Assembly: GCF_009939295.1 (NCBI RefSeq)
Contig: NZ_WVIC01000040.1
Span: 1 to 37,461 of the forward strand
Reading direction: 5' to 3'
DNA from: Petrachloros mirabilis ULC683
GTDB taxonomy: Bacteria > Cyanobacteriota > Cyanobacteriia > Thermosynechococcales > Thermosynechococcaceae
DNA length: 37,461 nucleotides
The notes under the pieces were generated by a model. The model did not search any database. It was not told where the DNA came from and was given only the letters and a program-made list of their open reading frames with translations. Shown here piece after piece: positions 1-37,461 of this stretch (positions are counted from its first letter, which is position 1; each line of letters starts with the position of its first letter). A program made the translations under genes and the position numbers.

Positions 1-54
1 CACCGAATCAGTTTCAATGTCGGGTTGAAGTTGGATGCGAATCGTTCTTTGCAT
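1..54 (-). CDS. 5' end of a possible TnpB-like (IS200/IS605 OrfB) protein, cut by the window edge
   Basis: On the minus strand an ATG at 54-52 opens a frame that runs off the left edge and encodes MQRTIRIQLQPDIETDSV. Cyanobacterial TnpB/OrfB proteins often begin with a short basic beta-strand of this kind (R-T-I-R-x-x-L-x-P), so an RNA-guided nuclease or transposase gene of the IS200/IS605 group is my best guess. Only 18 codons are visible, with no catalytic residue among them, and an antitoxin-like or unrelated start cannot be excluded. The upstream stretch is AT-rich. Confidence 0.4.
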   Translation of the reverse strand, partial: MQRTIRIQLQPDIETDSV

Positions 55-275
55 ATAGACATTATATCTTCATATATCAGAAGGGGTATCTGTGAGTTGC
101 AAAGATTGTGTGGCGATTTCGGGGGCTAAGTCCTTCGGACAGGCTTCGCCAACAAACCCCGCTCAATCGACGCTCCTATCCCTCCGCACCCACAAGGGGA
201 TGCGGTTTCCCGGAGGTCTTTATGAAATTGACAGGAGAGTTTGGATGTTCGTCTGTCCCCATCTTAGAATAAGCC
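55..275. other. Non-coding stretch with short palindromes
   Basis: I see no credible gene here. Two adjacent short hairpins, GTCCTTCGGAC (130-140) and GGCTTCGCC (142-150), are the type of small palindrome scattered in cyanobacterial intergenic DNA. A third stem pairs CCGCA near 187 with TGCGG near 202 across an A/C-rich loop. The region lies upstream of the possible tnpB start at 54, so part of it may be an IS200/IS605-type end. That is inference. Confidence 0.4.
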
Positions 276-423
276 TAAGAGGCTGTCTTTAAAGTCTTCC
301 CATTCTCTACATTCGCCCCCCAACCCCCCATTCTGGGGGGCTTTGATCACTCTTAAGTCCCCCAGAATGGGGGATTTAGGGGGCGGGTGCAAGGCGTTAG
401 AAACTTTTCAAACCGCCTCTAAC
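276..423. repeat. Fold-back MITE-like repeat, family C, copy 1
   Basis: This is a roughly 148-base inverted-repeat element. The outer arms CTAAGAGGCTGTCTTTAAAG and the complement of CTTTTCAAACCGCCTCTAA match imperfectly (about 13 of 18). Inside, C-runs (about 316-336) face G-runs (about 368-388), with AGAATGGGGG/CCCCCATTCTGGGG motifs that can form a long hairpin. A second copy in the opposite orientation is at about 28912-29011. There is no ORF inside. Boundaries are approximate because I found no clear target duplication. It lies directly upstream of the Uma2 gene and could carry its promoter or a terminator. Confidence 0.65.
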
Positions 424-445
424 GGAGTGCTCCCCAAGGTAAGCC

Positions 446-1171
446 ATGAACCTTTCCTCTGGTCAAACCAGTTCTCAGAATCAGATTTTAGCACTGCCAC
501 CCCTAGAAAATGGCGATCGCCTGACTCCTGCCGAGTTTGAGCGACGCTATGCTGCAATGCCTAATCTCAAAAAGGCCGAACTAATTGAAGGAGTGGTTTA
601 CATGGCGGCGGCACTCCGGTTTAGAAGCCATGGTCGTCCCCACGCGCTGTTGATGGCTTGGCTGACAGACTACTGGCTAGCCACCCCTGGAACAGAACTA
701 GGAGACAACCCCACGGTGCGCTTAGATGGGAACAACAGCCTCCAACCGGATGCTATACTCCTGATCGATCACGCCTTGGGGGGGCAATCGTCTCTGAGTC
801 AAGATGACTATATTGAGGGTGCACCTGAACTGGTGATTGAAGTCGCTGCAAGTAGCGCTGCCAATGACTTACACGATAAGAAACGGGCTTACGCTCGCAA
901 TGGCGTGCAAGAATATATTGTTTGGCAGGTTCTTGAGACTCGAATCGACTGGTTCATTTTGCAAGGCGAGAACTATGTAAACTTGGTGCCGGATGATGGC
1001 ATCTTTCGCAGTCAGATATTTCCAGGGCTGTGGTTGGCGGTGGAGGCATTACTTGCTGAAAATATGACACAGGTGTTGGAGGTACTGCAAATAGGGCTGC
1101 GATCATCTGAACATCAAAAATTTTTAGATCAATTGAATTCCACTGCTAAAGAAAATCTTAAATACACTTAG
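446..1171 (+). CDS. Uma2 family (DUF820) endonuclease-like protein
   Basis: This 241-residue protein has the Uma2/DUF820 fold signature, a PD-(D/E)xK nuclease family greatly expanded in cyanobacteria and often linked to mobile DNA. Visible landmarks are ELIEG (45-49), PD at 101-102, the strand ELVIEVAASS (129-137) carrying Glu132, and DKKRAYARNGVQEYIVW (144-160) supplying the lysine. The likely catalytic set D102/E132/K145-146 is intact, so it is probably an active fold rather than a relic. Length is slightly above the usual 180-210 because of a Leu/Gln/Glu-rich tail after about 205. Substrate and biological role are unknown for the family. It sits alone between a repeat and an AT-rich methyltransferase. 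Confidence 0.85.
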   Translation: MNLSSGQTSSQNQILALPPLENGDRLTPAEFERRYAAMPNLKKAELIEGVVYMAAALRFRSHGRPHALLMAWLTDYWLATPGTELGDNPTVRLDGNNSLQPDAILLIDHALGGQSSLSQDDYIEGAPELVIEVAASSAANDLHDKKRAYARNGVQEYIVWQVLETRIDWFILQGENYVNLVPDDGIFRSQIFPGLWLAVEALLAENMTQVLEVLQIGLRSSEHQKFLDQLNSTAKENLKYT

Positions 1172-1230
1172 ATCACTGTATGACAGGGCATTGAGCATCC
1201 ATTCAAACAACTCCTTGTTGACATCAATAT

Positions 1231-2130
1231 ATGCTTAAGTCGCTTTATAGTAACCTAAAATTTATTTGGCTCCATCCTATAAACAAAAATCAACAAATAT
1301 CAGCAATATTTATTTTTCTAAGATGGCAAATAGCTTCACGGGTTTTTAATAAACCAATTATTCATGACTGGATTGAAGATGCAAAGGTTGTAATCCGACC
1401 CAGTGAAACTGGATTAACACAAAATCTTTATTGTGGGTTGCATGAGTTTCAGGACATGTCTTTTGTCCTGCACGCTGTTACAGAGTCAGACTTCTTTGTC
1501 GATATTGGTGCAAACTCTGGTTCTTATACTATACTTGCCTGCGCAGTAAAAGGGGCAAGAGGTTCAGCATTTGAGCCAGTGCCACAAACTTTTAAGCGAT
1601 TAGATTTAAATTGTAAAATAAATGACTTAATGAATCGAGTTTCTCTTCACAACTTAGCTTTAGGAGATGAAGAATCTCAACTAGAGTTTTCAATCTCTCA
1701 GGATTGCACAAATCATGTATTGACAAAAGAAGAAATTGGAGTCATCAAAAGCCTAAAAGTTTCCATCAAAAGAATAGATGATATGGTTTTTGAGAGTAAT
1801 CCAACTTTTTTCAAAATAGATGTTGAGGGCTTTGAAACAAAAGTTATCCAAGGCGGCATGAAATCCTTGCTTTCAGACAAAGTAAAAGCTGTTCTTTTGG
1901 AATTAAATGGAAGTGGAGAAAAATATGGGTTTAACGAAGATGAAATCTTAAAGAAAATGTTCGATCTAGGATATAAATCCTATTCCTATAATCCTTGGCT
2001 ACGAAAACTAGAGTCACTAAACGGAAAGTGTCTTACATCAGGAAATACCTTGTTTATTCGAGATCTCAATACCGTATCTGAAATAGTTAGAAATTCACCC
2101 AAAGTCTCTGTGAAAGGTGTATCCATCTAA
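1231..2130 (+). CDS. FkbM family SAM-dependent methyltransferase
   Basis: This 299-residue protein is a class I methyltransferase of the FkbM family, which methylates sugars, glycans or natural products. The SAM-binding motif I is FVDIGANSGSYT (89-100), followed by the acidic strand AFEP (113-116). The family hallmark FFKIDVEGFETKVIQGG lies at about residues 191-207, with LLELNG after it. The first 40 residues are basic and hydrophobic and may contact the membrane. The gene is markedly more AT-rich than its neighbours and uses many A/T-ending codons, which suggests horizontal acquisition. No glycosyltransferase or biosynthetic cluster lies beside it, so the acceptor cannot be guessed. Confidence 0.88.
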   Translation: MLKSLYSNLKFIWLHPINKNQQISAIFIFLRWQIASRVFNKPIIHDWIEDAKVVIRPSETGLTQNLYCGLHEFQDMSFVLHAVTESDFFVDIGANSGSYTILACAVKGARGSAFEPVPQTFKRLDLNCKINDLMNRVSLHNLALGDEESQLEFSISQDCTNHVLTKEEIGVIKSLKVSIKRIDDMVFESNPTFFKIDVEGFETKVIQGGMKSLLSDKVKAVLLELNGSGEKYGFNEDEILKKMFDLGYKSYSYNPWLRKLESLNGKCLTSGNTLFIRDLNTVSEIVRNSPKVSVKGVSI

Positions 2131-2214
2131 AAAATATGACCATCCTATGATTGCCAGGATATAATTTTTAAGTCAACGTTTTTTAGGATTTTTCATTGAA
2201 AATTTACCTGCTTT

Positions 2215-3879
2215 ATGTATGGTAATTGCTCACACCTACCTGAAGTAGAGTCGGTTCTCACCAAGCTACCTCAGCAGCAGCAGATATGGGTACAGATAGG
2301 AATACCAGATCGTATCCATTATCTACAGCAGTGTCTTGATGCCACGCTGGCCATCGCTCCCCTTTGGGCAAACGCCATCTGCGCAGCCCAGGGCATTGAC
2401 TCCACAGATCCCCTAGCCGGAGAAGCCTGGTTGACCGGCCCCGTTGCCGTATTGATGAATCTGCGGCAGCTCATTGACGCCCTCGAAGCAGGGGGCTGCC
2501 CTTCCCCGGTCAGGACTCGTCAGGATCATAGCGGACAAGTCATCGCTCAAATTTTTCCAGATAATCTCATGGATCGGCTGCTGTGGCTAGGGTTTAAGGG
2601 CGAGGTCTGGCTCCAGCCCGGACAGCCCCCCAGTCAGGGGCAGATCTATCGTCAACCCACCCAGGGGAAAGTAGCACTGGTGCTGGGGGCAGGAAATGTG
2701 GCTTCCATTGGCCCTATGGATGCTCTCTACAAGCTCTTTGTCGAAAATCAGGTGGTGCTGCTGAAGCTCAACCCAGTCAATGGCTACGGTGAGCCCTTTT
2801 TGTCCCAGGCTTTAGCGCCGCTGATTGCAGATGGCTTTTTGCAAATTGTTCAGGGCGGAGCTGAACTGGGGCAGGCGTTGTGTCAGCATCCGGCGATTGA
2901 CACGGTGCATCTGACGGGTTCCCATCGCACCCACGATGCCATTGTCTGGGGGACGACGCCAACGGAACAAGGGCAGCGCAAGGTTCGCCTGCAACCGCTG
3001 TTGACGAAGCCAGTGACCTCGGAGCTGGGCTGTGTGACGCCAGTTTTGGTGGTGCCGGGTCGCTGGTCGCAGGCTGAGCTTCAATTCCAAGCCCGACATG
3101 TGGCTAGTATGGTGGCTCATAATGCCAGCTTTAACTGTGTGGCGGCTAAGGTGTTGGTTTTGGCACAAGGATGGCCTCAGCGGCAAGCCTTTTTAGACTG
3201 TTTATATCAAGCTCTGGCGCAGATCCCACCCCGACAGGCTTACTATCCCGGGGCTCAGGAACGGTACCAAGGGTTTTGCGATCGCTACCCCCAAGCTCAG
3301 GTGTTGGGTGCCCCGGCTCCAAATGCGGTGCCCTGGACGGTGATTCCTGATGTGCCCCCTGCATCTGGGGAATATGCGCTCACAGAAGAAGCCTTTTGTG
3401 GTCTCTTGGCCGAGGTAAGTTTAGAGGCCACCACCCCCACCGAGTTTCTTGCCCAGGCTGTGCCGTTTGCCAATGAGCAGATTTGGGGCAGCTTGTCTTG
3501 TATGGTGCTCATAGATCCCAGAAGTCAGCGTGCCTGCCAGCAAGAATTGCAAGGTGCGATCGCAGCCCTTCGCTATGGTGGCATTGGCATCAATATCTGG
3601 ACAGGCGTAATTTATCAAATGGGTTCAACCACCTGGGGTGCATTTCCGGGCAATCCTCTCACCGACATTGAGTCGGGTCGAGGGGTAGTTCACAACACTT
3701 ACTTGTTTGACCATCCCCAAAAGTCGGTGGTCTATGCCCCATTTCGGATCTTTCCTAAACCCCTGTGGTTTGCAGATCACCGAAATTTGCGTCAGGTCGC
3801 TCAGCGGTTTGCACAACTCCAGCACCGTCCCAGTTGGTTGAGATTTATCCAGGTCGTGATAGCCGCTTTACGCGGGTAG
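2215..3879 (+). CDS. Atypical aldehyde dehydrogenase family protein
   Basis: This 554-residue protein belongs to the NAD(P)-dependent aldehyde dehydrogenase superfamily. It has a Rossmann segment VALVLGAGNVASIGPMDAL (153-171), the cofactor-binding lysine in LLKLNP (around 184), TVHLTGS (230-236), the general-base glutamate in ELGCVTPVLV (Glu270) and the catalytic cysteine in NASFNCVAAKVLVL (Cys308). The motifs differ from canonical ELGGKSP and GQxC, and the protein is about 60 residues longer than typical ALDHs, so it is a divergent subgroup. Substrate is unknown. ATG 2215 is the longest start; homology looks convincing only after about residue 30, so a later start is possible. A MITE follows its stop codon. 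Confidence 0.8.
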   Translation: MYGNCSHLPEVESVLTKLPQQQQIWVQIGIPDRIHYLQQCLDATLAIAPLWANAICAAQGIDSTDPLAGEAWLTGPVAVLMNLRQLIDALEAGGCPSPVRTRQDHSGQVIAQIFPDNLMDRLLWLGFKGEVWLQPGQPPSQGQIYRQPTQGKVALVLGAGNVASIGPMDALYKLFVENQVVLLKLNPVNGYGEPFLSQALAPLIADGFLQIVQGGAELGQALCQHPAIDTVHLTGSHRTHDAIVWGTTPTEQGQRKVRLQPLLTKPVTSELGCVTPVLVVPGRWSQAELQFQARHVASMVAHNASFNCVAAKVLVLAQGWPQRQAFLDCLYQALAQIPPRQAYYPGAQERYQGFCDRYPQAQVLGAPAPNAVPWTVIPDVPPASGEYALTEEAFCGLLAEVSLEATTPTEFLAQAVPFANEQIWGSLSCMVLIDPRSQRACQQELQGAIAALRYGGIGINIWTGVIYQMGSTTWGAFPGNPLTDIESGRGVVHNTYLFDHPQKSVVYAPFRIFPKPLWFADHRNLRQVAQRFAQLQHRPSWLRFIQVVIAALRG

Positions 3880-3884
3880 AGCAA

Positions 3885-4044
3885 GCTCAATCTCAATACT
3901 GTTCGGATAAGAGGAATAGACATTGCATTCGCCCCCTAAATCCCCCAAATTGGGGGACTTTGAGTTCAGAGCCCCCCAATTTGGGGGGCTGGGGGGCGAG
4001 TGCAAGGATGCTGAGACTTAACCGAACAGTATTGGGCTCAATCT
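3885..4044. mobile_element. MITE, family B, with target-site duplication
   Basis: A 141-142 base element (3894-4035) begins CAATACTGTTCGGATAAG and ends CTTAACCGAACAGTATTG, giving 18-base terminal inverted repeats with one mismatch. It is flanked by the direct repeat GCTCAATCT (3885-3893 and 4036-4044), a readable target-site duplication. The interior is a long imperfect hairpin of C-runs and G-runs centred on AAATTGGGGG/CCCCCCAATTT, and it starts TGCATTCGCCCCC and ends GGGGGGCGAGTGCA. It has no transposase and must be moved in trans. It separates the convergent aldehyde dehydrogenase and SNF2 genes and may act as a two-way terminator. Confidence 0.88.
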
Positions 4045-4051
4045 AGCAACA

Positions 4052-7000
4052 CTAGGTTTCTTCTTCAATAACAGCATTGCGATCCAGTAACAACAGATTG
4101 CGCAACTGATTGGTATCAAGTTCAGTGAGCCACTGTTCACCAGTTCCTACGACCTGTTCTGCCAGAGCCTTTTTGCTTTCAAGCTGCTCATGGATGCGCT
4201 CTTCGAGGGTGCCAGTACAGACAAATTTATGCACTTGCACATTGCGGGTTTGGCCGATGCGAAAGACTCGGTCGGTGGCCTGATTTTCCACCGCTGGGTT
4301 CCACCAGCGATCAAAATGGAACACATGATTAGCACGGGTCAGGTTAAGACCCACCCCACCCGCCTTAAGGGACAAAATAAACAACCGAGGCCCTTGGGGA
4401 TCGTGCTGAAAGCGATCAATCATCGCCTCTCGCTGTTTCTTAGAGGTATTGCCATAGAGCAGCAGGGTTTCGCGGTCTAGATTGGCCTGCAAATACGCTT
4501 GCAGGAGCTTGCCAAGCTCAGCAAATTGGGTAAAAATCAAAGCGCGATCGCCACTTTCAGCCACCTCTTCGAGCATCTCAGCCAAGCGCTTGAGCTTACC
4601 CGAGCGTTGGGGCTGCCCCTTGAGGCTATCTTCATGCAAAAACTGGGCAGGATGATTACAAATTTGCTTGAGCTTCACCAGGGTGGCCAAGATCAGCCCC
4701 CGGCGTTGAATGCCCTCCGCCGCATCCACCGCTTCCAGAGACTCCTGCACCACCCGTTCGTACAGGTGAGCCTGTTCAGGGGTGAGACTGCAAAAGACAG
4801 TCATTTCTTGCTTCTCAGGCAGATCCTCAATGATCGTACTATCCGTTTTAGTTCGGCGCAGAATGAAGGGCTGGACTAGCGATCGCAGCGTCTCCAAAGA
4901 AGCAGTATCTCCGTAGCGCTCAATGGGGGTGGCAAAACGGCGCTGGAAGAACCCCAACGGCCCCAAATACCCTGGATTCAGAAAATCCAAAATAGACCAT
5001 AGCTCACTGAGACGATTTTCTAGGGGTGTTCCCGTAAGAGCAATGCGAAAATCAGCCTCCAATTGGCGGATGGATTGGGACTGCTTCGTATCAGGATTTT
5101 TGATGTTTTGAGCCTCATCCAGAACAAGCCCCTGCCAATCCACCCGCTTGAGCGTGGCCATATCCCGAGGCACCAATGGATAGCTGGTAATCACCAGGTC
5201 TTGAGTCGCAACGCTCTGAGCAAAGGCTTTGCCTTGGGGGCGGGTCGAGCCATGATGGACATAGGCTTTAAGCTGCGGAGCAAATCGTTTGACCTCCCGC
5301 TCCCAGTTACCCAGAACCGAGGTAGGACAAATCAGGAGTGTGGGACCTGTCCAACGATCTTGTTGTTTGAGATAGAGCAAATAGGCAATCAGTTGAATGG
5401 TTTTCCCCAAGCCCATATCATCAGCGAGGCAAGCTCCTAGACCACATTGCTCCAGGAAGGCCAGCCAGCCCACCCCCCGTGCCTGATAGGGACGCAGTTC
5501 ACCGTAGAATCCAGGCGGTTCATCAACGGGTGTCACTGTCAAAGTACCCGTGAGCGTATTGAGCAAATTTTGGAGGGCACCCGTTGCCTCAAAGTTAACA
5601 ACGGGCAGCTTCTCAAAGGTGAGGGTGTCTCCGGTGCTCATCCGCAGGGCATCTTGGAGTGACAGACCCATTTGCTGCTTACGGGTGGCAAAGAAAGCCT
5701 GGGCTGCCCGCACATCCTGAGGGCGCAGCTCCACCCATTCCCCATTGATTTCGACAAGGGGAGACCCCTGGTTGACCAAGTGCTCAAATTCAGCCTTGGA
5801 AAGGGTTTGTCCCCCAATGGCTAACTCCCACTTAAAATTGAGCAAACTGTCAAGACGAATGCGCTTAGCGGCTTTGCCACGGGGCACATCAGCGCGCACC
5901 TGGAGTCCCAGACGATTTGCCCACCCGTCCCGATTGGCTAAACTCTCGGGCAAAATCACCCCAAATCCACTGTCCTCAAGCCGCCAAGCCGCTGCCCGGA
6001 TAAACTCATAGGCTTGCAGCGGCGTGAGCCGATGCTCTAGAGGACGGGCACTTTGCAAACTGTCTTCAATTAAGGGATAAATCCGAGACGCCAGCCCCAA
6101 CCCCAGCAATAGCGTTTCCTGGGGGCGCTCTAGCACTCGTCCTTGGTAAGTGATGCGAGAAGCAGCGGTGCGCCAGATCTGGTCAGCTTCAATTACGCAA
6201 CTCTCATCATCAATGGCTTGCAACACATAGCTTAAACACCAAGTGTTCTCCCCCGCAGGGGGGGGAGACAACCGAAAACAGGTGCGAAAGGAATTTTGCT
6301 GGAGCAGGCTTTGCTGAATCGGTCTAGCCCAAGCGGTGAGCGCCGTGGAAATGCGAGGATCGCAGATCCGCTCGGGGGAGCCATGGCAACTCTCCCCATT
6401 CAGGTCTATAGAGTTTCCCCCCCCCAACCCTTGTAGCCACTGCAAAAATGCCGGATCTACCCCCTGTTTTTGGGCAAAAGTCAGCACTTCAGGCGTAACG
6501 CTGGCTTGCACCTGCTGATTGACCATGGTGGCCACAAAGCTATGAACCAGCGCCTCGGCCTCTGTGGGAAGATCCACCCAGAGCGGGGCATCAATCGCCC
6601 CAGGCACCCCTTGATAAAACCGCAAAACTGCGGGCAAGCGCTGCTGGAACTGCTGAAAACGAGCCCGATCGATAGCACTATCTTGAAGAGGCTGCCACTG
6701 AGCCACATTGGTTCCGTCAGCGCTAGCTATCAGCGCTGGCAAAAACTTATTTCTGGCTAGCAAATCGAGCCCCCATCGTGTCAAATGCACCCAGAAGCGT
6801 AAATCTGAACCCAAATTACTGCTGGCATCCACGCCTAGGGGCAAACTCAGCAGCCACTCTATGGCCACAGGAACAGAAAGCCACAACCCAGGAACCTGCA
6901 CCGGATGGAGACAGACCTCAGTCGTCGGGAGGTCACTGGCAGAATGGAACACTTGCCAAGTCTCAGCCTGTGCCTGAACTGGAACCGCCAGCCCCTGGAT

Positions 7001-7318
7001 TTGCCACTGCACCATCAGCGAGGTTTGAGGTTGAGAACAAGCACGGGATAGAGTGTCCGTTAAAAACGCCTGCACGACAGCAGGCCAGGTTAGAGAAGTG
7101 GCTGAAGCCAACCTGAGCAGATAAGCAGCCAGCTCCGCCTTATCCATAGCAAAAGGATGAAGCGCCCAACCCCTATGGGGGCAAAGGGCTGCACTAGACC
7201 AAGTCTCTGCCCACAAAAATAAGCCACCATCGAGAGCAGTTTCCTGACCCTGAGACGGATCCAGCGTGTGCTCAGAAGCCCAGAGCTTAGTGAGCCAACT
7301 TCCATGCAAAATGGCCAT
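4052..7318 (-). CDS. SNF2 family DEAD/DEAH-type ATPase (HepA/RapA-like)
   Basis: This 1088-residue protein is a bacterial Swi2/Snf2 ATPase, a superfamily 2 translocase that remodels protein-nucleic acid complexes. The N-terminal half (to about 550) carries the SNF2-associated region (DUF3670 type) around SYVLQAIDDESCV. The ATPase core begins near 600 with ADDMGLGKTIQ (Walker A), ICPTSVLGNW (Ia), VLDEAQNIKN (Walker B), ALTGTPLENR (III), and then the second lobe with LIFTQF, GGVGLNLTRANHV and DRVFRIGQTRNVQ (VI). All helicase motifs look intact. It is the last gene of a minus-strand run after yajQ and the DUF2854 gene, 40 bases downstream of the latter. Its exact target is unknown; transcription recycling by analogy with RapA is inference. 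Confidence 0.93.
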   Translation of the reverse strand: MAILHGSWLTKLWASEHTLDPSQGQETALDGGLFLWAETWSSAALCPHRGWALHPFAMDKAELAAYLLRLASATSLTWPAVVQAFLTDTLSRACSQPQTSLMVQWQIQGLAVPVQAQAETWQVFHSASDLPTTEVCLHPVQVPGLWLSVPVAIEWLLSLPLGVDASSNLGSDLRFWVHLTRWGLDLLARNKFLPALIASADGTNVAQWQPLQDSAIDRARFQQFQQRLPAVLRFYQGVPGAIDAPLWVDLPTEAEALVHSFVATMVNQQVQASVTPEVLTFAQKQGVDPAFLQWLQGLGGGNSIDLNGESCHGSPERICDPRISTALTAWARPIQQSLLQQNSFRTCFRLSPPPAGENTWCLSYVLQAIDDESCVIEADQIWRTAASRITYQGRVLERPQETLLLGLGLASRIYPLIEDSLQSARPLEHRLTPLQAYEFIRAAAWRLEDSGFGVILPESLANRDGWANRLGLQVRADVPRGKAAKRIRLDSLLNFKWELAIGGQTLSKAEFEHLVNQGSPLVEINGEWVELRPQDVRAAQAFFATRKQQMGLSLQDALRMSTGDTLTFEKLPVVNFEATGALQNLLNTLTGTLTVTPVDEPPGFYGELRPYQARGVGWLAFLEQCGLGACLADDMGLGKTIQLIAYLLYLKQQDRWTGPTLLICPTSVLGNWEREVKRFAPQLKAYVHHGSTRPQGKAFAQSVATQDLVITSYPLVPRDMATLKRVDWQGLVLDEAQNIKNPDTKQSQSIRQLEADFRIALTGTPLENRLSELWSILDFLNPGYLGPLGFFQRRFATPIERYGDTASLETLRSLVQPFILRRTKTDSTIIEDLPEKQEMTVFCSLTPEQAHLYERVVQESLEAVDAAEGIQRRGLILATLVKLKQICNHPAQFLHEDSLKGQPQRSGKLKRLAEMLEEVAESGDRALIFTQFAELGKLLQAYLQANLDRETLLLYGNTSKKQREAMIDRFQHDPQGPRLFILSLKAGGVGLNLTRANHVFHFDRWWNPAVENQATDRVFRIGQTRNVQVHKFVCTGTLEERIHEQLESKKALAEQVVGTGEQWLTELDTNQLRNLLLLDRNAVIEEET

Positions 7319-7358
7319 GACTTATGCCCTCAATCCTTCCGTGGTCTCTGCCCAGGCA

Positions 7359-7943
7359 TCAGTGGCTCTCACCTTCTCCAACAACTGCTGCAACTGGGGC
7401 TGTCTGTCGGATTAAGGCCACTTCAATCTGTTCGGGCTTGGGTTGGGTCACTTGAACTTGAATGTCTGGGCCAAAATAGGTTTCCATCTTAGGCACGCGA
7501 GACTCCCACCGCGAGAGCGGAATCTCCGGTGATGCAAACTCCAAAATAAGCGTGTAGGCTCCAGCCGTAGAAACTTCCCGCAATGCCTGGAGCACCGGGC
7601 GCTCTTCATTGGAGGGGCTGAGATCGAGGCGCTGCAAGGCTTCGTCCAAGTGGACATCTTGCCCATAGCAATAACGGGTCACATCTTTGCGTAGCTTAGT
7701 CTGGGTCACTGTGGCCTGGGCATCTCGAAGAGCCAACACTTCAGGGGATGTGGGTGCCGACAAGGGAACTGGCTTGAGTTCTGAGGCTTTGAGCGCCAGC
7801 CCCCCCAACAACAGCGCAAAACCATAGAAAAAACCAGCCAAATTCAAGGTGGCATTGCCCATGGCATAGGCAATAATTCCCATCACCAGCAAGACTCCCC
7901 CTAGACTCAGCCCCAATAAGGCCAGTGGAACGCGACGCAGCAT
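7359..7943 (-). CDS. DUF2854 membrane protein
   Basis: This 194-residue protein has two adjacent N-terminal membrane segments (about 6-28 and 32-52) separated by a short turn, and a soluble C-terminal domain. It matches my memory of the cyanobacterial/plastid DUF2854 family; function is unknown. The stretch DVTRYCYGQDVHLDEALQRL (about 109-128) and the ending with an Ala/Val-rich tail are visible. Its start lies 19 bases after the yajQ stop, so the two are probably co-transcribed, with SNF2 next. Topology predicts the large C-terminal domain on the cytoplasmic side if the hairpin is N-in/C-in. Confidence 0.75.
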   Translation of the reverse strand: MLRRVPLALLGLSLGGVLLVMGIIAYAMGNATLNLAGFFYGFALLLGGLALKASELKPVPLSAPTSPEVLALRDAQATVTQTKLRKDVTRYCYGQDVHLDEALQRLDLSPSNEERPVLQALREVSTAGAYTLILEFASPEIPLSRWESRVPKMETYFGPDIQVQVTQPKPEQIEVALIRQTAPVAAVVGEGESH

Positions 7944-7962
7944 GAACCGTACCTATATGACG

Positions 7963-8454
7963 TTAGCGGTAATTGGTAAATTGTAGGGCAACGGGCCAGT
8001 CTTCTTGTTTCAGTCGCTGCATAACCTGCTGCAAATCATCCTTGGATTTGGCAGAGACGCGCACAGCATCCCCTTGGATGGCAGACTGCACTTTCTTGAA
8101 GTCATCTCGAATCAGTTTCGTAATTTTCTTGGCCAACTCTGAGGGAATGCCCCGCTTGAAGGCAATCTGCTGGCGTACTCGATTGCCACTGGCAGGCTCA
8201 GGAGTGCCGTAGTCAAAAATCTTGAGCGAAAGCTGTCGCTTCACCGCCTTGGTCTGCAAAATGCTGTGAATCGCAGTAAGGGTAAAGTCACTGTCGGTGT
8301 GAATGGTAATGCCCTCTTTATCGAGGGTAATTTCGGTGGCGGTGTTCTTGAGATCGTAGCGAGCTTTAATTTCTCGCTGGGTTTGGTCAATGGTGTTGAC
8401 CAGTTCTTGCCACTCGAAATCGCTGACGACATCAAAAGAACTGTTAGAAGCCAT
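7963..8454 (-). CDS. YajQ family protein (UPF0234), putative cyclic-di-GMP binding
   Basis: This 163-residue protein is a full-length YajQ homologue: start [20 protein letters not shown], core [16 protein letters not shown] and ending [13 protein letters not shown] are all family hallmarks. YajQ folds as two RRM-like halves and has been reported to bind cyclic di-GMP in Xanthomonas and nucleic acids or nucleotides elsewhere; its role in cyanobacteria is not established. It is the first gene of the yajQ-DUF2854-SNF2 run. The start MASNSSFDV fits the family. Confidence 0.93.
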
Positions 8455-8856
8455 AACGCAATTTGCAAAGTATCAACATCAAAAGTCCGAGGAGGTCACA
8501 ACAGTACCGCAGTTCTGCTGTGACTTCAGCCTCTTGGGGTTATTCTAACGGTGCAATGGCTTCAACTCCACTTCTTATGGCAAAAGTTTGAGCAAGCTCT
8601 GGCTGAGACACAACTGAGAGTTTGGCAACAGTTCCGTCTCAATGAGGTAATCGACAAGACTCCAGTGGAGCTACGTATCTCACACCATCAAAACAGCTAT
8701 ATTTTCTATGCCAAAATTCAACTTATAGCGGTTTACAGATCAATAGATTACATGGGGTGCAGGGGGCAGTGCCCCCTGGGTGAGGGTAAACCCCCCCACT
8801 CCGCACCTCACGACTGTACATCACGCATAAAGTGAGAGCCATATTGCAGATTTTAC
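8455..8856. other. Intergenic stretch with a weak ORF and a GC hairpin repeat
   Basis: A plus-strand frame from GTG 8551 to 8835 has some protein-like character in its first 60 codons (LAETQLRVWQQFRLNEV, ELRISHHQNSYIFYAKI) and then runs into an obvious repeat, so it could be a decayed gene. The repeat includes the perfect inverted repeat AGGGGGC-AGT-GCCCCCT at 8761-8777 and further G-run/C-run pairs to about 8815. The yajQ promoter should lie at the left end. I found no RNA gene. Confidence 0.4.
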
Positions 8857-9576
8857 TTATTTTGACCATGTTAAATCTATCGCTAAAAATTCCAAATCGT
8901 GATGCTGACTTGAAAAATCTTTGACTTCTTGCATTGACATTGATAATGATTTTGAAATTTCTAGTGTCTTCAGTGAGTCAGGGTTTCCAAATATTTGCAA
9001 GTAAAGCATTGTTGGTTCATTACGACTGAATGACTCTTGTTCGGAAGCTGTATAAAGAGACGAGCTTAGCTTCCATTCAAGTGATAAATCATCACTTGAA
9101 TTTGAAAGAACTCTAAAATTTTCCTTGAAGTTGATCTCATCAAGCTTCTGATTGTTTTTTGGCGGGCTTGAATTGTGTCCGACAGAAAAACCACTAGAAG
9201 TACCTAATCCTCTAGAAAAGGTAAATTCAACCCAAGGATTTTTGTTATCTCTAAAGAACAAAAAAAATAGACATGATGGTGACGATTTGCTTCCCGAAGT
9301 GGGTCTGTGATAACCATTCCAAATCGTTGTTGCTTTACCTGCCTTAATAGATAAAGCATTAATCTTGACTTCTTCAACTTTCGCACATTGAAATTTACGA
9401 ATATAGGCAGATGCATTTTCCCAAGAAGAATGCAAGGTGAAATCTTCCTCGGCTTTAAGTTTCGGTGAAGCTAGGAATAAATAAAGTAAGGAAAGTAATC
9501 CTGCCAATCCAATCAAAATAAATAGAGCAAGAATTTTGTGTGAAATTATAACTCTTTCATGAAGATTACTAAGCAT
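8857..9576 (-). CDS. Hypothetical membrane-anchored protein, AT-rich
   Basis: I do not recognise this 239-residue protein. It has a short cytoplasmic-looking basic start (MLSNLHERVIISHK), one membrane segment at about 15-36, and a polar extracytoplasmic part rich in Ser, Lys and Phe with no clear motif. Residues 100-150 hold FFLFFRDNKNPWVEF and a Gly/Ser stretch. Base composition is far more AT-rich than the flanking genes, suggesting recent acquisition. It stands alone on the minus strand between two gene-poor stretches. The single-anchor topology is reasonably clear; function is unknown. Confidence 0.6.
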   Translation of the reverse strand: MLSNLHERVIISHKILALFILIGLAGLLSLLYLFLASPKLKAEEDFTLHSSWENASAYIRKFQCAKVEEVKINALSIKAGKATTIWNGYHRPTSGSKSSPSCLFFLFFRDNKNPWVEFTFSRGLGTSSGFSVGHNSSPPKNNQKLDEINFKENFRVLSNSSDDLSLEWKLSSSLYTASEQESFSRNEPTMLYLQIFGNPDSLKTLEISKSLSMSMQEVKDFSSQHHDLEFLAIDLTWSK

Positions 9577-10018
9577 TTTGGTTTTCTTATACTCACATCT
9601 TTCATCAGTACGTCTGCCTCATGCTTTACCCTCAACCAACTTTAAGGTCTAGTCTAACGAATTATAGAGGAGAACAAAATCATCCCACGCTAATCAACAG
9701 TAGGCATAGAACCACTTCAGGAAGCAGCGTTTCCAATGCTAAGGCTGCCGACTCTCCCCAATCAAGTCATTCCGTAGAACTTTCGGATCACTACCGGCTT
9801 CCCTCTGCATCATTGCTAGAGCAGCCGCCAGTTTAGTCAAGACACAAGATAAAGTAAGTACATCTTTGTGCTACTGACGATGACAAAACTTTACAGTTAC
9901 GATTTATGAGTAAACGTCCTAACAGATATGGCGACTGCTATGACAACCGCAATGCACCGCAACGACTCAGTATAGTTGGTTGGATGCCAAGGTTGTCTGC
10001 GTCCGGTGATTGCGACCA
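9577..10018. other. Gene-poor stretch, nothing recognised
   Basis: These 440 bases lie between the start of the orphan membrane protein and the end of the SbcC-like gene. A 71-codon frame at 9621-9836 is low-complexity in amino-acid character and has no convincing ribosome site, so I do not call it. No tRNA, clear hairpin or inverted repeat stood out. Confidence 0.5.
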
Positions 10019-12748
10019 TTAGGGTGAATCGACCCGGATAATATGCTCAGTGATGCTTTCAAATGTGTCGTCGTGACTGATCACAAAGAGTTGCCGAAAG
10101 GTCTTTAGGTTGCCCAGGGCTTCGGCAAGTTGTTGACGACGAACCTGATCCATGTTGGTTGTAGGTTCGTCAAAAAAGGCCACATCAATGTCAGCCAGCA
10201 CTTTCAGCAAGGCCAGACGTATAGCTAGAGCGGCGCACATTTGCTCGCCCCCAGACAAACTCTTAAAGCTGCGCCAGTGACCCTGGTGTTGCACTTGAAT
10301 TTCGTAGTCTTGTGTCCAAGCTAGGGCAACATCCTGGCGATTTAGCAACTCCCGAAACAGGCGGTCGGCCTCCCAGGAAATTTCGGTGAGATAAAACTGG
10401 GTAATGCGAGGGCCACTCTGGCTGTAGATGCGGCGGGCGTCACTGATAAAGTGCAACAGGGTTTGTTTGTGCTCAAGTTCGGCTTGGGTTTGCTGTTGTT
10501 GGGTTGCCAAAAGCTGACGCTGCTGTAATTGTTGCTCTAGGTGAGCAAGCTGGGTTTGTTGGGGCTGGAGGCTTCCCTGAAGCTGATCTCGCTGGCTGCG
10601 CAGGTGTTGCAGGGTGGTGGCGACCTGGGTCAGATGGTCTGGGTCGGCGGGCTGGGCTTGAATCTGGGCTTGGAGGTCTGTTAGGTGCTGTCTCAGGTGG
10701 TCAAATTCGGCCTGGGCGGTTTGCAGTTGTTGGGTTAGGGGTTTGTAGCGGTTGGCTTCGTTGCGGTGACGCAAGTAGGATTGGTAGGCCGATTGATGGG
10801 TTTTGAGGGTCTGCTCATGGGTGTTGGCCTCAGTTTCTAAGGTCTGGGTGGTTTGCAGCGCTTGATCTAGGGCGTTGAACTGCTGCTGGAGGGTGTTACA
10901 GGTTTGGCTCAGGGCTGCGATCGCACTCCTTAACTCTGGCTCTTGCTGCAATTGTTGTTTTAACATCTGCACCTGTCCCCTAGGGTTGTTGAGCTGTGCC
11001 AGAGCCGTTTCAGTTTCAACTTGCTGGGCGTGTAGAGCCGGAATGTGCGCCAACTGCACCTCAAGGGTGGCTTCTTGCTGTTTAAGGCTGGTGATTTCCT
11101 GAGTCCATGCCTCGGCCTGCTGTTGTTTGATGGGCAGGCTGGCCAGGCGAGTTTGCGCTGCTTGGGCGGCTTGCAACTGCGCGTGTAACTGAGCCAGCCT
11201 CCTTTGCAACTGGGTCAGGGCGTCAGGGCTGGCCTCTTGATACAGCCCTTCTAGGATCTGAAGGAGATTTTGAGTCAGGGTCACTCCACTGTGCAAGGTT
11301 TGGGTGAGGCTTTCGGCGTCAGCAGCAGCAATAGGAAGGGTTTCTAGCAGGGCAAGGGCGGCTTGGACTTGTTGCCAGTGGCGATCGCGGACAGGGAGCA
11401 GAGGCTCAATTAAAGTCTGAAGCTCAGCCACAAACTGCTGGGTGACCTCAATGCGGTTTAGTTGCTGCTGACAGGCTTGCCACTGCTGCTCGTAGTCAGA
11501 AAGCTGCTGCGCTTGGGTTTGGCTGTTGTGGAGATCCTCAATTTCGGCTTGCAGCGTTGCTAGAGCTTCCTGGCGCTGCTGACGCTGTGTTTGCAGTCCT
11601 TGCCACTGGATCTGCACCCCGGCCAGGGTTTGTCGTTGTGCCATCAGAGCGCTTAGCATGGCCTCAAGTTGGGCTTGTCGGGGCACTTGTTTTTGCAGGT
11701 GGGTCAGTGATTCGTGCATGGGGGCTAGCATGTCGAGACGACCCTGAAGTTGCGACTGTTCAACCTGTTGGGCGCTGAGTTGTTGGTGTAGATCCCGGTG
11801 CTGTTGTTGGAGGTCACGGTGCTGCTGTCGCTGCTGGGCGATCACCTGAAGCGACTCTTGAGCCTGTTGGTAAGCCTGAAAGCTGGGTCGCTGCTGACGG
11901 CAAATGGCCACGGCTTTCTCTGCGGAAGTCCAACTCTGGGTCAGTAAGGCTAGGGTTTCTTGTTTGCTGGCCTGCTGGGCTTCTAGTTGCCGAAGCTGGT
12001 TTTGGAGGTTCTCTAGGGCCTGCACTTGCGCTTGGAGCTGTTGTTGCTCTGACTCTAGTGCTTGAATTTGGGTCTGAAGTTGCTTGAATCGAATTTGATC
12101 TTGGCGGAGCGCAGCCTGAAGATCGGTGGCCTGCTGCTGCAAGAGCGGCCAGTCTGCTAGGGCTTGGGTCTGCTCCGAGAGCAGGGTGGTCAGACGTTCG
12201 ACCTGAAGTTGGGCATGGGTTTCGAGATCTCGGGTTTTTTGATAGGTCTGCTGGTACTCCTCAACTTTGAGAATGGGGTCAAATACCTTTTTGCGCTCCG
12301 CCGCCCGCTTCAAAAAATCAACGGTGAAGGTGCCTTGGGGAATCCCGATGGTGTCAGCAAATAGCTTGGCGAGTTCGGTGCTGCTGGGCACCCCTAGATG
12401 CTGACACAGCCAGCGCCGCACATCTTCGAGCTTTTTGACCCCGAGCAGACTTTTGAGCTGTGGGTCATAGAGTTCATAGCCCCGTTGGGTGCAGCGCCGC
12501 ACATCATAGACCCGCCCGTCTAAAGAAGATACAAAGGTGACGCCGACTTGGGCGCTTTTGGCACCAACGTGAATAATCTCGGCTTTGGTGTAGTCGCTGT
12601 AGTCAAAGAGAACCCAAGCAATAGCTTCTAAAATGCTGGTCTTCCCGGCTCCATTGGCTCCACAGATGGCATTGGTGCCGGGGCAAAAGTCGTAGCTGCG
12701 ATCGCGGTGCGCCTTGAAATTGGTTAGCGAAACTGAAAGAACTTCCAT
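10019..12748 (-). CDS. SbcC/Rad50-like SMC-type ATPase without a visible zinc hook
   Basis: This 909-residue protein has split ABC ATPase halves joined by a long Gln-rich coiled coil. The N-terminal half has LTNFKAHRDRSYDF and Walker A GANGAGKTS (30-38). The C-terminal half has the signature LSGGEQMCAALAIRLALLK, Walker B VAFFDEPTTNMD and the H-loop in VISHDD. Such proteins act in DNA end processing and recombination repair, normally with an SbcD/Mre11 nuclease. Two things are odd: the coiled-coil centre lacks the CxxC zinc hook expected of SbcC/Rad50, and no sbcD gene is adjacent. It follows the phasin-like gene by 10 bases, so the two probably form an operon. Confidence 0.88.
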   Translation of the reverse strand: MEVLSVSLTNFKAHRDRSYDFCPGTNAICGANGAGKTSILEAIAWVLFDYSDYTKAEIIHVGAKSAQVGVTFVSSLDGRVYDVRRCTQRGYELYDPQLKSLLGVKKLEDVRRWLCQHLGVPSSTELAKLFADTIGIPQGTFTVDFLKRAAERKKVFDPILKVEEYQQTYQKTRDLETHAQLQVERLTTLLSEQTQALADWPLLQQQATDLQAALRQDQIRFKQLQTQIQALESEQQQLQAQVQALENLQNQLRQLEAQQASKQETLALLTQSWTSAEKAVAICRQQRPSFQAYQQAQESLQVIAQQRQQHRDLQQQHRDLHQQLSAQQVEQSQLQGRLDMLAPMHESLTHLQKQVPRQAQLEAMLSALMAQRQTLAGVQIQWQGLQTQRQQRQEALATLQAEIEDLHNSQTQAQQLSDYEQQWQACQQQLNRIEVTQQFVAELQTLIEPLLPVRDRHWQQVQAALALLETLPIAAADAESLTQTLHSGVTLTQNLLQILEGLYQEASPDALTQLQRRLAQLHAQLQAAQAAQTRLASLPIKQQQAEAWTQEITSLKQQEATLEVQLAHIPALHAQQVETETALAQLNNPRGQVQMLKQQLQQEPELRSAIAALSQTCNTLQQQFNALDQALQTTQTLETEANTHEQTLKTHQSAYQSYLRHRNEANRYKPLTQQLQTAQAEFDHLRQHLTDLQAQIQAQPADPDHLTQVATTLQHLRSQRDQLQGSLQPQQTQLAHLEQQLQQRQLLATQQQQTQAELEHKQTLLHFISDARRIYSQSGPRITQFYLTEISWEADRLFRELLNRQDVALAWTQDYEIQVQHQGHWRSFKSLSGGEQMCAALAIRLALLKVLADIDVAFFDEPTTNMDQVRRQQLAEALGNLKTFRQLFVISHDDTFESITEHIIRVDSP

Positions 12749-12758
12749 GTCCTAGAGG

Positions 12759-13082
12759 TTAGCGCCAGATCTTATTTTCTAGATCTCGAACTTGGCGTTC
12801 CAGTCGATCAATGCGACCCCGTAATTCATCCAGTTCTGACTGACGGGCGACGCCCAAATCTTGCATGACGTTGCGAACCTGACGTTGCAACTGATCTTCC
12901 CAGTCACCCGTGTCTACGTTCAATTGATTCAGAAGATCATCTACAAAGGCTTTGGCTTGATCTGGGTTGAGGCGGCCTTCGCGCACCCATTGTTCGCTGA
13001 CCTCCCGCAGTCGCTCGGCTACAAATGAGGTGGTGCCCACACCAATCATGAGCATTTGTCTTAAAAAATTATTGGCATCCAT
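12759..13082 (-). CDS. Phasin-like coiled-coil protein
   Basis: This 107-residue, mostly helical protein has a hydrophobic start (FLRQMLMIGVGTTSFVAERL), a middle helix WVREGRLNPDQAKAFVDDLL and a C-terminal heptad segment LDELRGRIDRLERQVRDLE. This matches the small cyanobacterial proteins annotated as phasin family or PHA-synthesis-regulator-like (COG3937 type). Phasins coat polyhydroxyalkanoate granules, but no PHA synthase gene is here and the name may not reflect the role. The C-terminal coiled coil suggests oligomerisation. It is the upstream partner of the SbcC-like gene. Confidence 0.75.
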   Translation of the reverse strand: MDANNFLRQMLMIGVGTTSFVAERLREVSEQWVREGRLNPDQAKAFVDDLLNQLNVDTGDWEDQLQRQVRNVMQDLGVARQSELDELRGRIDRLERQVRDLENKIWR

Positions 13083-13255
13083 AGTGTGTCCTAGGGGGTT
13101 GGGGCAGCAGTGTTTGGGGTGACTACCGCCTCGATGTTAACAAATGCCCAAAGGGCAAAAGGGTGTGTAAAACCGTCCATCTGCCCAGGTCTTAGCCAAC
13201 AGACCCCAAGGGTGACAATCTCTTGCTGTGCCTGGGACAGAGGGCGGCAACCAGG

Positions 13256-13741
13256 CTAATATCGACCGCGATCGCGCTCCAAATCAAAGATGACCTTTTC
13301 TACACACCAGTTGGAGCCTTTATCGGGGTACTTAAAACTGGTTTGCTCAACGAGTCGAGTAGCGATTTTGTGATCTTCCCCCAACAGCCGCAGCAATTTA
13401 CGCTGTAAACCATGACTGGCTTGATCTAAGCCAACTGTTTTTAGAGTTAAGGTTTGACGGGTTGGCGGTCGCAAGGGGTGACCCTTAGCAGCACGGCGGG
13501 GAGAACGACGCCCATCCAGCAATACATTGGCACCCACCGCCGCTGCCACACTCAGGCCAAAGGCAATTCCGAGCACCGCTACTCGGTCAATTTCTTGTAC
13601 ATCGGCAGGAGGCGTCGGTTCGGCTTGTGCGAAAGACAGTTCCGAGGGTTGAAGGGCGGGTAACAGCAGGCTGGCTCCCATACTACTGACCAAAAGACTG
13701 CCCCATAGAAGCTGTCGTGGGAGTGATTGGGAACCAAACAT
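13256..13741 (-). CDS. Conserved-looking small membrane protein, function unknown
   Basis: This 161-residue protein has an N-terminal signal-like segment (about 10-40, ending near SFAQAEP) and a second hydrophobic segment around 52-76 (VAVLGIAFGLSVAAAVGANVLL). A basic linker follows (GRRSPRRAAKGH), then a soluble domain containing LLGEDHKIATRLVEQTSFKYPDKGSNWCVEKVIFDLERDRGRY. The last part looks structured and resembles short cyanobacterial conserved hypotheticals. If the first segment is a cleaved signal peptide, the soluble domain is probably cytoplasmic behind one anchor. It is separated by 170 bases from the phasin-like gene, so it is probably its own transcript. Confidence 0.65.
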   Translation of the reverse strand: MFGSQSLPRQLLWGSLLVSSMGASLLLPALQPSELSFAQAEPTPPADVQEIDRVAVLGIAFGLSVAAAVGANVLLDGRRSPRRAAKGHPLRPPTRQTLTLKTVGLDQASHGLQRKLLRLLGEDHKIATRLVEQTSFKYPDKGSNWCVEKVIFDLERDRGRY

Positions 13742-13965
13742 GACAAAGACTAAGAAGAGAGTTTACAGTAAATGTTGCCACAGGGATTGGGGTGAGGTTG
13801 TACCTGATTGACTGGGACAACAACATGGATGGCCAAGTTTTTTGTCGGCTCTCTCCATTTTATGTCTCTGAGTCAGCAAATGTCTGGTGGCCTGCCCTGC
13901 CGTAACTGCACGAGGCGAACGGCAGTGGCTTGATCGCTAAGCATCCCAGTTTGGGTGCTGTCTCT

Positions 13966-14157
13966 CTTCTAGTGCTACTGTGTACACACAAGTCTTGAAA
14001 AATTCAAAATCTTTGCACTCGCCCCCCTTGCCCCCCAATTCTGGGGGGAACCAGTTCTAACTTTCGGATTTCTCCCCCCAATTTTGGGGGGTTGGGGGGG
14101 CTAATGCAGCGTGGAACATGGAGAACTAGAGATGTGTGTACACCGCAGCTTCTATTG
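13966..14157. mobile_element. MITE, family A, copy 1 (A1)
   Basis: A 174-base element (13975-14148) begins CTACTGTGTACACACAAGTC and ends GATGTGTGTACACCGCAG, so the termini are inverted repeats around TGTGTACACA. Flanks are CTTCTAGTG (13966-13974) and CTTCTATTG (14149-14157), a 9-base target duplication with one mismatch. The interior carries two C-run/G-run hairpins centred on AATTCT and AATTTT. It differs from copy A2 at only three positions that I can count. There is no ORF inside. It sits 73 bases upstream of ldpA and so within its promoter region. Confidence 0.88.
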
Positions 14158-14221
14158 TGAGTAGGCTGTTCCCAAGACCAGCAAAATTATAGGGTAATTT
14201 AGGGTTGGAACGTCCGCTACA

Positions 14222-15313
14222 ATGCCTATCCCTGCACCTGTGATTCCGTCACCCTTAACTGCCCTAGAAACCGGGCAGTGGTTTAAGTTGATTTGCGGAG
14301 CGAGTTTTCAACACTTGCCTGCGGTTCGTTCCCTCGCCTTGGTCTACACCCTGGCGGGAGCCGACTGCATTGATGTGGCTGCTGATCCAGCGGTGGTGCG
14401 GGCAGCTCGCCAGGGGATAGCGGCGGCTCAAGCTTTGAGCTCCCGACCGTTGACCCCTTGGTTGATGGTGAGCCTCAATGATGGCGAAGACCCCCACTTT
14501 CGCAAGGCCAGCTTTGACCCCAACGGCTGTCCCCCCAACTGTCCTCGTCCCTGTGAGTCGGTTTGTCCGGCTCAGGCCATTGCACTGCCCACCGGGGTCT
14601 TGACAGAGCGCTGCTATGGGTGTGGCCGCTGTCTGCCCGTCTGTCCGATTGGCCATATTCTCACCTATGCCCAAACCCACGCCTCCACCCAGATGGGTGC
14701 CTTGATCGCAGCAGGAGCAGTGGATGCCCTAGAAATTCACACCCAAGTGGGTCGAATTCAAGCGTTTGAAACCCTCTGGCAACAGTTAGCACCCTATGCA
14801 CATCATTTGCGCGTCCTGGCGATTAGTTGCCCTGACGGCGAAAATCTGGTGCAGTATTTACGAACGATTTTGGAAAATCTCGCGCCGCTACCCTGCCCCT
14901 TGATCTGGCAAACCGATGGCCGTCCCATGAGTGGAGATATTGGCGATGGGACGACAAGGGCGACGGTGAAACTGGGGCAAAAAGTCTTAGGGGCAAAATT
15001 ACCGGGCTATGTGCAGTTGGCAGGCGGCACAAACAGGCATACAGTTGCCAAGCTCAAAGCGTTCGGGATGTTGCGCTCTGTTTGGGTTGAGCCCCAGCGA
15101 GCACCGCTAGACTGCGATGCCTCACAGGCAGTTGCAGGCCATCACCCCTATGTTGCTGGGGTAGCTTACGGCAGCTACGCCCGCAAGCTACTGGGTGACC
15201 TTTTAGAAGAATTGGAGGCGGTATCCGGTGCCGAATTAGAGGCCGTGCCCCGTTTGCTAGAGGCAGCAGTGGGTCGTGCCACCGCATTGGTCTCTCAACT
15301 AAAGTCGAGTTAA
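14222..15313 (+). CDS. ldpA: LdpA, iron-sulfur protein of circadian clock input
   Basis: This 363-residue protein matches LdpA (light-dependent period A), the redox-sensing Fe-S protein that adjusts circadian period to light in Synechococcus elongatus. It carries two cysteine clusters typical of two 4Fe-4S centres: Cys103/107/111/115 (CPPNCPRPCESVCP) and Cys131/134/137/141 (CYGCGRCLPVC). The start PIPAPVIPSPLTALETGQWFK and length fit the family. A soluble cytoplasmic location is expected. It stands alone, with a MITE copy 73 bases upstream and another 27 bases downstream in inverted orientation; the downstream copy interrupts what looks like its terminator hairpin. Confidence 0.9.
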   Translation: MPIPAPVIPSPLTALETGQWFKLICGASFQHLPAVRSLALVYTLAGADCIDVAADPAVVRAARQGIAAAQALSSRPLTPWLMVSLNDGEDPHFRKASFDPNGCPPNCPRPCESVCPAQAIALPTGVLTERCYGCGRCLPVCPIGHILTYAQTHASTQMGALIAAGAVDALEIHTQVGRIQAFETLWQQLAPYAHHLRVLAISCPDGENLVQYLRTILENLAPLPCPLIWQTDGRPMSGDIGDGTTRATVKLGQKVLGAKLPGYVQLAGGTNRHTVAKLKAFGMLRSVWVEPQRAPLDCDASQAVAGHHPYVAGVAYGSYARKLLGDLLEELEAVSGAELEAVPRLLEAAVGRATALVSQLKSS

Positions 15314-15329
15314 CTCCGGCTCCCCTTCT

Positions 15330-15525
15330 GCCCTTTTGGGCTACGGTGTACACACATCTCTAGTTCTCCGTGTTCCACGCTGCATTAGCCCCCCCAACCC
15401 CCCAAAATTGGGGGGAGAAATCCGAAAGTTAGAACTGGTTCCCCCCAGAATTGGGGGGCAAGGGGGGCGAGTGCAAAGATTTTGAATTTTTCAAGACTTG
15501 TGTGTACACGGTAGGTCTTTTTGGG
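15330..15525. mobile_element. MITE, family A, copy 2 (A2), inverted relative to A1
   Basis: A 174-base element (15341-15514) begins CTACGGTGTACACACATCTC and ends CTTGTGTGTACACGGTAG. It is the reverse complement of A1 with three differences. Flanks are GCCCTTTTGGG (15330-15340) and GTCTTTTTGGG (15515-15525), an 11-base duplication with two mismatches. Removing the element and one duplicate rebuilds a hairpin with CTTCT/AGAAG and CCC/GGG arms around TTTT, just after the ldpA stop. So the element appears to have landed in the loop of the ldpA terminator. No transposase is encoded. Confidence 0.88.
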
Positions 15526-15739
15526 AGAAGACGCTGGGGGATGAGGGACAGCTTACAAAACTGGGATGCACCCATTTGACTCTGGTGTGACTTTGCGTTC
15601 AGTTTTGGTTCACCGATTAGGAAAAGAGAAATAGCCTCATTAAAAAGTGCTATTGAATTATCTTTCTGAAGACAGTATTGAATTTTCATACTCGACCTTA
15701 TAGTGACTTATATGTTACTTATCGTCAAAAATTGTCTCT
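15526..15739. other. Upstream region of the antiporter gene, no gene seen
   Basis: AT-rich leader between the A2 element and the antiporter start. I found no convincing ORF, RNA gene or strong inverted repeat. It should contain the antiporter promoter; the stretch near 15690-15725 is the most AT-rich, but I cannot assign -10/-35 boxes with confidence. Confidence 0.35.
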
Positions 15740-17833
15740 GTGGAAGGAATGTGTACCTACATGATATTTGGCAATTTCTGGACATCGGGCTGGGAAGCCT
15801 TTCAGAGCTTTTGGTCACCCTTTCTGCTCTCGGAGCCCATTACCGATCCTGTGCCGGTGTTCTTGATCATTATGGCGATCATGCTGGTGGCACCGCTGCT
15901 CTTTGAGCGAATTCGCCTTCCAGGAATTGTCGGTCTAATTTTAGCAGGGGTGGTGGTTGGCCCCAACGGTCTCGGTCTGCTGGAACGAGACAGCACCATT
16001 GTGTTGCTAGGTACAGTGGGTCTGTTATTTTTGATGTTCATGGCGGGGTTGGAAACCAGCCTGGACGACCTCAAACTCAATGCTGACAAGGCCGTAATCT
16101 TTGGCATCGCCACATTTGCAGTCCCGATGATTGTCGGTATCATTGCCATTCAAATGTTAGGCTACTCTCTGCTGGCGGCTATTTTGGTAGCATCCTGCTT
16201 TGCCTCTCATACCCTGGTGGCACTGCCCATTATCAGCAAGCGCGGGTTAATGCGCACCCAGGTGGTCACAGCCACCTTGGGGGGCACCTTGATTACCAAT
16301 GTCTTGGCGCTATTGGTGCTGGCGGTGGTGGTGAAGGCTCATCAGGGCGACTTAGATCTGGGGTTCTGGCTCTTTTTAATTCCTTCGCTGAGCATTTATA
16401 CTTTTGCCACGTTGTGGGGGGTGCCTCGCATTGGCCGTTGGTTTTTTCGGCGCTTTGGTCATGATGAAGGGGCAGAGTTTACCTTTGTGGTGGCGACGCT
16501 GTTTGTGGTGTCGTTTGTCGCAGATCTCATTGAAATTGAGCCTATTATTGGGGCGTTTCTGGCTGGCATTGCCATTACTCAGTTGATTCCCCAGATGAGT
16601 CCGTTGATGAACCGGATTCAGTTTATTGGCAACACACTCTTTGTGCCGTTTTTCTTGATTTCGGTGGGGATGCTGGTCAACCCCCTAATTTTGATTCAAG
16701 AGCCACAGTCGTTGCTGGTGTCGGGGGTGATGGTAGGAGCGGCCTTGGGCACTAAGCTCATTCCGGCTTGGGGCGTGGGTCGGTTGTTTGGGTTTGGACG
16801 CAACCAGACCATGGTGATGTTTGGGCTATCGGTGGCTCAGGCGGCTTCAACGCTGGCAGCCATTACGGTGGCTTTCAATATTGAACTGGTCGATCAGCTC
16901 ACGGTCAATGGCACGATTGTGATGATTTTGGTCACCTGTATCGCCTCTCCTTGGGTCACGGAGCGTTGGGGTGGCAAGATGGATCTGATCCAAAGCCGTG
17001 CCCCTCAAAGTCAACCTCTGGCAAAAGAGGCCTCTGCACCGGTTGCCAATATGCCTCAACGGGTGCTGGTACCCATTGCCAACCCCAGCACAGAAGACAA
17101 TTTGCTGCAACTGGCCTTGATTTTGGTGAAGGCCACTCAGGGCACACTGTTGCCGCTGCATGTGCTGGTTGAAGGACAAGATCCGGTCTCGGCGGAAGCC
17201 AAAATGCAGCAGGATCGGCTGTTGCAGACTGCGGAGCACATTGCCAATGCGGCGGTGGTTGCAGTCGAACCCATTGGTCGTATTGATGATGCTGTAGAAA
17301 AAGGGATCTTGCGCACCGCCCAGGAACACCGAGCCTCCTTGATTATTTGCGGCTGGAAGGGGTACTCGACCTATCGGGAAAATTTCTTTGGCAATGTCAT
17401 TGATATTGTCATGCGTCGGGCTACAGTTCCCGTCTTTATTACCCGCTTTAAGCAGCCCATTAATACAATTGAACGGGTGGTGGTTGCGATCGCAGACACC
17501 CCCCTTTCCCCAAGGATGCTCCAGCCCACCCTAGAACTGACCCAAAAGCTAGCTGGAGAACTCAAAGCAACCCCACAAATTTTCCTAATGTCGCCAAAGC
17601 CGCAGCCCCGCAACGAATCCTTAGTGTCGCGCCATAGCGGCGAAATGGCACTACAGCGCGTTCGGGGCACCTTAGCCAGTGGCGTCAACAAACGCCTCGG
17701 GGCAGATGACCTGCTGATTTTGATTGCCGCAGTCAACGCCTCTTTGCCAGGGGTGCCCACCCTAGGCGTCGAAGAAGCCATTGCCCGAGCTAACCCTAAT
17801 TTGTCCATGATTATTGCCCATTTTCCCAGCTAG
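15740..17833 (+). CDS. Monovalent cation:proton antiporter (CPA2 type) with USP-like tail
   Basis: This protein of up to 697 residues has a 12-13 segment Na+/H+ exchanger domain to about 415 and a cytoplasmic C-terminal half resembling universal stress protein domains (MPQRVLVPIANPSTEDN, SLIICGWKGYSTYRENFFG, ATVPVFI). Landmarks are RLPGIVGLILAGVVVGPNGLG, LLFLMFMAGLE and a periplasm-facing loop near IEPIIGAFLAG. It probably exchanges Na+ or K+ for protons with nucleotide or stress regulation by the tail. The longest frame starts at GTG 15740; ATG 15749 or ATG 15761 (MIFGNFW) are better candidates, the last having AAGGA about 12 bases upstream. A hairpin follows the stop. Confidence 0.88.
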   Translation: MEGMCTYMIFGNFWTSGWEAFQSFWSPFLLSEPITDPVPVFLIIMAIMLVAPLLFERIRLPGIVGLILAGVVVGPNGLGLLERDSTIVLLGTVGLLFLMFMAGLETSLDDLKLNADKAVIFGIATFAVPMIVGIIAIQMLGYSLLAAILVASCFASHTLVALPIISKRGLMRTQVVTATLGGTLITNVLALLVLAVVVKAHQGDLDLGFWLFLIPSLSIYTFATLWGVPRIGRWFFRRFGHDEGAEFTFVVATLFVVSFVADLIEIEPIIGAFLAGIAITQLIPQMSPLMNRIQFIGNTLFVPFFLISVGMLVNPLILIQEPQSLLVSGVMVGAALGTKLIPAWGVGRLFGFGRNQTMVMFGLSVAQAASTLAAITVAFNIELVDQLTVNGTIVMILVTCIASPWVTERWGGKMDLIQSRAPQSQPLAKEASAPVANMPQRVLVPIANPSTEDNLLQLALILVKATQGTLLPLHVLVEGQDPVSAEAKMQQDRLLQTAEHIANAAVVAVEPIGRIDDAVEKGILRTAQEHRASLIICGWKGYSTYRENFFGNVIDIVMRRATVPVFITRFKQPINTIERVVVAIADTPLSPRMLQPTLELTQKLAGELKATPQIFLMSPKPQPRNESLVSRHSGEMALQRVRGTLASGVNKRLGADDLLILIAAVNASLPGVPTLGVEEAIARANPNLSMIIAHFPS

Positions 17834-17890
17834 TAGTCTGTCAGCTTTGATTTGAGGGGTAGGTTGACCGAGAGAAGGAGAATGGGGTTG

Positions 17891-17924
17891 AATTTTGAGG
17901 GTCTACGACCCGTCAAAATTTTCC
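17891..17924 (+). terminator. Stem-loop after the antiporter gene
   Basis: AATTTTGA-GGGTC pairs with GACCC-G-TCAAAATT across the loop TAC, with one bulged G, then TTCC. It lies 57 bases after the antiporter stop and about 160 bases before atpB. The AT-rich foot (AAAATTTT) fits an intrinsic terminator, but the T-tract is short. Confidence 0.5.
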
Positions 17925-18037
17925 TGACGGAACCCTAGGCCCGAGCCGCCGCAATCCAGACAGAATCAGCGTAAGGGTGTTAACTTGATCCCCTTAAGTG
18001 GTACCGTGAAGATTGGCGATTTTATGCAAGCTGCTGA

Positions 18038-19540
<1,503 letters not shown>

Positions 19541-19551
19541 GGAGGCTGAAC

Positions 19552-19968
19552 ATGACACTCACAGTTCGAGTGATTGCCCCAGACAAAACAGTTTGGGACT
19601 CCTCTGCCGAAGAGGTGATTTTACCCAGTACCACCGGTCAACTGGGGATTCTCTCCGGCCATGCCCCCCTGCTCACGGCTCTAGAAATTGGCGTGATGCG
19701 CGTGCGTCCCGGCAAAGACTGGGTGAGTATTGCACTCATGGGCGGCTTTGCTGAGGTTGAGCAAAATGAAGTCACGATTCTGGTAAATGGAGCAGAGCGG
19801 GGTGACGCCATTGACCAAGAACAGGCCAAGGCGGATCTTGCTGAGGCACAAACCCGTTTAAGTCAAGCTGAACAAGGGGAAAACCGCCAAGAGCGACTTC
19901 AGGCTCAGCGTCGCTTTAAGCGCGCCCGAGCCCGTGTGCAAGCGTCTGGCGGAGTGGTGCAGATCTAG
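19552..19968 (+). CDS. atpE: ATP synthase F1 subunit epsilon
   Basis: This 138-residue protein is the epsilon subunit, which couples the central stalk to rotation and inhibits hydrolysis. An N-terminal beta-sandwich ([52 protein letters not shown]) is followed by two C-terminal helices from about 85 rich in Ala, Gln, Arg and Glu. Length is normal. GGAGG lies 7 bases before the ATG, a strong ribosome site. It follows atpB by 11 bases and precedes a strong terminator. The general bacterial name is atpC; atpE is the cyanobacterial/plastid usage. Confidence 0.96.
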
Positions 19969-20005
19969 GCCACAACTCTCCAAGGAATCTTTCGATTCAA
20001 GAATG

Positions 20006-20047
20006 CAAACGCCCCGAGTCTCGGGGCGTTTGTTGTGATTGGTTTTT
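20006..20047 (+). terminator. Rho-independent-type terminator of atpB-atpE
   Basis: CAAACGCCCCGAG (20006-20018) pairs perfectly with CTCGGGGCGTTTG (20020-20032), followed by a T/G-rich tail ending in GGTTTTT. It lies 38 bases after the epsilon stop. With only one base between the arms, the inner base pairs would open into a loop of about five bases. The hairpin is nearly symmetrical, but the downstream gene runs the same way, so it serves atpBE. Confidence 0.85.
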
Positions 20048-20181
20048 AGGTGTGGACTGAGATCGCTAGAAACCTGTGAGCGAGAGCACGCAGGGGTGGA
20101 CTGAGGATTCCTATAATATGGTCATCCCCAGGGCAAGAAAGCCGATGGGGGTGCTCTGAAGTGAGGTTCCGGGAGATACTC

Positions 20182-22071
20182 ATGCCTGATGCTGTGCCCC
20201 ATTCGCCTGTCTCTCGTCTGCTCAATCACCGCTATCAGGTGCTTCAAGTTTTGGCTGATGGCGGGTTTGGCCATACCTATTTGGCCATTGACACCCAAAT
20301 GCCCTCGGGACGGAAATGCGTGGTCAAGCAACTGAAGCCCGTGGAGAACAATGACAGAATTTACCAGTTGGTTCAGGAGCGCTTTCAGCGAGAGGCGGCA
20401 ATTCTAGAGGCGCTGGGGGAAGCCCATGACCAAATTCCCTGTCTTTATGCCTACTTTGAAGAAGATGGGCAGTTTTACTTGGTAGAAGAATGGGTGGAGG
20501 GCGATACCCTCACCCAGCGGGTACAAAAGCAAGGCCCACTCCCTGAACCTCAGGTTTTGGATATTTTGGTCAAGCTGTTGGGTGCGATCGCATTTATCCA
20601 TCAGCAGCAGATCGTCCACCGGGACTTGAAGCCCGACAACATCATCTTGCGCCAGCGAGATCAGCAACCCGTTTTGATTGACTTTGGCGCAGTCAAAGAA
20701 ACCATGGGCACCGTGATCAACTCCCAGGGACAAAGCTCTCAGTCAATTGTGGTGGGCACCCCAGGGTTTATGCCCTCAGAGCAAATGGCTGGCCGTCCCG
20801 TTTATGGCAGCGACCTGTATAGCCTAGGGTTAACCGCCCTCTACCTGCTCACCGGCAAACTGCCCCAAGACCTAGACGTGGATCTGTTCAGCGGTGATCT
20901 GCGTTGGCGACCCCTACTGCCTGACCTCAGCCCAGAATTTGCCGCCATACTCGATCGCGCCCTGCAAATGCACCCCCGTGATCGCTTTACGAACGCACCG
21001 CAAATGCTAGCTGCGCTTGACGCCTGTCGAACCTTACCAGACACCGAAGTCGTGACCCACTCTGTAGGGACCCCTACCGTTCCCACAGAAGTTGTCACAC
21101 CAGACCCCAGGGGGGTGGCTCACCCTGAAATGCCCACCCCCCTGGGGCAATCCATGCCATCGAGCCTACCCACCCAACCGGTTATGCCCCAGTCAGCCAA
21201 CCCCCAAGCTGCCGTCCCCCCCGTTACAACCCCCCAAATTGAGAGCCGCCTCCAATCCCACTCCTCGACTTCATCTTGGATGATTGCAGCGATTCTGGGC
21301 AGCATTATTGGCACCGCAATGTTAGTGACCGCCTTTTTCCTGCAAGATCAACTCCCCTTTCTCTCTGCGTTGATGGGATCTGATCGCTCATCCCCAGGGA
21401 GCGGCGTAGATCCATCCCTGTCACCTAGAACAGCGATGCCTCCGAACACCTCCCCACCAGATGGCGAATTGGAATCTTCACCCTCAGGCACACTCACCCC
21501 AGAAGCAGAGCCTAGCATAGACTCCCCTGTCAATTCTGACCCACCCCCAGGGCATTCGGATTCCACCCCTGATCCCACTGGCTTGGTCAACGCCACCATT
21601 GTGGGAGAGCCGGGCAGCAAAAATATTCGCTCTGGCCCCGGCACCCGCTTTGGCGTGCGGCATATTGCTTACCCCGGCGATCGCGTTGAAATTCTAGACT
21701 CCAGCAACGACAGCGGCGGCTTTGTCTGGCACCTGATTTATTTTCCTCAGTCTCAAGCCCAGGGCTGGATTGCCGCTCAACTCATTCAACAAGACGGAGC
21801 GTCACCTCCGCCCCAATCGCCCCCACAAACGCCTCCGCCTTCCACACCTACCCCAGACACCAATGCCACCATTGGGGGAGAGCCGGGTAGCAAAAATATC
21901 CGCTCTGGCCCTGGCACCAACTTTGGGGTGCGCCATATTGCTTACCCCGGCGATCGCGTCCGCATTCTCAACAGTGAGCAAGATAACGGCGGCTTTGTCT
22001 GGTACGAAATCTATTTTCCCAAGTCCGGGGCTAAGGGCTGGATCGCGGCTCAACTGTTATCTGTAGACTAG
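20182..22071 (+). CDS. Hanks-type Ser/Thr protein kinase with transmembrane segment and two SH3b domains
   Basis: This protein of 629 residues (from ATG 20182) is a eukaryotic-type Ser/Thr kinase. GGGAG 7 bases upstream favours this ATG over the GTG at 20161. Kinase landmarks are the glycine loop DGGFGHTY (26-33), Lys49, VHRDLKPDN (Asp148), IDFGAVKE (Asp167) and VGTPGFMPSEQ, so it should be active. A Pro/Ser/Thr-rich linker leads to a membrane segment (about 370-390), another linker, and two nearly identical SH3b domains (NIRSGPGT-FGVRHIAYPGDRV) near 480-545 and 565-629. SH3b domains outside the membrane often bind cell wall. It is followed by a membrane-anchored carboxypeptidase, which fits an envelope-sensing role; that link is inference. 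Confidence 0.93.
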   Translation: MPDAVPHSPVSRLLNHRYQVLQVLADGGFGHTYLAIDTQMPSGRKCVVKQLKPVENNDRIYQLVQERFQREAAILEALGEAHDQIPCLYAYFEEDGQFYLVEEWVEGDTLTQRVQKQGPLPEPQVLDILVKLLGAIAFIHQQQIVHRDLKPDNIILRQRDQQPVLIDFGAVKETMGTVINSQGQSSQSIVVGTPGFMPSEQMAGRPVYGSDLYSLGLTALYLLTGKLPQDLDVDLFSGDLRWRPLLPDLSPEFAAILDRALQMHPRDRFTNAPQMLAALDACRTLPDTEVVTHSVGTPTVPTEVVTPDPRGVAHPEMPTPLGQSMPSSLPTQPVMPQSANPQAAVPPVTTPQIESRLQSHSSTSSWMIAAILGSIIGTAMLVTAFFLQDQLPFLSALMGSDRSSPGSGVDPSLSPRTAMPPNTSPPDGELESSPSGTLTPEAEPSIDSPVNSDPPPGHSDSTPDPTGLVNATIVGEPGSKNIRSGPGTRFGVRHIAYPGDRVEILDSSNDSGGFVWHLIYFPQSQAQGWIAAQLIQQDGASPPPQSPPQTPPPSTPTPDTNATIGGEPGSKNIRSGPGTNFGVRHIAYPGDRVRILNSEQDNGGFVWYEIYFPKSGAKGWIAAQLLSVD

Positions 22072-22146
22072 AACGCCACCCATTGTCAGGTGACCCTTTT
22101 GTCAGCTATTGATAGCCATCCTTCTCACCCCAATACACCCCTTACC

Positions 22147-23007
22147 ATGAAAGCCTTCCGTTCACTGTCCCCCCACATTCAATTTATTGCTGTGGTTGTC
22201 GTGAGCGCCCTCAGTATTGTGATTTTGGGTTTCACCCTTCAGGCTACATTTGCACCCGATTCCCAATCAGAGGTTCAGCCCACTCCCCCCCAGACGGAGA
22301 TCCAAGGATCGTCCCCCACGAATCTCGGACTCCCAGATCTACCCGGCGAAGGCATTGTCGTCATCCCAGGGACAACCCCCCCCCTTGAGCCATCGGGACG
22401 CAGCCCTGAAGCCGAGGGTGCCAGATCTCCTCAGTCTTCGTCCCAGTCCTCGTCCCAGCCCTCACCCCCGCCACCAGGCTCAAGCGATAGCTATTTCGGT
22501 CATCTTCCCTACGCTCAAAATGATCAGAGCTTAGTTGAAGTTGGGCAATTTGTCCGAGATACCTATCAGCGCACAGAATATCTAGACATCGAGGCAGCCA
22601 ATGCTTTTTTAGAGATGCAGGCGGTGGCTCGGACTGATGGGGTCTACTTGATGCCCATTTCCGGCTTTCGCACCATTGCCGATCAGAATGCGCTCTTTGT
22701 CCGTCAAGTAGAGCGCCAGGGTAGTGAGGCAGCAGCGGCTCAGTTAAGTGCCCCTCCAGGCTATAGCGAACACCATACGGGGTTTGCCATTGATATTGCC
22801 GATGAACAACAGCCGGACACCGATCTTAAATTTGCCTTTGAGTTTACAGGCGCATACGAGTGGCTGGCTCGTTACGCTAAAGACTATGGCTTTGAACTTT
22901 CTTTTCCCCCAGAAAATGCTCAAGAGGTGAGCTTTGAACCCTGGCACTGGCGATTTATCGGGTCACAGCGAGCTGCGGCAACATTCCGTCAGGCCATGAG
23001 ATTTTAA
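22147..23007 (+). CDS. D-alanyl-D-alanine carboxypeptidase family protein (M15, VanY-like), membrane-anchored
   Basis: This 286-residue protein (from ATG 22147) is a zinc peptidase of family M15. It begins with one membrane segment (IQFIAVVVVSALSIVILGF), then a Pro/Ser-rich low-complexity linker, then the catalytic domain in the last 170 residues. Zinc and catalytic motifs are SEHHTGFAIDIAD (the SxxxxGxxxD pattern) and EPWHWRFIG (the ExxHW pattern); YLMPISGFRTIADQNALF is also typical. It should trim peptidoglycan stem peptides outside the membrane. A GTG at 22090 would add 19 residues, but the ATG gives a clean signal anchor. It is 75 bases after the kinase and probably co-transcribed. Confidence 0.9.
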   Translation: MKAFRSLSPHIQFIAVVVVSALSIVILGFTLQATFAPDSQSEVQPTPPQTEIQGSSPTNLGLPDLPGEGIVVIPGTTPPLEPSGRSPEAEGARSPQSSSQSSSQPSPPPPGSSDSYFGHLPYAQNDQSLVEVGQFVRDTYQRTEYLDIEAANAFLEMQAVARTDGVYLMPISGFRTIADQNALFVRQVERQGSEAAAAQLSAPPGYSEHHTGFAIDIADEQQPDTDLKFAFEFTGAYEWLARYAKDYGFELSFPPENAQEVSFEPWHWRFIGSQRAAATFRQAMRF

Positions 23008-23032
23008 GGTGCCGTGGCGATTTGACTGAGGA

Positions 23033-23440
23033 GGCTAGGGGCGCTACCGTGTACACGCAAGTCGAATTTACTGCGCACATCCTGCATTACCCCCCTTAAT
23101 CCCCCCTTGCTCTTGGCGAAGCCTGCCCGCAGGGCTTAGGGGGGAAACCGGAAAATATTGTTCCCTCCCCTTGGCAAGGCTACCGTGTACACACAAGTCT
23201 TGAAAAGATTTAAAATCTTTGCGCTCGCCCCCCTAGCCCCCCAATTCTGGGGGGAACCAGTCCTAACTTTCGGATTTCTCCCCCCAGAATTGGGGGGTTG
23301 GGGGGGCTAATGCAGCGTGGAACACGGAGAACTAGAGATGTGTATACACCGTAGCCTTGGCAAGGGGAGGGCTAGGGTGGGGTCATGCAGGGTGAAATAG
23401 ATTTATCCAGAGATGTGTGTACACCGTAGGGCTAGGGCGC
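23033..23440. mobile_element. MITE, family A, outer copy (A4), interrupted by A3
   Basis: The outer element runs from CTACCGTGTACACGCAAGTC (23044) to GATGTGTGTACACCGTAG (ending 23429), about 200 bases once the inner element and one duplicate are removed. Flanks GGCTAGGGGCG (23033-23043) and GGCTAGGGCGC (23430-23440) form a target duplication differing by one inserted G. Its interior differs from A1-A3, including a GGCGAAGCC and GCCCGCAGGGC palindrome pair at about 23115-23137. Divergence plus being interrupted makes it older than A3. It lies in the gap after the carboxypeptidase gene. Confidence 0.85.
23169..23365. mobile_element. MITE, family A, inner copy (A3), nested in A4
   Basis: A 175-base element (23180-23354) begins CTACCGTGTACACACAAGTC and ends GATGTGTATACACCGTAG, in the same orientation as A1. 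Both sides carry an identical 11-base CCTTGGCAAGG (23169-23179 and 23355-23365), a perfect target duplication. The duplication is itself nearly palindromic, and the rebuilt empty site is a hairpin with CCCTCCCCTTG and CAAGGGGAGGG arms around one central G, so insertion was centred on a hairpin tip. There is no ORF inside. Confidence 0.92.
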
Positions 23441-23493
23441 GTCAGGTGAGCAGATCTGTGGTCTTATGTTCTGGATTCTGGATTACTTCTGGA

Positions 23494-23877
23494 TTACTTC
23501 TGGGTCAAGTCAACACCCAGATAGGTTTTGCTGAGATAGCGAGCCAGTCGGTTCAGGGGCTTTTTCGCCTGATCTGTGGCTGAAATACCCAGAAGTTCGC
23601 CAAAAACTTGATCAGAGAGCAGACCTTTTTGGTGTTTCTCAAAAGCATCAACCACTTGGATCAGTTCATCCACGCTAAAGACATACCCTTGTTGGGCAGC
23701 AAACTCAACCACTGCCGGAGCCCGTTCTCCCTTGAGAGCTTGAGTCTCTGCTGGGTCAAGCTCGACTTCGCTGCTAATATCGCCATCGCCAACACCCAGC
23801 AGAGACTCAAGCTGTTGCCGCAGGGTTACATCTTCTGCTGTTTTTTGCATGAATTGCAGAACTGTTGCAGTTGCCAT
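23494..23877 (-). CDS. Nif11-like domain small protein
   Basis: This 127-residue protein (from ATG 23877) has a Nif11-like region at about 4-90: VLQFMQKTAEDVTLRQQLESLL, then VVEFAAQQGYVFSVDELIQVVDAFEKHQKG. Nif11 domains occur as leader sequences of ribosomal peptides and as stand-alone proteins of unknown role. Here the C-terminus (PLNRLARYLSKTYLGVDLTQK) has no Gly-Gly cleavage site followed by a Cys-rich core, so a peptide-precursor role is unlikely. GAGGAA just before this ATG makes it the better start than the longer frame reaching 23952. Upstream it diverges from the ABC-F gene. Confidence 0.7.
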   Translation of the reverse strand: MATATVLQFMQKTAEDVTLRQQLESLLGVGDGDISSEVELDPAETQALKGERAPAVVEFAAQQGYVFSVDELIQVVDAFEKHQKGLLSDQVFGELLGISATDQAKKPLNRLARYLSKTYLGVDLTQK

Positions 23878-24029
23878 GGTTTCCTCTTTATCACCAAGCT
23901 GTTTCAGCATTATAGCAATGCCTTTAGGGAGAACCGATGTGTCACAGCGCACGCCCTACCGCATGGGTAGCAAGGGTGACGTTAGACTAAAACTGAGACG
24001 ACCCCCTCGGATAATTCTTTTCCCTAATT

Positions 24030-25961
24030 ATGGCGCTGTTAACCCTGCGATCGCTCCAGAAAGATTTTGGCATCAAAGCAATTCTCCGGGATGCTAGTTT
24101 TAGCCTGGATGCTGGTGATCGGGTGGGGCTCATTGGCGTCAATGGCTCGGGCAAGTCTACACTTCTGAAGATCCTGGCCGGACTAGAGCCTCCAGATGGG
24201 GGCGATCTGTGGGTGAACAGCGGAGCCAAGGTGGTTTATTTGCCCCAGCAACCTGAGCTTAATGAAGACCATACGGTCTTAGAGCAGGTGTTTGCTGATA
24301 GCGGTGAACAAATGGCGTTGGTGCGCGAATATGAGGCGCTGTCCCATCAACTGGCTCAAAATCATGACGAGTCTGATGGATTAATGGCTCGTCTGTCCCA
24401 TCTGTCTCAAGAGATTGAAGCAGCCGGTGCCTGGGACTTAGAAACACAAGCCAAGGTAGTGCTCACGAAGTTGGGGATTGCAGATCTTGAGACGCGGATC
24501 GCAGCCTTGTCTGGGGGCTACCGCAAACGGATTGCGATCGCAGCCGCCCTCCTCTCTGACCCCGATGTGCTGTTAATGGATGAGCCCACCAACCATCTCG
24601 ATGCCCTATCCGTGGAATGGCTTCAAGGCTACCTACAGCGCTTTCGAGGAGCCTTACTGCTGATCACCCACGACCGCTACTTTTTAGATCGGGTCACCAA
24701 CCGCATTCTGGAAATTGATCGCGGCGACCTGTACCCCTACGAGGGCAACTACGCCTATTACCTCGAAAAAAAAGCCGAAGCTGAAGCCGCCGACCTCAGC
24801 AGCCAGCGCAAACATGCGGGCGTTCTACGCCGAGAACTTGAATGGCTAAAGCGCGGGCCCAAAGCCCGCAGCACCAAGCAAAAAGCCCGCATTGATCGGA
24901 TTCGAGACATGCAGGCCGAAACTTTCAAAGCCGCCAAAGGCAAGGTAGACATTACCACCGCTGGACGGCGTATCGGCAAAAAGGTAATTGAACTAGACGG
25001 GGTCAGCAAAGGGTTTGAGGGGCGCACCCTCATCCAAGACTTTAGCTATCACTTCAGCCCCGAAGATCGCATTGGCATCATTGGGCCTAATGGCGTGGGC
25101 AAATCTACCCTGCTGAATTTGATCACAGGACGCCAGAAACCCGACGCGGGTCAAGTGGAGATTGGCAGCACCATCCATATGGGCTACTTTGATCAGCACT
25201 CAGAGGATGTCACCCTCAACCCGCAGCAACGGGTGATTGACTATCTCAAAGACGTTGCCGAACTCATCACCACCGTCGATGGCAGCGTGATCACCGCGTC
25301 GCAAATGCTGGAGCGATTTTTGTTTCCCCCCAACCAGCAATATGCCCCCATCCACAAGCTCTCCGGAGGGGAAAGGCGGCGGCTATTCCTGTTGCGAGTG
25401 CTCATGGAAGCCCCCAATGTCTTAATCCTCGACGAACCCACCAACGACCTCGATGTGCAAACCCTGGCAGTGCTGGAAGACTATCTGGAAGACTTCAACG
25501 GCTGTGTGATTGTGGTCTCCCATGATCGTTATTTCCTTGATCGCACCGTGGATAGTTTGTTTGCCTTTGAGACCAACGGTACTCTGCGTCAATATCCTGG
25601 TAATTACTCACTTTATTTAGACTACCAGCAACGGGAAACGCCTGTTGTTGAGGTTAAGGCGCTGAAACGTCAGCAGCAGACGGCTCCAGCGCCTCAGCCT
25701 GACCCACCGCCATCTTCTCAATTGGCTGCCAAGCCGCGCAAGCTTTCCTATAAGGAAAAACGAGAATACGAAGCCCTCGAAACCCAAATTCCCCAAATGG
25801 AAGCCGAAAAGACAGAGCTTGAAAAGCAGCTTTACCATAGCCCTCCTGGGGGCTATACGGCAGTGCAAGAACTATCAACTCGGTTGGCTGAACTCACCCA
25901 AGCCATTGATAGGGCAACGGAACGATGGCTAGAATTGGCTGAACGCTCGGATCTGAGTTAA
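24030..25961 (+). CDS. ABC-F family ATPase (Uup-like)
   Basis: This 643-residue soluble protein has two ABC ATPase domains and no membrane segments. Domain 1 has GVNGSGKST, signature LSGGYRKR and LLMDEPTNHLD with ITHDRYFLD. Domain 2 has GPNGVGKST, LSGGERRR and LILDEPTNDLD with VSHDRYFLD. The charged linker between them (about 230-310, KRGPKARSTKQKARIDRI) is the P-site tRNA-interaction region of ABC-F proteins. A Pro/Gln-rich spacer and a C-terminal coiled coil (about 575-640) favour the Uup subgroup, which acts on ribosomes and has been linked to branched DNA. All catalytic glutamates are present. It is divergent from the Nif11-like gene. Confidence 0.93.
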   Translation: MALLTLRSLQKDFGIKAILRDASFSLDAGDRVGLIGVNGSGKSTLLKILAGLEPPDGGDLWVNSGAKVVYLPQQPELNEDHTVLEQVFADSGEQMALVREYEALSHQLAQNHDESDGLMARLSHLSQEIEAAGAWDLETQAKVVLTKLGIADLETRIAALSGGYRKRIAIAAALLSDPDVLLMDEPTNHLDALSVEWLQGYLQRFRGALLLITHDRYFLDRVTNRILEIDRGDLYPYEGNYAYYLEKKAEAEAADLSSQRKHAGVLRRELEWLKRGPKARSTKQKARIDRIRDMQAETFKAAKGKVDITTAGRRIGKKVIELDGVSKGFEGRTLIQDFSYHFSPEDRIGIIGPNGVGKSTLLNLITGRQKPDAGQVEIGSTIHMGYFDQHSEDVTLNPQQRVIDYLKDVAELITTVDGSVITASQMLERFLFPPNQQYAPIHKLSGGERRRLFLLRVLMEAPNVLILDEPTNDLDVQTLAVLEDYLEDFNGCVIVVSHDRYFLDRTVDSLFAFETNGTLRQYPGNYSLYLDYQQRETPVVEVKALKRQQQTAPAPQPDPPPSSQLAAKPRKLSYKEKREYEALETQIPQMEAEKTELEKQLYHSPPGGYTAVQELSTRLAELTQAIDRATERWLELAERSDLS

Positions 25962-25998
25962 ATCATTTTTTACATCAGGGGGGCTGGCTCAAGTCAGG

Positions 25999-27459
25999 CT
26001 ATGATGGCACCTGACCAATCTTTTGGCGCAATTCCACTTTGATGCGCATTAGCAAATCGCTTTGATCCAAAGACGCTAGAATTTCCCGCACCACGGTTTT
26101 AGGGCCACTTGGCCCCCAAGCTGCTCCCTGCATCAAATATTGCTTGGTGATCTCACCCATGGCATAGGTAGATACCCCTGCCACCGCCCCTTGCGTTGTC
26201 GCCACAGAGAGATAGGGCAAAATCGAAGCCCCCCCTGTGGCTGGTACAGCTAACGCCAAAATTCCCTTGAGGGAGCTTAATCCTAGGGTGGCCAGCAGTT
26301 CACTGGCGCTGATGCCCCCCATGGCAATGGCAATTTTTCGCAGCAGCCCCACGGCTCCCTGCTGAGTCATAGAAATGCCATAGAGCTTCGATAGGGTCAG
26401 AATCATGGCCACATCAATGACGGCACTGCTCATCACATCTACTAGGGTAATCGGGTTGAGGGCAATGGCCACCGCTTTGGTCGTGACACTCTGCCAGATA
26501 ATGCGATTGGCGGCGCGATCGCGAATCTGCATTTTCTTAGCCACCAACTGTCCCTGAATATCATCGGCATAGAGCATCGTATTCAGAGCCACCAACGCCT
26601 TGCCCTCACGATCTAGAATCTCTAAAATTTTGAGCTTCAAGTCCTCAACCTGGGGGGATCCTGGCCGCAGCTCCGCCCCCAGGCTGCCATCAGGGCGCTG
26701 GATGGCCACCGGCAGCAGCGGTGCCGCCGCCGCCATCACAATTTCATTGGCAGACAGCAGCTCTCGCACCCGCTGATCCCGAATTTTGGCATAAATTGCC
26801 TGTCGATCGGCCTCTGGATACTGATCCACCTTGTTAAACACCAATAGCATTGGCTTACTGGCCATGCGGAGGGTTGAGAGCGCCTCGTACTCAACCTTGG
26901 TCATATCCCCGGCAATCACAAACAAAATCAAGTCAGCCTGCTTGGCGACCTCGTGGGCCAGACGCTCTCGGGTCTCCCCATCAATTTCATCAATGCCGGG
27001 GGTGTCAATCAACTCCACCCGAGACTGGCCAGCCCCCTGCAACGACACCTGTGTCACCCCCAACTGAGCCGCAGAGAGTTGCCAACTGGCCTGCTGTCGA
27101 GTGCGGGTGACCCCATGGGTTGGCCCCGTGGCAAAGACCGATTCCCCCAAGAGCGCATTCAGCAGCGAGGACTTGCCACGACTGACCATGCCAAACACAG
27201 CAATATGAACCACCTGATGCTCAAGCTTTTCCAGCATGGCCTGAAGAGAGGCAATTTCAGACTCAAGCCCCTGGCGCTCTCGCGCAGATAGATCCAGACT
27301 GTTGAGTAAGTCTTGCAACGAAGCCTGGGCTTGCTCATAGCCCAATTCGGCCTGAATCTGCTCAAAATCGCGCAGGGTCTGATCGAGTTGACTTTCTAAA
27401 TCTTCAGTCTCAAAATCATTCAACCAGCGATCTGATTCTGGCTCTTCTACCATGATCAT
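25999..27459 (-). CDS. Dynamin/Era-like GTPase with DUF697-type membrane domain
   Basis: This 486-residue protein has an N-terminal coiled coil (about 17-85), a TRAFAC GTPase domain with G1 GMVSRGKSS (90-98), G3 DTPG (152-155) and G4 NKVD (about 208), and a hydrophobic C-terminal region (about 320-460) like DUF697/YcjF-type GTPases. It is probably associated with the inner or thylakoid membrane. Role is unknown; related proteins are linked to membrane or envelope maintenance. ATG 27459 or ATG 27453 (MVEEPESDRW) are both possible. It faces the ABC-F gene tail to tail and lies downstream of the PatA-like gene, separated by a palindrome. Confidence 0.87.
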   Translation of the reverse strand: MIMVEEPESDRWLNDFETEDLESQLDQTLRDFEQIQAELGYEQAQASLQDLLNSLDLSARERQGLESEIASLQAMLEKLEHQVVHIAVFGMVSRGKSSLLNALLGESVFATGPTHGVTRTRQQASWQLSAAQLGVTQVSLQGAGQSRVELIDTPGIDEIDGETRERLAHEVAKQADLILFVIAGDMTKVEYEALSTLRMASKPMLLVFNKVDQYPEADRQAIYAKIRDQRVRELLSANEIVMAAAAPLLPVAIQRPDGSLGAELRPGSPQVEDLKLKILEILDREGKALVALNTMLYADDIQGQLVAKKMQIRDRAANRIIWQSVTTKAVAIALNPITLVDVMSSAVIDVAMILTLSKLYGISMTQQGAVGLLRKIAIAMGGISASELLATLGLSSLKGILALAVPATGGASILPYLSVATTQGAVAGVSTYAMGEITKQYLMQGAAWGPSGPKTVVREILASLDQSDLLMRIKVELRQKIGQVPS

Positions 27460-27499
27460 CCCACCCTCTCAGATAGCCACTTTGGCCAGCATTCCTATA

Positions 27500-27543
27500 G
27501 CAATCCTAAACCAGTTGTAAATTTACAAATCATCTAGGATTGC
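27500..27543. repeat. 44-base palindromic intergenic repeat
   Basis: GCAATCCTA (27500-27508) is repeated inverted as TAGGATTGC (27535-27543), and the centre TTGTAAATTTACAA (27515-27528) is a perfect palindrome. The whole can fold into a hairpin with one internal loop. It resembles small palindromic repeats I recall from other cyanobacteria. Located 16 bases after the PatA-like gene stop, it may double as that gene's terminator. Confidence 0.7.
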
Positions 27544-27558
27544 GATTCCAATCTAGCC

Positions 27559-28719
27559 TTACACAGTAGAAGAAGGCGCTGCATCTGTGGGCAAGAGCTT
27601 TTGGAGCACCGTCAAAAATTCCTGAGGATTAAAGGGCTTCGGCAAGAAGGCAGCGGCTCCTGATAGTCGCGCCCGCACTCGATCGACAATACCCTCCCGA
27701 CTGCTGAGCAATAGGATCGGAATCTGGGCTAATGTGGGTGTCTGGGCAACCTGACGACAAAACTCATAGGCATCGAACCCAGGCGTCTCTAGATCTAAGA
27801 CAATTAAACGGACAGCCCTCTGGGTCAATTCGGCTATCCAGTTGTCTGTCTCATGGGCGAGAGAGAGCATATCATAGCCCGACGCTTCAAGGGTTAACCG
27901 CAGATAGCGCTGGGTAGTGGGTGGCATACTGATGCAGGCCACGACCGGACGCTGCACAGCAGTAGATGAGGCGTAGGGGGCAGCCCCAACCGCCCCTGCC
28001 AGAATCATAGATTGTAGGGAATTAGCTAACACCTGAACATGTATATTTTGGCGATTGGCCAGTTGATAGAGACACAATTGATGCTCTAACTCACTGGCTA
28101 GATTTTGGAGTTGTTGATGTTGTTCAGTTGCCTGCCAAGACAGTCGAAAAAACAGATCACGACTTTGAATAAAGGGTCGCTGCAAGGGGCCGCTCAGATG
28201 GGGGCGCATCATTGCCCACCAACTGACCCGTGCCCGAATTGGGGTCATGACCTGGCGCAGCGGCAAGGACAATAGCAGGGGGTCGAGTCCTACATTGGGT
28301 TCAAATTGGAATGCCGCCTGGGGAATTGCTAAAAAGTGAATGAGTGCTTCTTGGGTGATTAAGGTTAACAGCTTGCGAAGTTGATTCAGGGTTAAGTTTG
28401 CTGCTTGCCAAGACCGGTATAAGATTGCATAGTCAGAGATTGGAGTATCCGGCTCAATGATCGTCATCTGGGGGGCGTAGCGACTCAGAAGGTAGGGGAG
28501 CCGATCTTGTTGGCCAACTGTACTCTCTGCAAAGTGAATGTGCCCTTGGCCAACATATACCCGCCAACCCAGGCTGGGTTCATTGGGATCGTAAACTGTA
28601 ATTCGCCCTGATTTTTGCTCCATCAGTGCCTTTTTTAAGAGTTTGGCTGGGGATGCTTTCAAGGGTTCAGGGGCAGCGTTCATTGATTGCAGACTCAAAG
28701 TTGAGGAAGGTGAGGCCAT
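27559..28719 (-). CDS. PatA-like response regulator with degenerate receiver domain
   Basis: This 386-residue protein has the PatA architecture: an N-terminal DUF4388/PATAN-like region (about 20-225) and a C-terminal receiver (about 258-380). Cyanobacterial relatives act in phototaxis, pilus control and heterocyst patterning. The receiver keeps the phosphoacceptor site in LIVLDLETPGFDAYEF (Asp309) and Lys361 in FLPKPF. Where typical members have ACIDDSP, it has ACISMPP (Ser264-Met265), so the magnesium-binding acidic pair is lost. Phosphorylation is therefore doubtful. The gene stands alone, 99 bases before the GTPase gene, without an adjacent CheA-type kinase. Confidence 0.85.
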   Translation of the reverse strand: MASPSSTLSLQSMNAAPEPLKASPAKLLKKALMEQKSGRITVYDPNEPSLGWRVYVGQGHIHFAESTVGQQDRLPYLLSRYAPQMTIIEPDTPISDYAILYRSWQAANLTLNQLRKLLTLITQEALIHFLAIPQAAFQFEPNVGLDPLLLSLPLRQVMTPIRARVSWWAMMRPHLSGPLQRPFIQSRDLFFRLSWQATEQHQQLQNLASELEHQLCLYQLANRQNIHVQVLANSLQSMILAGAVGAAPYASSTAVQRPVVACISMPPTTQRYLRLTLEASGYDMLSLAHETDNWIAELTQRAVRLIVLDLETPGFDAYEFCRQVAQTPTLAQIPILLLSSREGIVDRVRARLSGAAAFLPKPFNPQEFLTVLQKLLPTDAAPSSTV

Positions 28720-28911
28720 AGAACATTACGGAAGGGAAATATGATCGCCATGTGCAAACTGTAGACCCATTTCGCTTATAGAATAGACCATCCTTTCACT
28801 GGCGAGTTGGCTTCCTCGTAAATAATTTTCTCTTTTCATAAGATACCCAAAGTGGAGATCAACTTCACTTCAGTCTGGCTCTGGGTTTCTAAGCGGTGCT
28901 TCTGGTGCTTA
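28720..28911. other. Upstream region of the PatA-like gene
   Basis: No gene is seen. The stretch should contain the PatA-like promoter; it is AT-rich near 28790-28850. The sequence TAAGCGGTGCTTCTGGTGCTTA near 28888 is an imperfect inverted repeat adjoining the family C repeat. Confidence 0.35.
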
Positions 28912-29011
28912 GGGGCGGTTTGAAAGGTCTCTAACGCCTTGCAGCCGCCCCCCCTAAATCCCCCATTCTGGGGGACTTAAGAGTGATAAAAGCCTCCATC
29001 GCGGGGGTTGG
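28912..29011. repeat. Fold-back repeat, family C, copy 2 (partial, inverted)
   Basis: On the reverse strand this matches copy 1 over about 80 bases (GATTTAGGGGG, CACTCTTAAGTCCCCCAGAA, CAAGGCGTTAGA and TTTCAAACCG are shared). One arm is degraded: the AGAATGGGGGG segment is replaced by ATCGCGGGGG, and the far terminus is not recognisable. A short AATTCAAAATTG inverted repeat follows at 29017-29028. It is an old or truncated copy; no target duplication was found. Confidence 0.6.
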
Positions 29012-29172
29012 GGGCAATTCAAAATTGCAGTGAACACCAAAGGCGCTGGTTGGCTGACAAAACTTCGCAGCCAAAAGGGAGGGAGTGAGTAGTGCAGTTT
29101 CGTGCTGTCCGGCAAGGTCTGAGAGGCTGAATGCCTTTACATGTCCAGCATAAAGTGGCGGGGAGCTGATGC

Positions 29173-30927
29173 CTAGCGAGGTTGGGGGGGGGCTTGCTGC
29201 TGCCAGTCTCGCAGTTGAATTTGGGCTGCTTCGTAGGCACGGCTGACCCGAGGCACCTGTCGGGCAATGGCGATGGCTTCGGGGAGGTTGTAGTTGGCAC
29301 GACTGCGAGCCAATTCCAGCAGTTGTTCGCCCCAGTGGTTGATAAACATATCTGCCTCAAAGCGCAGTGTTGAGTTTTGGGCAACTTGATTGGCGACTTC
29401 AATGGCAGCCGTCAGGGTGTCAGGGGTGCCTTGAGCGGCTTGGCTTTCTGCGTTTTGCAGCAGTCTTTGATTTTGGGTTTCTGAGGCACCAGTGGGCAGA
29501 GGGGCAATGCGAGGGGTAGGGGCACTGAAGCGTTCGAGGCGCGATCGCCAGGTTTGAATTCGATCCTGGGCTTCGGCATGGAGCGCCCGACCGGAGCCAA
29601 TTTTCTGGGCTTGGGCAATGGCGGCTTGCAAGTCTTGGGGCTGTCCGGGAATTGCCAACTGCTCAGCTTGATCTAAAAGGGGTTGGTCTTCGAGGGTTTG
29701 CAGTTGGTGCTCCCAGGTGTCAATGTTGGCTTGGGCATCGCGCCATAGGGTGCTTTGAGAAGACACCTGGGTGGCTTGGGCAATTGCCGTTGAGAGCCCT
29801 TGCTGCCCACCCTGTTGGGCTTGAGTGCGCGCTTCTTGGAGGGTTTGGGCGTAGCCAATGTCTGTTTGCCATTGGGCGGCACGGGCTTGGGCGCGGGCAT
29901 AGAGGGGGCTGTCTGGTTTGATTTTTTGAATTTGAGCGATCGCATCTTCTAGGCTAATCACGGATCCCGTCCAGGCGGAGGCAGAGGCGTAGGCCACGGT
30001 AACAAAGTCCTCAGCTTCTTGGGAAATGGGCAAGTTTTTGGGAATGCGCTGAGCGGCATCTAGGGCTGTGGTTAGATCTTCGCGGGTGAGGGCGGCTTCA
30101 GCAATTTGCAGCAATCGTTGTGACACCTGCAAAATGAGGGTTTGCCCAGATTTGCGAAAGATGCTTTCAACGCCTAAGGTTTGCGCGATTTCGAGGGCTT
30201 TGGCCAGATTGTCTATTTCCCCGGAGCGAAACAGGCGTCGGGCTTCAAGCAACTGTGTTTCATCTTGCTGGGCTTGCAAAATCGTTTGATTTAAGGCTTC
30301 GTACTGGGTGTTTGACCAGTAGCGGTTGTTCACATCCAGAAGTCGCACCATGATGGCAAAAGCTCGCCGCCAGTCTTCGGCTTCTAAGGCGGCCTGAGCT
30401 TGGGCATAAATTGTTTCTCCTTCTTGCCAGATGGTTTGCCAGCGTTGAATCCGTGCTTCAACCAGACGGTAGGCTGTGGTGCGTTTGGGGATTCGTTGGG
30501 CAGAGGCAATGGCACGCTCAAGATCGCCCTCATGAAAGGTTGTTTCGGCTAAGTCTAGAACCTGGTTTGACCAATGTTCGATTAAGGGGTTGATAGCAGA
30601 GCGGAGCGGGTGTTGCTCTGAGAGGGAATTGACTAGGGTAATGGCTGCAAAGAGATCTTCTAAGGTCTGACGATTGGCGCGAACCTGAGCACAGTAAATG
30701 CGCAGTGAGGCGGAGGCAAGGGGCCAAAAGATGCGATCGCAGTTAGGAACACCGGGCTGACGCAGCATCAGCGAGAGCGCCCCCAGCCCAGTCAGACTAG
30801 AGAGCAAGAGGGCGATACTCGCCCAAATTTGCCATCGTCGTAGCCATTGCCCCCGCCCAGTCATGGGCGGCAAAGTGGTCTCTACGGCAACCAAAGAGCC
30901 TTTATTTGCGTCATGTTCAACGGTCAT
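29173..30927 (-). CDS. Membrane-anchored helical-repeat protein, function unknown
   Basis: This 584-residue protein has a cytoplasmic N-terminus, one membrane segment (about 34-54, WASIALLLSSLTGLGALSLML) and a long all-helical region built from degenerate repeats. Each unit has a pattern of A-I-A-x-A-x-x-I followed by an aromatic, then A-x-x-x-I-x-x-W: YRLVEARIQRWQ, YARAQARAAQWQ, WRDAQANIDTWE, LHAEAQDRIQTW, LRFEADMFINHW and YEAAQIQLRDWQ. Such TPR-like solenoids usually bind proteins. It resembles conserved cyanobacterial hypotheticals, but I cannot name a family. A Pro-rich gap near 465-480 splits the array. It is probably a single-gene transcript. Confidence 0.75.
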   Translation of the reverse strand: MTVEHDANKGSLVAVETTLPPMTGRGQWLRRWQIWASIALLLSSLTGLGALSLMLRQPGVPNCDRIFWPLASASLRIYCAQVRANRQTLEDLFAAITLVNSLSEQHPLRSAINPLIEHWSNQVLDLAETTFHEGDLERAIASAQRIPKRTTAYRLVEARIQRWQTIWQEGETIYAQAQAALEAEDWRRAFAIMVRLLDVNNRYWSNTQYEALNQTILQAQQDETQLLEARRLFRSGEIDNLAKALEIAQTLGVESIFRKSGQTLILQVSQRLLQIAEAALTREDLTTALDAAQRIPKNLPISQEAEDFVTVAYASASAWTGSVISLEDAIAQIQKIKPDSPLYARAQARAAQWQTDIGYAQTLQEARTQAQQGGQQGLSTAIAQATQVSSQSTLWRDAQANIDTWEHQLQTLEDQPLLDQAEQLAIPGQPQDLQAAIAQAQKIGSGRALHAEAQDRIQTWRSRLERFSAPTPRIAPLPTGASETQNQRLLQNAESQAAQGTPDTLTAAIEVANQVAQNSTLRFEADMFINHWGEQLLELARSRANYNLPEAIAIARQVPRVSRAYEAAQIQLRDWQQQAPPQPR

Positions 30928-31090
30928 ATCGCGGTAGTAGCGAAAGTCGAAGCAGGGGAGCCAGCCTTAAGTCTGGCAGCAGACTGTTACAACCTTAACC
31001 TGTCGCTTTACCCAGACCCAAATAGGATCTTCTCCCAATACTGACCTTTAGGGAACAGCGCGGAGCTTTTGGCCTCAAAGCGATTGACCC

Positions 31091-32191
31091 CTAGAGCTGG
31101 ATCGTTAAATAGCCCTGATCAAACTTGGCTCCGGTAACGGCTTGGCCTTTCAGTTCAGGCGGTAGCAACAGGTTATGGCGTTGATCGCCAGCTTCAATGG
31201 TCAGCTCTGGGCCAGACTGGGTCAGCTTGACTTGCTTTTTGTCTAGCCCAGGTAGGAAAAGCTTAACCTGTCGTTGGGCTAGGTCAATACTCAGCGGCTG
31301 GGGGGCAGGGGTCGGTTGTTGCCATGGGGGTAGCGCTGCCATCAACGGATGCCAGTCATCGGAAATGCGGGTGGGGATGGCGTGAATGTGCAGGGGGGCA
31401 AAGGCTTTAGACAAGGGTTCCGAGACGATGCCCCGATTGAGCAGAACGCCCCCAACGGTAAGGTTAATTTGTTGGGCACTGCCCCAGAGGTGCTGAGCAC
31501 TGGCTTGGGCGACCGGGTCTTCGGTGGTGACCAGATAAGCTAAAACTCGTTGAGGATCTGCGATCGCAGCTTTCCCCTGCTCAAATAAATTTTCAGCCTG
31601 TCCCACCTGCTGGTCAAAGGGGTTGCTGCCCCAGTCGGGATTGTTGAGTACCGCCGCCGCCACGGGCTGCACAAAGGGAGAAATCGCCCGCCCCAGATCC
31701 GATTCAGCAAACACCTGCCGAAACCGTCGCCCATACCAACTGGCAATTTCGGGCATCCCCAACATGCGCAGAAGTGACTGACTGCTGCTGCTATCGTAAA
31801 GAATGACATCGTGCTGACCACAGGCGTCCCACTCCTTGAGGGCATAGAGCGTTAAGGCTTCATCCATCCCTGGTAAGACGCCCAGTTCCTGTCCATAGAC
31901 TGCCTTAAAAAAGGGAGTACGCACATACTGTTCTTCTAGGGCTTTGACCTCACTCCAACTTTGAGCCAGCAGCTCTGTCGTTTGAATTTGGGCTGCCACC
32001 AAGTTAGCGGAGACCTCCCGGGGGGTGACACTCAACCCCGGTTCTCCGAGCAGAAGACCCAAGGCCGGATCAGCGCTACCCCCCACCAGCAAAACCCGCT
32101 GCCCTTGCTCAGCCAAGGCTTTGGCTGCGGCAATGGCCAAGGTGGTTCGTCCGGTTCCGCCTTTGCCCAAAAACGTGAGAATAAAAGCCAT
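31091..32191 (-). CDS. get3d: Get3d, ArsA/Get3-family ATPase with C-terminal alpha-crystallin-like domain
   Basis: This 366-residue protein (from ATG 32191) has an ArsA/Get3 nucleotide-binding domain with a deviant P-loop GKGGTGRTT (9-17), SADPALGL (switch I) and DSSSSQSLLRMLGMPE (switch II). The last 90 residues (PLSIDLAQRQVKLFLPGL to the end) look like an HSP20/alpha-crystallin sandwich. That layout and length match Get3d, the photosynthetic-lineage Get3 paralogue. Arg15 replaces the usual P-loop lysine of KGGxGKT. AGGA lies 7 bases before this ATG; the TTG at 32197 is less likely. It starts 17 bases after petP, so the two are likely one operon. Client proteins are not established. Confidence 0.85.
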   Translation of the reverse strand: MAFILTFLGKGGTGRTTLAIAAAKALAEQGQRVLLVGGSADPALGLLLGEPGLSVTPREVSANLVAAQIQTTELLAQSWSEVKALEEQYVRTPFFKAVYGQELGVLPGMDEALTLYALKEWDACGQHDVILYDSSSSQSLLRMLGMPEIASWYGRRFRQVFAESDLGRAISPFVQPVAAAVLNNPDWGSNPFDQQVGQAENLFEQGKAAIADPQRVLAYLVTTEDPVAQASAQHLWGSAQQINLTVGGVLLNRGIVSEPLSKAFAPLHIHAIPTRISDDWHPLMAALPPWQQPTPAPQPLSIDLAQRQVKLFLPGLDKKQVKLTQSGPELTIEAGDQRHNLLLPPELKGQAVTGAKFDQGYLTIQL

Positions 32192-32208
32192 GGTCAAGTC
32201 CTGAGGCG

Positions 32209-32403
32209 CTATTGAATCGGTTCTAGCTCGTCTTCAAAAAACCAGGTGCTGGAGTGGTCATCAAAGGCCACGACACAGCCAATCCCGCTGCCATCAGTCA
32301 TCTTGTACCCCTTGATGGTGCCGGTTTTGCCCAGCTTTTTGCTGATATCTTCTGATACGCGATCGCGGATACGGCAGACGCGAACTTTCTGACCTACGTC
32401 CAT
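32209..32403 (-). CDS. petP: PetP-like small cytochrome b6f-associated protein (DUF2862)
   Basis: This 64-residue protein (from ATG 32403) matches DUF2862, the family of PetP/Ssr2998, a small peripheral subunit of the cytochrome b6f complex that affects electron transport. The SH3-like sequence MDVGQKVRVCRIRDRV, GKTGTIKGYKMTDGSGIGC and FEDELEPIQ is complete. GGGAG lies 6 bases before this ATG, whereas the longer frame to 32490 has no ribosome site and unrelated upstream residues. It directly precedes get3d. A cytoplasmic-face thylakoid location follows from the family. Confidence 0.85.
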   Translation of the reverse strand: MDVGQKVRVCRIRDRVSEDISKKLGKTGTIKGYKMTDGSGIGCVVAFDDHSSTWFFEDELEPIQ

Positions 32404-32534
32404 GAACAACTCCCATGAAGAAACCTCAACACAGTGTATCAAGCTTAGGAAACCATTGGATGCCTGCAAGATTGACAAGCCCCTCTCCAACAGATTCCCG
32501 CCGTTGAACCGCCCATTGTGTCAAAGCCAACCGC

Positions 32535-32966
32535 TTAGAGCCATTGTCCACCTCGAAATCGCCAGTGGAGAAAAAGGAGTCGCATGAGCGATTGTGAAGC
32601 CAAGAAAATTCCCACCCACACAACCATGTAGTGCAGTAAAAACCAACCCAACTGAAACGCTTCCGCATCAACCCCTGGCAAGGAAATTGCCATCGCTTCA
32701 AACAACAGCACAATCACTAAGCCTTCCCAGAGGGCTGCTAGCCACTGATAAGCAGCCGGCCAATCTTGATCCCAGCGAAATTTTTGGAGGTAGATATAAA
32801 GCACATCCCAGCCCAACCCCAACCCCAACAGGTAAAACAAGATCGCAAAGAAAGCGGTTCCCCCTGGGCCAATCCAGCCCAGGCCAAAGGGCAAGGTTAG
32901 GAGTAAGCCGACGGTTAAAAACAGCAAAATTCGGGTTTGCCAGCGACCAAGAAGCGTTGGAGTCAT
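32535..32966 (-). CDS. Small multi-pass membrane protein, function unknown
   Basis: This 143-residue protein (from ATG 32966) has about four hydrophobic segments: ILLFLTVGLLLTLPFGLGWI, FFAILFYLLGLGLGW, LWEGLVIVLLFEAMAISL and FLLHYMVVWVGIFLA. It resembles unnamed cyanobacterial membrane proteins. Its ATG overlaps the TGA of the FHA-oxidoreductase gene as ATGA, so translation is probably coupled and the products likely work together. The longer frame reaching 33014 lies inside the upstream gene and is less likely. It may anchor the soluble FHA oxidoreductase at the membrane; that is inference. Confidence 0.72.
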   Translation of the reverse strand: MTPTLLGRWQTRILLFLTVGLLLTLPFGLGWIGPGGTAFFAILFYLLGLGLGWDVLYIYLQKFRWDQDWPAAYQWLAALWEGLVIVLLFEAMAISLPGVDAEAFQLGWFLLHYMVVWVGIFLASQSLMRLLFLHWRFRGGQWL

Positions 32967-34903
32967 GGGGTTTGGTTCCTCGCCCATTTGCACCATTGCG
33001 CCAGGGAATGCCATCCATGCAGCGATCGCAGTTGGGGAGCTCGCCCTTGAGCCAAACTATTCACCGCACACAAGGCTGCATACTGCAAGCCTAAAAAGCT
33101 ATCGACCGCCGCATAGGGGCCACCAAAGGTAATGGCACCCGCCGCATACATGCGTCCTTTGTGGTTTCGCATTTCCACCAGTTCAAAATCGTTAGTCACT
33201 GCCAGTCGTCCAGCTAAGTTCAGGGGCAAATTGTAGTGGGTGACCAGCTCATCCAAGAGGGGATTGGTTTTGACCTTGCCGTCTAGACCCGTGGCATCAA
33301 TGATAAAGTTTGCCTCTAGCTTAATTTCGCCCTTAAGCCCCATCTCTTGAATAAAGGTGAGGGGGCAGCCCTGGGCATCAGGCTCAACTCGGGTGACCGT
33401 ACCAAACCCAACTTGATACCAGCCTTCATCTAAGCCCGCTTGGACAATGCGCTGCCAGTCGCCCCGGTCAGCGGTGGTGGTGCCCCCCCAGTCGGCCAAA
33501 AGGCGCATCCGCTCTTCAGGGCCAGCTTGCTCTAGCTGCGATCGCAACGTCCCTCCCCAACAGGCCTTAGGCCAGTTAAAGGGCTGAAGCTCAAAGTGAT
33601 TGCTCACTGCCCGACGCGCGTATTGAAATTGATTTCCCTTGGGTTTGGGCGATCGCATCAGATGTAAGACTGCAATGTTGGGATTGCGCTGACGGGCTTC
33701 GTAGAGTCGCTGCAAAATTCGGGAAGCCACGATCCCTCTGCCCCGAATCAAAACCGTGCCTCCCTGGCGCTCTAACGCCTGGTAAACATGGTCATGGGCT
33801 TCGTAAGCATTGACCACCACCTGAAAATCTTGGGTGCGCTCCCGATAGTCTTGCAGATCTGGTAAAAACTGAATGGCCGGATAGCCCGTCGCCAAGTGGA
33901 TATAGCGAGCGACCAAAAAGGCATATTGTCCTCGCCCCAAGGCATAGGCAATAGCATAGCGCCCATCATCCGTCTGCCGAATGGCACGAATGCGGCCAAA
34001 CCGATACATCTGGGGCCAGCCGATGCGAGTCGCTTCTCGATCAATAGAAGCAAAAACGCGCCCCGACTTGGGCGTATAAGTTTCCGCAAAGGTTGGCTCT
34101 GCAAAGACCTGCCAGAGTCGATACCCAACACTCCGAAGCTGACCCTGGGTGAAATCATGCCAAGCCTCCCGCAAGGCATACCCTGGCCACCCCCAAATGT
34201 TATCGGGACAAGAATCAGAATTAGACCGCAGGCGCTCATGGGCCGGAATTTGAGAATTCAGGCACAGACGTTGATACCGAGCATAGGGTTGGGCTTCCAG
34301 ACCAATGACCCGCACTTGCTGGGGAGAAACCCCGCAAAGGCGCAGTAGATCCACCCAGACAAAGCTCCCCAACCCTGCACCCAGCGCCCCATAATCGACT
34401 TCCTCGACCGGATATTGGGTGGCATACAATGCCTGGATGTTGACCTGCCGAGACTGAAAAAACGGCGGCGGAAAGGCGCTCGTCACCGGAGCCACTTCGG
34501 GAATCGGATCGGCAATCAGGATCACAGAATCGCCCCGAACTCGATTAGCCCCTAAATCTGTATCATCTCTTAACAGCAGGGTGATTCGGTAAGGCCCAAT
34601 CTCTAGTACATCCCCATGATTGAGTAGACAGTCTGTTTGCCGCCCCCCGTTAACTTGAGTGCCATTGCTGCTGTTTTGATCTTGGAGACGCAACTGGTCG
34701 TTTTCCCAAGTGAGGAGTGCGTGAAACCGCGACACTTGACCACTGTTGAGGACAATTCGGGACACCCGCTGCCCCTGCCAATCCACAGGCATGTGCGTGA
34801 ACTCGCGCCCCAGTGCAATCGGGGGTGACAGGTGGGGAAGCCGTTGTTCGCCCGTACTGGGATCTTGCCAACTGAGGCGAATGGGCGCAGAAGAAGTTGC
34901 CAT
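32963..34903 (-). CDS. FHA domain fused to a FAD/NAD(P)-binding oxidoreductase-like region
   Basis: This 646-residue protein (from ATG 34903) begins with a forkhead-associated domain (about 28-110) with GRE (32-34), SRFH (58-61) and SSNGTQVNG (78-86), the phosphothreonine-binding residues. The remaining 500 residues look like a two-dinucleotide flavoprotein: GALGAGLGSFVWVDLL (172-187), a second Rossmann-like GTVLIRGRGIVASRILQRL near 400, and late NFIIDATGLDG and GRMYAAGAITFGGPYAAVDS. This recalls the FAD/NAD(P)-binding monooxygenase-like group; substrate is unknown. The start sits 4 bases after the FHA-zinc ribbon gene, and the stop overlaps the membrane-protein start. The longer frame to 35314 overlaps the upstream gene out of frame and is rejected. 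Confidence 0.82.
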   Translation of the reverse strand: MATSSAPIRLSWQDPSTGEQRLPHLSPPIALGREFTHMPVDWQGQRVSRIVLNSGQVSRFHALLTWENDQLRLQDQNSSNGTQVNGGRQTDCLLNHGDVLEIGPYRITLLLRDDTDLGANRVRGDSVILIADPIPEVAPVTSAFPPPFFQSRQVNIQALYATQYPVEEVDYGALGAGLGSFVWVDLLRLCGVSPQQVRVIGLEAQPYARYQRLCLNSQIPAHERLRSNSDSCPDNIWGWPGYALREAWHDFTQGQLRSVGYRLWQVFAEPTFAETYTPKSGRVFASIDREATRIGWPQMYRFGRIRAIRQTDDGRYAIAYALGRGQYAFLVARYIHLATGYPAIQFLPDLQDYRERTQDFQVVVNAYEAHDHVYQALERQGGTVLIRGRGIVASRILQRLYEARQRNPNIAVLHLMRSPKPKGNQFQYARRAVSNHFELQPFNWPKACWGGTLRSQLEQAGPEERMRLLADWGGTTTADRGDWQRIVQAGLDEGWYQVGFGTVTRVEPDAQGCPLTFIQEMGLKGEIKLEANFIIDATGLDGKVKTNPLLDELVTHYNLPLNLAGRLAVTNDFELVEMRNHKGRMYAAGAITFGGPYAAVDSFLGLQYAALCAVNSLAQGRAPQLRSLHGWHSLAQWCKWARNQTP

Positions 34904-34907
34904 GCCC

Positions 34908-35432
34908 CTAAGACTTAGACTTTGGAATAAAGATACTTTGGGCTGCTGCCAAAGAAACCCCACACCAAGGGCACCCCTGCCGCAACAGGGTTTCGCTGTA
35001 GGGCGAAACTTTCCCACATCGGGGATTAGGACATTGCAAACTGTAGACATTTTCGAGGTCTGGCGGAAGCGAGATCGGGGGTGCCAGCACGCCGTGATCT
35101 CCTGCACTGAGACGGGCAACGGTGAGTACGACTCGCCCGAGTTGAATGGTGCTACCCAGGTGGAGGGGCTTTTGCCCCTGAGGTAAAGAGATGCCATCAA
35201 TGGCAGGGGGATTCGTCGGGCGGAGATTCCGCAGGTAAAACTGCTGATCTTGAGGTTGGTAATAAATTTCAGCGTGGAGCCCAGAAACGCTGCGATCGCC
35301 AAACACCAAGTCACACTGATCTGGATCTCGTCCCAGGCGGACAGTTCCAGGATGACGACTAGGCTGTTGGTCTCGAATAGAGAAGGTTTTCACTTGACCG
35401 GCTTCAGTCCACTGAAGCAGCAGTTCAGGCAT
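34908..35432 (-). CDS. FHA domain protein with C-terminal zinc ribbon
   Basis: This 174-residue protein has an FHA domain (about 25-108) with GRDPDQCDLVF (34-44) and SGLHAEIYY (50-58); Arg35, Ser50 and His53 are present. The usual NGT loop is replaced by TNPPAIDG (73-80), so phosphopeptide affinity may be altered. A zinc-ribbon-like tail has Cys134, Cys139, Cys154 and Cys157 (CPNPRC and CPWC). The gene heads a three-gene minus-strand operon with the FHA oxidoreductase and the membrane protein, and diverges from FHA-PrsW across a gap of about 200 bases. The tail could bind nucleic acid or protein; the partner is unknown. Confidence 0.85.
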   Translation of the reverse strand: MPELLLQWTEAGQVKTFSIRDQQPSRHPGTVRLGRDPDQCDLVFGDRSVSGLHAEIYYQPQDQQFYLRNLRPTNPPAIDGISLPQGQKPLHLGSTIQLGRVVLTVARLSAGDHGVLAPPISLPPDLENVYSLQCPNPRCGKVSPYSETLLRQGCPWCGVSLAAAQSIFIPKSKS

Positions 35433-35634
35433 AGTGAGGGGGTAGCGCTAGATAAAAAATGATTCATTCCAAAGGATGATAATTCCAGAATAGTCGGATA
35501 TGCTGAGCGCAGCAATGGCAGAGAGACACTGAGCTTTCTGGTGGTGAGCAGAGCATTGGCGTAGTAGAGTTTTGAATATAACTTATCCTGCCAAGCTATC
35601 TTGCCAAATCAAGTCGGGGTGAATGGCTTAACAG
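35433..35634. promoter_or_regulatory. Divergent promoter region of the two FHA operons
   Basis: About 200 bases separate the FHA-zinc ribbon start and the FHA-PrsW start. TAGAGTTTTGAATATAACTTA near 35564-35584 contains a TATAAC-like -10 candidate for the plus-strand gene. The AT-rich AAAAAATGATTCATTCC near 35455 may serve the minus strand. These are visual guesses. Shared upstream DNA allows co-regulation of both sides. Confidence 0.35.
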
Positions 35635-37206
35635 ATGAAAGGGTCTATGCCAAATGCTCACACTCAAGGGTGGCTAGTGGCGGTGGGCAGCAGTGCTAGT
35701 CCTGCGGCAGTACCCCAATGGCATCCTTTGACAACTGCGAAAGACTGTGTTCTTGGCCGTAATCTGGACTGCCAAGTTATTTTAGACTCATCCAACTATA
35801 GTGGGGTGTCACGCCGTCACGCCGTCATTAAACCCTTGCTGGAGTCTCCCCCCCGCTGGCAAATTTGTGACCTAGACAGCGCCAACGGCACCTTCGTCAA
35901 CGGGCAGCGCCTGCAAGGCTGCCGTCCGTTGCAGGCAGGGGATCGAATCATGCTTAGCCAGGATGGCCCCCAGTTTGTATTTGAGTCCAGACGGGACTCT
36001 GAAGCAAGACCGAGGGCACCACTCGCCCAACAGGCCCTAGCAGCAAGCCAAGAGGCACCCGCCGCTGTCACCTTGAGTCAGTTATTGCCTGTCCTTTCAA
36101 CCCGCCGCGATTTAACCCGCAAAGGTTTTCTTGTTCCAGGACTGATCACCGTTTTTTTGGTGGTGGCGCTCTTTTTTTCCCTGGGAAATCGAGATTTGTT
36201 CAACAGCTTGCTCGCCCTATATATCGGAGGGGGGGGACTGTTCTTCATCTATCGTCTCTGTGGCAAGCCCAAGCCCTGGTGGATGATGGTTCTGGTGATC
36301 ATTTCCATGGTTTTGATTCTAGAGTCCCCCATCGTGGAATTGTTTGTGTTGGTCTTTCGGGAGTTGTTGCCAGGAAATGTGGAGGCTGTGGGGTCGGGAT
36401 TTTTGGCGCAGTGGATTGGTCACTTTTTTGGCGCTGGGATGATGGAGGAGTTATTGAAAGTTCTTCCCCTGGCACTTTTGCTGGTGATTGGCCGACCCCG
36501 AGCCTTGAAGCCAACCCTGGTAATTCTAGTGATTTTAGGTGGGTGTTGTGTCCTAGTGTTGCTGGCATTAGTGGGTGCATCGATGCGGCAACCAGAACTG
36601 GGGGATCTGGTGACTCGTAAAGTTGTTTCCACTGGATTGTTGGCGGGCTTGGCAGTGCTGATCCTAACGGTTGCCAAGTCTCTAAAGCCCCCTGCCCAAG
36701 CCATTTTGGGAGTATGGGAGCCCCTGGATGGCATTTTATTTGGAGCCGCTGCTGCCCTGGGTTTTACTTGGCTAGAAACCCTGGGCCAATATGTGCCCAG
36801 CGTCATTCAGGATATTGACTCAACCCTTGGGACAGGATCAGGGGATCTGGTGGGACTGCAACTCTTGATTCCACGAATTTTGGGCAGTGTGGCGGGTCAT
36901 ATGGCCTACAGCGGCTATCTCGGATATTTCATTGGCTTGAGTGTGCTGAAGCCGACTCAGCGCTGGAAGATTCTGCTGGTTGGCTACTTGAGTGCGTCGG
37001 GGCTCCATGCCTTTTGGAATGCCTCAGCAGTGGCATTAGGGGGCATTCCAGTGCGGCTGGGGGGGGTGTCGGTGAGCCTGGGAGCGATGGCGCTGATGGT
37101 CGTGGGGATGGTGTCTTACGTGTTTCTGGTCGCGGCAATTTTGAAGGCGCGGCAGTTGTCCCCAACGCGATCGCAGAATTTTGCCACTCGGATGTGGGAG
37201 CCATAG
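35635..37206 (+). CDS. FHA domain fused to a PrsW-type intramembrane protease
   Basis: This 523-residue protein starts with an FHA domain (about 32-118) with GRNLDCQVIL (41-50), SRRHAVI (59-65) and SANGTFVNG (82-90), all key residues present. From about 165 it has eight or more membrane segments of the PrsW/CPBP-related glutamic membrane protease type: MMEELLKVLPL (269-279, the EExxK motif), GFTWLETLGQYV, HMAYSGYLGY and SGLHAFWN. Bacillus PrsW performs site-1 cleavage of an anti-sigma factor. The cytosolic FHA could gate proteolysis by phosphorylation; that is inference. ATG 35635 is used; ATG 35647 with AAAGG upstream is also possible. Confidence 0.9.
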   Translation: MKGSMPNAHTQGWLVAVGSSASPAAVPQWHPLTTAKDCVLGRNLDCQVILDSSNYSGVSRRHAVIKPLLESPPRWQICDLDSANGTFVNGQRLQGCRPLQAGDRIMLSQDGPQFVFESRRDSEARPRAPLAQQALAASQEAPAAVTLSQLLPVLSTRRDLTRKGFLVPGLITVFLVVALFFSLGNRDLFNSLLALYIGGGGLFFIYRLCGKPKPWWMMVLVIISMVLILESPIVELFVLVFRELLPGNVEAVGSGFLAQWIGHFFGAGMMEELLKVLPLALLLVIGRPRALKPTLVILVILGGCCVLVLLALVGASMRQPELGDLVTRKVVSTGLLAGLAVLILTVAKSLKPPAQAILGVWEPLDGILFGAAAALGFTWLETLGQYVPSVIQDIDSTLGTGSGDLVGLQLLIPRILGSVAGHMAYSGYLGYFIGLSVLKPTQRWKILLVGYLSASGLHAFWNASAVALGGIPVRLGGVSVSLGAMALMVVGMVSYVFLVAAILKARQLSPTRSQNFATRMWEP

Positions 37207-37281
37207 CCATACTCGACAGCTATACTCAACAGTCTCAAAGAGCATTCTCCCTGTAGAATGAGTTAGGCTAAGTCGCCTTCT

Positions 37282-37368
37282 GGAGAGGTGGCAGAGTGGT
37301 TGAATGCGGCAGACTCGAAATCTGTTTTGGGGTCAAACTCAACGGGGGTTCGAATCCCCCCCTCTCCG
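37282..37368 (+). tRNA. tRNA-Ser (anticodon CGA)
   Basis: An 87-base class II tRNA. The acceptor stem GGAGAGG (37282-37288) pairs with CCTCTCC (37361-37367), with discriminator G37368. The anticodon loop CTCGAAA is closed by GCAGA/TCTGT and gives CGA (37316-37318), reading UCG. A long variable arm follows, then the T arm with GGTTCGAATCC. CCA is not encoded. Confidence 0.97.
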
Positions 37369-37403
37369 TTCTAGAACTAGCTTCTAGCCTTTATTTAGCT
37401 AAT

Positions 37404-37441
37404 CGACGGGAAGCCCCGCGCTCTCCCGAAGGGGAGCGTCG
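37404..37441. other. Structured sequence, possible IS200/IS605 right-end or guide-RNA-like remnant
   Basis: CGACG (37404-37408) pairs with CGTCG (37437-37441) around an inner hairpin GCTCTCC-CGAA-GGGGAGC. This nested structure and the GGGAAGCCCCGCGCT / GTCGGGATGA context resemble what I recall near the 3' ends of cyanobacterial tnpB genes. No tnpB precedes it; a tRNA does. It could be an orphan transposon end or the start of an element beyond the edge. Confidence 0.3.
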
Positions 37442-37461
37442 GGATGAGAGCCAGGGGCGCT

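Follow-up and report, generated by a model that had tools for sequence, protein, structure and literature searches.

Why do three genes for FHA-domain proteins lie side by side in the cyanobacterium Petrachloros mirabilis ULC683, and do they serve a single pathway? We analysed a stretch of 37,461 nucleotides (positions 1 to 37,461 of contig NZ_WVIC01000040.1; hereafter the window). The whole genome yields 21 FHA matches and three FHA genes fall within 3 kb here, so these genes are clustered. A sequence-only reading of this DNA had listed four open reading frames, all of which are present (Table 1). The Pfam FHA scores of the three FHA proteins are 52.5, 47.3 and 62.0 bits, against a gathering cut-off of 20.7. 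The tight coupling described for the minus-strand genes was also verified: four bases (34904-34907) separate the adaptor gene from the flavoprotein gene, and the flavoprotein and membrane protein genes overlap in an ATGA (32963-32966). The FHA-PrsW gene is divergent from this tight minus-strand trio.

Table 1. Features of the FHA gene cluster and of the kinase gene in the window.
Feature	Position	Strand	Basis
FHA-zinc ribbon adaptor, 174 aa	34908..35432	-	ORF and FHA PF00498
Zinc-ribbon segment, C134-x4-C139 ... C154-x2-C157	34962..35033	-	Read from sequence, with conservation
Adaptor FHA domain	35136..35342	-	PF00498, E 3.0e-12 in the genome search and 2.7e-12 for the protein
FHA-flavoprotein, 646 aa: N-terminal FHA, linker and putative FAD/NAD(P)H domain of about 507 aa	32963..34903	-	ORF, homologues and AlphaFold2 model
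Flavoprotein FHA domain	34595..34768	-	PF00498, E 8.7e-15 in the genome search and 6.7e-14 for the protein
Flavoprotein domain: two predicted Rossmann folds, class-B flavin-monooxygenase-like	32966..34486	-	Predicted structure, fold search and FHA-less actinomycete homologue
Membrane protein, predicted four-span, 143 aa, N-terminus MTPTLLGRWQTR	32535..32966	-	ORF and co-occurrence with flavoprotein
FHA-PrsW intramembrane protease	ATG 35635 or 35647, to 37206	+	PF13367 E 7.8e-29, FHA E 7.1e-17
Hanks-type Ser/Thr kinase with two SH3_3 repeats; candidate upstream kinase	20182..22071	+	Pkinase PF00069 E 1.8e-37

We then investigated whether the gene order is peculiar to this genome. It is kept across cyanobacteria, where the three minus-strand genes make up a genuine, conserved functional unit. 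The 54 of 194 cyanobacterial genomes that encode the flavoprotein are the very ones that encode the membrane protein, with zero exceptions (Fisher 2e-49, not corrected for phylogeny), and this co-occurrence holds in seven families where the two genes are far apart. The adaptor gene is found in 51 of the 54 flavoprotein genomes and lies directly upstream of the flavoprotein gene at 79 of 80 named loci; two genomes (G143 and G177) are without the zinc-ribbon adaptor. Protein distances of the flavoprotein correlate with those of the membrane protein (r 0.81) and of the adaptor (r 0.91), and in two-copy genomes the lineage of each membrane protein broadly tracks that of its own flavoprotein. FHA genes are common in this genome, which could favour a chance grouping, but the perfect co-occurrence and the conserved order make such an explanation vanishingly improbable for the cluster. 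Chance grouping is thus refuted for the trio and stands for the PrsW neighbour. The petP and Get3-like ATPase genes downstream were not seen at the other named loci and were rejected as trio members. PADLOC returned no anti-phage defence match, and we rejected that role. A viral origin was likewise rejected, as 40 pattern matches in viral contigs included zero relatives. We found no description of the trio in the open-access literature on FHA proteins with cyanobacteria, PrsW or flavin enzymes.

The enzyme of the trio had been called a flavin-type oxidoreductase. Its domain of about 507 residues gave zero matches in Pfam and PDB sequence searches, and the oxidoreductase is therefore invisible to sequence searches alone; structure prediction supplied the fold. 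An AlphaFold2 model of the domain (pLDDT 84.6, pTM 0.85), which replaced an earlier model from 12 sequences (pLDDT 70), shows a two-Rossmann FAD/NAD(P)H fold. In a fold search, the closest structures are N-hydroxylating monooxygenases and YpdA/thioredoxin reductases: PvdA, SidA and DfoA give the longest alignments (Z 21-23 across 367-381 residues), and YpdA gives Z 24.8 across 309 residues. The FAD and NAD(P) Rossmann motifs, read from the sequence, follow the same order as in N-hydroxylating monooxygenases. The PF13434 profile touched one of 44 flavoprotein members at E 0.2, which is no family match. The protein has a predicted flavin/NAD(P)H-type fold and would use FAD and NADPH. Sharing this fold with N-hydroxylating monooxygenases is no proof of monooxygenase chemistry. 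It has the overall fold of SidA, PvdA and DfoA, yet it is only 11-16% identical to them and differs in its fused FHA domain and dedicated membrane partner.

Alternatively, the core might be an NAD(P)H dehydrogenase-like donor, in which electrons flow from a soluble flavoprotein into a quinone or the membrane protein and no substrate is oxygenated. This is possible, though we consider it unlikely. The fold is common to YpdA, thioredoxin reductase and ferredoxin-NADP reductases of that type, and the four-span partner is obligate and has conserved polar residues (D54, D66, D68, E81 and H112). However, the longest alignments, up to 381 residues, are with N-hydroxylating monooxygenases, and no haem or iron-sulfur motif is seen in the membrane protein. 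Nor is any cysteine invariant across the cyanobacterial and actinomycete flavoproteins, so a disulfide-reductase mechanism is unlikely. The flavoproteins differ in this from disulfide reductases of the YpdA/thioredoxin-reductase type, which have redox-active cysteines.

The membrane protein, for which about four hydrophobic spans are predicted, matches zero Pfam families. In 59 non-redundant homologues, the N-terminal residues M1-T2-P3-T4-L5-G7-R8-W9-Q10-T11-R12 are kept at at least 95%. We searched for the trio beyond cyanobacteria in annotated plasmid records and viral contigs. The sole match to the membrane protein among 72,556 plasmid records is from the actinomycete Nonomuraea, and no phage match to this actinomycete protein was found. 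There, the gene of an FHA-less homologue of the flavoprotein domain (37.5% identity) is followed by the membrane protein gene with a 4-base TTGA overlap. This FHA-less pair suggests that the ancient core is a flavoenzyme with a membrane partner, to which cyanobacteria added FHA control. The Nonomuraea membrane protein keeps T4 and T11 (PTLxGRxQTR) and only T2 is absent, in this one genome. The conservation of T4 and T11 therefore needs no FHA docking, and their value as evidence for such docking is weakened. A more specific idea is that the invariant N-terminus MTPTLLGRWQTR, notably the cyanobacterial Thr2, might be a phosphorylated docking site for the two FHA proteins. The trio would then represent an undescribed class of membrane-coupled flavoenzymes with an obligate four-span partner, present in cyanobacteria and actinomycetes and put under direct phosphothreonine control in cyanobacteria. 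We regard this idea as quite doubtful.

The FHA domains retain the residues that contact phosphothreonine (Gly-Arg, Ser-x-x-His and Asn). In the adaptor, G34, R35, S50, H53 and N74, as well as three of the four zinc-ribbon cysteines, are kept at at least 95% in 75 non-redundant homologues. In the flavoprotein FHA domain, S58, R59, H61 and N80 are invariant in set A1, and R33 is nearly so, being Lys in one member (L030). We infer phosphothreonine gating by the FHA domains. Another explanation is that the FHA domains are constitutive scaffolds for the flavoprotein, the adaptor and the membrane protein, and read no kinase signal. The actinomycete core exists without FHA, the adaptor FHA carries NPPxxDG where NGTxVNG is usual, and no constant kinase neighbour exists, all of which would fit a scaffold. 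The adaptor's conserved phosphate-contacting residues and the enrichment of kinases beside the trio (see below) argue against it, and we think such scaffolding rather unlikely.

Cyanobacteria have Hanks kinases by the tens, most of them with no known output. Such kinases are the commonest neighbour family of the trio, with 8 of 147 nearest neighbours. This is an enrichment of about eightfold (binomial 7e-6 at a background of 0.66%, 1.3e-4 at 1%), and neighbour clustering placed kinases in 10 of 19 families. Within 700 bp of the trio, five kinases were seen against 1.0 expected (P 0.003, with distance cut-offs chosen after the data were seen). The neighbouring kinases are not a single shared gene, and none is constant at the trio. 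A 638-aa gene beside the flavoprotein of genome G009 looks kinase-like by eye and has no Pfam match. The enrichment, which is moderate, supports a link to kinases. The kinase named in the sequence-only reading is a real Hanks kinase, but it lies about 10.5 kb from the trio in a genome with 19 kinases. The chance of such a distance is about 1/10, no better than random placement, and we rejected it as the dedicated kinase of the trio.

We then investigated the FHA-PrsW gene. The described fusion of an FHA domain to a PrsW protease is confirmed: PF13367 and FHA both match, and EExxK is intact here and in 29 of 29 homologues checked. The protein shares the PrsW domain and EExxK with the PrsW family, but it is FHA-fused and scores 15 bits against the PrsW equivalog cut-off of 225. 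Of the 194 genomes, 125 encode FHA-PrsW; 81 of these lack the trio, and 10 trio-bearing genomes are without FHA-PrsW. Its usual neighbours are peptide deformylase (14/30) and an uncharacterised gene (17/30), not the trio. In the window and in L031-L035 (Acaryochloris, Vasconcelosia and Lyngbya confervoides), it is the divergent neighbour of the trio. This adjacency is confined to a narrow clade of the window's close relatives, which is nearly the same as a gene order seen only here. In 20 Nostocales-type loci, a gene of a family with a Rce1-like member (one member checked) lies near the trio. Because FHA-PrsW is distributed independently and adjoins the trio only in close relatives, it is a bystander, and we excluded it as a trio component. 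That the trio, FHA-PrsW and the window kinase form one phosphothreonine-gated pathway of redox and membrane proteolysis, as first proposed, is thus very improbable. The divergent adjacency and the Nostocales-type loci favour it; the independent distribution, the other usual neighbourhood and the distant kinase count against it. The trio unit, the flavin fold, the FHA residues and the kinase enrichment survive from that proposal, whereas the proteolysis arm and the named kinase do not.

Our preferred reading, to which we give a probability of about one half, is that the trio is one module, with FHA-PrsW outside it. An ancient enzyme that uses FAD and NAD(P)H, with a fold of the class-B monooxygenase or two-dinucleotide-binding type, would work with the dedicated four-span membrane protein. 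Cyanobacteria would have added phosphothreonine control in two ways, by fusing an FHA domain to the enzyme and by adding the FHA-zinc ribbon adaptor as a protein of its own. A Hanks kinase may phosphorylate a Thr on a membrane-side partner, which could be the kinase itself, the cytoplasmic face of the membrane protein or a third protein. The enzyme and the adaptor would each bind this residue through an FHA domain, and the flavoenzyme would thereby be recruited to the membrane protein or set free. Docking at the membrane is what we infer, and recruitment or release would switch the redox conversion of a membrane-borne substrate.

GarA of mycobacteria and OdhI of corynebacteria, FHA proteins that regulate central metabolism and are themselves controlled by Hanks kinases, are similar in that a small FHA protein links these kinases with metabolic enzymes. 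The best solved-structure match of the flavoprotein FHA domain is GarA (E 2.6e-9). However, the OdhI equivalog score is 24.6 bits against 200, and the FhaB equivalog cut-off is not reached either. GarA and OdhI act on several enzymes as free FHA regulators, whereas the trio has one FHA domain within the enzyme itself and another joined to a zinc ribbon. In the FhaA-MviN system of mycobacteria, an FHA adaptor binds a phosphorylated membrane protein. This system resembles the trio in having an FHA adaptor, a multi-pass membrane partner and a Hanks kinase, but it has no flavoenzyme.

Since Pfam has no matching family for the enzyme domain or for the membrane protein, it seems that a redox unit of two genes has escaped notice despite being widespread. 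The flavin enzyme and the adaptor carry FHA domains and the membrane partner is dedicated, so the module probably ties membrane redox to protein-kinase signalling. The trio is thus a concrete candidate for a Hanks-kinase output, consisting of an FHA-bearing flavin enzyme, an FHA adaptor and a dedicated membrane partner. The FHA-less actinomycete pair allows the core function to be separated from its regulation.

The four ORFs described in the sequence-only reading are real and lie where it had placed them.

Features of the locus (window coordinates)
Feature	Position	Strand	Basis
FHA-zinc ribbon protein (adaptor)	34908-35432	-	ORF; FHA by Pfam
FHA-flavoprotein, 507-residue C-terminal domain	32963-34903	-	ORF; FHA by Pfam
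Membrane protein, 143 residues	32535-32966	-	ORF
FHA-PrsW	35647-37206	+ (divergent)	ORF; FHA and PrsW domains by Pfam

The adaptor and flavoprotein genes are 4 bases apart, and the flavoprotein and membrane-protein genes overlap via ATGA. Neither the membrane protein nor the 507-residue domain had a match in the Pfam scan, and profiles of the two families likewise yielded neither a relative of solved structure nor a convincing Pfam family. Downstream of the membrane-protein gene and co-directional with it lie genes for the cytochrome b6f subunit PetP and a Get3-like ATPase (NosAFP; 31091-32403), a placement confined to this genome as far as seen. A tRNA-Ser (cga) (37281-37369) is directly 3' of FHA-PrsW.

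Of 194 cyanobacterial genomes, 54 encode a full-length relative of the FHA-flavoprotein, and the set encoding a relative of the membrane protein is identical (Fisher's test, 2e-49, a value inflated by shared ancestry). The concordance holds within one genus (g32), whose species differ in having the unit or not, and persists in genomes from seven families in which the genes are unlinked (G098, G115, G191, G179, G009, G017, G002, G027, G056 and G130); in G130 the adaptor and membrane-protein genes remain together, with the flavoprotein gene elsewhere. Simple search located the adaptor in 50 of the 54 unit genomes, and a profile search added G157. Neither search found it in G143 or G177, which keep the other two proteins, and the G009 contig ends at the gene. 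Adaptor-flavoprotein order is kept at 79 of 80 named loci, the sole exception being cut by a contig end. Pairwise protein distances among the trio correlate. Two genomes, G193 and G115, have two diverged copies; there the nearest lineages of each membrane protein are mostly those of the flavoprotein it accompanies, a match that is clear for the copies in L178 and L180 and weaker for the other copies. The trio is one unit, conserved in cyanobacteria.

One flavoprotein (G088; L025:1501-3918) has two tandem FHA domains. At L193:10098-10823 and other Nostocales loci, a GDSL-type lipase gene, whose cluster occurs in 28 loci, lies directly upstream of the membrane-protein gene.

FHA-PrsW, which had been grouped with the trio, is separate from it. 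Of the 194 genomes, 125 encode it, including 81 that lack the unit, and 10 unit-bearing genomes do not encode it; the weak residual association (P 0.002, kinship ignored) matches what would be expected from shared distribution. Genes for peptide deformylase and an uncharacterised protein (about 216 aa; L142-L170) usually neighbour it, and only the window's clade (the window plus L031-L035) has it next to the unit. Near the unit, 20 fetched Nostocales-type loci carry a gene from a single family (for example, L042:12128-13018), whose one scanned member is an Rce1-like intramembrane protease. Since such genes are common, we record this as a lead only: possibly an echo of the PrsW neighbour, or simply a common family.

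Outside cyanobacteria, one record, from Nonomuraea gerenzanensis (L231:11923-13853), encodes the flavoprotein domain without FHA (37.5% identity). This 11.85 Mb record, a plasmid according to PLSDB, is evidently the chromosome. The sole membrane-protein match among 72,556 plasmid records adjoins this flavoprotein gene and starts inside its stop codon (TTGA), like the ATGA of the window. This arrangement in one actinomycete genome suggests that flavoprotein and membrane protein form an older core, the FHA domain being an addition seen in cyanobacteria. Alternatively, with one genome seen, FHA might have been lost in the actinomycete rather than gained in cyanobacteria.

The AlphaFold2 model of the flavoprotein domain (44 relatives; pLDDT 84.6, pTM 0.85) predicts a two-dinucleotide-binding flavoprotein. 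The top Foldseek matches were SidA/PvdA ornithine hydroxylases (E about 1e-16 to 1e-15). With a second aligner the best Z was for YpdA (24.8 over 309 residues), and the longest alignments were with N-hydroxylating monooxygenases (Z 21-23, up to 381 residues). A disulfide reductase is disfavoured by the lack of any cysteine in the domain invariant across the two phyla. We favour, as the probable class, an NAD(P)H enzyme that is either monooxygenase-like or of the quinone type.

Conservation of the membrane protein peaks at its extreme N-terminus, MTPTLLGRWQTR; the polar residues that come next would be cytoplasmic by the positive-inside rule. Its three conserved threonines were considered as an FHA docking site. 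Because Thr4 and Thr11 are kept in the FHA-less actinomycete, Thr2 alone remains as a putative, specifically FHA-associated candidate.

The phosphothreonine-contacting FHA residues are kept. In an unbiased clustering of all neighbours, the most recurrent family was that of the Hanks kinases, seen in 10 of 19 genome families, and Pkinase came first in a Pfam scan of the 147 nearest neighbours (n=8; binomial 7e-6 at a background of about 0.66% of genes, our estimate from genome kinase counts, or 1.3e-4 at 1%). Kinases lie within 700 bp at 5 loci (1.0 expected, P 0.003); by family, the figures are 6 and 1.5 (P 0.001). This enrichment gives moderate support for a kinase link, since the distance cut-offs were picked after the fact and the loci are partly related. 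Of the cluster first proposed, the trio stands, and its grouping with FHA-PrsW and with the window's own Hanks kinase is unsupported. The trio is a genuine cyanobacterial module, apparently not previously described, in which a flavoenzyme and its dedicated membrane partner are probably under phosphothreonine control.
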